The translations under genes were made by a program, and so were the position numbers. The notes under the pieces are model-generated. The model ran no database searches. It was not told where the DNA came from and saw only the letters and a program-made list of their open reading frames with translations. DNA of 45,990 nucleotides, taken from NCBI GenBank assembly GCA_017476605.1, contig JAFUZM010000036.1, positions 1 to 45,990 of the forward strand. The letters are read 5' to 3'. The stretch comes from Clostridia bacterium (GTDB lineage Bacteria; Bacillota; Clostridia; Christensenellales; Aristaeellaceae). Below are positions 1 through 45,990 of this stretch, in pieces; the first letter of the stretch is position 1; each line of letters starts with the position of its first letter.

Positions 1-640
1 CCCATTATTTTCCGTCATCCCGATGAGAGCTTAATAAATACAAGAAAACGCAGCCTCTATGAGGGCCTGGCTATGTGAGTTAGCCATTGTTCAGGGCTTA
101 AAAACCTTGCGCATAAACAAGGCCATACCTTTTGGCCTAGACCTCATTAATGCACCGCACCCGAATAAGTGCTAAGCCCACTGCATGGACACTTCGTCAC
201 ACACCCGTGCCCTGATTTGCGGAGAAAAATCTGAGCGCTTGAGGAAGATGACACAATTATCGTAATTTATTATGGAACGCTGGGAAGCGGCAGACCAGCA
301 TAACCATCTGGAATCCTTATAGTAGTCCAGTCAACCTTCTTTGCGGCATAGACAATTTCTGAGTATTTGGTTTCTGTGGAGGTTTTTCCGATAAGTGGCG
401 AGAATAGGAATAGGAGCAACAACGAAGTTATCGACTATGCGACAAAGCAATGTAAGAGCCAGTAGTTTAACCGCTGCCGGTCTTTCTTATGATTTACGAG
501 TCAGAAGCGAAGTTCCACCAGTTAAGGGAAAATACTACAGGTTAATCCCTTAGTTACCGAGAGAATTTCCTTAGTGAAAAGTTAGTTTTTGAAAAGCTTG
601 CTTGTTTACCAGTTTACAGGAACACATCATCTCCGATGAT
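1..640. ncRNA. Candidate large structured RNA region, strand and ends unknown
   Basis: I see no convincing CDS here, but many complementary segments. Pairs that can form: 59-64 with 142-147 (ATGAGG/CCTCAT), enclosing TGGCTA/TAGCCA (68-73/81-86), CTTG/CAAG (106-109/118-121) and AGGCCA/TGGCCT (120-125/133-138; the last two share two bases and are alternatives at their border). Further pairs are GCAC/GTGC (157-160/169-172), CAGGGC/GCCCTG (92-97/209-214), ATGG plus GCTGG against CCAGC plus CCAT (272-275, 279-283, 295-299, 304-307) and TAAGGGA/TCCCTTA (523-529/546-552). A multibranch of this sort suggests a large bacterial ncRNA. I could not match it to RNase P, tmRNA, 6S, SRP RNA or a group II intron from memory. 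Degraded coding sequence is the main alternative. The left end may lie outside the window. Confidence 0.3.
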
Positions 641-792
641 CCCTGACTCCAGATTCATGGTATGGAGTGATGGAAATATGCCTTTTTGTTCAACCTGGTG
701 TATGCAGAAAAAAGGAATGACGGTGACGACACATTTATTTCCAGAAGCGGAACGGATAGAGTGTCGCTGCTATCGCAAAGATTCTTTATGCA

Positions 793-872
793 GTATAATT
801 CCCCAACTTAATGTAAAATGATAATAAGTTGGGGAATTATACTCAGATACTTGACGGATAATTCCCCAACTT
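793..872. repeat. Perfect 18-bp inverted repeat plus a third copy of one arm
   Basis: The arms 793-810 and 825-842 are exact reverse complements (18 of 18) around a 14-nt spacer. A third copy of the left-arm core, ATAATTCCCCAACTT, lies at 858-872 in direct orientation. There is no T-tract, so it is not an obvious terminator. The cluster ends about 70 bp before the -35 box of the promoter at 942-970, which fits an operator array or the remnant of a mobile element end. The function is not known. Confidence 0.6.
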
Positions 873-941
873 TTATACGGCACTGACACTGACTGGAAAC
901 GTGCTTACAGGCGCGAAAAACGACATTTGAGGCAAAATTTG

Positions 942-970
942 TTGCGAACCTGCAGATCGCATGATATAAT
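942..970 (+). promoter_or_regulatory. Sigma-A promoter with extended -10
   Basis: TTGCGA (942-947), a 17-nt spacer and TATAAT (965-970), preceded by TGA to give an extended TGN -10. It reads into the DUF5685/DnaJ pair. Because transcription would start near 977, it excludes the upstream in-frame ATG at 927 as a translation start. Confidence 0.75.
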
Positions 971-1064
971 CCCTCTGCAGTTTAGGGAACAATGGGAGAG
1001 CTGTATGCGCTGCCATCATGCGGCGCATGGGAAAAGCGAAAAAAGAGAAAGAGAGGAAACAGGA

Positions 1065-1949
1065 ATGCTTGGTGTCATGCTTGTTCGCAAGGAAGAGCTG
1101 AAGTTCCGGGAATTTGATCGATACCGGGCATATTACTGTGGACTTTGTCGCACACTCGGCAAGCGAACGGGCATTGCCAGCCGGATGGCACTCAGCTTTG
1201 AGATGACTTTCCTGGGTCTTCTTCTGACATCACTGTATGAACCCGAAACGAGAGAGGAACACCATCGGTGTCCGGTGCATCCGGCCAAACGGCGGCAGAT
1301 GCTGCAGAACAGCGTACTTGAGTACTGCGCAGATCTGTCTGCCCTGACGGCGTATTATGATCTTCTGGATGGATGGCAGGATGAGCATCGGGTGGATCAG
1401 CTGGCTGCCAGTGGTGTGATCCAAAAGGCAGCAAAAGAAAGCGGAGCCCGCTGGCCGAGACAGAAAGAGGCCGTGGAGCGGTATGTCAATGAGCTGCATA
1501 AAGTGGAGGCCTCCGGGGACGATCTCCTCGATACGGCTGCCAATCTGACCGGGGAGATGCTGGCGGAGCTCTATGTCATGGAGGAGGACTTCTACAGTCC
1601 GGACCTTCGAACCCTCGGCTTTGGAATCGGGAAATTCATTTATCTCTCGGACAGCTATGAGGATATCGAGAAGGATATCAAGCATGGCAATTATAATCCG
1701 CTGATTTCAAGATGGAAGCAGCCGGGATTTGATGAACATATAAAGGAAGTTTTAGACAGCATTATGGCTGAGACTGCGGCGGCCTTTGAGCGGCTGCCTC
1801 TTCTCCTTGACGCGGAGATTATGCGCAACATTCTGTACTCCGGAATGTGGCAGCGCTTTGAGGCAACCTGGCAGCGTCGGCAGGAAAAGGAAAAGCGTGC
1901 GAGGGAAAAGAGCGAAAGCAGCGAAACCTCTGCCACTTCTCCTGATTGA
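1065..1949 (+). CDS. DUF5685 family protein
   Basis: 294 residues. The N-terminus, KEELKFREFDRYRAYYCGLC, carries the Tyr-Tyr-Cys-Gly-Leu-Cys signature I associate with DUF5685 proteins of Clostridia. A second conserved-looking stretch, GFGIGKFIYLSDSYEDIEKD, lies in the C-terminal half. The middle is mostly helical, with no signal peptide or membrane segment. The Cys pair may bind metal, but that is inference. I chose the ATG at 1065 because it matches the family N-terminus, has a GAGAGG Shine-Dalgarno upstream and lies after the promoter. The frame is open back to an ATG at 927, which would precede the predicted transcription start. The DnaJ gene begins 30 nt after its stop, so the two are probably one operon. 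The biochemical function is unknown. Confidence 0.8.
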   Translation: MLGVMLVRKEELKFREFDRYRAYYCGLCRTLGKRTGIASRMALSFEMTFLGLLLTSLYEPETREEHHRCPVHPAKRRQMLQNSVLEYCADLSALTAYYDLLDGWQDEHRVDQLAASGVIQKAAKESGARWPRQKEAVERYVNELHKVEASGDDLLDTAANLTGEMLAELYVMEEDFYSPDLRTLGFGIGKFIYLSDSYEDIEKDIKHGNYNPLISRWKQPGFDEHIKEVLDSIMAETAAAFERLPLLLDAEIMRNILYSGMWQRFEATWQRRQEKEKRAREKSESSETSATSPD

Positions 1950-1979
1950 GGAAGGTAACCCACCAGAGAGGAATGGAAC

Positions 1980-2714
1980 ATGATGGATCCATATCAGGTA
2001 CTAGGTGTATCGCGGACGGCAAGCGATGATGAAATCAAAAAGGTGTACCGTCAGCTGTGCAAACAGTATCATCCGGATGCCAATGTCGGACGTCCGGACA
2101 TCGAACAGAGGCAAAAGCGATTCCTCGAGATTCAGCAGGCGTATGAGGAAATCATGCATCAGCGTCAGGGCGGCGGAGCCCGCCCGGGATCCGGGTATAA
2201 CGGGGCAGCGCAGCAGCAACAGCAGCAGCAGTCGCCCTATGGGGATCCCTTTGAGGAGTTTTTCAGACAGTATGGTGGCACATATGGGTCAAGTGGCCGG
2301 TATGCCTATGGCAACACCTATCAGCAGAGCAGCTCACCGGAGATGCAGGCCGCCAAGAATTATATCGATGCAGGTCACTATGCGGAGGCACTTAATGCAC
2401 TTGGCATGGTTCCGCCCAGAGAGCGGAATGCACGCTGGTATTTCCTGAGCGCCATGGCGCAGAGCGGTCTGCACAACCAGGGACAGGCCATTGAGTATGC
2501 CCGTCAGGCCGTCAGCATGGAGCCCAGCAACCCGATGTATCAGGACCTTTTGTCGAACCTGCAAAGCGGAGGACGCGGGTATGCCCAGTACGGACAGCAG
2601 TACGGGCGTCATAATATGGGAAATATGGCCAATCCGTGCACGTCGCTTTGCGCAATCTATATGTGCTCGACGTGCCTGTGTGGCGGTCGCATGCCGTTGT
2701 TCTGCTGTATTTGA
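1980..2714 (+). CDS. DnaJ (J-domain) protein with cysteine-rich tail
   Basis: 244 residues. Residues 3-62 form a J domain: [20 protein letters not shown] followed by the HPD tripeptide in YHPD, the motif that stimulates the ATPase of DnaK-type Hsp70s. A Gln/Gly/Tyr-rich linker with a run of glutamines follows (about 63-125). Next comes a helical segment reminiscent of a TPR (about 125-185, with [14 protein letters not shown] and a second helix pair). The last 30 residues are very cysteine-rich (CTSLC, CSTCLC, FCC). It lacks the zinc domain and C-terminal domains of true DnaJ, so it is an accessory J protein. The start is supported by an AGAGAGGA Shine-Dalgarno. It follows the DUF5685 gene closely, which suggests a joint function. 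The Cys tail could bind metal or be lipidated; that is speculation. Confidence 0.85.
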
Positions 2715-2786
2715 CATAAATACCGGAAAGATTCAAGCATTTTTTAGGCACGTTTATCACATTTTTCACGGATGAGGAAAAAAAGA

Positions 2787-2815
2787 TTGCATAATAAAGG
2801 GATTTGGGATACAAT
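2787..2815 (+). promoter_or_regulatory. Sigma-A promoter for the trmH operon
   Basis: TTGCAT (2787-2792), 17-nt spacer, TACAAT (2810-2815). It lies about 55 nt upstream of the methyltransferase start and would drive the three-gene set 2870-5139. Confidence 0.7.
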
Positions 2816-2869
2816 GCAGTCGATTTTTGAGGCAGGCGGCAGTTGCCTCTGAAGGGAGAGGTGCAGGCG

Positions 2870-3655
2870 ATGATCCGGATTGAAAGCATTCATAATCCGC
2901 AGATTCAGTCCCTGCGAAAACTTTCAAAGGCAAAAGCACGCAGAGAGTCCGGCACCTTTCTGGTGGAAGGTCCCCGGATGGTGGAGGAGGCACTGGCACT
3001 TCATCTGCCAAGGATGCTTCTTGTGAGCAGGACGGGCCTGTTCGCTGACTTGGTGCACGCCGCTGAGGCGGACGGGCTGCAGGTGATTGAGGTCAGCGGG
3101 AGTGTCATGGATGCATTGTCGGAGAGCAAAACGCCTCAGGGTGTTATGGCGCTCTGCCCGATGAAGGAAGAAACAAGAGGGCCGGCAGGTCCTCTGATTC
3201 TTGCGCTTGACGGAGTCCAGAATCCGGGCAACGTGGGCACGATGATCAGGACGGCAGAAGCCGCGGGAATAACGTGCGTCCTCCTTGGCGTGGGATGTGC
3301 GGATCTCTATTCGGCCAAGACCCTGGCTGCGACCATGGGGTCTGTGTTCCGCCTTGACATCCTTCAGGTCCCGGATCTCAAAGAGACGCTTAGGATGCTT
3401 TCAAAGGATGGATACAACATTTTATCCGGAGTGCTGGATGGGATGGACTTTTACGAGGCCTGTCCCCCGGGAAAGTCGGTCCTTGTGATCGGCAATGAGG
3501 GAAACGGCATTTCGGAGGAGATTAAAGACGTATCAACACACTGCCTGACCCTTCCGATGTGGGGGCGGGCAGAAAGCCTCAATGCCTCTGTTGCAGCAGG
3601 CATTATGATTTATGAACTGGCCAGACGAAATCATCTGGCAGAGGGTTCAAATTGA
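2870..3655 (+). CDS. TrmH/SpoU family RNA 2'-O-ribose methyltransferase
   Basis: 261 residues. The N-terminal part (NPQIQSLRKLSKAKARRESG, then FLVEGPRMVEEAL) is the substrate-binding SpoU_sub_bind domain of about 70 residues found in 23S rRNA methyltransferases. The SPOUT catalytic domain follows, with LDGVQNPGNVGTMIRTAEAAG (motif 1, Asn and Arg conserved), VIGNEGNGIS (motif 2) and LPMWGRAESLNASVAAGIM (motif 3). These motifs form the trefoil knot that binds S-adenosylmethionine. It probably methylates a ribose in rRNA or tRNA; the exact position cannot be told from sequence. The ATG at 2870 was chosen over the upstream start at 2843 because it has GGGAGAGG 8 nt before it and starts at the family N-terminus. 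First gene of a probable operon. Confidence 0.88.
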   Translation: MIRIESIHNPQIQSLRKLSKAKARRESGTFLVEGPRMVEEALALHLPRMLLVSRTGLFADLVHAAEADGLQVIEVSGSVMDALSESKTPQGVMALCPMKEETRGPAGPLILALDGVQNPGNVGTMIRTAEAAGITCVLLGVGCADLYSAKTLAATMGSVFRLDILQVPDLKETLRMLSKDGYNILSGVLDGMDFYEACPPGKSVLVIGNEGNGISEEIKDVSTHCLTLPMWGRAESLNASVAAGIMIYELARRNHLAEGSN

Positions 3656-3684
3656 ATCCTTAGAAGTTGGAAGGAGAAAAATGT

Positions 3685-3936
3685 ATGCTTGAGTACCGGT
3701 ATGATACACAGCTCCTCATTGACGGCGAAAACCTTGATGAGGATGAAATCTATGATTATTTCGTAGACAATTTTGACGGGGACAGCCTGCTGGCCGTCGG
3801 TGATGAGGATATGATCAAGATCCACTATCATACGAATGAGCCCTGGAAGGTGCTGGAGTATTGCGCCTCGCTGGGAGAAATCTATGATATCGTTGTCGAG
3901 GATATGGACAGGCAATCCCGCGGACTTCAGGGGTAA
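3685..3936 (+). CDS. Small free-standing domain resembling the C-terminus of FakA/DAK-type kinases
   Basis: 83 residues. The stretch GDSLLAVGDEDMIKIHYHTN followed by EPWKVLEYCASLGEIYDIVVEDM closely resembles the C-terminal domain of the fatty-acid kinase subunit FakA (YloV/DAK-like), where a GDSLVVVGDDDLVKVHVHTN-type stretch is typical. The N-terminal ATP-binding DhaL and middle domains are absent, and no FakA or FakB gene is visible nearby. The ATG at 3685 has GGAAGGAG 8-9 nt upstream, and the next start, ilvA, is 3 nt after its stop, so translation is probably coupled. It may be a regulatory or protein-binding module. The domain likeness is from memory of family consensus; the function is unknown. 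Confidence 0.75.
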   Translation: MLEYRYDTQLLIDGENLDEDEIYDYFVDNFDGDSLLAVGDEDMIKIHYHTNEPWKVLEYCASLGEIYDIVVEDMDRQSRGLQG

Positions 3937-3939
3937 GCT

Positions 3940-5139
3940 ATGGAAAGTGTAACACTTGGGATGATTCTTGAGGCCCGCGAACGCCTCAAGGGAATCATCC
4001 AGCGTACCGGTCTCGTGGAATTTCGGGCACTTGAAAAGAATGGTGCCCGCATCTTTCTTAAGACGGAGGATCTCCAGAACACGGGCTCTTTCAAGGTCCG
4101 CGGTGCCTACATCAAGATTGCCGGTCTCAGCGAGGCGGAAAGAGCGGCGGGCGTGATTGCAAGCTCTGCCGGAAACCATGCGCAGGGGGTTGCCCTGGCG
4201 GCGCGCCAGTTTGGCGTGCCGGCAACCATTGTCATGCCCAGCGGTGCACCGCTGGCCAAGGTAAAGGCCACGCGGGAACTTGGGGCGACGGTGGTTCTCC
4301 ACGGAACGGTCTATGATGATGCCTATGAGGAGGCAAGGCGCCTGCAAAGTGAAACCGGCGCCACGTTCATCCATCCCTTCGATGATCCTCTGGTCATTGC
4401 GGGGCAGGGAACGATTGGACTTGAGATCATGGATGATCTGCCCACGGTGGGCACCATCCTGGTGCCGATTGGTGGCGGCGGACTGGCAAGCGGTGTTGCT
4501 GCAGCAGTCAAGATGCTGCATCCGAATGTCCGCGTCATCGGTGTACAGGCCTCAGGTGCAGCCGGAATGAAAGTCTCCTTTGATGCCGGACATGTGGTCT
4601 GTCTTGAGAGTGCAAAGACAATTGCAGACGGCATTGCCGTCAAGCAGCCGGGCGAGGTGACCTTTGCGCTTTGCCGGGAGTATCTTGATGATATTGTCAC
4701 GGTGGATGATGATGAGATCGCACAGGCCATCCTGTTCCTGATGGAAAAGGGAAAGATGGTTGCAGAGGGCGCGGGAGCTGCGCCGGTTGCCGCCATTCTC
4801 AATAATAAGATTGAGCTTTCGGGGGATGTGGTCGCCCTTATTTCCGGCGGGAACATTGATGTGACCATGATCTCAAGGATCATTGAAAAGGGCCTGCTGC
4901 GCGCCGGACGGGTCAGCAAGTTGAGGATCGTCCTGCAGGATCGGCCGGGACAGCTTGAAATTGTCAGCAGAATCATCGGAAGTGCGGGCGCAAATGTCAT
5001 GGCGGTTCACCATGACCGGACGGATGTCGATCTTGATATCCGGGATGCACTTCTTGAGATCACAATGGAGACTCAGGACAGGGAGCATGCCAATCGCGTC
5101 ATTGAAGCTCTGAGAACATCCGGGTTCACAGTCATGTAG
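3940..5139 (+). CDS. ilvA: Threonine ammonia-lyase with C-terminal ACT domain
   Basis: 399 residues. This PLP enzyme deaminates L-threonine to 2-oxobutanoate, in isoleucine synthesis or threonine catabolism. The PLP lysine is Lys52 in TGSFKVRGA. The phosphate-binding glycine loop is GGGGLASG, and SSAGNHAQG is the substrate loop of fold-type II enzymes. From about residue 325 the sequence (KLRIVLQDRPGQLEIVSRII...) is an ACT domain, which normally binds an amino-acid effector. The length matches the short class with a single ACT domain (about 400 residues), not the longer two-ACT IlvA of E. coli, so TdcB-like catabolic use is possible. The start is 3 nt after the upstream stop, with a GGGG-containing Shine-Dalgarno inside the previous gene. 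No other branched-chain genes are adjacent. Confidence 0.93.
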   Translation: MESVTLGMILEARERLKGIIQRTGLVEFRALEKNGARIFLKTEDLQNTGSFKVRGAYIKIAGLSEAERAAGVIASSAGNHAQGVALAARQFGVPATIVMPSGAPLAKVKATRELGATVVLHGTVYDDAYEEARRLQSETGATFIHPFDDPLVIAGQGTIGLEIMDDLPTVGTILVPIGGGGLASGVAAAVKMLHPNVRVIGVQASGAAGMKVSFDAGHVVCLESAKTIADGIAVKQPGEVTFALCREYLDDIVTVDDDEIAQAILFLMEKGKMVAEGAGAAPVAAILNNKIELSGDVVALISGGNIDVTMISRIIEKGLLRAGRVSKLRIVLQDRPGQLEIVSRIIGSAGANVMAVHHDRTDVDLDIRDALLEITMETQDREHANRVIEALRTSGFTVM

Positions 5140-5184
5140 CCCCTGATTTTTACCTGAATTTACATATTTTCTCTAATATCAGGA

Positions 5185-5213
5185 TTGAAAGCAAACAGTA
5201 CATTTGGTATAAT
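5185..5213 (+). promoter_or_regulatory. Sigma-A promoter of the tig-clp cluster
   Basis: TTGAAA (5185-5190), exact 17-nt spacer, TATAAT (5208-5213). About 50 nt of leader precede the trigger factor start at 5266. I see no CtsR- or HrcA-type operator next to it. Confidence 0.85.
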
Positions 5214-5265
5214 CAACGACAGCGCTTTTTTAGACTTGGCGCAGAAGAAAAGGGAGGAAACGATT

Positions 5266-6615
5266 ATGGAACATACGTTTGAAAGATTACCCGACTGCAA
5301 AGTACGGATTCATTATACACTCACGAATGAGGAATTTGAGGAGTACAAGAGAAAGGGATTTTTGAGAGATCGCAAGAGATTCAATGTTCCTGGATTCCGT
5401 AAAGGAAAGGCACCGATGGCGCTCGTCAGAAACTACTACGGCGACGGCGTTCTTATCTTCGGCGGAATGGAGGAGATTGTCCTTGATACAGTAGAGGAGA
5501 TATTCAAAGAGGAAAAGGCGTATCCTTACTATGAGGTTGGATATGACTTGAAGCCCGAGAATGCAGATGAGGGCTCTTACAGCTTCTATGGAGAGTTCAC
5601 TGAGCAGGTTCGCGCAGAGATCTGCGATGCTGAAGGACTTGAGGTCAATGTTCCGCCTGTAGCGACAGTGAGCGATGCAGATGTTGAAGCGAAAATTGCT
5701 CAGGAGCTGAAGAAACAGGCATCCCGCGAGCAGATTACGGATCGCCCCTGTCAGGATGGGGATATTGTCAATATTGATTATGAGGGAACCATTGATGGCG
5801 TGCCTTTTGAAGGTGGCAAGGCGGATCATCATCAGCTTACACTGGGACAGGGAACGTTCCTTGCAGAGCTTGAGGAACAGATCAAGGGCATGACCATTGG
5901 TGAGACCCGCGATTGTCCTGTTACGTTCCCGGAGGATTATCACGGGAAGGATGTTGCCGGAAAGGCAGCCGTGTTCAAGGTTGTTCTTAATTCCATCCTT
6001 CATGAGGAAATTCCGGAGCTGGATGATGACTTTGTCCAGGATATCAGCGAGTTTGATACCGTTGAGGAATATCGGGCTTCCGTCCGCAAAGATCTTGAGG
6101 AACTGGCAGCGGAACGTACACAGGCAACACGCAGAAATGCAATTATCTATACGATGATGGACAAGTCCACAATCGAGTTTGCTGAAGCATTTGTTGATGA
6201 AGAATGCAAAAAGGAAGTGGATAATTCATTCAAGCAGTATGAGGATATTGGCCTCTCCAGGGAATATCTGCTTGGCGCGTACGGAATGACAGAGGAAGCG
6301 TATACGGCCAGAATACGCGCTGATCTGGTGGAGCGCCTTAAGGGCGAGCACATACTGCTTTCAGTGATTGCTGATGATGAACTGAAGGTTGAAGACGGTG
6401 AGGTGGATGCCTACATTGAAAAGCAGGCACAGGGGGCAAACGTTACTGTCGAAGAGTTTAAAAAGAGTCTTTCCGAGGATGAACTGAAGAATATTGCATC
6501 CTGGGTGATCACCGAGAAGGCCTATAAGATTCTCGAAGACAAGGTAAAATTTGTGGTTAAGGAACCGGCAAAGACGACGGAGGTTCCGGCTGAAGAGGAA
6601 AACAAGGCTGAGTAA
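5266..6615 (+). CDS. tig: Trigger factor, ribosome-associated chaperone and prolyl isomerase
   Basis: 449 residues. Trigger factor docks at the ribosomal exit tunnel and shields nascent chains. The ribosome-binding signature is GFRKGKAP at residues 43-50. The FKBP-type peptidyl-prolyl isomerase domain (about 160-245) begins DGDIVNIDYEGTIDGVPFEG and includes LGQGTFLAELEEQIKGM. The remaining C-terminal residues form the helical chaperone arms, ending in an acidic tail (EEENKAE). The length is slightly above the usual 430. The ATG at 5266 follows GGGAGGAAA directly; the frame is open upstream to 5185 but that part overlaps the promoter. tig followed by clpP and clpX is the standard bacterial order. 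Confidence 0.96.
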   Translation: MEHTFERLPDCKVRIHYTLTNEEFEEYKRKGFLRDRKRFNVPGFRKGKAPMALVRNYYGDGVLIFGGMEEIVLDTVEEIFKEEKAYPYYEVGYDLKPENADEGSYSFYGEFTEQVRAEICDAEGLEVNVPPVATVSDADVEAKIAQELKKQASREQITDRPCQDGDIVNIDYEGTIDGVPFEGGKADHHQLTLGQGTFLAELEEQIKGMTIGETRDCPVTFPEDYHGKDVAGKAAVFKVVLNSILHEEIPELDDDFVQDISEFDTVEEYRASVRKDLEELAAERTQATRRNAIIYTMMDKSTIEFAEAFVDEECKKEVDNSFKQYEDIGLSREYLLGAYGMTEEAYTARIRADLVERLKGEHILLSVIADDELKVEDGEVDAYIEKQAQGANVTVEEFKKSLSEDELKNIASWVITEKAYKILEDKVKFVVKEPAKTTEVPAEEENKAE

Positions 6616-6671
6616 GCTGAGTGTTCCTTTGAGCCTCGTTCCAATCATGCGTTTTTCAAAAGAGAGGGAAA

Positions 6672-7277
6672 ATGTCTAATTTTTCATATTTTGAGCCCAG
6701 TGTCATTGAAAAGACACCATATGGTGAGCGTTCCTATGATGTATATTCAAGACTGCTTAAGGACCGCGTCATCTTTTTAAGAGGCGAGGTCAATGAGCCG
6801 CTGGCAAACAGCATTGTGGCGCAGCTCCTGTTCCTTGAGATGGAGGATGCGGATGCTGAGATTTCCATGTATATCAACAGTCCTGGCGGAAGCGTGACGG
6901 ATGGAATGGCGATTTTTGATACCATGAGGTATATCAAGCCGAAGATCCGTACCGTCTGTCTGGGCATGGCGGCGTCTATGGGCGCGTTCCTGCTGATGGC
7001 AGGTGAGCCGGGCATGCGGATGGCGCTTCCGAACAGCGAGGTTATGATTCATCAGCCGAGCGGCGGAGCCAGCGGCCAGGCAACGGATGTCCAGCTTCAT
7101 GCAGAATGGCTTCTTCGTACCAAGAAGAAGATGAACAAACTGATGAGCGAAATGACCGGCCAGCCCCTTGAGAAGATCGAGCGGGATGTCGAGCGCGATT
7201 ACTTTATGACCGCCGAGGAAGCCAAGGCGTACGGGATCATTGATGAAATCTTTGTGCCACGTGCGGCGAATAATTGA
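6672..7277 (+). CDS. clpP: ATP-dependent Clp protease proteolytic subunit
   Basis: 201 residues, the usual length. The serine protease triad is visible: Ser102 in GMAASMGA, His127 in VMIHQP and Asp176 in DVERD. Fourteen subunits form the chamber that degrades substrates unfolded by ClpX or other AAA+ partners. The start has an AGAGAGGGA Shine-Dalgarno. It lies 56 nt after tig and 8 nt before clpX, whose Shine-Dalgarno overlaps the clpP stop codon, so the three are co-transcribed and ClpP-ClpX translation is likely coupled. Confidence 0.97.
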
Positions 7278-7285
7278 GGTTAAGA

Positions 7286-8590
7286 ATGCCAAAAGACTAT
7301 ACAACACAACCAAGGCGTGCGCGCTGCTCGTTCTGTGGAAAGACACAGGATCAGGTGCGTCGCCTGATTGCCGGTAACAATGCGTATATCTGTGATGAGT
7401 GCACGCGGCTTTGCCAGGATATCATCAACGAGGATGCAGGGTATTACGAGCAGAATTCCAATAAGAAGCTGCCCAAGCCCTCGGAGATAAAGAGCTTCCT
7501 TGATCAGTATGTCATTGGTCAGGAACAGGCAAAGCGTACGCTGTCCGTTGCGGTATACAACCATTACAAGCGTATTTACAGCACAAGAAAGAACGACGAT
7601 GTGGAGCTGCAGAAATCCAACATCGTCATGATCGGACCCACCGGTTGCGGCAAGACCTTCCTGGCGCAGTCTCTGGCTAAGATTCTGAATGTTCCCTTTG
7701 CCATCGCCGATGCGACGAGCCTTACCGAGGCCGGCTACGTCGGTGAGGATGTAGAGAACATCCTCCTGCGTCTTTTGCAGAATGCAAACTATGACATTGA
7801 GGCCTGTCAGCGCGGCATCATCTACATTGATGAGGTTGACAAGATCGCCAAGAAGAGCGAGAACGTTTCCATCACCCGTGATGTCTCGGGCGAGGGTGTT
7901 CAGCAGGCACTGCTGAAGATCATTGAGGGAACGGTTGCCAATGTTCCGCCGCAGGGCGGACGCAAGCATCCGCAGCAGGAGTATATCCCTATTGATACCA
8001 CCAACATTCTGTTCATCTGTGGTGGTGCATTTGCAGGAATCGACAAGTTCATCGAGAAGAGGCAGGGCTCTACGGCCATGGGCTTTGGTGCCAATGTGCG
8101 TGGACAGAAGAAAGAGGAAATCGGAAAGATCCTTGCGGATGTCCGTTCGGAGGACCTCCTTAAGTTCGGCCTGATTCCCGAGTTTGTCGGACGTCTTCCC
8201 ATTGTCGTCACCCTGGACGGCCTTGATGAGGATGCGCTGGTGACCATCCTGAAGGAGCCCAAAAACGCGCTGACCAAGCAGTACCGCCGGCTTCTTGAGA
8301 TGGATGGTGTGGACCTTGAATTCGATGAAGGAGCCCTTCGCGCCATCGCGCACAAGGCGATTGAGCGCAAGAGCGGTGCCCGCGGACTCAGGGCCATTGT
8401 AGAAAAAGCTCTTCTGGATACGATGTATGATCTCCCTGAGCACAACGATATTGCAAAGGTGATCATCACGGAAGAGGTCGTTGAAGGACAAAAACCGCCG
8501 GTTCTCGTCTATGGAGAGCCCAAACGTCGGATGAACAATACCACGCGTCGGGCGATTACCAGCTTAGAATCTGAACCTTCAGTTTCGTAG
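7286..8590 (+). CDS. clpX: ClpX, AAA+ unfoldase of the ClpXP protease
   Basis: 434 residues. The N-terminal zinc-binding domain has Cys14, Cys17, Cys36 and Cys39 (CSFC and CDEC). Walker A is GPTGCGKT (117-124), Walker B is [10 protein letters not shown], and the pore/RKH region and IGF-type ClpP loop region follow (the sequence around [11 protein letters not shown] is conserved). ClpX recognises tagged substrates and threads them into ClpP. The ATG at 7286 is preferred over the TTG at 7274 because TTGAGGT, overlapping the clpP stop, serves as its ribosome binding site. It is followed by a strong terminator. Confidence 0.97.
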
Positions 8591-8594
8591 TTTC

Positions 8595-8621
8595 AAGAGC
8601 GGGAGATTTCCCGCTCTTTTT
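8595..8621 (+). terminator. Rho-independent terminator after clpX
   Basis: A 10-bp perfect stem (8595-8604 with 8609-8618), GATT loop, and a T run to 8621. It separates tig-clpP-clpX from lon. Confidence 0.9.
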
Positions 8622-8668
8622 CTCACAATTGACAGATAGTCACTGATGACTGAGGAAGGAGAAAACAT

Positions 8669-11080
8669 ATGGATTTCACCCAGGACACGGAACGGGTGGA
8701 TCTTCCCCTTGTGCCTACCCGTGGAATGGTTCTGTTTCCGGAGACCACTCTGCATTTTGAAGCAGGACGCAAGAAGACCATTGAAGCACTGGAAGAGGGA
8801 CGGAGAAGAGACGGACTCGTTTTCCTTGTTTCACAGAAAAAAATAGATGATGATGACCCACTCAAAGCCGGTCTTTGTGACATTGGCACCATTGCCAGAG
8901 TGAAGCAGATTTTAAAGCTTCCGGGGTCCAATTCCCGTGTCGTTGTCGAAGGCGTTAAGCGTGCCAGACTCCATTCAGTGAGCGACTTTGAGACGTATAT
9001 GAGCGGCGAGCTGGAGCCTCTTGATTCCATCCCGGTGGAGGATCCAAAGCTTGCCGAGGCCATGATCGTGACGGCCCGGGAATATCTTGAGGCCTTCAAT
9101 AATGAGGGAAACCGCCTTAATCAGAGCCGCTATAATACCATCATGGAGATCACAGATCCCGGCATGCTGGCTGATGTGATCACGTCCAACATGATCAGCA
9201 AGATGGATGACCGGCAGGCGATTCTTGAAATCCTTGATGACCGGGAACGGCTTGAAAAGGTCTGCGCCATTCTGGAAACGGAAACAGAGCTTGCCTCTCT
9301 TTCCCATGAGGTTCAGAGCCGTGTCCGTGAGCAGGTGCAGCAGAATCAGAAAGAGTATTTCCTCAGGGAGCAGATCAAGGCCATTCAGACCGAGCTTGGA
9401 GATGATGACAGCTCGGCCAACGAGGACCTGCTCAAGAAGCTCGAAGAAACGCCCATGAACGATGAGGCAAGGGACAGAGCCCGTAAGCAGATTGATCATC
9501 TTTCCAAGATGTCTCCGGGAAATCCCGAGGCCTCTCTGGTCCGCACCTACGTGGAAACACTCCTTGAGCTGCCCTGGGGCAAGCTGACCGAGGACAATCT
9601 TGATTTGAACCGTGCACGTGAGGTTCTGGCTGAGGATCACTGTGGCCTTGAGGATTTCAAGGAGCGGGTCATTGAGTATCTTGCTGTTCGAAAGATCAAG
9701 CAGGACATGAAGGGCCCAATCCTTTGCTTTGTCGGACCTCCGGGCGTCGGTAAGACGTCTGTTGCCCGCAGCATCGCAAGAGCCCTTGGAAGGAAATTTG
9801 TCCAGATGTCTCTGGGCGGCGTACGGGATGAAGCGGAGATCCGCGGACATCGCAGAACCTACATCGGTGCGATTCCTGGACGGATCATCAGTTCCATCAA
9901 GCAGGCGGGAACGATGAATCCCCTCTTCCTGCTGGATGAGATCGACAAGATGGGTGCGGATGTCCGAGGCGATCCGGCCAGCGCGATGCTTGAGGTCCTT
10001 GACAGCGAGCAGAACAACGCGTTCCGCGACCACTATCTGGAGGCACCCTTTGATCTTTCCAGTGTCATGTTCATCACAACCGCCAACTCAACGGATACCA
10101 TCCCGCGGCCCTTGCTTGACCGTATGGAGGTCATTGAGGTAAGCAGCTATACCGAGGATGAAAAGCTTGACATTGCAAAGTATCATCTTCTGCCCGATCA
10201 GATCCGCGATCACGGACTTGAGCCGGATGCCGTCCTCATGGACGATACCGTGCTGCGTCAGATGATTCAGGCATACACCCGCGAGGCGGGTGTACGCAAC
10301 CTCAAGCGCACCATCGGCAAGGTGGTCCGCAAGAGTGCGGTGGAAATGATCGACAACGATGTGAAGCTGGTGACCGTCGATGACAAGAAGCTGCGCAGCT
10401 TCCTGGGTGTCCCGATCTTCCACTATGAGATGGCAGGCAAGAAGCCGGAGATTGGTGTGGTCAATGGACTCGCCTGGACGGCCGCCGGTGGCGATACCCT
10501 CCAGATTGAGGCACAGGTCATGCCCGGCTCCGGTGTGCTTGAAACCACCGGCAGTCTCGGTGATGTCATGAAGGAAAGCGCACATGCAGCGCTGACCTGG
10601 GTACGGGCCCACAAGGACGAGCTTGGCATCACGATCAACTTCACAAAGGAAAATGACATTCACATTCATGTTCCGGAGGGGGCCGTGCCCAAGGATGGAC
10701 CGAGCGCCGGTGTCACCATGACCACCGCCCTTGTCTCCACCCTGACGGGCATTCCGGTCTATCCCAATGTCGCCATGACTGGCGAGGTCACCCTGCGTGG
10801 TCGCGTCCTGCCCATCGGTGGACTCAAGGAAAAGCTCCTGGCTGCCCATCGCGCGGGCATCAACACAGTTCTCATTCCAAAGGAAAACGAGCGTGACCTC
10901 GAGAAGATGCCGGAAAAGGTCCTGAGTGACATTCGCATCATTCCGGTGGAGAACGTCTCCGAGGTCCTTAAGGTGGCTCTTACCAAGAAGATTCGGAAAA
11001 AGCCTGCCGAAAAAGGATCTGAAAAGGGGACGCTCCTGCCCACGGGAACCATGGATGTAGAACCGACAATTAAGGCATAA
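8669..11080 (+). CDS. lon: Lon ATP-dependent protease (LonA)
   Basis: 803 residues. The N-terminal substrate-binding LON domain starts DLPLVPTRGMVLFPETTLHF. Coiled-coil helices follow, then the AAA+ domain with Walker A GPPGVGKT (356-363) and Walker B LFLLDEIDKM. The proteolytic domain has the catalytic dyad Ser679 (PKDGPSAG) and Lys722 (second Lys of GGLKEK), numbers that coincide with the E. coli enzyme as I remember it. Lon degrades damaged and regulatory proteins in the cytoplasm. The start at 8669 has GGAAGGAG upstream. A TTGACA at 8629-8634 lacks a good -10 at the right distance, so I do not call a promoter. engB begins 3 nt after the stop. Confidence 0.97.
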   Translation: MDFTQDTERVDLPLVPTRGMVLFPETTLHFEAGRKKTIEALEEGRRRDGLVFLVSQKKIDDDDPLKAGLCDIGTIARVKQILKLPGSNSRVVVEGVKRARLHSVSDFETYMSGELEPLDSIPVEDPKLAEAMIVTAREYLEAFNNEGNRLNQSRYNTIMEITDPGMLADVITSNMISKMDDRQAILEILDDRERLEKVCAILETETELASLSHEVQSRVREQVQQNQKEYFLREQIKAIQTELGDDDSSANEDLLKKLEETPMNDEARDRARKQIDHLSKMSPGNPEASLVRTYVETLLELPWGKLTEDNLDLNRAREVLAEDHCGLEDFKERVIEYLAVRKIKQDMKGPILCFVGPPGVGKTSVARSIARALGRKFVQMSLGGVRDEAEIRGHRRTYIGAIPGRIISSIKQAGTMNPLFLLDEIDKMGADVRGDPASAMLEVLDSEQNNAFRDHYLEAPFDLSSVMFITTANSTDTIPRPLLDRMEVIEVSSYTEDEKLDIAKYHLLPDQIRDHGLEPDAVLMDDTVLRQMIQAYTREAGVRNLKRTIGKVVRKSAVEMIDNDVKLVTVDDKKLRSFLGVPIFHYEMAGKKPEIGVVNGLAWTAAGGDTLQIEAQVMPGSGVLETTGSLGDVMKESAHAALTWVRAHKDELGITINFTKENDIHIHVPEGAVPKDGPSAGVTMTTALVSTLTGIPVYPNVAMTGEVTLRGRVLPIGGLKEKLLAAHRAGINTVLIPKENERDLEKMPEKVLSDIRIIPVENVSEVLKVALTKKIRKKPAEKGSEKGTLLPTGTMDVEPTIKA

Positions 11081-11083
11081 CCC

Positions 11084-11722
11084 ATGATCATACGAAAAGC
11101 GGAATTTATTACCAGCATGCGGGACTACGGCAATTTCCCGGGCAAGGGAATGCCCGAGGTGGTCTTTGCAGGCCGCAGCAATGTAGGCAAATCCTCCATG
11201 ATCAACAAGCTGACCAACCGGCGCAAGCTGGCCAGAACCAGCTCCGATCCGGGCAGGACCCGGCTCATCAACATCTTTCGGGTGAACGATGAGGTCAATC
11301 TGGTGGATCTGCCGGGATACGGCTTTGCCAAGGTCAGCAAGCAGGAAAAGATCTCCTGGGGCCGCATGATGCAGGATTATTTTGCAAAAACCGAGGATCT
11401 TTGCCATGTCTTCCATCTGGTGGACATTCGTCACGACCCCTCCCAGGAAGACTGCGAAATGAATGCTTTTTTGCGTGGAAACGGTATTCCCTTTACCGTT
11501 GTTGCCACCAAAGCAGACAAGATCAGCCGCGGGGCCAGAATGAAATACATCGCTCCGATCTGCCGTGCCCTCTTCGTTCAGCCCTGGCAGGTGATCCCGT
11601 TTTCCTCAGAGGACGGCACCGGAAGGGACGCGGTTCTCGATATCCTGGAGCGGACCTGCTATGTCCTTGAGGAGATTGAGGAAAACGAGGACAGTACAGA
11701 TTCTTCTCAGAAAAACGATTAA
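11084..11722 (+). CDS. engB: Ribosome biogenesis GTP-binding protein YihA/YsxC/EngB
   Basis: 212 residues, the usual length. GTPase motifs: G1 GRSNVGKSS (30-38), G3 DLPGYG and G4 TKAD. The family assists late assembly of the 50S subunit. It follows lon by 3 nt, an arrangement common in Bacillota, and its stop overlaps the edge of the terminator at 11723-11770. The C-terminus ends in an acidic, Ser-rich extension (EEIEENEDSTDSSQKND) that is probably disordered. Confidence 0.95.
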   Translation: MIIRKAEFITSMRDYGNFPGKGMPEVVFAGRSNVGKSSMINKLTNRRKLARTSSDPGRTRLINIFRVNDEVNLVDLPGYGFAKVSKQEKISWGRMMQDYFAKTEDLCHVFHLVDIRHDPSQEDCEMNAFLRGNGIPFTVVATKADKISRGARMKYIAPICRALFVQPWQVIPFSSEDGTGRDAVLDILERTCYVLEEIEENEDSTDSSQKND

Positions 11723-11770
11723 CCAACAAAAAGAGAACGCGCTCAAACGAGCGCGTTCTCTTTTTGTTGG
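11723..11770 (+). terminator. Very strong, symmetric terminator after engB
   Basis: Perfect 22-bp inverted repeat (11723-11744 with 11749-11770) around an AAAC loop. The stem contains A and T tracts on both sides, so it can terminate in both directions. It ends the lon-engB unit and forms the left border of the AT-rich block with the large surface-protein gene. Confidence 0.93.
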
Positions 11771-11777
11771 TTGCATT

Positions 11778-11801
11778 TGACTTTCTTTGATATTTGACAA
11801 C
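11778..11801 (+). repeat. Short direct repeat, copy 1
   Basis: The core GACTTTCTTTGATATTTGAC followed by AAC reappears with one substitution and one deleted base at 16027-16050. Both copies sit within a few bases of a 22-bp-stem terminator and bracket the 12.2-15.9 kb gene. Confidence 0.6.
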
Positions 11802-11943
11802 ATACTCAGTTGGATTCCAGCAATGTCTGACTGTGGTAAGTGAATTCAAGTCTTGGAACCACATCTTTTCCAATGACCCGGTTCATTCTGAAGCCTCGAA
11901 TTACTGCAAATGAAGAGTAGTGCTAGCAAATCTTAAAATAACG

Positions 11944-11971
11944 TTGACAAACACTTCGGGGGGGTTATTCT
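11944..11971 (+). promoter_or_regulatory. Candidate sigma-A promoter of the surface-protein gene
   Basis: TTGACA (11944-11949), 16-nt spacer containing a run of seven G, TATTCT (11966-11971). The -35 is perfect; the -10 and spacer are less good. Confidence 0.45.
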
Positions 11972-12166
11972 ATTCAAGCTGTAGTGTCTGCTTGGACATT
12001 TCAATACAAATTCTTGTGGTTTTAACGATGTGTTCTGATCAACTTGGACCATATAATAAATGCATAGGTGCGATTTGGTACCTGCTGCTTCAGATGTCGT
12101 CAAAGCCTCTATCATTATGTCTTTTATCCTTTTCAAGAAATCAAATGGATACAGTTGGAGGAACTT

Positions 12167-15100
12167 ATGGGAAAGTGTAGAAAACTCTTACTTTATTGTG
12201 GAATTGTATTCCTGCTCGTTCTGTTTTGCTTGGGAGTACAAACTTCTTTTGCTGCCTCCAATGTCCGGTTGTTTACATATATTGAAGCAGATGGCACATC
12301 CTTTGGCCCAGGAGAAACGACATCGCTCTATGTAGTCCCTGTAAATACATCCAGTGCATATCTTGAAAACCTGAAGGTCAATTTGAGCCTCCCAGATAGT
12401 ATTGTTGTAGTGGATACGTGGCTTCCTGAAGAACCGGACAAATTGGGCCCATTCGAAGAGAAACCTTTTGTATACGTGGTTCGGAATATAGCGTCTCTGA
12501 ACCCAGGCCTGCTTCCTAAAACCGGGGATCAGACACCTTCGCTTTTTCTTCTCATTTTTCTTGCAGTCGGTGCATGCATAGGCATTCGATTTGCTCGCAC
12601 CGGGTTTAGACGTACACTTTCGCTTTTGTTAGCTGCAAGTATTCTGTTCGGGCTTATTCCAGAGATGCCGATCGTAGAGGCAGATGAGGGTCTCATCATC
12701 GGAGAAAGCGGAGAGCTTCAGTTGACCGTTGCAGATGAACAAGTAACCATCACAGCAAGTTCGACAGCCATAGAAACAAAAGATCTTTCAGATGTAGACG
12801 AAGACGGGGATGGGTTGTCTGCGCTGGAGGAAAGACAGCATGGAACAAAGGATGATAATCCTGATACGGATGCGGATGGACTGACGGATTTTCAGGAAAT
12901 CTATGTCTTTATGACAAATCCTCTTAAAGCAGATTCAGATGATAATGGTATTTCTGATGGTCATGAGGATGCAGATAGAGATGGCCTGGATAACCTTTAC
13001 GAACTGTCTAATGGATTGCAGCCGTTCAATCCCGATACGGATGGAGATGGCCTTAATGATGGGGAGGAGATTCAGCAATATTGGACGGAAGTGCTTAATG
13101 TGGATACAGATGGAGACGGTATGACTGACGGATTTGAAGTGGCGCATCATACCAATCCATTAGTTCCTGATTCAACAGTGACAATTAAGTCAGGATACGA
13201 TGCGTCCACTGCTTCATCTGGTGTTACTGCAGAGATTGAGGTTTCCAACATCACAGGAAAACAAGCACAGTCCTTGTCTATCGGAGAAATTCCAGAGGAA
13301 GATATCCTCGTAGGCAATCATCTGGAGGGGTGGATCGGGAATGCTTGCGAAATCACGATGGATGACTCTTCTAATGTCTCGGCGACCCTTACAATGACGT
13401 ATGACAGCGCATTGAATGGAGAAGGTTTTGCCCCTGCTATTTTCTATTTTGATGAGGAAAGTCAGACTTTGGAGGAAGTTGAAGGCCAAACTCATGATAC
13501 GGAGAATCATTGGGTCAGAGCCCCTCTTGTGCATCTGTCCACCTATGTGCTGTTGAACAAATCAGCGCGTATTTCTAAACAAACTGTGAATGTGATTCCG
13601 ATAGCACCTCAAGAAGCAAAAGTTGCCTATCTGCTTGATATGTATCCAAGGGTTTCATCCAGTGTATCAGAAGACGCTGCAGATGCATGGTCAGATTTTA
13701 TGTACCGATCAAACTTGTCCAATCTACCTACTATTCCCACAGGAATGCGAGCTTTTGAATGTGGAAAAACAAACCTTTATGAGCAGCAATTGTATAAATT
13801 CGTAAGCGATGCATTGAATGAAAGCGGTACAGGCGACGTTTTTACCTCATTCAATAATAGTAGTAGTTCTAATAAGCAACTTTACTTGTTTACAAGTGGG
13901 CCTAAAAGCCAATTCACAGTAAATCAAGCTGAGACACTTGCAACAAAAGCAAAGAACAATCATATTAAAGTCTTTGTTGTTCTGGTCACAGTTGGGCAAT
14001 CTTATAGCGATTCAGATCTTCAGGGTGTGTTAAAACTCACTTCAGAAACAGGTGGAAAATGTTATCTTATTGATGATACAATGCATTTGTACACTGAAGA
14101 CTCGAATCATGACGGACTCAGTGATGGGGATACGTGGGATATTGTCAAAGGAAAAGTAACAAGTGATCTGTATGGTAACGTATTTTCGGGATTGTCTTAT
14201 GAATATGTACAGGCACATCCGGACATAGATAATGATGGTCTTTTGAATGGCAAAGAAATACAGGTCAAGGCTGCCAAGAATGGGAAAAAAAACGTCTATG
14301 TCAATTCGCTTCCGACTTTGGAAGATTCTGATTTTGATGGGATAAATGATAGGGTTGATCTTTATAAATTGCAGGCATATAGATGGTTGTCATGGAAAGA
14401 CAGCGGTCTGGACGGCTTTTTTGATGTCAAGTTGTATATGAACTACCGCTGGTTTGCTGAACCTCCCAGGACATATCATCCACTATTGGCGGTAACAAGC
14501 AGTTTGGTAGCTTCTCTTGCATATAAAGGAGATGAATATTCGTTAGGAGGAAAAACCAGAGAAGAAGCATTCAAATCTTATCTAGGCATGAATGATCTGA
14601 AAATTAAAGAAGTCACATCAAATAAGATACATAATGCGATGGCCACATTTGGGCATCATGAGTTTACCTATAAAGGGTCAGAGCATATGGTCTTGCTGGT
14701 TGCTGTTACTGGATACCATGATTCTGGCTGGGAATGGATCAGCAATTTCACTGTTGGATATCCATCGGAATCGGAAAAGTGGAAAAATGCAAAATGGCTG
14801 GACAAAAATAATCACCTTGGCTTTGATGTGGGCGCAAGTCTCTTGATGGATGCATTGAAAGACTATATTAAAGAGAAAAAGCTTTCAACGATCATCGACA
14901 GAGTGGATGAAGTAGACATATGGACGGTTGGACATTCACGTGGAGGGGCAGTAAGTAATCTGTTTGCTGCAAAACTTATTGACCAGATTAAAGCCAATAA
15001 AAGCGATATTATTCCAACGAAGAATGAAAAAACTAAAGTCTTTGCTTACGATTTTGCAACACCGCGAGGGACACAAAACCCATCTGCAAGAACAAGTCGA

Positions 15101-15943
15101 TATGATGGAATTTTCAATATTATCAATGAAGCAGATCCGGTTCCCATGATGCCTCTGGAATCACCATGGGGATTTGAGCGCTTTGGTCAAGATAAGTATT
15201 TTAACCTTCATGAATCATCAAATAAACTAGAAACAAATCCAGAACTTAATTCAGTTATCCAGAGCAATTATAGCGAATACAAAGGTAAAGATTTGGGAAT
15301 CGAATATGCGTTTGGCAAAATGGTGTCGAATTTCTTCCATAAGATGAGATATTTGCCAATTACATCCATTTCGCGTCCTATTGATGCGTTGCGGGATAAG
15401 TTGGTTCTTGAATCAGCGTTTAAGCTGAGTTTTGCGTCCATAGCAAAGGATCGCAACAGCCTTTACAAAATGGATAAAGTATTAGAGGCGAAAACACTGA
15501 AAGTTGCTATGTTTGTACAAGATAGTAAAGGGAAAATGCATAAACAAGAAATGTATCTTGGTGAAACAATTGACAGAGCAAAAATAGATGCTTTTGATGC
15601 TTCGGAAAAAGTACGGAAAGTTCGCTTTACTGTACCTGAACCAAGCCCATCTGGGACACGAAATTACTATAATGCCGTTTTGCAGGATGATTATAGTTAT
15701 CTCGAACTATGTCCAGAGTTTATTATGGTTATGATGGGAAATGCTTGTAAAGGTGCTATGGATGGTGACTTATCCGGACTGGCACAGTTTGGACTTTTGC
15801 CTAGTTTTACAGACAATGTAGGATCTGGGTGGTACAATGAAGTTGCAGCAATTCTGGGCTTGGTAAAAATGGTATATGGATCAGGCGTCCTTGCTGCTCA
15901 TGTAGATGCTGCGTATTACTTGGGTTCATATCTGTGTAAATAG
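12167..15943 (+). CDS. Large secreted or surface protein: calcium-type repeats, VWA-like region and class 3 lipase domain
   Basis: 1258 residues. A signal peptide (about 1-29) has a Lys/Arg start and a hydrophobic core. Residues 30-110 look beta-rich. LPKTG follows at 116-120, then a hydrophobic helix (about 124-140), Arg141-Arg149 and a second hydrophobic stretch (150-170), which looks like a sortase signal buried inside the protein. Residues 209-330 carry thrombospondin type 3-like Asp repeats (DEDGDGLS, DTDADGLT, DTDGDGLN, DTDGDGMT) that usually bind Ca2+. The middle (about 485-640) resembles a VWA fold but lacks an intact DxSxS. The C-terminal part has lipase nucleophile Ser924 in GHSRGG, a likely catalytic Asp in NEADPVP and a candidate His in FFHKMRYL. 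GGAGGAA precedes the ATG. The composition is AT-rich compared with neighbours. Acting on an outside ester or lipid is inference. Confidence 0.8.
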   Translation: MGKCRKLLLYCGIVFLLVLFCLGVQTSFAASNVRLFTYIEADGTSFGPGETTSLYVVPVNTSSAYLENLKVNLSLPDSIVVVDTWLPEEPDKLGPFEEKPFVYVVRNIASLNPGLLPKTGDQTPSLFLLIFLAVGACIGIRFARTGFRRTLSLLLAASILFGLIPEMPIVEADEGLIIGESGELQLTVADEQVTITASSTAIETKDLSDVDEDGDGLSALEERQHGTKDDNPDTDADGLTDFQEIYVFMTNPLKADSDDNGISDGHEDADRDGLDNLYELSNGLQPFNPDTDGDGLNDGEEIQQYWTEVLNVDTDGDGMTDGFEVAHHTNPLVPDSTVTIKSGYDASTASSGVTAEIEVSNITGKQAQSLSIGEIPEEDILVGNHLEGWIGNACEITMDDSSNVSATLTMTYDSALNGEGFAPAIFYFDEESQTLEEVEGQTHDTENHWVRAPLVHLSTYVLLNKSARISKQTVNVIPIAPQEAKVAYLLDMYPRVSSSVSEDAADAWSDFMYRSNLSNLPTIPTGMRAFECGKTNLYEQQLYKFVSDALNESGTGDVFTSFNNSSSSNKQLYLFTSGPKSQFTVNQAETLATKAKNNHIKVFVVLVTVGQSYSDSDLQGVLKLTSETGGKCYLIDDTMHLYTEDSNHDGLSDGDTWDIVKGKVTSDLYGNVFSGLSYEYVQAHPDIDNDGLLNGKEIQVKAAKNGKKNVYVNSLPTLEDSDFDGINDRVDLYKLQAYRWLSWKDSGLDGFFDVKLYMNYRWFAEPPRTYHPLLAVTSSLVASLAYKGDEYSLGGKTREEAFKSYLGMNDLKIKEVTSNKIHNAMATFGHHEFTYKGSEHMVLLVAVTGYHDSGWEWISNFTVGYPSESEKWKNAKWLDKNNHLGFDVGASLLMDALKDYIKEKKLSTIIDRVDEVDIWTVGHSRGGAVSNLFAAKLIDQIKANKSDIIPTKNEKTKVFAYDFATPRGTQNPSARTSRYDGIFNIINEADPVPMMPLESPWGFERFGQDKYFNLHESSNKLETNPELNSVIQSNYSEYKGKDLGIEYAFGKMVSNFFHKMRYLPITSISRPIDALRDKLVLESAFKLSFASIAKDRNSLYKMDKVLEAKTLKVAMFVQDSKGKMHKQEMYLGETIDRAKIDAFDASEKVRKVRFTVPEPSPSGTRNYYNAVLQDDYSYLELCPEFIMVMMGNACKGAMDGDLSGLAQFGLLPSFTDNVGSGWYNEVAAILGLVKMVYGSGVLAAHVDAAYYLGSYLCK

Positions 15944-15976
15944 ACTGACATTTTAAAGATGTGTAAGATAGCGTCA

Positions 15977-16022
15977 GAGACTACTAAAAAACCGTGCAGT
16001 TGCACGGTTTTTTAGTAGTCTC
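15977..16022 (+). terminator. Very strong, symmetric terminator after the surface-protein gene
   Basis: Perfect 22-bp inverted repeat (15977-15998 with 16001-16022) with only 2 nt at the tip and a T6 run in the descending arm. It can work in both directions and would also stop transcripts coming from the minus-strand GH3 gene. Confidence 0.9.
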
Positions 16023-16026
16023 GAAT

Positions 16027-16050
16027 TAGACTTTCTTTGGTATTGACAAC
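16027..16050 (+). repeat. Short direct repeat, copy 2
   Basis: TAGACTTTCTTTGGTATTGA followed by CAAC, nearly identical to 11778-11801. The 130 nt from here to the GH3 stop hold nothing else I can recognise. Confidence 0.6.
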
Positions 16051-16156
16051 TGTTTGCGAAAGACAGAATAAGGAAAGGTCAACCAGCAGACGCTGTAGTG
16101 CCATTTTGAAGAATACGTGAAATCTGTATTGACAATTCCTACGGAATGATTTACAT

Positions 16157-18274
16157 CTATGAAAGAGTAAAGGTGCAGGTAAGAAGGTCTTCATCCTTGG
16201 AGCTTGGGCCAGCCATGATGGTGAACTGTCCCGGCTCAAGAACGGATTCGCAGTTTGCATTGATGAGCTCAAAGTCAGAACGTGAAAAGCTGAGCTGAAC
16301 GGTTTCTGTCTGATTGACCTCAAGAGGAACACGGGTAAAGCCGATCAGACGCTTTACAGGCGTTAAGATGGAAGAGACCAAGTCGCGCACATAGACCTGA
16401 ACAACAGCTATCCCAGAACGGCTGCCAGTGTTTGATACCTTGAGCGTGAGGGAGAGCGTATTCGGATCAAAGGTGAGGCCAGAGAAGGCGAATGTTGTAA
16501 AACTCAGTCCCTCACCGAAGGCGTAGAGGGGCGTGGATGGCAGATCACAGTAGGCACCGTCGTGCCAGCCTGGCAACTGGCTATAGTAGACCGGGACCTG
16601 TCCGGAGTGACGGGGGAAAGAGATGGGAAGATGACCGGAGGGGTTGAGGTCACCAAAGACCGCTTCTGCAATTGCCTGACCACCGAACATACCGCCATTG
16701 AATGCAATGATCACGGCATTACTTGCGGCTTCCTTTGTAATGCACAGCGGTTTTGAGGAAAGAAGCACGGTGCAGATGGGGAGGCCAAGGGCGGAAAGGG
16801 CCTCAAAAAGGGCATCCTGAGCACCGGAGAGTGCAAGATTTGCACGATCCTTGCCCTCGCCGATCTGTTCAATGCGGTCGCCAACGCAAAGGAGGATCGC
16901 ATCTGCCTGTCGGGCAACCTGAACGGCTTCGGAGATATTTTCGCGGGTGCCCAGAATGTTGCAGCCCTCGGCATACAGAATGCGCACACCGTGGGCGGCA
17001 CCAAGCGACTCCATGCCCTCTTTCAGGGTGACATAGGGACGCTCGGGAATATGGTCCGGATCTGGCATGGGATGGCTGAAATAGGTCCAGTCGCCATATT
17101 GAGCGCGGATGTCATCTGCATTTGGCCCGATGACAGCGATGGTCTTGACCGTCTCGGAAAGAGGAAGCATGCCGTCATTCTTGACCAGGGTGATGCTTTC
17201 CCTGGCAGCCTGAAGGGCAGCTTGAAGGTGCTCCGGACACCCGATGGTGTGTGTGGCCTGCTTCCTGGGATGCTCAAAGAGCTCCATCTCATACTTGATC
17301 GTCAGGATGTGCAGGACAGCTTCATCGACGATGGAAAGATCGGCGGTGCCGTTTTTAAGCGCTGCGAGCATGGCATCATAGAACTCGACGGAGGTCATGA
17401 TCATGTCATTTCCGGCTGTGGCTGCAGCAACGGCAGCATCCTCAATGGTCTCCTTGACGAACTGACGTGTCACCAGACTGCGGGCATTGTCCCAGTCGGT
17501 GACGACAAATCCGGTAAAGCCCAATTCATCTCTCAGAATGTCATGGAGGATCCGCCGGTGGATGGTCAGAGGGAGACCGTCAATGGAGCCGTAGGCGGTC
17601 ATGATGGTGGCGCACCCGGCTTCCACTGCTTTTTTGAAGGGCGGAAGGAAGACTTCACGTACCTTTCTTTCCGTACATTCGGTATCATAGGCATCACGGG
17701 CACCGGTGGCCTCACCGTAGCCAAGATAATGCTTGGCACAGGCAAGAATATGATCCGGGTCCGCCAGATCATCCCCCTGATATCCCTTGACAATGGCTGC
17801 CGCCATTTCACCTGCAAGCATCGGATCCTCGCCAAAGGTCTCATCCACACGGCCCCAGCGGGGGTCACGGGCAAGACAGAGAACAGGGGAAAAGGTCCAG
17901 TGCAGGCCGTCTGCGGAAACCTCGTGTGCGGTGACTTCACCCATGATGCGCGCAGTTTCGGGATTCCAGCTGCAGGCAGTGGCCAGCTGAGAGGGGAAGA
18001 TTGTGGCATGCGGATTGAGACCATGACCATGGATGGCATCAATTCCGAAAATGACGGGAATGTGCAGGCGTGTGTTCAACGCAGCTTCCTGGATTTCCTG
18101 GGCATCCTCGCCAAGAACATGGAGAAAGGAGCCTGCTCCGAGCTTTGCCCAGCGAAGCGCTTCCTCGCGACCAACATAGGTGTAGGGGACCTGGACCATC
18201 TGAGCGACTTTTTCCTCAGTGGTCATTTGAGCAAGAAGGGTTTTTGCTTTTTGAATGGCAGTTTGACGATTCAT
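16157..18274 (-). CDS. Glycoside hydrolase family 3 enzyme (beta-glucosidase type)
   Basis: 705 residues. It should release sugar from the non-reducing end of beta-linked oligosaccharides. GH3 landmarks: GIDAIHG (77-83), GRVDETFGEDP (141-151), KH (181-182), and the catalytic nucleophile Asp260 in GFVVTDWD. The second alpha/beta domain starts around residue 355 (ARESITLVKNDGMLPL), and a fibronectin type III-like domain ends the protein. No signal peptide is seen, so it works in the cytoplasm on imported oligosaccharides. The ATG at 18274 has GGAGG upstream (TGGAGGTATCAATG); the frame extends to 18328 without a better start. It follows the AlkZ-related gene by 50 nt on the same strand. Confidence 0.93.
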   Translation of the reverse strand: MNRQTAIQKAKTLLAQMTTEEKVAQMVQVPYTYVGREEALRWAKLGAGSFLHVLGEDAQEIQEAALNTRLHIPVIFGIDAIHGHGLNPHATIFPSQLATACSWNPETARIMGEVTAHEVSADGLHWTFSPVLCLARDPRWGRVDETFGEDPMLAGEMAAAIVKGYQGDDLADPDHILACAKHYLGYGEATGARDAYDTECTERKVREVFLPPFKKAVEAGCATIMTAYGSIDGLPLTIHRRILHDILRDELGFTGFVVTDWDNARSLVTRQFVKETIEDAAVAAATAGNDMIMTSVEFYDAMLAALKNGTADLSIVDEAVLHILTIKYEMELFEHPRKQATHTIGCPEHLQAALQAARESITLVKNDGMLPLSETVKTIAVIGPNADDIRAQYGDWTYFSHPMPDPDHIPERPYVTLKEGMESLGAAHGVRILYAEGCNILGTRENISEAVQVARQADAILLCVGDRIEQIGEGKDRANLALSGAQDALFEALSALGLPICTVLLSSKPLCITKEAASNAVIIAFNGGMFGGQAIAEAVFGDLNPSGHLPISFPRHSGQVPVYYSQLPGWHDGAYCDLPSTPLYAFGEGLSFTTFAFSGLTFDPNTLSLTLKVSNTGSRSGIAVVQVYVRDLVSSILTPVKRLIGFTRVPLEVNQTETVQLSFSRSDFELINANCESVLEPGQFTIMAGPSSKDEDLLTCTFTLS

Positions 18275-18324
18275 TGATACCTCCATGATGAATGCAAATG
18301 GGATGATAGGACGGACGAGCGGGA

Positions 18325-18981
18325 TCATTTCAGCATCTTTCGCAGCTGGGCTTCATCACAGCCGGGAAGGACACTCATGAGATGCTGACAGAGTCGTTCA
18401 AAGGATTCCTGAGGGGAATAGCGATCTGCCTGATTGACATACTCGTCTCCCAGATAGGTTTCAGGGAGGGTCAGGAGGGCATTTCCCCATCCATAGGGTT
18501 TTCCGGTCTTGTCGATGGAATAGACAAAATCCTGGTTAATCACAAAGGTCTGCATTTCAAGACTGGTCAGTGCGGCATCATAGCCTTTTGACAGCCCCCA
18601 GCTGCGCTTTGCGATCTTTGAGAGAACAGGGGTATGCGCGCTCAGATACTGCATGAGCAGCTTGTCACGGTAACGCACGAGACCGTCTTCACACAGGCCT
18701 TCAAAGTCATATCCATTCCGACGATAATTGCACAGGTCAGGGAACCATTCAAGACTGACCCAGGCATTTCCGTTTTTGATCAGCTTACTGTAGACGCATG
18801 TCTTTTCTTTGGCCATCTGGCCCTTCCATTCCCAGGGCCCTTCCAGATCGCCAAACCAGAGATTGGGCTCAATGCATTCCTCAAGGGACCAGCCGGGAAT
18901 GCTGTTCTTGAAAAAGGGAAGGATACCGACGCGGTTGACAAGGTTAAGCAGCTCTTGTTTTGAATGGATGGTTTCAAACAT
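18325..18981 (-). CDS. AlkZ-related (winged-helix, YcaQ-like) protein
   Basis: 218 residues. The N-terminal part (LLNLVNRVGILPFFKNSIPG, then LWFGDLEGPWEWKG and FPDLCNYRRNGYDFEGL) resembles a small family annotated as AlkZ-related in Bacillota, distant relatives of DNA glycosylases that unhook interstrand crosslinks. I see no QxR-type catalytic motif, so glycosylase activity is not supported by sequence. The ATG at 18981 follows CGGAGGTTACA. It is divergent from the GNAT gene with only 42 nt between start codons, so the promoters must overlap or sit in each other's 5' end. It is upstream of the GH3 gene on the same strand. Confidence 0.65.
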   Translation of the reverse strand: MFETIHSKQELLNLVNRVGILPFFKNSIPGWSLEECIEPNLWFGDLEGPWEWKGQMAKEKTCVYSKLIKNGNAWVSLEWFPDLCNYRRNGYDFEGLCEDGLVRYRDKLLMQYLSAHTPVLSKIAKRSWGLSKGYDAALTSLEMQTFVINQDFVYSIDKTGKPYGWGNALLTLPETYLGDEYVNQADRYSPQESFERLCQHLMSVLPGCDEAQLRKMLK

Positions 18982-19023
18982 TGTAACCTCCGGAACTTGA
19001 TGATGGTGGAAAGGAACCAAGAA

Positions 19024-19545
19024 ATGATACGAAAAGCATGTAAGCAGGACATAGGTGCGGTCAGCGCGATCTATGAGGCCATTCATGACAGCGAAGAGGC
19101 CGGCGATGTGACCATTGGCTGGATTCGAGGAGTATATCCGACGAAGGCAACAGCGGAGGCAGCTGTGTTACGGGATGACCTGTATGTTCTTGAGGAGGAG
19201 GACATCCGCGGTGCTGCGATCATTAACCAGATTCAGCCAGACAGTTATAAAGAGGGAGCATGGACCGTCCATGCAGAGGCGATGGAGGTTCTTGTGCTGC
19301 ATACTCTGGTGATCCATCCGGCTTATGCCGGGAGGGGATATGGCCGAGAGATGGTTGCATTTTATGAAGAGATGGCCAGGGAAAGGCACATCACCTGTCT
19401 GCGCATGGATACAAACAGCAGGAATCAGAGAGCAAGAAACCTGTATGCATCGCTTGGATACCATGAGGTGGACATTGTGCCCTGTGAATTTAACGGCATT
19501 CCAGATGTCCGCCTAGTCCTTCTGGAAAAGCAATTGGACGATTAG
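19024..19545 (+). CDS. GNAT family N-acetyltransferase
   Basis: 173 residues. It would transfer an acetyl group from acetyl-CoA to a small molecule or protein amine. Motif A is LHTLVIHPAYAGRGYGREMV, with the R-G-Y-G pyrophosphate loop. Motif B includes CLRMDTNSRNQRARNLYASL, the usual region where Asn and Tyr face the cofactor. The ATG at 19024 was chosen for its GGAAAGGAA upstream and alignment to the family start; the frame is open to 18964. Its stop is 1 nt before the end of the FUSC gene on the other strand, so the two are convergent with no room for a separate terminator. The substrate is unknown. Confidence 0.88.
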   Translation: MIRKACKQDIGAVSAIYEAIHDSEEAGDVTIGWIRGVYPTKATAEAAVLRDDLYVLEEEDIRGAAIINQIQPDSYKEGAWTVHAEAMEVLVLHTLVIHPAYAGRGYGREMVAFYEEMARERHITCLRMDTNSRNQRARNLYASLGYHEVDIVPCEFNGIPDVRLVLLEKQLDD

Positions 19546-19546
19546 A

Positions 19547-20854
19547 TCAGGGCTTGTTTAAAAACGGGAGGGAAACAGGCTCGTAGAGTCTGCCGATCTT
19601 ATGCAGAAGATCTACGGCATCCCGCTCATTGTGATAGCCCTCGCTCAATTTGATTTCTACGGGCTTTAGGCTCGGATTGTTCTCGCGGAGGAGCTCCATG
19701 AGGGTGTTTTCGGCATTTTGCATCGTTGCCTCACGGGCATACAGATAGAGACCGGTCGCATTTGGGGCACTGACCTGACGCCTGCGGATGAAGCGCAGGG
19801 GGTGATCGGAGAACTTGATCTCAATCTCGGGGAGGATCATCGGGTACTTGCTTTCATCCACGACGACCTTGAAGTAGACTACCTCACTGGGATCATATTC
19901 GCCATCCTCCAGATAGTAGCGATAGTGGGAGCGTTTCATATGGTCGAGAATCTGGCGCTCGGAATCGTTGGGATCGCCATAATGAAAAATGCGCATGCGG
20001 TTGTTGTGAATGGTATAGACAAAGTAAGGGATGCCTTCCAGCTCGAGATAGGACTGAAGCGCGGTAGCGGTCTCTTTGGGCATCAGAATCTTGCTGAGGT
20101 ACTGTTCATGAGCAAGATCATAGATGGCCGCACCATCCATGACGATTAATGGGGTATTTACCTTGGTGTTGCGCATCTGCAGCATGAAGAACGCCGGTGC
20201 ATGCTCGGACATGACACAGATTCTGGCCCCGTCATCGTAGAGATAATTGAGACGGAAAAGGGCAGTACTGGGAATCTCGGAGTAGTGATCCGGTCCCAGG
20301 TCCTTGGAACGGATGAAGAAGACGAGATCCCTGTTCTTTTTTCTCGGCAGATGGATGACGTTGAGAAGGATGGCAACGGTATTGCCAAGCAGTACATCCA
20401 GTGTGCGGTTGAATGCCTGGAGGAGTGGGCTTTCAATGTCCGGAAAGGCAATGACGACGCAGATAAAGACAATGGCTGCAAGACTTGAAGTGTCGGGCAT
20501 GCGAAGCGCGACGGCGGCATACAGGGAAATCATGGTGCCCAGCGCCATGAGCGCATACAGAAACAGGGTATGCCGCGTAAGCGCGGGGAAGGTGGCCAAA
20601 AGGAAGAGAAAAAGAAGGCCGAGGCCGGCACCGATTAAGGTACCGGCGAGGCGGTTCAATGCAAAATCCTTTGTGTCACGTGCATAGGGCTGCAGACAGA
20701 TGATGGCTGTGATTGTGGCCTCTGTCGGCATGGCCTGTCCGCGGTACCCTCTCAGGTAGTAGACAAAGAGACAGATAAACACGGCAAGACTCGTCTTTAT
20801 GATGCGCTGCCCAAGAGGCGGCAGACGGTCAGACAACAGTACTCTTCTTTGCAT
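19547..20854 (-). CDS. FUSC-family membrane protein with degenerate HAD/Cof-like cytoplasmic domain
   Basis: 435 residues. The N-terminal 165 residues hold about six membrane helices of the FUSC/aromatic acid exporter type (PTEATITAIICLQPYARDTK, then RLAGTLIGAGLG...). After LPRKKNRD the rest looks like a Cof-type HAD hydrolase: ARICVMSEHAPAFFMLQMRN followed by TPLIVMDGAAIYD matches the region after the first motif in Cof proteins. The catalytic DxDGT, expected near VFFIRSKDLG, is missing, so the domain is probably a sensor or structural part. The start has GAGG 5 nt upstream. The miaA terminator hairpin lies just upstream, in what would be its leader. The substrate is unknown. Confidence 0.75.
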   Translation of the reverse strand: MQRRVLLSDRLPPLGQRIIKTSLAVFICLFVYYLRGYRGQAMPTEATITAIICLQPYARDTKDFALNRLAGTLIGAGLGLLFLFLLATFPALTRHTLFLYALMALGTMISLYAAVALRMPDTSSLAAIVFICVVIAFPDIESPLLQAFNRTLDVLLGNTVAILLNVIHLPRKKNRDLVFFIRSKDLGPDHYSEIPSTALFRLNYLYDDGARICVMSEHAPAFFMLQMRNTKVNTPLIVMDGAAIYDLAHEQYLSKILMPKETATALQSYLELEGIPYFVYTIHNNRMRIFHYGDPNDSERQILDHMKRSHYRYYLEDGEYDPSEVVYFKVVVDESKYPMILPEIEIKFSDHPLRFIRRRQVSAPNATGLYLYAREATMQNAENTLMELLRENNPSLKPVEIKLSEGYHNERDAVDLLHKIGRLYEPVSLPFLNKP

Positions 20855-20868
20855 ATAGACCTCATGTG

Positions 20869-20906
20869 AAAAGATTCCCTGAGCTCGAGAAGTCAGGGAA
20901 TCTTTT
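20869..20906 (-). terminator. Terminator between miaA and the FUSC gene
   Basis: A 14-bp stem (20869-20882 with 20893-20906), 10-nt loop, and a T4 run on the minus strand at the end of the stem. It follows the miaA stop by 22 nt. The FUSC start is only 15 nt further, so the hairpin could also act as a leader element. Confidence 0.75.
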
Positions 20907-20928
20907 TGATATTCGTGAGTTTGTGGTT

Positions 20929-21816
20929 TTACGAGGCCAGAAAACGGTCAATCGCCGCGCAGGCCTCATCAAAGGGATTGCCCTGCATATTGAGCCATAT
21001 GACATCCGGATTTCGTTTGAACCAGGTCATCTGGCGCTTGGAGAATTTCCGAATCGCCTGTGCCAACAGGGCGTACATCTCATCAAAATCCGTGATCTTG
21101 CCGGTGACATACCAGGTGATAAACCGGTATTCAAGACCAAGACCGATGAGAAATTCAGGGTCAACGCCTTTGGCAAGAAGCCCCCGGATTTCGCCCTCCA
21201 TGCCCTCGTCAAAGCGCCGGCGGAGACGTTGATCAATACGTTCGTACAGGATTTCGCGGGGCCAGCTGACACCAAGCCGCAGACTTTCATAGCGCGGGGT
21301 CTTCGTCGGAACATGGGTGTCGCCCTTTTGAATGCGTTCAAGCATCCGCATGACGCGGTTCCGGTTTTTGGGATCGACGTCAGGCTCCGGGATGATCCGG
21401 GTCAGCATTTCATAGAGCTCAGGTGTGGTGTGGGTTTCAAGCTCCACTCGGTAAGCAAGGTCCGGCTCGGCGTCGGAGAGATTGTATCCATCCAGAACGG
21501 AATCAATATAAAGGCCGGTTCCGCCGACAATCATGGGAAGATGACCACGGCGGGCAATCTCCGGAATCAGTTCAAAGGAAATCTGCTGAAAATCCGCCAT
21601 TGAAAAGAATTCACCGGGTTCGCGTATGTCAATCATATGGTGAGGGATACCCTGCATTTCCTGTGGGGTGATTTTCCCTGTACCAAGGTCAAGGCCTTTA
21701 AATACCTGCCGTGAATCGGCGGAAATGATCTCGCCGCCATATTTCCTGGCAAGCTGGACACCCAGATCGCTTTTCCCGGATGCATTGGTTCCGATGACGG
21801 CAATGACTTTTTCCAT
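20929..21816 (-). CDS. miaA: tRNA dimethylallyltransferase
   Basis: 295 residues. MiaA adds an isopentenyl group to N6 of A37 in tRNAs that read codons beginning with U, including the tRNA-Leu(UAA) encoded nearby. It has the P-loop GTNASGKS at residues 9-16, the conserved SADSRQVFKGLDLGTGK stretch with the catalytic Asp, HHMID, and VGGTGLYIDS. Length and motif order are normal. The start is supported by AGAGGAGC upstream. It lies about 100 nt after the aminopeptidase gene on the same strand. Confidence 0.95.
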   Translation of the reverse strand: MEKVIAVIGTNASGKSDLGVQLARKYGGEIISADSRQVFKGLDLGTGKITPQEMQGIPHHMIDIREPGEFFSMADFQQISFELIPEIARRGHLPMIVGGTGLYIDSVLDGYNLSDAEPDLAYRVELETHTTPELYEMLTRIIPEPDVDPKNRNRVMRMLERIQKGDTHVPTKTPRYESLRLGVSWPREILYERIDQRLRRRFDEGMEGEIRGLLAKGVDPEFLIGLGLEYRFITWYVTGKITDFDEMYALLAQAIRKFSKRQMTWFKRNPDVIWLNMQGNPFDEACAAIDRFLAS

Positions 21817-21882
21817 GCGTGCTCCTCTTCAGATAAATGGACTTGATGGATTTGCTGAGCAAGTCTGTCAAGTACCTGCAGA

Positions 21883-21908
21883 TGTCGTGCCCATTTACGG
21901 GCACGACA
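21883..21908 (-). other. Hairpin downstream of the aminopeptidase gene
   Basis: A 10-bp perfect stem, TGTCGTGCCC with GGGCACGACA, and a 6-nt loop, just after the stop at 21914. There is no U run on either strand, so a simple intrinsic terminator is unlikely. It may stabilise the 3' end or pause transcription before miaA. Confidence 0.4.
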
Positions 21909-21913
21909 CAGGA

Positions 21914-23329
21914 TCAGTTGTCGATGGGATGGGCATTGCTCAGGAAGACGTTGTAACAGCGGTATCCCTCGTAGAGGTCGATCTTGCTGATGATCTCCCA
22001 CGGTGCGTGCATCGAGAGAACCGGAAGGCCGGAATCAATGACGTTCATGCCATATTTCGCGCAGAGATAGGCGATGGTTCCGCCGCCGCCCAGATCAACA
22101 CGGCCAAGCTCGGCGGTCTGGAAACAGACCTCGTGTTCATCCAGCATCTGGCGGATCTGCGCCATAAACTCCGGATTTGCATCATTGGAGCCGGATTTTC
22201 CGCGGCTTCCCGTATACTTGTTGAAGCAGATGCCACGGCTCAGATAGGCGGCATTTTTCTTCTCAAAGGCGGAGGCATATTCGGGATCAAAGCCCGCACT
22301 GACATCGCTTGAGAGCATACGGCTTTCAAGCAGGGCACGGCGCAGGGTGAGATCACTGTAAGGACCAAGGCAGGAAATGAGATCGGCGGTCACATTTTCA
22401 AAGTAATGGGAGCCCATGCCGGTTGCACCGACACTGCCGATTTCCTCTTTATCGGTGAGGACGCAGCAAAGGGTGTATTTGGGCGTTCCCTTGAAATCAA
22501 CGATGGCGCGCAGCGACGGATAGGCACAGCAGCGATCATCATGACCGTATCCGAGGATCATGCTGCGATCAAAGCCCAGATCCCGGGCGTGACCGGCGGG
22601 GACAATCTCAAGCTCGGAGGAGAGGAAATCCTCCTCTTCAATGCCGTACTTTTCTTTGAGCAGATTGAGCACGTTCTGCTTGACCGGATCTTTCTGCTTT
22701 TCCTTTTTGTCATCGTCCTTTTCCTCCTCGGCAGGACGTCCGCCGATCAGCAGATTGAGGGCTTCTCCTTCAATGATCTTTGCAGCCTTTTTCTCCATCT
22801 GCTCCTGGGAGAGGTGAGGAAGGAGATCTGAGATGCAGAATACCGGATCACTGGGATCCTCGCCGATGGAGACTGGAATGCAGGTGCCGTCTTTCCGGCA
22901 GATGACGCCATGAAGGGCCAGAGGCAGAGCGACCCACTGATACTTTTTGATTCCGCCGTAATAATGGGTATCCAGATAGGCAAGATCGTTTGCCTCGTAG
23001 AGGGGATTCTGTTTGACGTCAATTCTGGGGGAGTCAATATGAGCACCTAAAATGTTCATACCCTTCTCAATGGGCATTTCCCCAATGATATACAGAAGGA
23101 TGGTTTTGTTCATCCATGCCCGGTATACCCGGTCTCCGGGCACGAGGGTCCGCTTTTCAGCGATCACATCCTTGAGATCTACAAATCCGTTGGCCTTTGC
23201 AATCGCAACGGAAGCGGCGGTACATTCGCGCTCAGTCTTAGAGGCGTCGAGAAAACCCATGTATTCACGGGCGAAGGCATTTACCTCTGCGTCCGCTTTT
23301 GTCTTAGTCCATGCATTGATACGTTCCAT
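21914..23329 (-). CDS. M18 family aminopeptidase
   Basis: 471 residues. A cytosolic dinuclear zinc aminopeptidase of the aspartyl aminopeptidase family. Metal and catalytic motifs in order: GAHIDSPRIDVK (His, Asp), GYGHDDRCCAYP (Asp), TDKEEIGSVGATG (Glu-Glu pair), SSDVSAGFDP (Asp) and LSMHAPWE (His). A charged insertion near residues 200-215 (EEEKDDDKKEKQK) is probably an exposed loop. The start has AAAGGATG upstream. aroD ends 6 nt before this start, so they are one transcript. Confidence 0.92.
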   Translation of the reverse strand: MERINAWTKTKADAEVNAFAREYMGFLDASKTERECTAASVAIAKANGFVDLKDVIAEKRTLVPGDRVYRAWMNKTILLYIIGEMPIEKGMNILGAHIDSPRIDVKQNPLYEANDLAYLDTHYYGGIKKYQWVALPLALHGVICRKDGTCIPVSIGEDPSDPVFCISDLLPHLSQEQMEKKAAKIIEGEALNLLIGGRPAEEEKDDDKKEKQKDPVKQNVLNLLKEKYGIEEEDFLSSELEIVPAGHARDLGFDRSMILGYGHDDRCCAYPSLRAIVDFKGTPKYTLCCVLTDKEEIGSVGATGMGSHYFENVTADLISCLGPYSDLTLRRALLESRMLSSDVSAGFDPEYASAFEKKNAAYLSRGICFNKYTGSRGKSGSNDANPEFMAQIRQMLDEHEVCFQTAELGRVDLGGGGTIAYLCAKYGMNVIDSGLPVLSMHAPWEIISKIDLYEGYRCYNVFLSNAHPIDN

Positions 23330-23335
23330 ATGAGA

Positions 23336-24091
23336 TCATCCTTTCGTAATTTGAATTGCTTTTCTGACGGTTTCAACATCCATCTGACCGGGGGCGCTTG
23401 CCGCGCCGGCAGTGGCGAATGTGAGACAGCTGTGAAACTGGGCACAGGAGGTACGCGTCACCTGCCCAAGTGTTCCCATGCCGATCAGGATCATGGGAAT
23501 CTGCATTTCCTTTTCCGCCAACCTGGCTGCCTCAAGCAGAGCGGAGATATCCGATTCACAATTTGGCATAACGGCAATCTTTGCGATATCTGCGCCAAGG
23601 GACTGCATATAGAGCAGCCGGGTTACCATCTGGTCTGCCGAGGGTGTTTCCGTAAAGCTGTGCCAGGATGCGACGATGGGAAGGGGACAAGCCTGACGGA
23701 TTGAGGCAAATGCCTCAGCTCCGACACTGATTTCAACGTCCAAAAGGTCCATGATCCGGGCCTTGATGAGAGCATGATACAGCGCCAGGTAGAAATCTAT
23801 GTCCGGGGATCCCGGCCCTCCGTCCCGCTCTGTCCGGTAGGTGAGCAAGAGAGGACAGGGAATGAGCTCTCGCAGAGGTGACAGGAGCGTGGTGGCGTTT
23901 TTATCGCTGAGGTCGTTTAGCCCGTCGATTCGAAGCTCGACCAGATCGGGCTGTGAGGCAATGGCAAGACGCGCGTTATTCTGGAGAGCATCCGTGTTAT
24001 TGCCCACAATGGGAACGCAGACCTTGGGAAGCCCGCGTCCAAGCGTCAGTTCCCGGATGGAGACACATTTGATATTTGTCTTGATGAAAAT
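23336..24091 (-). CDS. aroD: Type I 3-dehydroquinate dehydratase, apparently with an AUU start
   Basis: Third step of the shikimate pathway: dehydroquinate to dehydroshikimate through a Schiff base. With the start I propose, the protein has 251 residues, the Schiff-base lysine is Lys171 (DIAKIAVMP) and the general base is His144 (SWHSF), within one residue of E. coli AroD numbering as I recall it. The substrate loop VELRIDGL is intact. The first standard start in this frame is GTG at 24007, but it would remove the conserved strand LPKVCVPIVG that is encoded upstream in frame. No ATG, GTG or TTG precedes it; ATT at 24091-24089 has AGAGG 6 nt before it, then a stop codon follows upstream. A lost base is the alternative. 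It heads aroD-aminopeptidase-miaA. Confidence 0.85.
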   Translation of the reverse strand: MFIKTNIKCVSIRELTLGRGLPKVCVPIVGNNTDALQNNARLAIASQPDLVELRIDGLNDLSDKNATTLLSPLRELIPCPLLLTYRTERDGGPGSPDIDFYLALYHALIKARIMDLLDVEISVGAEAFASIRQACPLPIVASWHSFTETPSADQMVTRLLYMQSLGADIAKIAVMPNCESDISALLEAARLAEKEMQIPMILIGMGTLGQVTRTSCAQFHSCLTFATAGAASAPGQMDVETVRKAIQITKG

Positions 24092-24105
24092 CCCGACCTC
24101 TCATA

Positions 24106-24134
24106 TTGACAATGCTTTAAAGAAAGCATATAAT
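24106..24134 (+). promoter_or_regulatory. Consensus sigma-A promoter of tRNA-Leu with palindromic spacer
   Basis: TTGACA (24106-24111), 17-nt spacer, TATAAT (24129-24134): fully consensus. The spacer and first -10 base contain the inverted repeat ATGCTTT-AAAG-AAAGCAT (24112-24129). The aroD start on the other strand is only 15 nt from the -35 box. Confidence 0.92.
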
Positions 24135-24151
24135 TCACAACTGAGCGACGT

Positions 24152-24236
24152 GCTGATGTGGTGGAATGGCAGACACAGGGGACTTAAAATCCCCCGGCTA
24201 TAAACCGTGCGGGTTCGAGTCCCGCCATCAGCACCA
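24152..24236 (+). tRNA. tRNA-Leu, anticodon UAA
   Basis: 85 nt. The acceptor stem GCTGATG pairs with CATCAGC, the discriminator is A and CCA is encoded. The anticodon arm is GGGGA-CTTAAAA-TCCCC, giving anticodon TAA. A class II long variable arm (around CGGCTATAAACCGTG) marks it as leucine. The T arm is GCGGG-TTCGAGT-CCCGC. It reads UUA and UUG codons. Confidence 0.97.
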
Positions 24237-24694
24237 TTTTTATTTTGCTTTTTGCAGTGGCCTGCCTCAGCATGGAACTCCATGGCTGCGGCGGCTTTTT
24301 TTCTTTCTCCCGGATCTTCCTGGCAGGAATCCATCAGGATACCGGAACCATGCAAACAGAGAAGCATGTGGAGCTTGCTATTCTTTGTACGCAGATATGC
24401 GTTTTGCTTCGCTATTCTATCATAGTCTTCATACAAAGACAATTGTCCAAAAACTAAAAGTGATTTGTCTAAATTAAATCATGAGTTAATCCGGATGTCA
24501 ATGGCATCAGAACAATTTTCAAGATGAACAATTTTTACATTTTGGACAAGGTATGGTATGTGAGGACAACAATTTCTGCGTTTGATCCATAGTTTATTCG
24601 GCAGTTTTTTAGCCTCGTGGGTTTCAATCAGGTCATGTGCATTGTCTTCTTCAGAAGGCTATGAGATATTCAGGCATGAATGCCTTCGTACATG
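24237..24694. other. Intergenic region without supported genes
   Basis: About 460 AT-rich nt between tRNA-Leu and the candidate small RNA. Only weak features are visible: a T-rich stretch directly after the tRNA that may end its transcript, and a 10-bp inverted repeat TTGTCCAAAA/TTTTGGACAA with arms about 90 nt apart (near 24440 and 24540). A minus-strand frame running through the tRNA is spurious. Confidence 0.5.
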
Positions 24695-24720
24695 CAAAAG
24701 GAGCGAGAAACCTCGCTCCT
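24695..24720 (-). terminator. Terminator-like hairpin ending the small RNA
   Basis: A 9-bp perfect stem (24699-24707 with 24712-24720), 4-nt loop, then a short U4 run on the minus strand. The short U tract lowers certainty. Confidence 0.6.
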
Positions 24721-24846
24721 CAAGGATTTTTAGCAGTAATTCTCTTGCAATGGGAACGGGTTTAAGGTCTCCGTCCCGACCACGAGGACAGAATTTAGGT
24801 CGCTGTCCCGATCACGCGAACGGGTTTTGAGTCTCCGTTCCGACCA
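24695..24846 (-). ncRNA. Candidate small RNA of about 150 nt with three tandem hairpins
   Basis: Read on the minus strand, a near-consensus promoter (24852-24880) is followed by three 32-nt repeats (24752-24847), a linker of about 30 nt and a terminator-like hairpin (24699-24720). Each repeat folds into a 6-7 bp stem with an 11-nt loop. The stem pairs are GGAACGG/CCGTTC (third copy by coordinate), GGGACAG/CTGTCCT and GGGACGG/CCGTTCC. Two base pairs change in a compensatory way between copies. The outer G-U pairs exist only in the minus-strand transcript. The loops share a GAC(C/T) followed by an A-rich part. There is no ORF. The repeated loops suggest binding to a protein or to several mRNAs; this is inference. 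I do not recognise a named family. Confidence 0.6.
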
Positions 24847-24847
24847 T
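24752..24847 (-). repeat. Three tandem 32-bp imperfect repeats
   Basis: Copies at 24752-24783, 24784-24815 and 24816-24847, directly adjacent with no spacers. Differences concentrate in the stems and occur in pairs that keep the hairpin. The uniform length without unique spacers rules out a CRISPR array. Confidence 0.85.
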
Positions 24848-24851
24848 CTAA

Positions 24852-24880
24852 AGTATAGCTGATAACGGCTTTACTGTCAA
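24852..24880 (-). promoter_or_regulatory. Sigma-A promoter of the small RNA
   Basis: On the minus strand TTGACA (24880-24875), exact 17-nt spacer, TATACT (24857-24852). Transcription would begin about 24845, at the first hairpin repeat. No CDS lies downstream on this strand before aroD. Confidence 0.85.
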
Positions 24881-24999
24881 TCAGATACACGATTTTTAAC
24901 GAATGCAATAAGAAGTGAGGTGGAAACAGTGAAAACACAACGAGACAAGGTGAGCTTCTTGTGTTGGCGAACTGTTTCGCTTAAAGAGCGCAGCTTTTG

Positions 25000-25758
25000 T
25001 CAATCGTTGTGTGCGGGACGCTCTGCCTCGGTACCGACAATGGCACCGGCCAGTCGGTTTACAGCGCGCTCCACGGAATCGCGAACTCTGGGATCCGGTG
25101 TTTTACCCGCATTGCGATAATCAAACTGCAGGGTAAAGTCGTAAAGATCCTTTTCAAGCGCGGTGAGATGCTCGAGCGTGATCTGGCTCAGGGCTGCCTC
25201 AAATTCCTGGCATTCCTTTGCGGAAAAGGCTTCCTCCGCCAGTTCCAGCAACAGGGCAGTATGAGGAAGGCAAACGCCGCCTTTTTGACGCATCAGGTCA
25301 CGGAATTCGGCCTTATCCAGATAAAGCCGAATGACGGTATAGGCATAGCGCCGCATGGCGGTATCAACCTGTGTGCAGATGTGACAGCGGCGGATTTGAT
25401 TTCTCAGCATCTCGGCTTTGCTGCTCTTTTGCTTTCCCCTAAAAAACGGCAGAGGCCCGGACTTTTCCTGAGAGGAATCGTCAAGGATTTTTTTTAGCTC
25501 CGGGAGGAACTCCTTCATATGAGTATGGGTCATGAGGGAGAGGCCCAGTTTATTCCGCCGCGCATACATGAGCGCAAAGTGCTGTGGGCAGAATCCGGTT
25601 TTATTGGTTTCAATGCGCACCTCCGGTTCCATATAGGCAGAGGACAGGAGGCTGTCAATGTATCCATCCTCACAGGAAATGGCCAGCTGACAGAGGGGAC
25701 ACTGACAATTGGATTTAAAGGCATCCAGAACAGGGATGGTATCCAGGGTATATTTCAT
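25000..25758 (-). CDS. DUF6062 family protein
   Basis: 252 residues, no signal peptide or membrane helix. Cys motifs: CQCPLC near residue 20, CPQH near 57, RCHICTQVD near 125 and CLPH near 163. The pairing of CxxC with later C-x-x-H suggests metal binding, or a repeated zinc-ribbon-like unit of about 110 residues. The N-terminal MKYTLDTIPVLDAFKSNCQC matches what I recall of DUF6062 proteins in Clostridia; no function is established. The start has AAAGGAGA upstream. It is 28 nt downstream of the COG2509-type oxidoreductase gene, so it is probably the third gene of that operon. Confidence 0.75.
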   Translation of the reverse strand: MKYTLDTIPVLDAFKSNCQCPLCQLAISCEDGYIDSLLSSAYMEPEVRIETNKTGFCPQHFALMYARRNKLGLSLMTHTHMKEFLPELKKILDDSSQEKSGPLPFFRGKQKSSKAEMLRNQIRRCHICTQVDTAMRRYAYTVIRLYLDKAEFRDLMRQKGGVCLPHTALLLELAEEAFSAKECQEFEAALSQITLEHLTALEKDLYDFTLQFDYRNAGKTPDPRVRDSVERAVNRLAGAIVGTEAERPAHND

Positions 25759-25786
25759 TGCGTTCTCCTTTGGTCACCTGAGACAA

Positions 25787-27391
25787 TCACAGGGAAAGCT
25801 TGCCGATAATTGCTTCGGCACAGCGGATGCCGTCTACGGCGGCGGAAGTGATGCCGCCGGCATAGCCGGCACCTTCTCCGCAGGGATACAGTCCGCTTGC
25901 ATTTACGCTCTCAAGCGTTTCGGTTCTGGGGAGGCGGACCGGGCTTGAGGAGCGCGTTTCCGGCGCTGTCAGGACGGCATCCGGATGATCAAAGCCGCTC
26001 AGCTTTTTTGCCATAAGAGGAATGGCCTCGCGAAGGGCATCCGTAAAGAGAGGGGGAAACAGAGTATCCAGATTTAAAAAGGTGACACCGGGACGGTAAC
26101 TGGGGGTGACACTGCGTGCGCCCTTGCTGGGGATTCCTTTGAGAAAATCCCCGACCAGTTGTGCCGGAGCGCAGCCATTGCTGCCGGCAAGGCGGAACGC
26201 AAGCTGTTCGATTTCCCGCTGCCAGTACATGCCGGCAAGGGGATCCGAGCCTTTAAAATCCTCAGGAGAAATGCCAACAAGCAGCGCGCTGTTGGCGTTT
26301 TTGGCGTCCCGGGCGTAGCGGCTCATTCCGTTTGTGACGACACTCTGAGGCTCGCTGGCCGCAGCAACCACGGTTCCACCGGGACACATACAGAAAGTAT
26401 AGACGCTGCGGCCACTGGGAAGATGGACAGCCAGTTTGTAGTCTGCAGCTCCGATCTCGGGAATATTATGGCCGTATTGTGCCCGGTTGATGAGCTCCTG
26501 CGGATGCTCAATGCGGACGCCCATGGAAAAGGGCTTAGGGAGGAGGGTAAAGCCTGAGGCGTAAAGGGAGGAAAACGTATCCCTTGCGCTGTGCCCGATG
26601 GCTAGCACGGCGGTGTCACAGGGGATCGTATACTCCGCCTGATCCTTTGAAACGGTGAGAGAAACAAGGCATCCCTTCTCTGTTTCGATATGGGTCACTT
26701 TGGACTCAAAGCGGACCTCGCCGCCCAGAGACTCGATGCGCTTTCGGATGGCGATGATGGTCCCGGCAAGACGGTCCGTTCCGATGTGCGGCTTGGCTTC
26801 ATAACAGATTTCCGGAGGCGCGCCATATTGCCTGAGGGTTTCTAGGACGGTCTGAGCCCGCTCATCCTTGATGCCGCTGTTCAGCTTGCCGTCCGAGAAA
26901 GTTCCGGCGCCACCCTCGCCAAACTGGACATTGGAGATGGGCGAAAACCTGGCAGCGCCTTCTGTGAAATATGCCTCAACATCACGGGTCCTGGTCTCGG
27001 CATCCCGCCCCCGCTCAAGGACGATGGGGCAAAGGCCTGCCTCTGCAAGCCACAGAGCGGCAAAGATGCCTGCAGGCCCAAACCCGATGATAACAGGACG
27101 CGTTTTCGAGGAAACGGAAGGAATGTGAGGCATTTCCCAGGGCGCTGTCTTGCAGACCTCGTTTTGAGGAAATTTTGCAAGGCATTTTGCCTCAAGGGCA
27201 GGCGATGTGAGCACAATATCCAGGGAGAGGACAAACTGAATTGCATTTTTCTTCCTTGCATCCACGCTCTTCCTGGCGATATGGACCGACTGAATCTCAG
27301 AGAAGCGGAGATTCAGCTTTTTTGCGCAGGCATGAGGAAGATCTGAATCCGTATAGGAAAGCGGGACCTTTATGTTATGCAGACGGATCAT
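25787..27391 (-). CDS. FAD-dependent oxidoreductase of the COG2509 type
   Basis: 534 residues. A short N-terminal alpha/beta domain (about 1-90) precedes the FAD-binding Rossmann fold with PVIIGFGPAGIFAALWLAEAG (GxGPAG motif) and LERG as the end of the second strand. VQFGEGGAGTFSDGKL is a conserved signature of this family of uncharacterised dehydrogenases. The C-terminal GLYPCGEGAGYAGGITSAAVDGIRCAE binds FAD and closes the fold. A CxC (FCMCPGG) sits in the middle. The substrate is unknown. Its start overlaps the end of the upstream flavoprotein gene by 17 nt, showing translational coupling. Confidence 0.88.
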   Translation of the reverse strand: MIRLHNIKVPLSYTDSDLPHACAKKLNLRFSEIQSVHIARKSVDARKKNAIQFVLSLDIVLTSPALEAKCLAKFPQNEVCKTAPWEMPHIPSVSSKTRPVIIGFGPAGIFAALWLAEAGLCPIVLERGRDAETRTRDVEAYFTEGAARFSPISNVQFGEGGAGTFSDGKLNSGIKDERAQTVLETLRQYGAPPEICYEAKPHIGTDRLAGTIIAIRKRIESLGGEVRFESKVTHIETEKGCLVSLTVSKDQAEYTIPCDTAVLAIGHSARDTFSSLYASGFTLLPKPFSMGVRIEHPQELINRAQYGHNIPEIGAADYKLAVHLPSGRSVYTFCMCPGGTVVAAASEPQSVVTNGMSRYARDAKNANSALLVGISPEDFKGSDPLAGMYWQREIEQLAFRLAGSNGCAPAQLVGDFLKGIPSKGARSVTPSYRPGVTFLNLDTLFPPLFTDALREAIPLMAKKLSGFDHPDAVLTAPETRSSSPVRLPRTETLESVNASGLYPCGEGAGYAGGITSAAVDGIRCAEAIIGKLSL

Positions 27392-28613
27392 GCGTGATTC
27401 CTCCGGTATGTTCTTTTGTCAGAATATCATCTGCCGCGGTGATCCCGCAGGTGAAGGCAAAGTGCAGATTGTATCCCCCGCAGATGCCGTCACAGTCTAG
27501 CACCTCACCGCAGGCATAAAAGCCCGGCAGGGCCTCGAGAGTGTTGGGATTCACCACACCAAGAGCGAGTCCGCCGCGGGTGACCTGGGCATGTTCCATC
27601 CCAAGGGTGCCGACGACAGGCAGCTTAAAGGCGGTCAGTTCCTCTGTGAGGCGGTTTCGCTCTGCCGGCGAGAGATCACCGGAGCGCTTTTCCCGGGAAA
27701 TGCCCGCATCCTTGAGGATCGCAAGGACGATCATGCGCTGCAGGACACCGGTAAAGAGATTTTCGGCAGGAAGATCCGGAAACCGGGAGATGCGCTCCCA
27801 CAGCCAGGTGGAAGTATCTGCAGCGGGAATCTCCGGAAGGAAGGAAATGGTCAGGAATACATTCTCGGGATGCTCTGGGACAAAGCGTGAAAGCTGGAAG
27901 ACGCAGACACCGGATACGCCATAATCCGCAAACAGCAGCTCTCCGGTCTCGCTGTGCGTCTCACCGCCATGATGGAGACTGACCGTAGCCTGGGTGCGGA
28001 TTCCCTTGAGTGAGGGGAGCGCGGGATGCCGGCACTTCAGCTGAACCAGCGAGGGACGCAGGGCGGTAACGGGAAGGTTCAGCTTTTTGAGCAAAGCATA
28101 GCTGCGGCCATCTGTTCCAAGATGAGGTGCGGCTGCGCCACCCGGGGCAAAGATCACGTATTTTGTCCTCAGGGTTTCGCCACTTTGTGTTTGAGCGGTG
28201 AACCCGTCGCCTGCCGTAATGCCCGTGATTTCGGTGTCGGTCAGGACATGGATGTTGGGAGAGTTGATGGCAAAGCGAAGGACATCCAGGACAGAGGAGG
28301 CGGCATTGGTTCTCGGGTAAAGGCGTCCTTCATCTGAGAGGGACATGAGACCAATGTCCTCAAAAAAGCGGAGGACGGTATGAGGGGGCGTACGCTCATA
28401 TAGGGCGGAGACAAATGGCGCGGCTTCATGATAATACGTTGGCTGCATGTCTGTATTTGAAAAGTTGCAGCGGCCATTGCCCGTGGAGAGCAGCTTTTTG
28501 CCGATTCGTGGGAGACGCTCGGCCAGGGTAACAGTGAGAGCGGTATCCCGTAAACGGGCGGCAGCGGCCAGACCGGCAGCGCCTGCACCAATGATTAGAA
28601 CATCCGATTGCAT
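27375..28613 (-). CDS. HI0933-like flavoprotein (aminoacetone oxidase family)
   Basis: 412 residues. The N-terminal VLIIGAGAAGLAAAARL is the dinucleotide-binding GxGxxG. The family signature KLLSTGNGRCNFSN follows near residue 45. YACGEVLDCDGICGGYNLHFAFTCG near the C-terminus is the second FAD contact. Proteins of this family (YhiN/HI0933) are flavoenzymes of uncertain reaction. The ATG at 28613 follows AAAGGACTCCTA; the frame is open to 28709, but that region overlaps the divergent Nudix promoter and does not look like protein. It is the first gene of a three-gene minus-strand operon. Confidence 0.9.
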   Translation of the reverse strand: MQSDVLIIGAGAAGLAAAARLRDTALTVTLAERLPRIGKKLLSTGNGRCNFSNTDMQPTYYHEAAPFVSALYERTPPHTVLRFFEDIGLMSLSDEGRLYPRTNAASSVLDVLRFAINSPNIHVLTDTEITGITAGDGFTAQTQSGETLRTKYVIFAPGGAAAPHLGTDGRSYALLKKLNLPVTALRPSLVQLKCRHPALPSLKGIRTQATVSLHHGGETHSETGELLFADYGVSGVCVFQLSRFVPEHPENVFLTISFLPEIPAADTSTWLWERISRFPDLPAENLFTGVLQRMIVLAILKDAGISREKRSGDLSPAERNRLTEELTAFKLPVVGTLGMEHAQVTRGGLALGVVNPNTLEALPGFYACGEVLDCDGICGGYNLHFAFTCGITAADDILTKEHTGGITHDPSA

Positions 28614-28623
28614 TAGGAGTCCT

Positions 28624-28652
28624 TTCTGAAACAATAGGGAACGTGCTATAAT
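28624..28652 (+). promoter_or_regulatory. Extended -10 promoter of the Nudix gene
   Basis: TGCTATAAT, with TATAAT at 28647-28652 and TG at 28644-28645. The -35 position (28624-28629, TTCTGA) is weak, as is usual with an extended -10. Confidence 0.65.
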
Positions 28653-28676
28653 TGAAAAAAACGAAGGAGAAACAGC

Positions 28677-29165
28677 ATGCTGGAAACGACACTGTGCTAT
28701 CTGCACCATGAGGGAAAGGTTTTAATGCTCCATCGTGTCAAAAAGGCGCACGATGTGAATGAGGGGAAATGGATTGGAATCGGCGGCAAGATTGAGGCGG
28801 GGGAAACTCCGGAGACCTGCATGCTGAGGGAATTTCGAGAGGAAACCGGGGCGGTTCCCACAAACCTTGCCTATCGCGGAATCGTAAACTTTGATTCTGG
28901 CGACTGGCAGGAGAGGATGCATCTGTTTACTGCCACAGGATATGAGGGCAGGATTACCGACTGCGATGAGGGCGTCCTTTGTTGGATCCCCGAGGCGGAA
29001 CTTTTGAAGCTGTCTCTTTGGGAGGGCGACCGTGTGTTCCTTTCCCTGCTTTTTCAGGGCGAGCCGTTTTTTGAGCTTGACCTTTTGTATCAGGGTGAGA
29101 CCCTGGTTTCTGCCTGCCTGAACGGGCAGAAGCTGCCGCTTTCTGCTTTTGTTCCCGTTTCATGA
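28677..29165 (+). CDS. Nudix hydrolase (8-oxo-dGTP diphosphatase type)
   Basis: 162 residues. The Nudix box GGKIEAGETPETCMLREFREETGA holds the Mg-binding REFREE segment. The N-terminal ETTLCYLHHEGKVLMLHRVK and the mid-part WQERMHLFTATGYEG fit MutT-like enzymes that hydrolyse oxidised nucleoside triphosphates. The exact substrate is not certain. AAGGAGAAACAGC precedes the ATG. The last 212 nt overlap the 3' end of ygiQ on the opposite strand; both reading frames look genuine up to the overlap. Confidence 0.9.
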   Translation: MLETTLCYLHHEGKVLMLHRVKKAHDVNEGKWIGIGGKIEAGETPETCMLREFREETGAVPTNLAYRGIVNFDSGDWQERMHLFTATGYEGRITDCDEGVLCWIPEAELLKLSLWEGDRVFLSLLFQGEPFFELDLLYQGETLVSACLNGQKLPLSAFVPVS

Positions 29166-30984
29166 CGGCATAGTCATGTGCACTGCGCTGTCCTTCCATG
29201 GGAACAAGACAATTGCGGCCGTTTCCGATGAGGTCCTCACGATGGACTTTTCTCAGTGCCTCACGGACCAGTGCATAGTTTTCTGGCCTCCGGAACTGAA
29301 GAAGGGCACGCTGCATGGCCTTCTCATGGGGATCTCTGGGAATGTAGACGGGCTTCATGGTCCTTGGGTCGAGACCGGTATAGAACATGCAGGTGCTGAG
29401 AGTTCCCGGTGTCGGGTAAAAATCCTGGACCTGCTCGGGCATATGATTGATGTCCCTCAGATATTCCGCCAGTTCAATGGCGCAGCTGAGATCGCTGCCG
29501 GGATGAGAGGAAATCAGGTAGGGGACCAGATACTGTTTCTTTCCGAGGGAACGGTTGATTTCGGCATATCGCTCACAGAACCGGTCATAGATATCGCGTC
29601 CAGGCTTTCCCATGACGGCAAGAACCTTGGGACTGACATGCTCGGGAGCAACTTTCAGCTGACCGCTGATGTGATACTGACAGAGCTCCCTCAGAAAGGC
29701 ATCCGAGGGATCTGCCATGATATAGTCATACCGGAGGCCCGAGCGGATAAAGACCTTCTTGATGCCCGGCAGCTGACGGATTTTTCGCAGCAGCTGGATA
29801 TAATCCGTATGATCCACCACGAGGTTTTTACAGGGCTTCGGGAAGAGACACTGACGGTTTTTGCAGGCGCCGTATTTGAGCTGCTTGTCGCAGGCCGCAC
29901 GCCTGAAATTGGCGGTCGGGCCGCCGACATCGTGAATATAGCCCTTGAAATCCGGCATCTTTGTAAGCACCCGGGCTTCCTCAAGGATGGATTCATGGCT
30001 TCTCGTGGTCACGATGCGTCCCTGCAAAAACGTGATGGCACAGAAGCTGCAGGAGCCAAAGCAGCCCCTGGTGTGAGCGATGGAAAACTTGACCTCCTCA
30101 ATTGCCGGAACACCGCCCAGCGCATCATAATCCGGATGCCAGTTTCTCGTAAACGGGAGGCAGTATACCTCATCCAGTTCCGCCTGCGTAAGCGGCGGAT
30201 CCGGGATGGTCTGAATGACATAATGATCGCCATGCTTCTGCGAGATCGGCCGCCCGCGGAACGGGTCCTGCTCGTCGTACTGGACGAGAAAAGCCTCTGC
30301 ATATTTCCGTTTGCTTGACTGACACTCTTCGCAGCTGGCAATCTCAAGGCTTCCGCGCATTGGCGCAGGCCCTAAATAGCAGGCCCCCCGCATTTTCTGA
30401 CATTCCCATGGCGGCGCGCCGCGGCTCATCCATTCGGCCGCGGTCAGGATGGTGCGTTCGCCCATGCCAAAGAGCAGAAGATCTGCACCGCTTTCAACAA
30501 GGATGGAAGGGCGGACGCGATCTTCCCAGTAATCATAATGTGCAAACCGGCGCAGCGATGCCTCGACCCCGCCAATGACAATGGGAATATCCCCGTATGC
30601 CTGACGGATCATCTGGGAATAGACGATGACGGCGCGGTCCGGGCGCTTTGCGGGAGCGCCACCCGGTGTATACACGTCTGAGGAGCGTTTTTTCTTTGCG
30701 GCGGTGTAGTGATTGACCATGCTGTCAATGACGCCGGAGGAAACAAAAAATCCGTAAAGGGGACGTCCGAATCGCTTAAAATCTTTTGTGCTGTGCCAGT
30801 CTGGCTGCGCCAAGACGGCAACGCGATACCCGGCATGTTCAAGGATTCTCGTCAATATGGCACAGCCAAAGGAGGGATGATCCACATAGGCATCCCCGCT
30901 GACAAAGACAAAATCCGGAGCATCCCACCCGCGCTCCCGGAGGTCTGCAAGCGTTGTGGGAGGGAAGAGCGATCTATCTGCCAT
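28954..30984 (-). CDS. ygiQ: YgiQ family radical SAM protein
   Basis: 676 residues. The N-terminal UPF0313 domain (DFVFVSGDAYVDHPSFG, cobalamin-binding-like) is followed by the radical SAM core with the 4Fe-4S motif CFGSCSFC. Further family stretches: GGVEASLRRFAHYDYWED, DVGGPTANF, KVAPEHVSPKVL and QVQDFYPTPGTLSTCMFYTG. The function is not established; methylthiotransferase-like or related chemistry has been suggested for such folds. The last 70 residues are basic and low in complexity (Lys, Arg, Pro, Gly) and are encoded opposite the Nudix C-terminus. The start is preceded by AGCAGGTT. It is well separated from groEL by a terminator. Confidence 0.92.
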   Translation of the reverse strand: MADRSLFPPTTLADLRERGWDAPDFVFVSGDAYVDHPSFGCAILTRILEHAGYRVAVLAQPDWHSTKDFKRFGRPLYGFFVSSGVIDSMVNHYTAAKKKRSSDVYTPGGAPAKRPDRAVIVYSQMIRQAYGDIPIVIGGVEASLRRFAHYDYWEDRVRPSILVESGADLLLFGMGERTILTAAEWMSRGAPPWECQKMRGACYLGPAPMRGSLEIASCEECQSSKRKYAEAFLVQYDEQDPFRGRPISQKHGDHYVIQTIPDPPLTQAELDEVYCLPFTRNWHPDYDALGGVPAIEEVKFSIAHTRGCFGSCSFCAITFLQGRIVTTRSHESILEEARVLTKMPDFKGYIHDVGGPTANFRRAACDKQLKYGACKNRQCLFPKPCKNLVVDHTDYIQLLRKIRQLPGIKKVFIRSGLRYDYIMADPSDAFLRELCQYHISGQLKVAPEHVSPKVLAVMGKPGRDIYDRFCERYAEINRSLGKKQYLVPYLISSHPGSDLSCAIELAEYLRDINHMPEQVQDFYPTPGTLSTCMFYTGLDPRTMKPVYIPRDPHEKAMQRALLQFRRPENYALVREALRKVHREDLIGNGRNCLVPMEGQRSAHDYAVMKREQKQKAAASARSGRQKPGSHPDTKGQAQKTARPEKAGKGTHGRPPKETASKVPPRGSNKGRPHRSR

Positions 30985-31046
30985 AATAACCTGCTTTCTG
31001 TTGCTTCCAAGTGGTCATCCCCAAAATGGATGACAGGATGATGCCT

Positions 31047-31075
31047 ATTATACATGAGTCGGGTTCGAAAAGAAA
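31047..31075 (-). promoter_or_regulatory. Candidate promoter of ygiQ
   Basis: On the minus strand TATAAT (31052-31047) preceded by TG, with a weak TTTCTT at the -35 position 17 nt further. A small hairpin GTCATCC/GGATGAC (31013-31033) lies in the leader. Confidence 0.45.
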
Positions 31076-31099
31076 GATGTGAACCTGTCAGAGAAAAAG

Positions 31100-31130
31100 A
31101 GACAGCCAACACATTTTGTGTTGGCTGTCT
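31100..31130 (-). terminator. Terminator of groESL
   Basis: A 14-bp perfect stem (31100-31113 with 31117-31130), 3-nt loop, then CTTTTTC on the minus strand. It follows the groEL stop by about 60 nt. Confidence 0.9.
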
Positions 31131-31192
31131 TTATATTCACATGACGTTTCTCTGCGAATATGCAAGAGAGAAATCGGGGAAAACCGCCGGGA

Positions 31193-32833
<1,641 letters not shown>

Positions 32834-32839
32834 CTAAAA

Positions 32840-33124
32840 TTACTCTACGATTGCGAGAATGTCGCTCTGACGGATGATCTTGTACTCTTCGTTATCCATC
32901 TTGATCTCGGTGCCGGCATACTTGGAATAGACAACCTTCTGTCCTTCCTTCACCTGCATGGTGATCTCCTTGCCATCGACAACGCCACCGGGGCCGACTG
33001 CGATAACAAACGCATACTGCGGCTTTTCTTTTGCGGAATTGGTCAGGATAATGCCACCCTTGGTGGTCTCCTCGCTCTCAGCATCCTTGATCACAACACG
33101 ATCAAAAAGGGGCTTCAAATTCAT
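32840..33124 (-). CDS. groES: 10 kDa co-chaperonin GroES
   Basis: 94 residues, the standard length. It caps GroEL. N-terminal MNLKPLFDRVVIKDAESEET, the mobile loop TKGGIILTNSAKEKP, and C-terminal YKIIRQSDILAIVE are typical. AAGGAGG precedes the start. It is the first gene of the groESL operon, behind the CIRCE element at 33182-33208. Confidence 0.98.
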   Translation of the reverse strand: MNLKPLFDRVVIKDAESEETTKGGIILTNSAKEKPQYAFVIAVGPGGVVDGKEITMQVKEGQKVVYSKYAGTEIKMDNEEYKIIRQSDILAIVE

Positions 33125-33181
33125 GGTATGGACCTCCTTAATATTACGTTCCTTGTGGATTTTGCAATCATTTTTCGGCCG

Positions 33182-33208
33182 TTAGCACTCACTCGACGAG
33201 AGTGCTAA
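33182..33208 (-). promoter_or_regulatory. CIRCE operator (HrcA binding site)
   Basis: TTAGCACTC-N9-GAGTGCTAA, a perfect match to the CIRCE consensus, between the promoter and groES. It predicts repression by HrcA that is relieved at heat shock. hrcA itself is not in the window. Confidence 0.97.
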
Positions 33209-33220
33209 CAAGCAGGTAAT

Positions 33221-33249
33221 AATATAAAGCTCAGCCCAAATTGAATCAA
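33221..33249 (-). promoter_or_regulatory. Sigma-A promoter of groESL
   Basis: On the minus strand TTGATT (33249-33244), 17-nt spacer, TATATT (33226-33221). CIRCE begins about 13 nt downstream of the -10, at the transcription start region. Confidence 0.85.
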
Positions 33250-33369
33250 GAAGCGGATTCCTGAATTTCTTGGAAAAAATCAGTGAAATTTGAGAAAATT
33301 TAAAATTATCTCTTCATTTTGAACTAAAACGACTGATTTCTTTAATTTTCTCCGATTTTCACTGATTCA

Positions 33370-33398
33370 TTGAAATTATTTCGGAATTCCGATACAAT
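33370..33398 (+). promoter_or_regulatory. Sigma-A promoter of mutY
   Basis: TTGAAA (33370-33375), exact 17-nt spacer, TACAAT (33393-33398), ending 25 nt before the GTG start. The rest of the 33250-33369 gap is AT-rich and shows nothing recognisable. Confidence 0.8.
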
Positions 33399-33423
33399 TT
33401 TCATCCATTGGGGGGAGAAAAAG

Positions 33424-34473
33424 GTGAAAAAGTTTACCCGGTCAATTCTTGACTGGTATGAGAGAGGGCATCGTGCCTTTCCCTGGCGGGAAACGCAGGA
33501 CCCGTACCGGATCTGGATTTCCGAGATCATGCTGCAGCAAACCAGGGCAGAAACCGTCGTTTCCTATTATAATCGGTTTCTCGCGAAATTCCCGGATGTT
33601 CTGTCGCTTGCTGAGGCGGAGGAGGACAGTTTGATGAAGGCCTGGGAGGGACTTGGCTATTACAGCCGGGCCAGGAACCTTAAAAAATGCGCCGGGCAAA
33701 TTGTTAGTGCATATGGTGGGCATTTTCCGGAAAGTGCGGAGGAGCTTGAAACGCTGCCCGGAATCGGTCCCTATACCGCCGGAGCTATCGCCTCCATTGC
33801 GTTTGACAGACGCTGTGCCGCCGTCGACGGGAATGTGCTCAGGGTCATGGCAAGGGTTCACTGCATTGAGGAGGACATCAAAAAGCAGACAACGGTCCTG
33901 GAAATCACACGTGAGGCGGAGAAACTGCTGCCCGATACGGGCTGCGGGACATTCACAAATGCCATGATGGAGCTGGGGGCCTGCATCTGCACGCCGAAGC
34001 ATCCGGACTGCGCTTCCTGTCCGGTAGAGGCATTTTGCAAAGCAAAAAAGGAAGGGCGTGTAGATGCGCTGCCGGTTCGTGGCAGGGAAAAGGAAAAGAA
34101 AGTCGAACAGCGGGATGTTCTCCTGCTCTTTCGGGGAAAGCAGGTCCTCGTGGGGAAGACGGAAACAGGGCTGCTTCGGGGACTCTATACGTTCCCGCAT
34201 GGCCTTGCGTGTCATATACCTCAAATGCTGGAGCGCCTTGGATCGCAGGGTATCCAGGCGGAATATGGTCAATGTGCCGCTCAGGCAAGGCATGTCTTTT
34301 CGCATGTGATCTGGGAGATGAACATTCATGAACTGACCTTGCGAAAGGCGCCGCATGGTGCTCTCTTCGTTGACGCCACGCAGCTGGCGGAGTTGCCAAT
34401 GGCAACAGCAATGAAAAAGGCCAGGCAGATCTGCCTGGCCAGAATGAATGATGCTAATGGGATTTCAATGTGA
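33424..34473 (+). CDS. mutY: A/G-specific adenine glycosylase
   Basis: 349 residues. MutY removes adenine mispaired with 8-oxoguanine. The catalytic Glu34 is in ISEIMLQQTRAETV, and the helix-hairpin-helix LPGIGPYTAGAI precedes the catalytic Asp135 in VDGNVLRV. The iron-sulphur loop is Cys189-X6-Cys196-X2-Cys199-X5-Cys205. A shorter C-terminal Nudix-like domain follows, which in the family recognises 8-oxoG. The GTG start at 33424 has a GGGGGGAG Shine-Dalgarno at the right distance; earlier in-frame codons lie inside the promoter. The last 60 nt encode, on the other strand, the terminator of the amylase gene. Confidence 0.95.
   Translation: MKKFTRSILDWYERGHRAFPWRETQDPYRIWISEIMLQQTRAETVVSYYNRFLAKFPDVLSLAEAEEDSLMKAWEGLGYYSRARNLKKCAGQIVSAYGGHFPESAEELETLPGIGPYTAGAIASIAFDRRCAAVDGNVLRVMARVHCIEEDIKKQTTVLEITREAEKLLPDTGCGTFTNAMMELGACICTPKHPDCASCPVEAFCKAKKEGRVDALPVRGREKEKKVEQRDVLLLFRGKQVLVGKTETGLLRGLYTFPHGLACHIPQMLERLGSQGIQAEYGQCAAQARHVFSHVIWEMNIHELTLRKAPHGALFVDATQLAELPMATAMKKARQICLARMNDANGISM
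34414..34440 (-). terminator. Terminator of the amylase gene, inside mutY coding sequence
   Basis: The perfect 22-nt palindrome at 34419-34440 is followed on the minus strand by TTTTT (34418-34414). It lies wholly in the 3' coding part of mutY. A second GC-rich palindrome, CCGGATGCGCATCCGG, is at 34478-34493 between the two stop codons. Confidence 0.75.
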
Positions 34474-34497
34474 TGCGCCGGATGCGCATCCGGTGTA

Positions 34498-35970
34498 TTA
34501 AGAAAAGAACCTTGCAAAAAGGGACCGGAGACTAAGCGGCGCATACAGACTGTAGTTCCGATGGCTGACATGAAAGATGCCGCAGCCCTCCGAGTCGATT
34601 TTGACCGACTTGAAGCCGCCACGGAGACAGAGGAAGGTTTTGCCTGCCCACTGGTTTCCGACATACATGCGTTTTTCGCCGTCACCACGATTGGAACAGA
34701 GGAAAGCAAGTCCACTGTTCCTTTTTTCTTTTATGCCGCCTCTGGTAAAGCCGACGATGGAATCGTGATCAAAGTAATCATAGAGGTCACCGTAGGCCAG
34801 ATGCTTCCGGACTTTAAGCAGGAGCGGAAGATCCCGGACGGGCTTAAATGCACCCGTCGCATGGCCGTAAAGATCCGCCCAGAACACACAGGGCAGGCCC
34901 CTGCCTCTGAGGAGCACAACAGCATAGGCGATGGGTTTAAACCAGGCTTCAACGAAGCTCTGCAGTGCCTGTCCGGGCTGTGTATCATGATTGTCGACAA
35001 AGGTCACGGCCAGCGGCTCATTGCAGGCGACGAGGGTGTTGTTGAACATGGCGCCCATGTCATAGTTTCCATCGTTATCTCTTGAAATATCAAAGAAGCG
35101 CTGGTGCAGTGGGACGTCAAAGAGCGCTATTTCCCCCTGGGTCTCCCCAATATACCAGTTGAGGGAATCCAGATTGTAACTCCAGTATTCGCCTACGGTA
35201 AACAGCTCTTTATCGGTGGCGCCGCGCAGAGCCTGAATCCATTCCCGCATGAACTGCGCGCTGATGTGCTTGACGGCATCCAGACGGAATCCGGAGATGC
35301 CGACCTTTTTAATATAGAAGAGGCCAAGACGAATCAGCTCTTTCTTGACATCCGGGTTCAGGACATCCAGATCAAGGCCCATCAGGTAATCAAAGTTGCC
35401 CTTTTCATGATCCACATCGGAGGCATAGGTTTTTCCGTCAAGCAGATAAAGATGATATCCGGTATCATCGAAATAATCCGCACCCGTAAAGCATGTGTGA
35501 TCCAGAGTGGCTTTTGAGTATTTTCCTTTCCGACCGGGATAGGTAAAACGGGTATACAGCTCTTTGCTTACGGCTGTCTCTGAAACTTCGTTCCGGTTTT
35601 CTGTATTTACCTCTCGGCACACGACGGTTTCGGATGCATCTGCGCCCATCCGATGGTTCATGACCATGTCGGCCAGGGGAGCAATGCCAAGAGTGCGCAG
35701 CTTTCGGACGGCCTCTTTATATTCTTTTGCAGTTCCGTATTTGGTCCGGATACTGCCTTTCTGATCAAATTCCCCCAGATCATAGGGGTCATAAATGGCA
35801 TATCCGACGTCAGTAGAGCCGTTTGAGGCCTTTCCGGCAGGCGGAAGCCAGATCGAGGTAAAGCCCAGATGACTCAGATGGCGCGCTTCTTTTGACAGTC
35901 GCGTCCAGTGATGTCCATCTGGAGCAAGATCCCATTCAAATCCCTGTAGCATCGTCTGATTTTGATTCAT
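34498..35970 (-). CDS. Cytoplasmic alpha-amylase (GH13, AmyA type)
   Basis: 490 residues. It hydrolyses internal alpha-1,4 bonds of maltodextrins or glycogen. GH13 conserved regions: DMVMNH (101-106), GFRLDAVKH with nucleophile Asp231, TVGEYW with acid/base Glu261, and FVDNHDTQ with Asp329. The N-terminal MLQGFEWDLAPDGHHW is typical of the GH13_5 group. No signal peptide, so it is intracellular. The ATG at 35970 has AAAGGAGG upstream; the frame is open to 36036 but that part is the leader. A strong hairpin sits at 36029-36064 in the leader. Placed between mutY and butyrate kinase; a link from stored glucan to fermentation is only suggestive. Confidence 0.93.
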   Translation of the reverse strand: MNQNQTMLQGFEWDLAPDGHHWTRLSKEARHLSHLGFTSIWLPPAGKASNGSTDVGYAIYDPYDLGEFDQKGSIRTKYGTAKEYKEAVRKLRTLGIAPLADMVMNHRMGADASETVVCREVNTENRNEVSETAVSKELYTRFTYPGRKGKYSKATLDHTCFTGADYFDDTGYHLYLLDGKTYASDVDHEKGNFDYLMGLDLDVLNPDVKKELIRLGLFYIKKVGISGFRLDAVKHISAQFMREWIQALRGATDKELFTVGEYWSYNLDSLNWYIGETQGEIALFDVPLHQRFFDISRDNDGNYDMGAMFNNTLVACNEPLAVTFVDNHDTQPGQALQSFVEAWFKPIAYAVVLLRGRGLPCVFWADLYGHATGAFKPVRDLPLLLKVRKHLAYGDLYDYFDHDSIVGFTRGGIKEKRNSGLAFLCSNRGDGEKRMYVGNQWAGKTFLCLRGGFKSVKIDSEGCGIFHVSHRNYSLYAPLSLRSLFARFFS

Positions 35971-36028
35971 TTCAAAACCTCCTTTGCTGGTAAGTGGAGA
36001 AGAGAATCCGGCAAACAGATTTCTGTCT

Positions 36029-36064
36029 CCGGCCAAACCGGGCGATCCTGCCCGGTTTGGCCGG
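36029..36064 (-). other. Strong GC-rich hairpin in the amylase leader
   Basis: A 15-bp perfect stem (36029-36043 with 36050-36064) and a 6-nt loop. No U run follows on the minus strand, so it is not a clear terminator; it could be an attenuator or an mRNA-stabilising element about 60 nt before the amylase start. Confidence 0.5.
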
Positions 36065-36112
36065 GGGATGACCGCTTGCGTTTGGTTTCAGGTAGTATAC
36101 ACCATTTGTCAA

Positions 36113-36155
36113 GCATAAGAGCTCCGCACCGTTAAAATGTGCGGAGCTCTTATGC
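36113..36155 (-). terminator. Probable terminator of butyrate kinase
   Basis: A 17-bp perfect stem (36113-36129 with 36139-36155) and a 9-nt loop, 32 nt after the buk stop. The U tract is poor (TTATGCTT inside and after the stem), so efficiency is uncertain. Confidence 0.55.
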
Positions 36156-36186
36156 CATATGAACAGGGAGGGCAGCGTTTAAGCTT

Positions 36187-37299
36187 TTACGCTTCGGGAG
36201 CAAAATCAAAGCCCGTGAAAACGGGAACACCCGTATAGGTTTTCGGCTCAACCTCACCGGAGAGAACAGATACTGCAGCGGCATGCATGGTTTCAAGCTC
36301 GAACTCTCCCGGATAGACGGTCACGGGGGCGATAAACCCGCAGCGGCGACGAATGCCTGCCTCGATTTCGGGGAACCGCAGAAGGCCGCCGGTCAGCAAA
36401 ATGCCATCCACCTTTCCCTCAAGGACAACGCTCATGGCGCCGATATATTTGCAGATCTGGTACACCATGGCATCCCAGATGAGCTTTGCATATTCATCCC
36501 CGGCCTCGATTTTTGCGTGAATCTGATCCGAATTTGAGGTTCCGAAATGGGAGCTGAACCCGCCGCTTTCAGTGCAGAGCATGAGGAGATCCTGCTTTGG
36601 AACGGAGCTGAGGTGCTCAAGCACATCGGTGACTGCCATGCTTCCCATTCGCGTTGGGGTAAAGGGTCCCTCACCGCCGCCGGCGTTGTTGCCGTCGATC
36701 ATGCGTCCGTTCTGATGGGCGGTGATGGAGATGCCGCCATCAATATGGCAGATGATGAGGTTCAGCTCCTCATAGGGGTGTCCCAGCTTTTTCGCATGGC
36801 GCTTTGCCGTTTCCTTGATACTCAGCGCATGAGAAATGGCATGCCGGTAGATGCCGCGGATGCCTGTAATCCGGGCCAGATCCGAGAGCTCGTCGACGAC
36901 CGTGGGATTGAGCGTCAGGATGCGTCCGCCATATTCTTTCTGCATCTCACGGGCAAGCTGCACGCCGAGATTGGACACATGATTGAGACCGCCCTTCTCG
37001 AGCTTTGTATCCTCAATCATCTGATCATTGATTTCATAGATGCCGCTGGCCACGGAGTAGGAACTGCCGCCACGGCCGACAATGGCATCAAGGCCGGTAA
37101 GATCCAGATGGTTGTCCCTGATAAACTCCCTTATGACCTGGTAGCGATACGGAAGCTGATCGTTGATGGTGTCAAAGGTCTTCAGTATGGCGGAATCATG
37201 GAAGACGTTTTCGCTGGCGGTGACCTCATCTCCATTGTAATAGGCCAGCTTTGTCGATGTGGAGCCTGGATTGATTAAAAATACCTTGTAGTGCTGCAT
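36187..37299 (-). CDS. buk: Butyrate kinase
   Basis: 370 residues, a member of the acetokinase family. It makes ATP and butyrate from butyryl phosphate, or acts on related acyl phosphates. N-terminal FLINPGSTSTKLAYY is the phosphate-binding motif. VGRGGSSYSVASGIYEIN, the adenosine-binding CHIDGGISITAHQNGRMIDG, and NNAGGGEGPFTPTRMG are characteristic of Buk rather than AckA. The start follows GAGGCA. The usual partner phosphotransbutyrylase (ptb) is not adjacent, so it must be elsewhere or the enzyme serves another acyl phosphate. Single-gene unit between its own promoter and terminator. Confidence 0.93.
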   Translation of the reverse strand: MQHYKVFLINPGSTSTKLAYYNGDEVTASENVFHDSAILKTFDTINDQLPYRYQVIREFIRDNHLDLTGLDAIVGRGGSSYSVASGIYEINDQMIEDTKLEKGGLNHVSNLGVQLAREMQKEYGGRILTLNPTVVDELSDLARITGIRGIYRHAISHALSIKETAKRHAKKLGHPYEELNLIICHIDGGISITAHQNGRMIDGNNAGGGEGPFTPTRMGSMAVTDVLEHLSSVPKQDLLMLCTESGGFSSHFGTSNSDQIHAKIEAGDEYAKLIWDAMVYQICKYIGAMSVVLEGKVDGILLTGGLLRFPEIEAGIRRRCGFIAPVTVYPGEFELETMHAAAVSVLSGEVEPKTYTGVPVFTGFDFAPEA

Positions 37300-37386
37300 A
37301 TGCTGCCTCGATCTATTGAAATGATGCTCTCCTGAGAGAACCTTAAAAATGAATTGCTTCTATTTTATCCTGAAACAGTCGTGCAA

Positions 37387-37415
37387 AGTGTACATGGAAA
37401 TGAGGAAGATGTCAA
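37387..37415 (-). promoter_or_regulatory. Sigma-A promoter of buk
   Basis: On the minus strand TTGACA (37415-37410), exact 17-nt spacer, TACACT (37392-37387), giving a leader of about 80 nt. Confidence 0.8.
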
Positions 37416-37618
37416 TCTGAGAGAACAGGGACGTGAGCGCTGACCGAAATCTTTTTTAAAAATTTTCTCCTGACCCCATTTTTTTCGTTTTGGGTCTCGT
37501 ATAGTTATACAGAGCGGAAAACAAGAGGCTTGAACAGCTGCAGGCCTTCTGCCCGCTGGCGCGAGCCCCACGTAAAGGGACTTGCATATAACTGGATCAC
37601 AGGAAAGGAATTCAAAAA
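37416..37618 (+). promoter_or_regulatory. Upstream region of the Asn/Gly-rich secreted protein
   Basis: No clear sigma-A promoter points to the gene at 37619. There is an A/T-rich tract followed by GACCCCA (37472-37478) and, after an inverted GGGTC (37492-37496), CGTA (37499-37502). An ACCCC-type -35 with a CG(A/T)A -10 loosely recalls SigI promoters as I remember them, but the spacing looks too long. Low certainty. Confidence 0.25.
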
Positions 37619-38509
37619 ATGAAAAAGAGTATTATCGCAATCGTATTTATCCTTCTCATTGCGCTTGCAGCAACATCTTTTGCCGATAATGGCAGAGACA
37701 GAATGAATCAGGGACAGCCGCAAATGAATCAGGAAAACGGAAACTTTGGCGCTCAGGGACGTGGTGGACAGAACAGACAAAGTGATCAACCGAATATGCC
37801 CGGTGCACAGCCGAATGGAAATGCCCAGAATGCGCCGAACGGACAAAATGCCCCGCGGAATGGAGAGAAAAATCAAAACCCCGGCATGAACGATGCAAAT
37901 CCGAATCGTGGTAACAATACTGCTCCGAAGATGGATGGCAATGGCCAGAATGGCACACCGAATATGGGAAAGAACGAAAACGGACGCGGGATGCCTCGCG
38001 AATATGGACAGGAGAATGCCCCGCAGACGGATGGAAATGAAAAGAATGCAGAGGGTGTAAATCCGGAGGACAACTCTCAGAATGCACCGGAGGGCGCGCT
38101 CCCGGATGCCAAGTCCGATCCGGTAAACGGAAATGCCGGGAGAAATCCTTTTGAAATGGATAACAGGAGCAACCATCGCAACGGAACCCCAAGGCTTAAG
38201 GAGGGAGAGCCTGATCAGAGTGGGATCAATATTGAGGAAATCCAGAAAAGCATAGATGCACTTGAGGACGAAACCGAAAAAAGCAATCTGCAGTCTCTTC
38301 TGGATGCGTATAAGACAGCACTGAGTAAGGGAGATCGCAGACAGCAAAGGGTAAGCCGCAATGGCGAACAACCGGGAACAACGGATTCGGAGGAGGCAGA
38401 CAGTAACACAGGGGAAGATGCAAAGACCGATATCGAAAGTGCAGCTACCGCACTGATTGAGGCAATTCGCTCAAGTGACGCGACCGGCTCTGAAGCGTCA
38501 GAATCCTGA
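37619..38509 (+). CDS. Secreted disordered protein rich in Asn, Gly, Gln, Pro
   Basis: 296 residues. The signal peptide KKSIIAIVFILLIALAATSFA is followed by about 165 residues of low-complexity sequence with repeated NGQN, NAPN, QNAP, GNGQ and PNMG units, which looks intrinsically disordered. Residues 200-240 (GINIEEIQKSIDALEDETEK, then LQSLLDAYKTAL) form a likely amphipathic helix hairpin. A second disordered stretch and a last helix (DIESAATALIEAIRSS) end the protein. There is no sortase motif or membrane anchor. GGAAAGGAA precedes the start. It sits directly upstream of the sigI-rsgI pair with its own terminator, so it may be a SigI target or the ligand sensed by RsgI; both are inference. 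No known family recognised. Confidence 0.75.
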   Translation: MKKSIIAIVFILLIALAATSFADNGRDRMNQGQPQMNQENGNFGAQGRGGQNRQSDQPNMPGAQPNGNAQNAPNGQNAPRNGEKNQNPGMNDANPNRGNNTAPKMDGNGQNGTPNMGKNENGRGMPREYGQENAPQTDGNEKNAEGVNPEDNSQNAPEGALPDAKSDPVNGNAGRNPFEMDNRSNHRNGTPRLKEGEPDQSGINIEEIQKSIDALEDETEKSNLQSLLDAYKTALSKGDRRQQRVSRNGEQPGTTDSEEADSNTGEDAKTDIESAATALIEAIRSSDATGSEASES

Positions 38510-38517
38510 ACTTTGCT

Positions 38518-38549
38518 GGCCTTCTCACCAAGGGAAGGCCGCTTTTTTT
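38518..38549 (+). terminator. Terminator after the secreted protein gene
   Basis: A 7-bp stem GGCCTTC/GAAGGCC (38518-38524, 38534-38540), 9-nt loop, then T7 (38543-38549). Confidence 0.85.
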
Positions 38550-38670
38550 GGCCTGCTCCGGCAAAAGTATGGAAAGATGGCGCGGGTTCCGTTTACCAAT
38601 TGTCAGCAGATGTTATAGGTGCGACGGAACACCTGCCTCAAGCCAAAGTTGATTATTGACAGGTGAGAGC

Positions 38671-39414
38671 ATGGAAGGTATCATGGGCATAAACTCTATT
38701 CAAATGAATGCGGGGTGGATGTCATTGTCAGACGACCGTATGCCCGATCTCAGCAATCCGGATGAATTGATTGCAAAATATGATTTCTTTATCCGCCGAA
38801 CGGCTTCTCTCACGCTTCATCGCATTGTCAGCAAGCAGGATGATGCGTACAGCGTGGCGCTCTCAGCATTCTGGGAGGCAGCAAATTCATACAGGCCGGA
38901 GCGTGGAGGTTCCCTTAAAACGTATGCGCGTACCGTCATTCGAAGCAGACTCATTGACTACATCCGATCTGAACAAAAGTACACGAATGAGTCTCTGACG
39001 GATCCGGCTATTTTCGAGGGAAATGCCGAGGAAGCGGATCGGGCAATGCAGAAGAAGATTGAGGATGCTTCTGCCATGGTCAATCTGACACCGCTGGCTG
39101 AGGAAATTCAGGACCTTGAGAGCGTCCTGGCACGGTACGATATTACATTTGAATCTCTTCCAGAGCTTTCACCCAAGGCCGCAAAGACACGGGAGGAATG
39201 CGCACATATTGTTTCGTATTTCAGCCGGCGCCAGGACCTGGTTCGGCAAATGGTGAAAACGGGCAAGCTCCCGGTATCCGATCTTGAGCGGGATGTACCA
39301 TGTGATCGGAAGGTGCTGGATCGGTATCGAAAGTACATCATTACTGCGGCACTGATTAAAACCGGGGAGTATCCCGGACTACAGTCATATTTAAATGGAA
39401 AGGGGTGGGAGTAA
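38671..39414 (+). CDS. sigI: SigI-type RNA polymerase sigma factor
   Basis: 247 residues from the start chosen. Region 2 includes [20 protein letters not shown], then [20 protein letters not shown] (promoter melting and -10 contacts). The C-terminal part, [20 protein letters not shown] followed by [14 protein letters not shown], is a hallmark of the SigI family, whose C-terminal domain replaces region 4. In Clostridia, SigI factors are held at the membrane by RsgI and released by outside signals such as polysaccharides. The start is uncertain: ATG 38671 (after GGTGAG) or 38683 (after GGAAGG), both with short spacing. The stop overlaps the next start as TAATG, so translation is coupled to the anti-sigma gene. 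Confidence 0.88.
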
Positions 39415-40277
39415 TGCGAGCTGTTGTATTAAAAACAAATGGACACACAGCAACAGTGCTGGCAGATGGTGGCGCATTTCTTACCGTTCCGAACCGGAAT
39501 TATGCTGTAGGTGAGGAAATCGACATTGATGAGAAAAAGAATTCCCTTGCCCCCAGAATCCTCATGCCAATGGCAGCAGCTTTGCTGATCGGGATCATTG
39601 GACTTACGGTATTTATGCCCGGAAAAAATCCTATTCGAAATATTGTAACAGCCGTGGCTAGCCCAACGCCCCTTGTGACAGAAACACCGACGGCGACACC
39701 GACGGCAACACCGACGGCGACACCCACGGCAACACCAACGGCGACACCCACGGCAACACCGACGGCGACACCCACGGCAACACCAACGGCGACACCAACG
39801 GCAACACCGACGGCGACACCGACGGCAACACCGACGGCGACACCCACGGCGACACCGACGGCGACACCCACGGCAACACCAACGGCGACACCAACGGCAA
39901 CACCGACCGCGACACCCACAGCAACGCCGACGGCGATACCGACGGTAACGCCGACAGCGACGCCCACGATAACGCCGACAGCAACGCCGACGGCGATACC
40001 GACGGTAACGCCAACAGCAATCCCCAGCGCTACACCCACGGGTATGGCAACAGCAACTCCTGCACCTGCAGGAATGACGAGACAGGCGCCAAAGCCGACC
40101 ATTCCCGAAGCAAGGGGTATGCCCGGAACAATGCAGGATCCTTTTGGTGCGGAGCCGAGGGAGAACCCGGAAAATGGGCAAAGTAATCCTGAGCGCCAGG
40201 AACGAGGACAGGGAGAGCGGGAACCTGGAATGGAAGGTGGCAGAGGGCCGATGGAAAGACCAGGAGATCGTCATTGA
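39414..40277 (+). CDS. RsgI-like anti-sigma factor with long TPTA-repeat ectodomain
   Basis: 287 residues. The N-terminal [20 protein letters not shown], then AFLTVPN, is the cytoplasmic RsgI_N domain that binds SigI. One membrane helix spans about 48-68. Outside, residues 91-174 are exactly 21 units of Thr-Pro-Thr-Ala, followed by degenerate TP repeats and a Pro/Glu/Arg/Gly-rich tail ([28 protein letters not shown]). There is no folded sensor such as a CBM or glycoside hydrolase, unlike many clostridial RsgI proteins. The stalk may be glycosylated on Thr or cross the cell wall. GGGGTGGGAG precedes the ATG. The tail resembles, in composition, the secreted protein encoded at 37619. Confidence 0.85.
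39684..39935 (+). repeat. Tandem 12-bp repeat, 21 copies, coding (TPTA)21
   Basis: Unit ACACCGACGGCG and close variants, often alternating as a 24-bp higher-order unit. Degenerate units continue to about 40045. All changes in copy number keep the frame, so the stalk length can vary by slippage or recombination. Confidence 0.95.
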
Positions 40278-40301
40278 TCGGTTATTGAAGTAAAAGAACA
40301 A

Positions 40302-40349
40302 CATAAAAAAGAAATCAGCTGTTCGTCAACAGCTGATTTCTTTTTTATG
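40302..40349. terminator. Bidirectional terminator between rsgI and the DMT transporter
   Basis: Perfect 22-bp inverted repeat (40302-40323 with 40328-40349), CGTC loop, A6 and T6 tracts in the two arms. It overlaps the last codons of the minus-strand transporter gene (stop at 40345). Confidence 0.93.
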
Positions 40350-41253
40350 CATCGAAAACGCCCATAATGACAATGCCGATGAAGACAATGAGAAGACACA
40401 GATAGTGTTTCCGACTGAGCTTTTCTTTTAAGAAGATGCGGCTCCAAAGCACAGAAGCGGCACAATAGGAGGAGATGATCGGAGCAGAAAGGGCCACATG
40501 GTTGGTATCTGCCAGTGCGTAAATGTAGAAGAACTGCCCGACGGTTTCAAAGCAGGCACCAATATACTTTGGAACTTCCGCCTCGAGAGTCAGCTTTTCT
40601 TTGCGGATGATAATGAGGTAAATGAAGACGAAAACCGCGACAGTAAAGAAGGTCAGCTCATAGGCAACGTTTGCGGAATCCTCATTGAGCGTCTCGAGGA
40701 CGATGGAATCGGCAAAGGTGCCGGCGGCATCCAGGATACAGTAGATGATGGGAAGAAGCAGAGCGAGTACGGACTTGGCATAGCGGTAATTGCCGGCTTT
40801 CTGGCGCTCAGCACGCAGCTCTTCATCCTCATTTGCCTCGGTGATGCCCAGCATGATGATGCCGGCTGCGACGAGGAAGATGGCCACAATCTGCAGCGGA
40901 TGCATTCCCGAAATGCCGCGGGTGCAGATGGTAATGAGGGCAACGAGCGCACCGGAAGAATTACAGATGGGGGATGAGATCGAGAGCTCGATATATCGCA
41001 GGCCAATATAGCCGATGGTCATGGAAAGAATGTACAGAAGGGAAACGGGAAGGTAGGTTAAAATGATGGAGAGGTTGATTTCAACACCGTTGAAGACCAC
41101 TTCATAGAAGGCATGGAGACCCATGACAATTCCGACTGCCATGACCATCTTAAGGTGCGCTGTTTTGTCATGCTGATTGCGGCAGCCGATTTTTGAAAAG
41201 AGGTCAGAGCCGCTCCAGCAGAGGAGAGCAATAATTGAAAACCAAAACCACAT
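40345..41253 (-). CDS. DMT superfamily (EamA-like) membrane transporter
   Basis: 302 residues with about ten hydrophobic helices in two halves, the drug/metabolite transporter layout. The first helix is FWFSIIALLCWSGSDLFSKI, with the typical Trp-Ser-Gly start. A cytoplasmic charged loop (EANEDEELRAERQKAGNYRY) separates the halves. The second half ends SAPIISSYCAASVLWSRIFL followed by KEKLSRKHY, the common EamA ending. The substrate is unknown; its place after the methionine gamma-lyase-like gene (23-nt gap) suggests export of an amino acid or a product of that enzyme. The only ribosome binding site, AGGAG, is about 12 nt upstream, further than usual. Confidence 0.85.
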   Translation of the reverse strand: MWFWFSIIALLCWSGSDLFSKIGCRNQHDKTAHLKMVMAVGIVMGLHAFYEVVFNGVEINLSIILTYLPVSLLYILSMTIGYIGLRYIELSISSPICNSSGALVALITICTRGISGMHPLQIVAIFLVAAGIIMLGITEANEDEELRAERQKAGNYRYAKSVLALLLPIIYCILDAAGTFADSIVLETLNEDSANVAYELTFFTVAVFVFIYLIIIRKEKLTLEAEVPKYIGACFETVGQFFYIYALADTNHVALSAPIISSYCAASVLWSRIFLKEKLSRKHYLCLLIVFIGIVIMGVFDA

Positions 41254-41276
41254 AAAGCCAAATAACTCCTAACTAT

Positions 41277-42590
41277 TTATATTGACTGTTCCAAAACAGG
41301 GAGGGAAAGGTCCGATTCCTGAATCAGACCGTCTTCAAGCATTTTCTGGACGCTCATAAGAACACCGAGCTTTGAGTGACACCAGGTAAGACCGCCCTGA
41401 AAATAGACCGCATACGGAGGACGGATGGGGCCATCTGCCGAGAGCTCAATGGAGGAGCCCTGAACAAATGCACCTGCAGCCATGATGACCTGGCTGTCAT
41501 ATCCGGGCATGTCCCAGGGGATTGGCGTAACGTAGGAATCCACGGGTGCAGCGGCCTGAATGCCGCGGCAGAAGGCAACCATGGCTTTCTCGCTGCCCAG
41601 TTCAATGGCCTGGATGATATCATGACGGGTTTCCTTTGATCCTGGAATGACCCGATAGCCAAGATGCTCATAAATGGCCGAGGCAAAGATGGCGCCTTTC
41701 ATCGCGGAAGCGGTTACGGTCGGGGCAAGGAAGAAGCCTTGATAAAGCTGAGTCATGAGGCCAAGGTTTGCGCCTACTTCCTGGCCAAGACCGGGAGCGG
41801 AGAGGCGGTAGGCACATCGATCAATGCAGGTTTGTGTACCACAGATGTAACCACCGATAGGGGCAAGCCCGCCGCCGGGATTCTTGATCAGGGAACCGAC
41901 AATCATATCCGCGCCAAGGTCAGACGGCTCAATGCATTCAGTGAATTCGCCATAGCAGTTATCAACCATGCAGATGAGATCCGGCTTGATTTCCTTCATG
42001 AAGCGAATCAGCTCACCGATCTGTGCGACGGAAAGCGTGGGACGTGTGGCATATCCCTTGGAACGCTGTATCGTGGCCAGCTTTGTCTTCGGGTGGATGG
42101 CATTGCGGATGCTTTCATAATCAATGGAACCGTCCGGAAGCAGAGGGGTTTCGGAATAGGTAACACCGTATTCGGCAAGAGAGCAGGCGGAGGGCCGGAT
42201 GCCGATGACCTCCTCAAGGGTATCATAGGGGCGGCCTACCGGGGAATACAGTTCATCTCCGGGGAGCAGATTGGCAGAAAGAGCGACAGCCAGAGCATGC
42301 GTTCCGCAGGTGATCTGGGGACGAACCAAAGCGGCTTCGGTATGGAATGTGTCGGCATATACCTTCTCCAGCGTGTCGCGACCGACATCGTTATAGCCAT
42401 ATCCGCTGGTTGCAGCAAAGCATGCGGCATTCACCCGGTTTTTCTGCATAGCAGAGATGACCTTTGCCTGATTGTATTCGGCTGTCTGGTCAATGTCCTC
42501 AAACTGGGGACGAAGGGAAAGAAGAATCTGTTCCCCCATCTGATAGACGGAATCCGAAATCCCGATTTCCGCATATACGTTATTCTTCAT
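41277..42590 (-). CDS. Methionine gamma-lyase family (COG4100) PLP enzyme
   Basis: 437 residues. This fold-type I PLP protein family is often annotated as aluminium resistance or methionine gamma-lyase family protein. The PLP lysine is Lys236 in VGSLIKNPGGGLAPIGGYI. CMVDNCYGEF contains the Asp that holds the pyridine nitrogen, and RPQITCGTHALAVAL the phosphate-cup region. A C-S lyase reaction on sulphur amino acids is likely but not proven. The ATG at 42590 follows AAAGGATGATCTCA; an earlier in-frame ATG overlaps that site. The start lies inside the end of the AbrB gene, so the regulator, enzyme and DMT transporter form one operon. Confidence 0.88.
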   Translation of the reverse strand: MKNNVYAEIGISDSVYQMGEQILLSLRPQFEDIDQTAEYNQAKVISAMQKNRVNAACFAATSGYGYNDVGRDTLEKVYADTFHTEAALVRPQITCGTHALAVALSANLLPGDELYSPVGRPYDTLEEVIGIRPSACSLAEYGVTYSETPLLPDGSIDYESIRNAIHPKTKLATIQRSKGYATRPTLSVAQIGELIRFMKEIKPDLICMVDNCYGEFTECIEPSDLGADMIVGSLIKNPGGGLAPIGGYICGTQTCIDRCAYRLSAPGLGQEVGANLGLMTQLYQGFFLAPTVTASAMKGAIFASAIYEHLGYRVIPGSKETRHDIIQAIELGSEKAMVAFCRGIQAAAPVDSYVTPIPWDMPGYDSQVIMAAGAFVQGSSIELSADGPIRPPYAVYFQGGLTWCHSKLGVLMSVQKMLEDGLIQESDLSLPVLEQSI

Positions 42591-42831
42591 TGAGATCATC
42601 CTTTTCTATCTGATTCATGATGGTTTCAAGTAGTTGACTTAAAACCTCCGGTTTCGTAACGATCATTCCGTTTTCCTCATCTCCCATGACTAGAAGAGTG
42701 TCTCCGGGCTGGATGTGATAAAACGTACGAGCATCCTTGGGAATTACGATTTGTCCCCGATCTCCAACCTTTGCCGTTCCGAAAATGTGACGGTTTTTGG
42801 TCATGCCGAGAACGTGCTTGCCACCGGCCAT
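42580..42831 (-). CDS. AbrB/SpoVT-type transcriptional regulator
   Basis: 83 residues. The N-terminal swapped-hairpin domain reads GTAKVGDRGQIVIPKDARTF followed by YHIQPGDTLLVMGDEENGMI, the usual AbrB/MazE DNA-binding fold. The C-terminal helix (VLSQLLETIMNQIEKDDLNEE) probably dimerises. The ATG at 42831 follows GGAAAGGAACAGACC; the frame is open to 42999 but passes through the promoter. It overlaps the start of the lyase-family gene by 11 nt, so it may control its own operon. A palindromic site at 42881-42903 is a candidate operator. Confidence 0.9.
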   Translation of the reverse strand: MAGGKHVLGMTKNRHIFGTAKVGDRGQIVIPKDARTFYHIQPGDTLLVMGDEENGMIVTKPEVLSQLLETIMNQIEKDDLNEE

Positions 42832-42880
42832 GGTCTGTTCCTTTCCAGATAAAATAAGCAGAGAGGTAAAATCACATTTT

Positions 42881-42903
42881 TCACACATTTCATACTTGTG
42901 TGA
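42881..42903 (-). promoter_or_regulatory. Candidate operator of the AbrB operon
   Basis: Perfect inverted repeat TCACACA-N9-TGTGTGA, just downstream of the predicted transcription start. A repressor bound here would block the operon. Self-control by the AbrB-type protein is an inference. Confidence 0.5.
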
Positions 42904-42913
42904 CGTGGACGAT

Positions 42914-42942
42914 AGTATAGCGGCCTTAATGGGAATTGTCAA
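42914..42942 (-). promoter_or_regulatory. Sigma-A promoter of the AbrB-lyase-transporter operon
   Basis: On the minus strand TTGACA (42942-42937), exact 17-nt spacer, TATACT (42919-42914). Confidence 0.88.
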
Positions 42943-43217
42943 TCTGTTTTTGCTGAAGCAAAAAAGAAAACAGGCTGAACCTGGGCCGGAATATTTCATC
43001 TTGCAGACAAAGGTGTGGAAAGGGGTGAATCTGATGTCCTTTGGCGATCCTTTTCAAAACCATGAGAAATAACGGACGGATACGCTTGGCCTGGCAAACG
43101 GATCTTTGTCTGCAGATGATTGAGGAAAGGTTCAAACTGGCAAAAAACGATTTTAATGTTGGCAGCATACACGGCGCTGTTTCGTTAGAAAATGATTAGG
43201 GATTCAGCTATTCGTAA
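42943..43217. other. Intergenic region, no supported gene
   Basis: The only open frame of note on the plus strand is 45 codons (43062-43199) with no Shine-Dalgarno, so I do not call it. No terminator or repeat is apparent. Confidence 0.5.
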
Positions 43218-43246
43218 TTGAATGACGACAGAATTTATGGTAATAT
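43218..43246 (+). promoter_or_regulatory. Sigma-A promoter of the Rpn cluster
   Basis: TTGAAT (43218-43223), 17-nt spacer, TAATAT (43241-43246), giving a leader of about 30 nt before the rpn start. Confidence 0.7.
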
Positions 43247-43282
43247 GTATGCGAAGAGTTTATAGCGAAGGTGGAGTATCGT

Positions 43283-44209
43283 ATGGCATCTGACAATGTT
43301 CAATATAAGGACAGACTGTTCAACTTTATTTTTGGTTCAGAGGAAAACAAGGCGTGGACATTGAGCTTGTACAATGCTGTCAATGGTTCTGCATATAGCG
43401 ATCCGAATGCAATTCAGATTACAACAATCAAAGAAATCATGTACCTCGGAATGCACAATGACGTCTCTTTCCTGATTGCTGAAGAGATGGCTCTGTATGA
43501 ACAGCAGTCCACGTACAATCCGAATATGCCGCTGCGGATGCTTCAATATGCAGGGAATCTATACGAAAAATATGTCAAGGAGAACAAGCTGAACAAGTAT
43601 GGCAGCGACATATTACTGTTGCCAGTACCAAAGCTGGTTGTATTTTATAACGGAACAGAGAATCAGCCGAACAGGAAAATCCTTAGACTGAGCGAATCTT
43701 TTCCAAAGGGTGCGGATGCAGATATAGAGGTCAAAGTTCGCATGCTCAATATCAACGCCGGGAAGAACAAAAAACTGCTTAATGCGTGCAAACCTCTTGG
43801 AGAATACTCATGGTTGGTAAAGGAAGTGCGAAAAAACAATACAACAAAAGATGAAAGCGGTATGAGCAGTGCAATTGACAAAGCAATTACTGCGATGCCG
43901 GATGATTATTTGATCAAACCATTTCTTGTAGTACATCGAGCGGAGGTGAAAGGAATGTTACTTACAGAGTATAATGAAGCTGAACAAATGGAGCTATTCA
44001 AAGAGGATGGCAGGAGAGAGGGCCGAGCCGAGGGCCGAGCCGAGGGTTTAGCAGAAGGTCGAGTAAAGGGCCGGACCGAGGGCTTAGCAGAAGGAACGAT
44101 GAAAACACTGACTGCTCTTGTCAGGGAGGGACTTCTTTCTATAAGGGATGCAGCAAATCATGCTGGCCTTACCGAGAAAGCATTTGAACAGCAAATGGCA
44201 GCAGTATAG
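43283..44209 (+). CDS. Rpn family recombination-promoting nuclease (RpnL, toxin)
   Basis: 308 residues. The PD-(D/E)XK-type nuclease part spans about 1-220: YKDRLFNFIFGSEENKAWTL at the start, Asp60 in MHNDVSFLI, Glu73 and Gln75 in LYEQQSTYNPNMPLRMLQYA (the D...ExQ signature of the family). The C-terminal part contains charged 4-residue repeats (GRAE, GLAE, GRVK, GRTE) and then a conserved tail ending QMAAV. Rpn proteins cleave DNA, are toxic, act against phage in E. coli, and are inhibited by their own C-terminal fragment made from an internal start. GGTGGAG lies 6 nt before the ATG at 43283. It is the first of a tandem set with two extra copies of its 3' end. Confidence 0.88.
   Translation: MASDNVQYKDRLFNFIFGSEENKAWTLSLYNAVNGSAYSDPNAIQITTIKEIMYLGMHNDVSFLIAEEMALYEQQSTYNPNMPLRMLQYAGNLYEKYVKENKLNKYGSDILLLPVPKLVVFYNGTENQPNRKILRLSESFPKGADADIEVKVRMLNINAGKNKKLLNACKPLGEYSWLVKEVRKNNTTKDESGMSSAIDKAITAMPDDYLIKPFLVVHRAEVKGMLLTEYNEAEQMELFKEDGRREGRAEGRAEGLAEGRVKGRTEGLAEGTMKTLTALVREGLLSIRDAANHAGLTEKAFEQQMAAV
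43955..44209 (+). CDS. Intragenic antitoxin-like RpnS, in frame within the rpn gene
   Basis: 84 residues, identical to the last part of RpnL. The internal ATG at codon 225 is preceded by GGAGGTG (43942-43948) with 6 nt spacing, one of the strongest Shine-Dalgarno sites in the window although inside a gene. The separately encoded copies at 44244 and 44473 begin at exactly the same residue (MLLTEYNEAEQMELFKEDG), which independently marks this as a real start. In the studied Rpn systems the short product binds and blocks the full-length nuclease. That role here is inferred. Confidence 0.75.
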   Translation: MLLTEYNEAEQMELFKEDGRREGRAEGRAEGLAEGRVKGRTEGLAEGTMKTLTALVREGLLSIRDAANHAGLTEKAFEQQMAAV

Positions 44210-44243
44210 AAATCTTCAGTAGATACAAATTGGAGGAAATGAA

Positions 44244-44438
44244 ATGCTGCTTACAGAGTATAATGAAGCAGAACAAATGGAGCTATTCAAAGAGGATGGC
44301 AGGAGAGAGGGCTTGGCAGAAGGAACGATGAAAACACTGATTGCTCTTGTCAAGGAGGGACTTCTTTCTATAAGGGATGCAGCGAATCATGCCGGCCTTA
44401 CAGAGAAAGCATTTGAACAGCAGATGGCAGCAGTATAG
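44244..44438 (+). CDS. Free-standing RpnS-like protein, short form
   Basis: 64 residues: MLLTEYNEAEQMELFKEDGR, then REGLAEG, then the tail MKTLIALVKEGLLSIRDAAN...QQMAAV. Compared with the rpn end, it lacks five of the 4-residue repeats. It has its own GGAGG 7 nt before the ATG. As an antitoxin homologue without a nuclease domain it could inhibit RpnL, or form mixed dimers if repeat length sets partner choice. A dead duplicate is the alternative, but the intact frame and ribosome binding site speak against it. Confidence 0.8.
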   Translation: MLLTEYNEAEQMELFKEDGRREGLAEGTMKTLIALVKEGLLSIRDAANHAGLTEKAFEQQMAAV

Positions 44439-44472
44439 AAATCTTCAGTAGATACAAATTGGAGGAAATGAA

Positions 44473-44799
44473 ATGCTGCTTACAGAGTATAATGAAGCTG
44501 AACAAATGGAGCTATTCAAAGAGGATGGCAGGAGAGAGGGCCGAACTGAGGGCCGAGCCGAGGGCTTAGCAGAAGGTCGAATAAAAGGCCGAGCCGAGGG
44601 CTTAGCAGAAGGTCGAGTAAAGGGCCGAGCGGAGGGCTTAGCAGAAGGTCGAGTAAAAGGCCGAGCGGAGGGCTTAGCAGAAGGAAGGATGAAAACACTG
44701 ACTGCTCTTGTCAAGGAGGGACTTCTTTCTATAAGGAATGCAGCGAATCATGCCGGCCTTACAGAGGCAGAGTTTGAACAGCACATGGCGATCGTTTAA
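44473..44799 (+). CDS. Free-standing RpnS-like protein, long form
   Basis: 108 residues. Same first 22 residues as the other copies, then a long array of GRAE/GLAE/GRVK-type units (about 13 four-residue units), and a tail that has diverged at the end (GLTEAEFEQHMAIV in place of GLTEKAFEQQMAAV). The array should be one long charged helix. Same GGAGG and spacing as the middle copy. It is the longest of the three antitoxin-like products, so the locus holds short, medium and long versions. Confidence 0.8.
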   Translation: MLLTEYNEAEQMELFKEDGRREGRTEGRAEGLAEGRIKGRAEGLAEGRVKGRAEGLAEGRVKGRAEGLAEGRMKTLTALVKEGLLSIRNAANHAGLTEAEFEQHMAIV

Positions 44800-44963
44800 A
44801 ACGAACGGGAAGACATAGGGACAGGGAAGATACTGGCTAACACGGTAAGCTCGAACTTTCTTGTTGGGGTGTTGCCTATCTTTTATAGGAATTATGGCTT
44901 TTCGCACTGGTCAGGAACAGCAGATGAGAGTTTTGGATGTACTTGGCTTTGGGAGGTTTATGC

Positions 44964-45266
44964 ATGGGACTGTTTACACCGATATGGATGAGGAAAAATG
45001 CAGATCCAATCAAAGCAGCGGCTGCTGTACGACGGATAGATCGGCAGGAAAAGCTGAAGGAAATAGCAATCAATGCGTTTTCGGAAAGTGCAAAAGTGGA
45101 GGCTGTATCCAAAATTGAAGACGAGCAGTTTCTCCTTTCCTATGTCCTTGATGCATCTCAGTCCCGCGGAGCCTCAAGGCAGGCAGCGGCAGATCATATA
45201 TCCTCTAAAGACAGGCTTATTGCGCTTCTTTGTCATGACTTCGGGAACGATCATCTCGTGCCTTGA
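44964..45266 (+). CDS. HEAT-like repeat protein, first part
   Basis: 100 residues. MGLFTPIWMRKNADPIKAAA begins the protein. Helical repeats follow (KLKEIAINAFSESAKVEAVS, FLLSYVLDASQSRGASRQAA, RLIALLCHD), about 30 residues each, in the style of bacterial HEAT-type proteins. GGGAGG 7 nt before ATG 44964 supports the start. The stop TGA at 45264 interrupts the repeat pattern, which continues in the -1 frame from 45263. It is probably the 5' half of a frameshifted gene. No catalytic motif. The upstream gap 44800-44963 shows no clear promoter, so it may be read with the Rpn cluster. Confidence 0.65.
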   Translation: MGLFTPIWMRKNADPIKAAAAVRRIDRQEKLKEIAINAFSESAKVEAVSKIEDEQFLLSYVLDASQSRGASRQAAADHISSKDRLIALLCHDFGNDHLVP

Positions 45267-45904
45267 TCGCACTCAAAACGGCAAATAGAGTATCAGAGAG
45301 AGATGTGCTCCTGGGTGCTCTGCGTTCGCCCAATGAAGCGATTGTGCAGATTGCGCTTGAAAAGCTGGACGAGCAGGAACTGTATGAGAAAACAGCCTGC
45401 AGTGAACACGGTCAGATGGCAGAATGGGCGCTTGCAAAGATTGGCGACAGCGAGCGGAAAAAGGAACTGCTGCTCAAAATGAAGAGCGATTACGCTTTTT
45501 CAAACGGCCTGAAGCAGCTGATTGAAGAGGGATGGACACCGGATGAGAAAATGCAGGGCATATTGCTTGCCAAAGCCGGAGAAGCCGGATTCGAGAAGTG
45601 GAGTCTTCCCTATGTTGTCCAATTGTTGACGAGTGAACAGGTACTGGCAGACGTTGCGCGTACCAGTTCAAACCGGAAAGCACGCCATGCAGCGATCCAA
45701 TCCATTTCAGATGATGCCGTTTTGGCTGAAATTGCGATGAATGAATGCGAGGATATCTTAAACCGGGAACTGGCGTTTGGCAGGCTCAAAAATCAGGAAC
45801 TGGTTGATAAGAAAACGACGGAGTATATCCGGAGTGTTGATTCCGCCTATTGGTCGGAGGCAGAGAAACGAATGGCGGACATCATGTCAAAAGACTCGTA
45901 CTGA
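45263..45904 (+). CDS. HEAT-like repeat protein, second part
   Basis: 213 residues if started at the TTG that overlaps the previous stop (TTGA). The repeats continue without a break in spacing: DVLLGALRSPNEAIVQIALE, ELYEKTACSEHGQMAEWALA, QVLADVARTSSNRKARHAAI and so on. There is no Shine-Dalgarno suited to the TTG, so the two parts were either one gene that lost one base, or they are joined by -1 slippage or termination-reinitiation. Such proteins bind other proteins as scaffolds. Function unknown. Confidence 0.65.
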   Translation: MIALKTANRVSERDVLLGALRSPNEAIVQIALEKLDEQELYEKTACSEHGQMAEWALAKIGDSERKKELLLKMKSDYAFSNGLKQLIEEGWTPDEKMQGILLAKAGEAGFEKWSLPYVVQLLTSEQVLADVARTSSNRKARHAAIQSISDDAVLAEIAMNECEDILNRELAFGRLKNQELVDKKTTEYIRSVDSAYWSEAEKRMADIMSKDSY

Positions 45905-45926
45905 GACGGATGAAGGAGTCTTGCAG

Positions 45927-45990
45927 ATGCATGGCGCTTCTCTCATCAAGCAGGTACTTGACGGATTGGCTCTGAGAATTGGCGAATCTC
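45927..45990 (+). CDS. Start of a gene cut by the window end
   Basis: 21 codons, MHGASLIKQVLDGLALRIGE and on, open to the last base. GAAGGAG lies about 9 nt upstream and the preceding stop is about 25 nt away. Too short to identify. Confidence 0.45.
   Translation, partial: MHGASLIKQVLDGLALRIGES

What the first reader, a model, noticed from the sequence alone, without database searches (positions are those of the whole stretch)
43283..44799. One Rpn nuclease toxin followed by two tandem, independently translated copies of its own antitoxin segment
Established for Rpn proteins: the C-terminal fragment RpnS, made from an internal start, blocks the toxic full-length RpnL, and the set acts against phage. 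In this locus the 3' segment of rpn has been duplicated twice as separate genes (44244-44438 and 44473-44799), each starting at the same Met as the internal start and each with its own GGAGG. One toxin would thus be controlled by three antitoxin-like proteins of 64, 84 and 108 residues. I do not know of a described Rpn locus with an array of free-standing antitoxin copies. Possible roles are dosage safety, graded inhibition by mixed dimers, or a reservoir of repeat lengths that recombine into the toxin gene.
Basis: partly seen in the sequence, partly recalled or inferred. Interest (0 to 1): 0.88.

Follow-up and report, generated by a model that had tools for sequence, protein, structure and literature searches.

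The report
Nuclease toxin with mismatched antitoxin copies
A bacterium related to gut species carries a toxin-like nuclease gene followed by two free copies of its own tail, the part that in related systems acts as the antidote, but the copies have different repeat lengths from the toxin and so look more like stored alternative or former tails than like extra doses of the same antidote.

Summary
An Rpn-like gene (43283-44209) has a strong internal start at 43955; two intact tail copies follow (44244-44438, 44473-44799), each with its own GGAGG. Across 83 toxin genes read (window included) the internal start shows nucleotide-level selection. Copies have pooled dN/dS 0.24 (17 pairs), so they are not simply decaying.

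Not new in kind: Zhong et al. 2023 already report separate downstream rpnS genes in E. coli (ypaA after rpnE, one after rpnC). New here are a tandem array and a length mismatch. Four-residue repeat counts are 6 (toxin), 1 and 12 (copies). In 16 of 17 comparable family pairs, and 13 of 13 E. coli rpnE/ypaA loci read (9 distinct pairs), copy and toxin differ in repeat number. Since one extra repeat abolished RpnC antitoxin action (Zhong), "three antidotes for one toxin" is unlikely.

I favour alternative or former tails, like CDI/Rhs orphan modules: the E. coli rpnE nuclease occurs with either tail body, and one relative (L024) has a foreign tail with the old type downstream. A second Rpn-like subfamily has arrays of 2-4 copies in 4 of 20 loci. 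Function is inferred; nothing was tested experimentally.

The parts
43283..44209 (+). Rpn-like nuclease gene (RpnL-like, 308 aa; possible GTG start 43271); putative catalytic D60, E73, Q75
   Evidence: (D60, E73, Q75 invariant in 56 of 56)
43942..43946 (+). GGAGG before the internal start, embedded in codons Ala-Glu-Val
   Evidence: Glu codon GAG in 82 of 82 Glu at this site vs 716 of 1379 elsewhere in the same genes
43955..44209 (+). in-gene RpnS-like tail, 84 aa, internal ATG start
44024..44095 (+). six four-residue repeats of the toxin tail
44210..44243 (+). 34-nt leader with GGAGG (44232-44236)
   Evidence: identical to the second leader
44244..44438 (+). free-standing tail copy S1, 64 aa, one repeat (44313-44324)
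   Evidence: dN/dS 0.06 against toxin tail
44439..44472 (+). second copy of the leader with GGAGG (44461-44465)
44473..44799 (+). free-standing tail copy S2, 108 aa, twelve repeats (44542-44685), different C-terminal end
   Evidence: dN/dS 0.20

Best explanation
The locus is a diverged Rpn-like nuclease toxin with an in-gene antitoxin start, followed by two free-standing tail genes of different specificity. Tails can be exchanged, joined to the nuclease at the conserved internal-start segment. When a new or lengthened tail takes the place next to the nuclease, older tails stay downstream, keep a start and go on being made as RpnS-like proteins. They can be recombined back into the nuclease through the near-identical heads, changing toxin and built-in antitoxin together in one step. 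Shown from sequence: intact copies, SDs, constraint, length mismatch, tail exchange in L024, two alternative tails on the E. coli rpnE nuclease. Inferred: that the copies are translated here, do not neutralise the adjacent toxin, and are kept as former or alternative tails.
For: Mismatch in repeat number: 16 of 17 comparable family pairs and 13 of 13 E. coli rpnE/ypaA loci read, 9 distinct pairs. RpnC length rule (PMC10327210). E. coli: ypaA-type body in 5363 of 5426 genomes, rpnE-type body in 3101; in 6 of 6 intact single-tail forms read the nuclease carries a ypaA-like body, clear in five, with a divergent end in the sixth, L135. L024 groups with L023 and the window on the nuclease tree (support 97) but has a type B tail, with a type A copy downstream that matches L023's tail at 156 of 210 nt columns. 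14 changes of tail type are needed on the tree, 6 being the least possible for 7 types. S1's two closest toxin tails, L023 and L019, have its length, 64 aa, as do five of the seven closest. Copies constrained: pooled dN/dS 0.24 over 17 pairs.
Against: The length rule was shown for RpnC only, with one added repeat. The E. coli mismatch is no more than independence would give (shuffle mean 1.3 matches, P(0)=0.23): absence of matching, not selection for mismatch. L048's second copy matches its toxin in length, and so does one of the three C383 copies (counted by eye). Tail types mostly follow the nuclease lineage: 14 changes against 27-36 in 200 shuffles, so exchange is occasional. For the window itself, repeat expansion after a plain tandem duplication would give the same picture without exchange. 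A metagenome assembly through tandem repeats may have the wrong repeat count.
Confidence: 0.46

Rival explanations
1. Extra cognate antitoxins: all three short proteins bind and restrain the same nuclease (dosage safety or graded inhibition), the length rule of RpnC not holding here.
For: Heads and bodies nearly identical to the toxin tail; the YpaA protein is detected in E. coli (PMC10327210); constraint on copies; L048's second copy matches in length.
Against: 29 of 30 copy-toxin pairs compared (17 family, 13 E. coli) differ in repeat number, and one added repeat abolished RpnC inhibition.
Confidence: 0.23
2. Immunity against other Rpn toxins: the copies neutralise incoming or neighbouring alleles with other repeat lengths (anti-addiction).
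For: S1 has the length (64 aa) and 75% identity of the tail of L023, a toxin in another genome; 500-nt flanks of the gene are unrelated in the comparisons made, L024 with L023 and L023 with the window, as for a gene that moves alone.
Against: For S2 no close toxin was found: best by full length L086, 56%, 104 aa, with another head. No test of action in trans.
Confidence: 0.16
3. By-product: tandem duplication and slippage at repeats leave tail copies that are tolerated but do little.
For: Repeat-rich, duplication-prone DNA; one truncated copy (L065, 15 aa); copies in only 15 of 71 toxin loci with at least 600 nt downstream.
Against: Pooled dN/dS 0.24 and intact frames; an SD before many copies (absent or weak in L048, L043 and L017).
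Confidence: 0.12
4. Assembly artefact of a metagenome-like bin through tandem repeats.
For: G000 is a 409-contig assembly with 7.6% contamination; the window, a whole contig, ends 1.2 kb after the array.
Against: The same arrangement recurs in other assemblies and in complete E. coli genomes.
Confidence: 0.03

Closest known systems
E. coli rpnE-ypaA (rpnE_S) and rpnC with downstream rpnC_S (Zhong et al. 2023, PMC10327210)
   Same: Rpn nuclease with internal start, followed by a separately translated copy of its C-terminal antitoxin; four-residue repeats vary
   Different: One downstream copy there, two here (up to four in a related subfamily). I saw no mention of the rpnE/ypaA length mismatch in the main text or legends; I read it from the genomes. 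The supplement was not seen
CDI/Rhs orphan toxin-immunity modules (PMC4927057, passages read)
   Same: Displaced 3' ends of a toxin gene kept downstream, often in tandem, able to recombine back; fossil or reserve models
   Different: Toxins delivered to neighbours, with separate immunity genes; here the C-terminal tail is itself the antitoxin and the toxin is taken to act inside its own cell
RpnA/RpnB/RpnE nucleases of E. coli
   Same: E-x-Q motif block and a variable C-terminal tail with an internal start
   Different: Remote homology only: hhalign probability 84.8%, E 6.6e-6 over 66 columns

Membership tests
Rpn nuclease family (RpnL/RpnS) | homology to the Rpn nuclease domain | tested here: met
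   hhalign against RpnA/B/E 84.8%, E 6.6e-6; PF04754 matched by 12 of 56 members at E<=0.01, best 4.5e-5; TIGR01784 by 32 of 56 at E<=0.001, for the window protein mainly over the tail. Yae1_N and FliH models match as many or nearly as many members (12 and up to 21 of 56), over the repeats
Rpn nuclease family (RpnL/RpnS) | score above curated family cut-off (a database convention, not a biological trait) | tested here: not met
   window protein: TIGR01784 25.7 vs 52.1 bits, PF04754 14.7 vs 21, PF12784 13.2 vs 27.4; hence called Rpn-like
Rpn nuclease family (RpnL/RpnS) | PD-(D/E)XK-type active site | tested here: inconclusive
Rpn nuclease family (RpnL/RpnS) | internal translation start for the C-terminal antitoxin | tested here: met
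   GGAGG within 16 nt upstream in 78 of 83; GAG 82 of 82 Glu codons vs 716 of 1379; GCG 60 of 63 Ala vs 400 of 1126. Three further intact toxins were missed by the head pattern, and one of them, L078, has Leu instead of Met there. Translation itself not tested
Rpn nuclease family (RpnL/RpnS) | variable number of four-residue repeats in the tail | tested here: met
Rpn nuclease family (RpnL/RpnS) | toxicity of long form, rescue by short form, phage defence | not testable with these tools
   needs expression in laboratory E. coli
CDI/Rhs orphan arrays | toxin delivered to neighbours, with separate immunity gene | not tested
   analogy only; no secretion partner was looked for

The most novel reading that the evidence does not exclude
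Rpn-type loci keep arrays of alternative antitoxin tails, length-typed or sequence-typed, that are translated but do not act on the adjacent toxin; they are former or future specificities. This would be an intracellular toxin-antitoxin counterpart of CDI/Rhs orphan arrays, in which one recombination event re-specifies toxin and antitoxin at once.
Probability: 0.34. Interest if true: 0.75.

Novelty: new variant of a known kind. Interest (0 to 1): 0.52.

Why it matters
Zhong et al. leave open why Rpn tails vary in repeat number and how downstream small-protein genes arise. The lack of matching found here (29 of 30 pairs compared) turns that into a direct test: one locus holds a toxin, its own tail and two natural tails of 1 and 12 repeats. 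If the copies are stored tails, a toxin-antitoxin system can switch specificity without passing through a state in which toxin and antitoxin disagree.

Tried and rejected
Other collections: the viral-contig scan found no relative (39 pattern matches, none confirmed); plasmids gave 2 records with partial matches (32% of the query); phage records gave 4, three of them covering 75-78% of the query at 36-38% identity, not followed up. Internal promoter and terminators: counts not above shuffles (3 vs 2.8, 2 vs 1.6). Avoidance of matching in E. coli: considered and rejected, shuffles give P(0)=0.23. Free mixing of tails: rejected, tail types mostly follow lineage. Defence genes near by: no PADLOC match for 7 proteins given (the toxin among them), except a Lon protease that resembles BrxL; the other ORFs of the window were not scanned.

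Corrections: a first pattern for E. coli heads found nothing and was corrected. In one search one L032 copy was counted among toxins; corrected. In one search the toxin filter missed most loci; redone.

Rows dropped before counts: 88 loci entered the head scan. L060 and L038 repeat L017 and L016. L036, L078 and L083 have intact toxins that the pattern missed, L080 a broken toxin frame; L090 gives two toxins; hence 83. From the length comparison: L024 (different tail body), L065 (truncated), the L080 copies (no open toxin upstream); the same from dN/dS. In L017 and at the C-terminal ends of several copies there are further gaps outside the repeat zone that are not multiples of four. From the tree: 2 of 83 rows with under 150 aa of nuclease domain; 13 of 81 rows were not labelled, and some small tail clusters were merged by eye.

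Literature: searches listed no paper on arrays of free-standing Rpn antitoxin copies other than PMC10327210. Of that preprint I read the main text and legends, not the supplement, nor any later journal version. Of PMC4927057 I saw passages. Other papers were seen only in listings.

Full report
What is there. The window is the whole of contig C125 of a 5.04-Mb, 409-contig assembly. An ORF at 43283-44209 encodes a 308-aa protein; inside it ATG 43955 follows GGAGG. Two ORFs follow at 44244-44438 and 44473-44799. A 229-nt tandem unit with 96% matches links the end of the gene and the copies. Both copies have the same 34-nt leader with GGAGG, which differs from the sequence before the toxin's internal start.

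Family. The protein scores below curated cut-offs for Rpn models, but its 56-member alignment matches E. coli RpnA/B/E over the E-x-Q block, and Asp60, Glu73 and Gln75 are invariant in 56 of 56. I therefore call it Rpn-like. A scan of genome contigs gave 401 relatives, of which the best 80 were kept; many of their titles name ruminant gut samples. Of 398 genomes of the same phylum, 7, the window's own included, matched at E<=1e-15.

The internal start is under selection as DNA. In 83 toxin genes (window included) the Glu codon that forms the SD is GAG in 82 of 82 Glu cases (one gene has Gly), against 716 of 1379 elsewhere in the same genes; the preceding Ala is GCG in 60 of 63, against 400 of 1126; GGAGG is present in 78 of 83. 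The genes are related, so the binomial p-values (about 1e-23) overstate independence. Three more intact toxins escaped the pattern; L078 has Leu where the internal Met should be.

Downstream copies recur. Of 71 toxins with at least 600 nt of downstream sequence, 15, the window and the truncated L065 included, have at least one tail copy; the window, L048 and L077 have two. In 17 comparable pairs the copy differs from the adjacent toxin's tail in repeat number in 16, in the repeat zone always by a multiple of four residues. The window's counts are 6 in the toxin, 1 in S1, 12 in S2. Pooled dN/dS between copies and toxin tails is 0.24 (188.2 synonymous, 184.8 non-synonymous differences, 17 pairs).

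E. coli as a comparison. The region matches in 5371 of 5426 genomes. I read 13 two-tail loci: MG1655 and 12 of the 60 listed hits. Toxin/copy repeat counts are 0/1, 0/1, 5/1, 6/4, 5/2, 4/0, 1/4, 8/4, 8/6, 5/2, 5/0, 5/1, 1/4: none equal, 9 distinct pairs. Shuffling gives 1.3 matches on average, so this is independence, not avoidance. Seven further hits were read: six intact single-tail forms carry a ypaA-like body on the nuclease (clear in five, divergent at the end in L135), the seventh has an rpnE-type tail and an IS1 element before the copy. The ypaA-type body is in 5363 of 5426 genomes, the rpnE-type body in 3101. So the same nuclease occurs with either tail. The paper describes such fusion as one way in which the downstream gene is lost.

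Tail exchange in the window's family. Tail bodies fall into several types. On the nuclease-domain tree 14 changes of type are needed for 68 labelled of 81 rows and 7 types (quick tree, many weak forks, small clusters merged by eye); 200 shuffles need 27-36. Tails thus mostly follow the nuclease, with some switches. The clearest switch is L024: its nuclease groups with L023 and the window (97), its head is 65/72 nt identical to L023, similarity ends after the head, and a copy downstream carries the tail type of L023. In the window, S2 has a C-terminal end unlike the other two, as expected if it is the older, displaced end (inference); S1 has the length of its two closest toxin tails.

Arrays in a second subfamily. 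The same genome has an Rpn-like gene of another subfamily on C383 (PF04754 E 1.5e-6, above its cut-off) with three tail copies; repeat counts, read by eye, are 3 for the toxin and 5, 3, 9 for the copies. Of 20 loci fetched from the search with that protein (more matches were listed than fetched, and three of the 20 are distant), 4 have copies, numbering 3, 2, 2 and 4; the copies of L142 and L150 are longer and include part of the nuclease domain. In the four-copy array (L152, a same-genus genome) the copies and the toxin tail differ mainly in their middle part (pS 0.38, pN 0.31), less at the head (pS 0.08, pN 0.11) and hardly at the C-terminal part compared (pS 0.07, pN 0.00); each has an AGGAG 12 nt or so before the presumed start, a rather long spacing.

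Mechanism. Zhong et al. show that RpnS blocks RpnL and that for RpnC the repeat number must agree. With 1 and 12 repeats, S1 and S2 are predicted not to block the 6-repeat toxin. Because each tail carries its own antitoxin, joining the nuclease to another tail changes both partners at once. I therefore favour stored former or alternative tails; whether they also protect against foreign Rpn toxins is open. Displacement and reserve models of this kind exist for CDI/Rhs (passages).

Limits.

Noticed in passing
L013 (G000:C383) 418-2329: Rpn-like gene of another subfamily followed by three tail copies with repeat counts 5, 3, 9 against 3 in the toxin (by eye).
   Followed up: partly
L152 (G003:C63) 1465-3525: Rpn-like gene followed by four tandem tail copies, 255-nt period, with divergent middle parts.
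   Followed up: partly
G000 and G003 genomes: Matches to the C383-type protein are numerous, copies and fragments included: 22 and 16.
   Followed up: no
L080 4664-5479 against L077: Much the same locus in which the toxin frame is broken shortly before the internal start while three tails stay open.
   Followed up: partly
window 44937-45904: Two overlapping ORFs (109 and 213 aa) in different frames that may be one frameshifted protein; weak HEAT-repeat match below cut-off.
   Followed up: no
window 42580-42999 (-): AbrB/MazE-type DNA-binding ORF beside a methionine gamma-lyase-type gene; a toxin partner was not looked for.
   Followed up: no
L103-L115 (E. coli ypaA): The records flag 12 of the 13 ypaA copies read as pseudogene or incomplete although the frame is open and the SD intact.
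   Followed up: partly
phage records H63-H66: Four phage records from human faecal samples encode a relative of the toxin.
   Followed up: no
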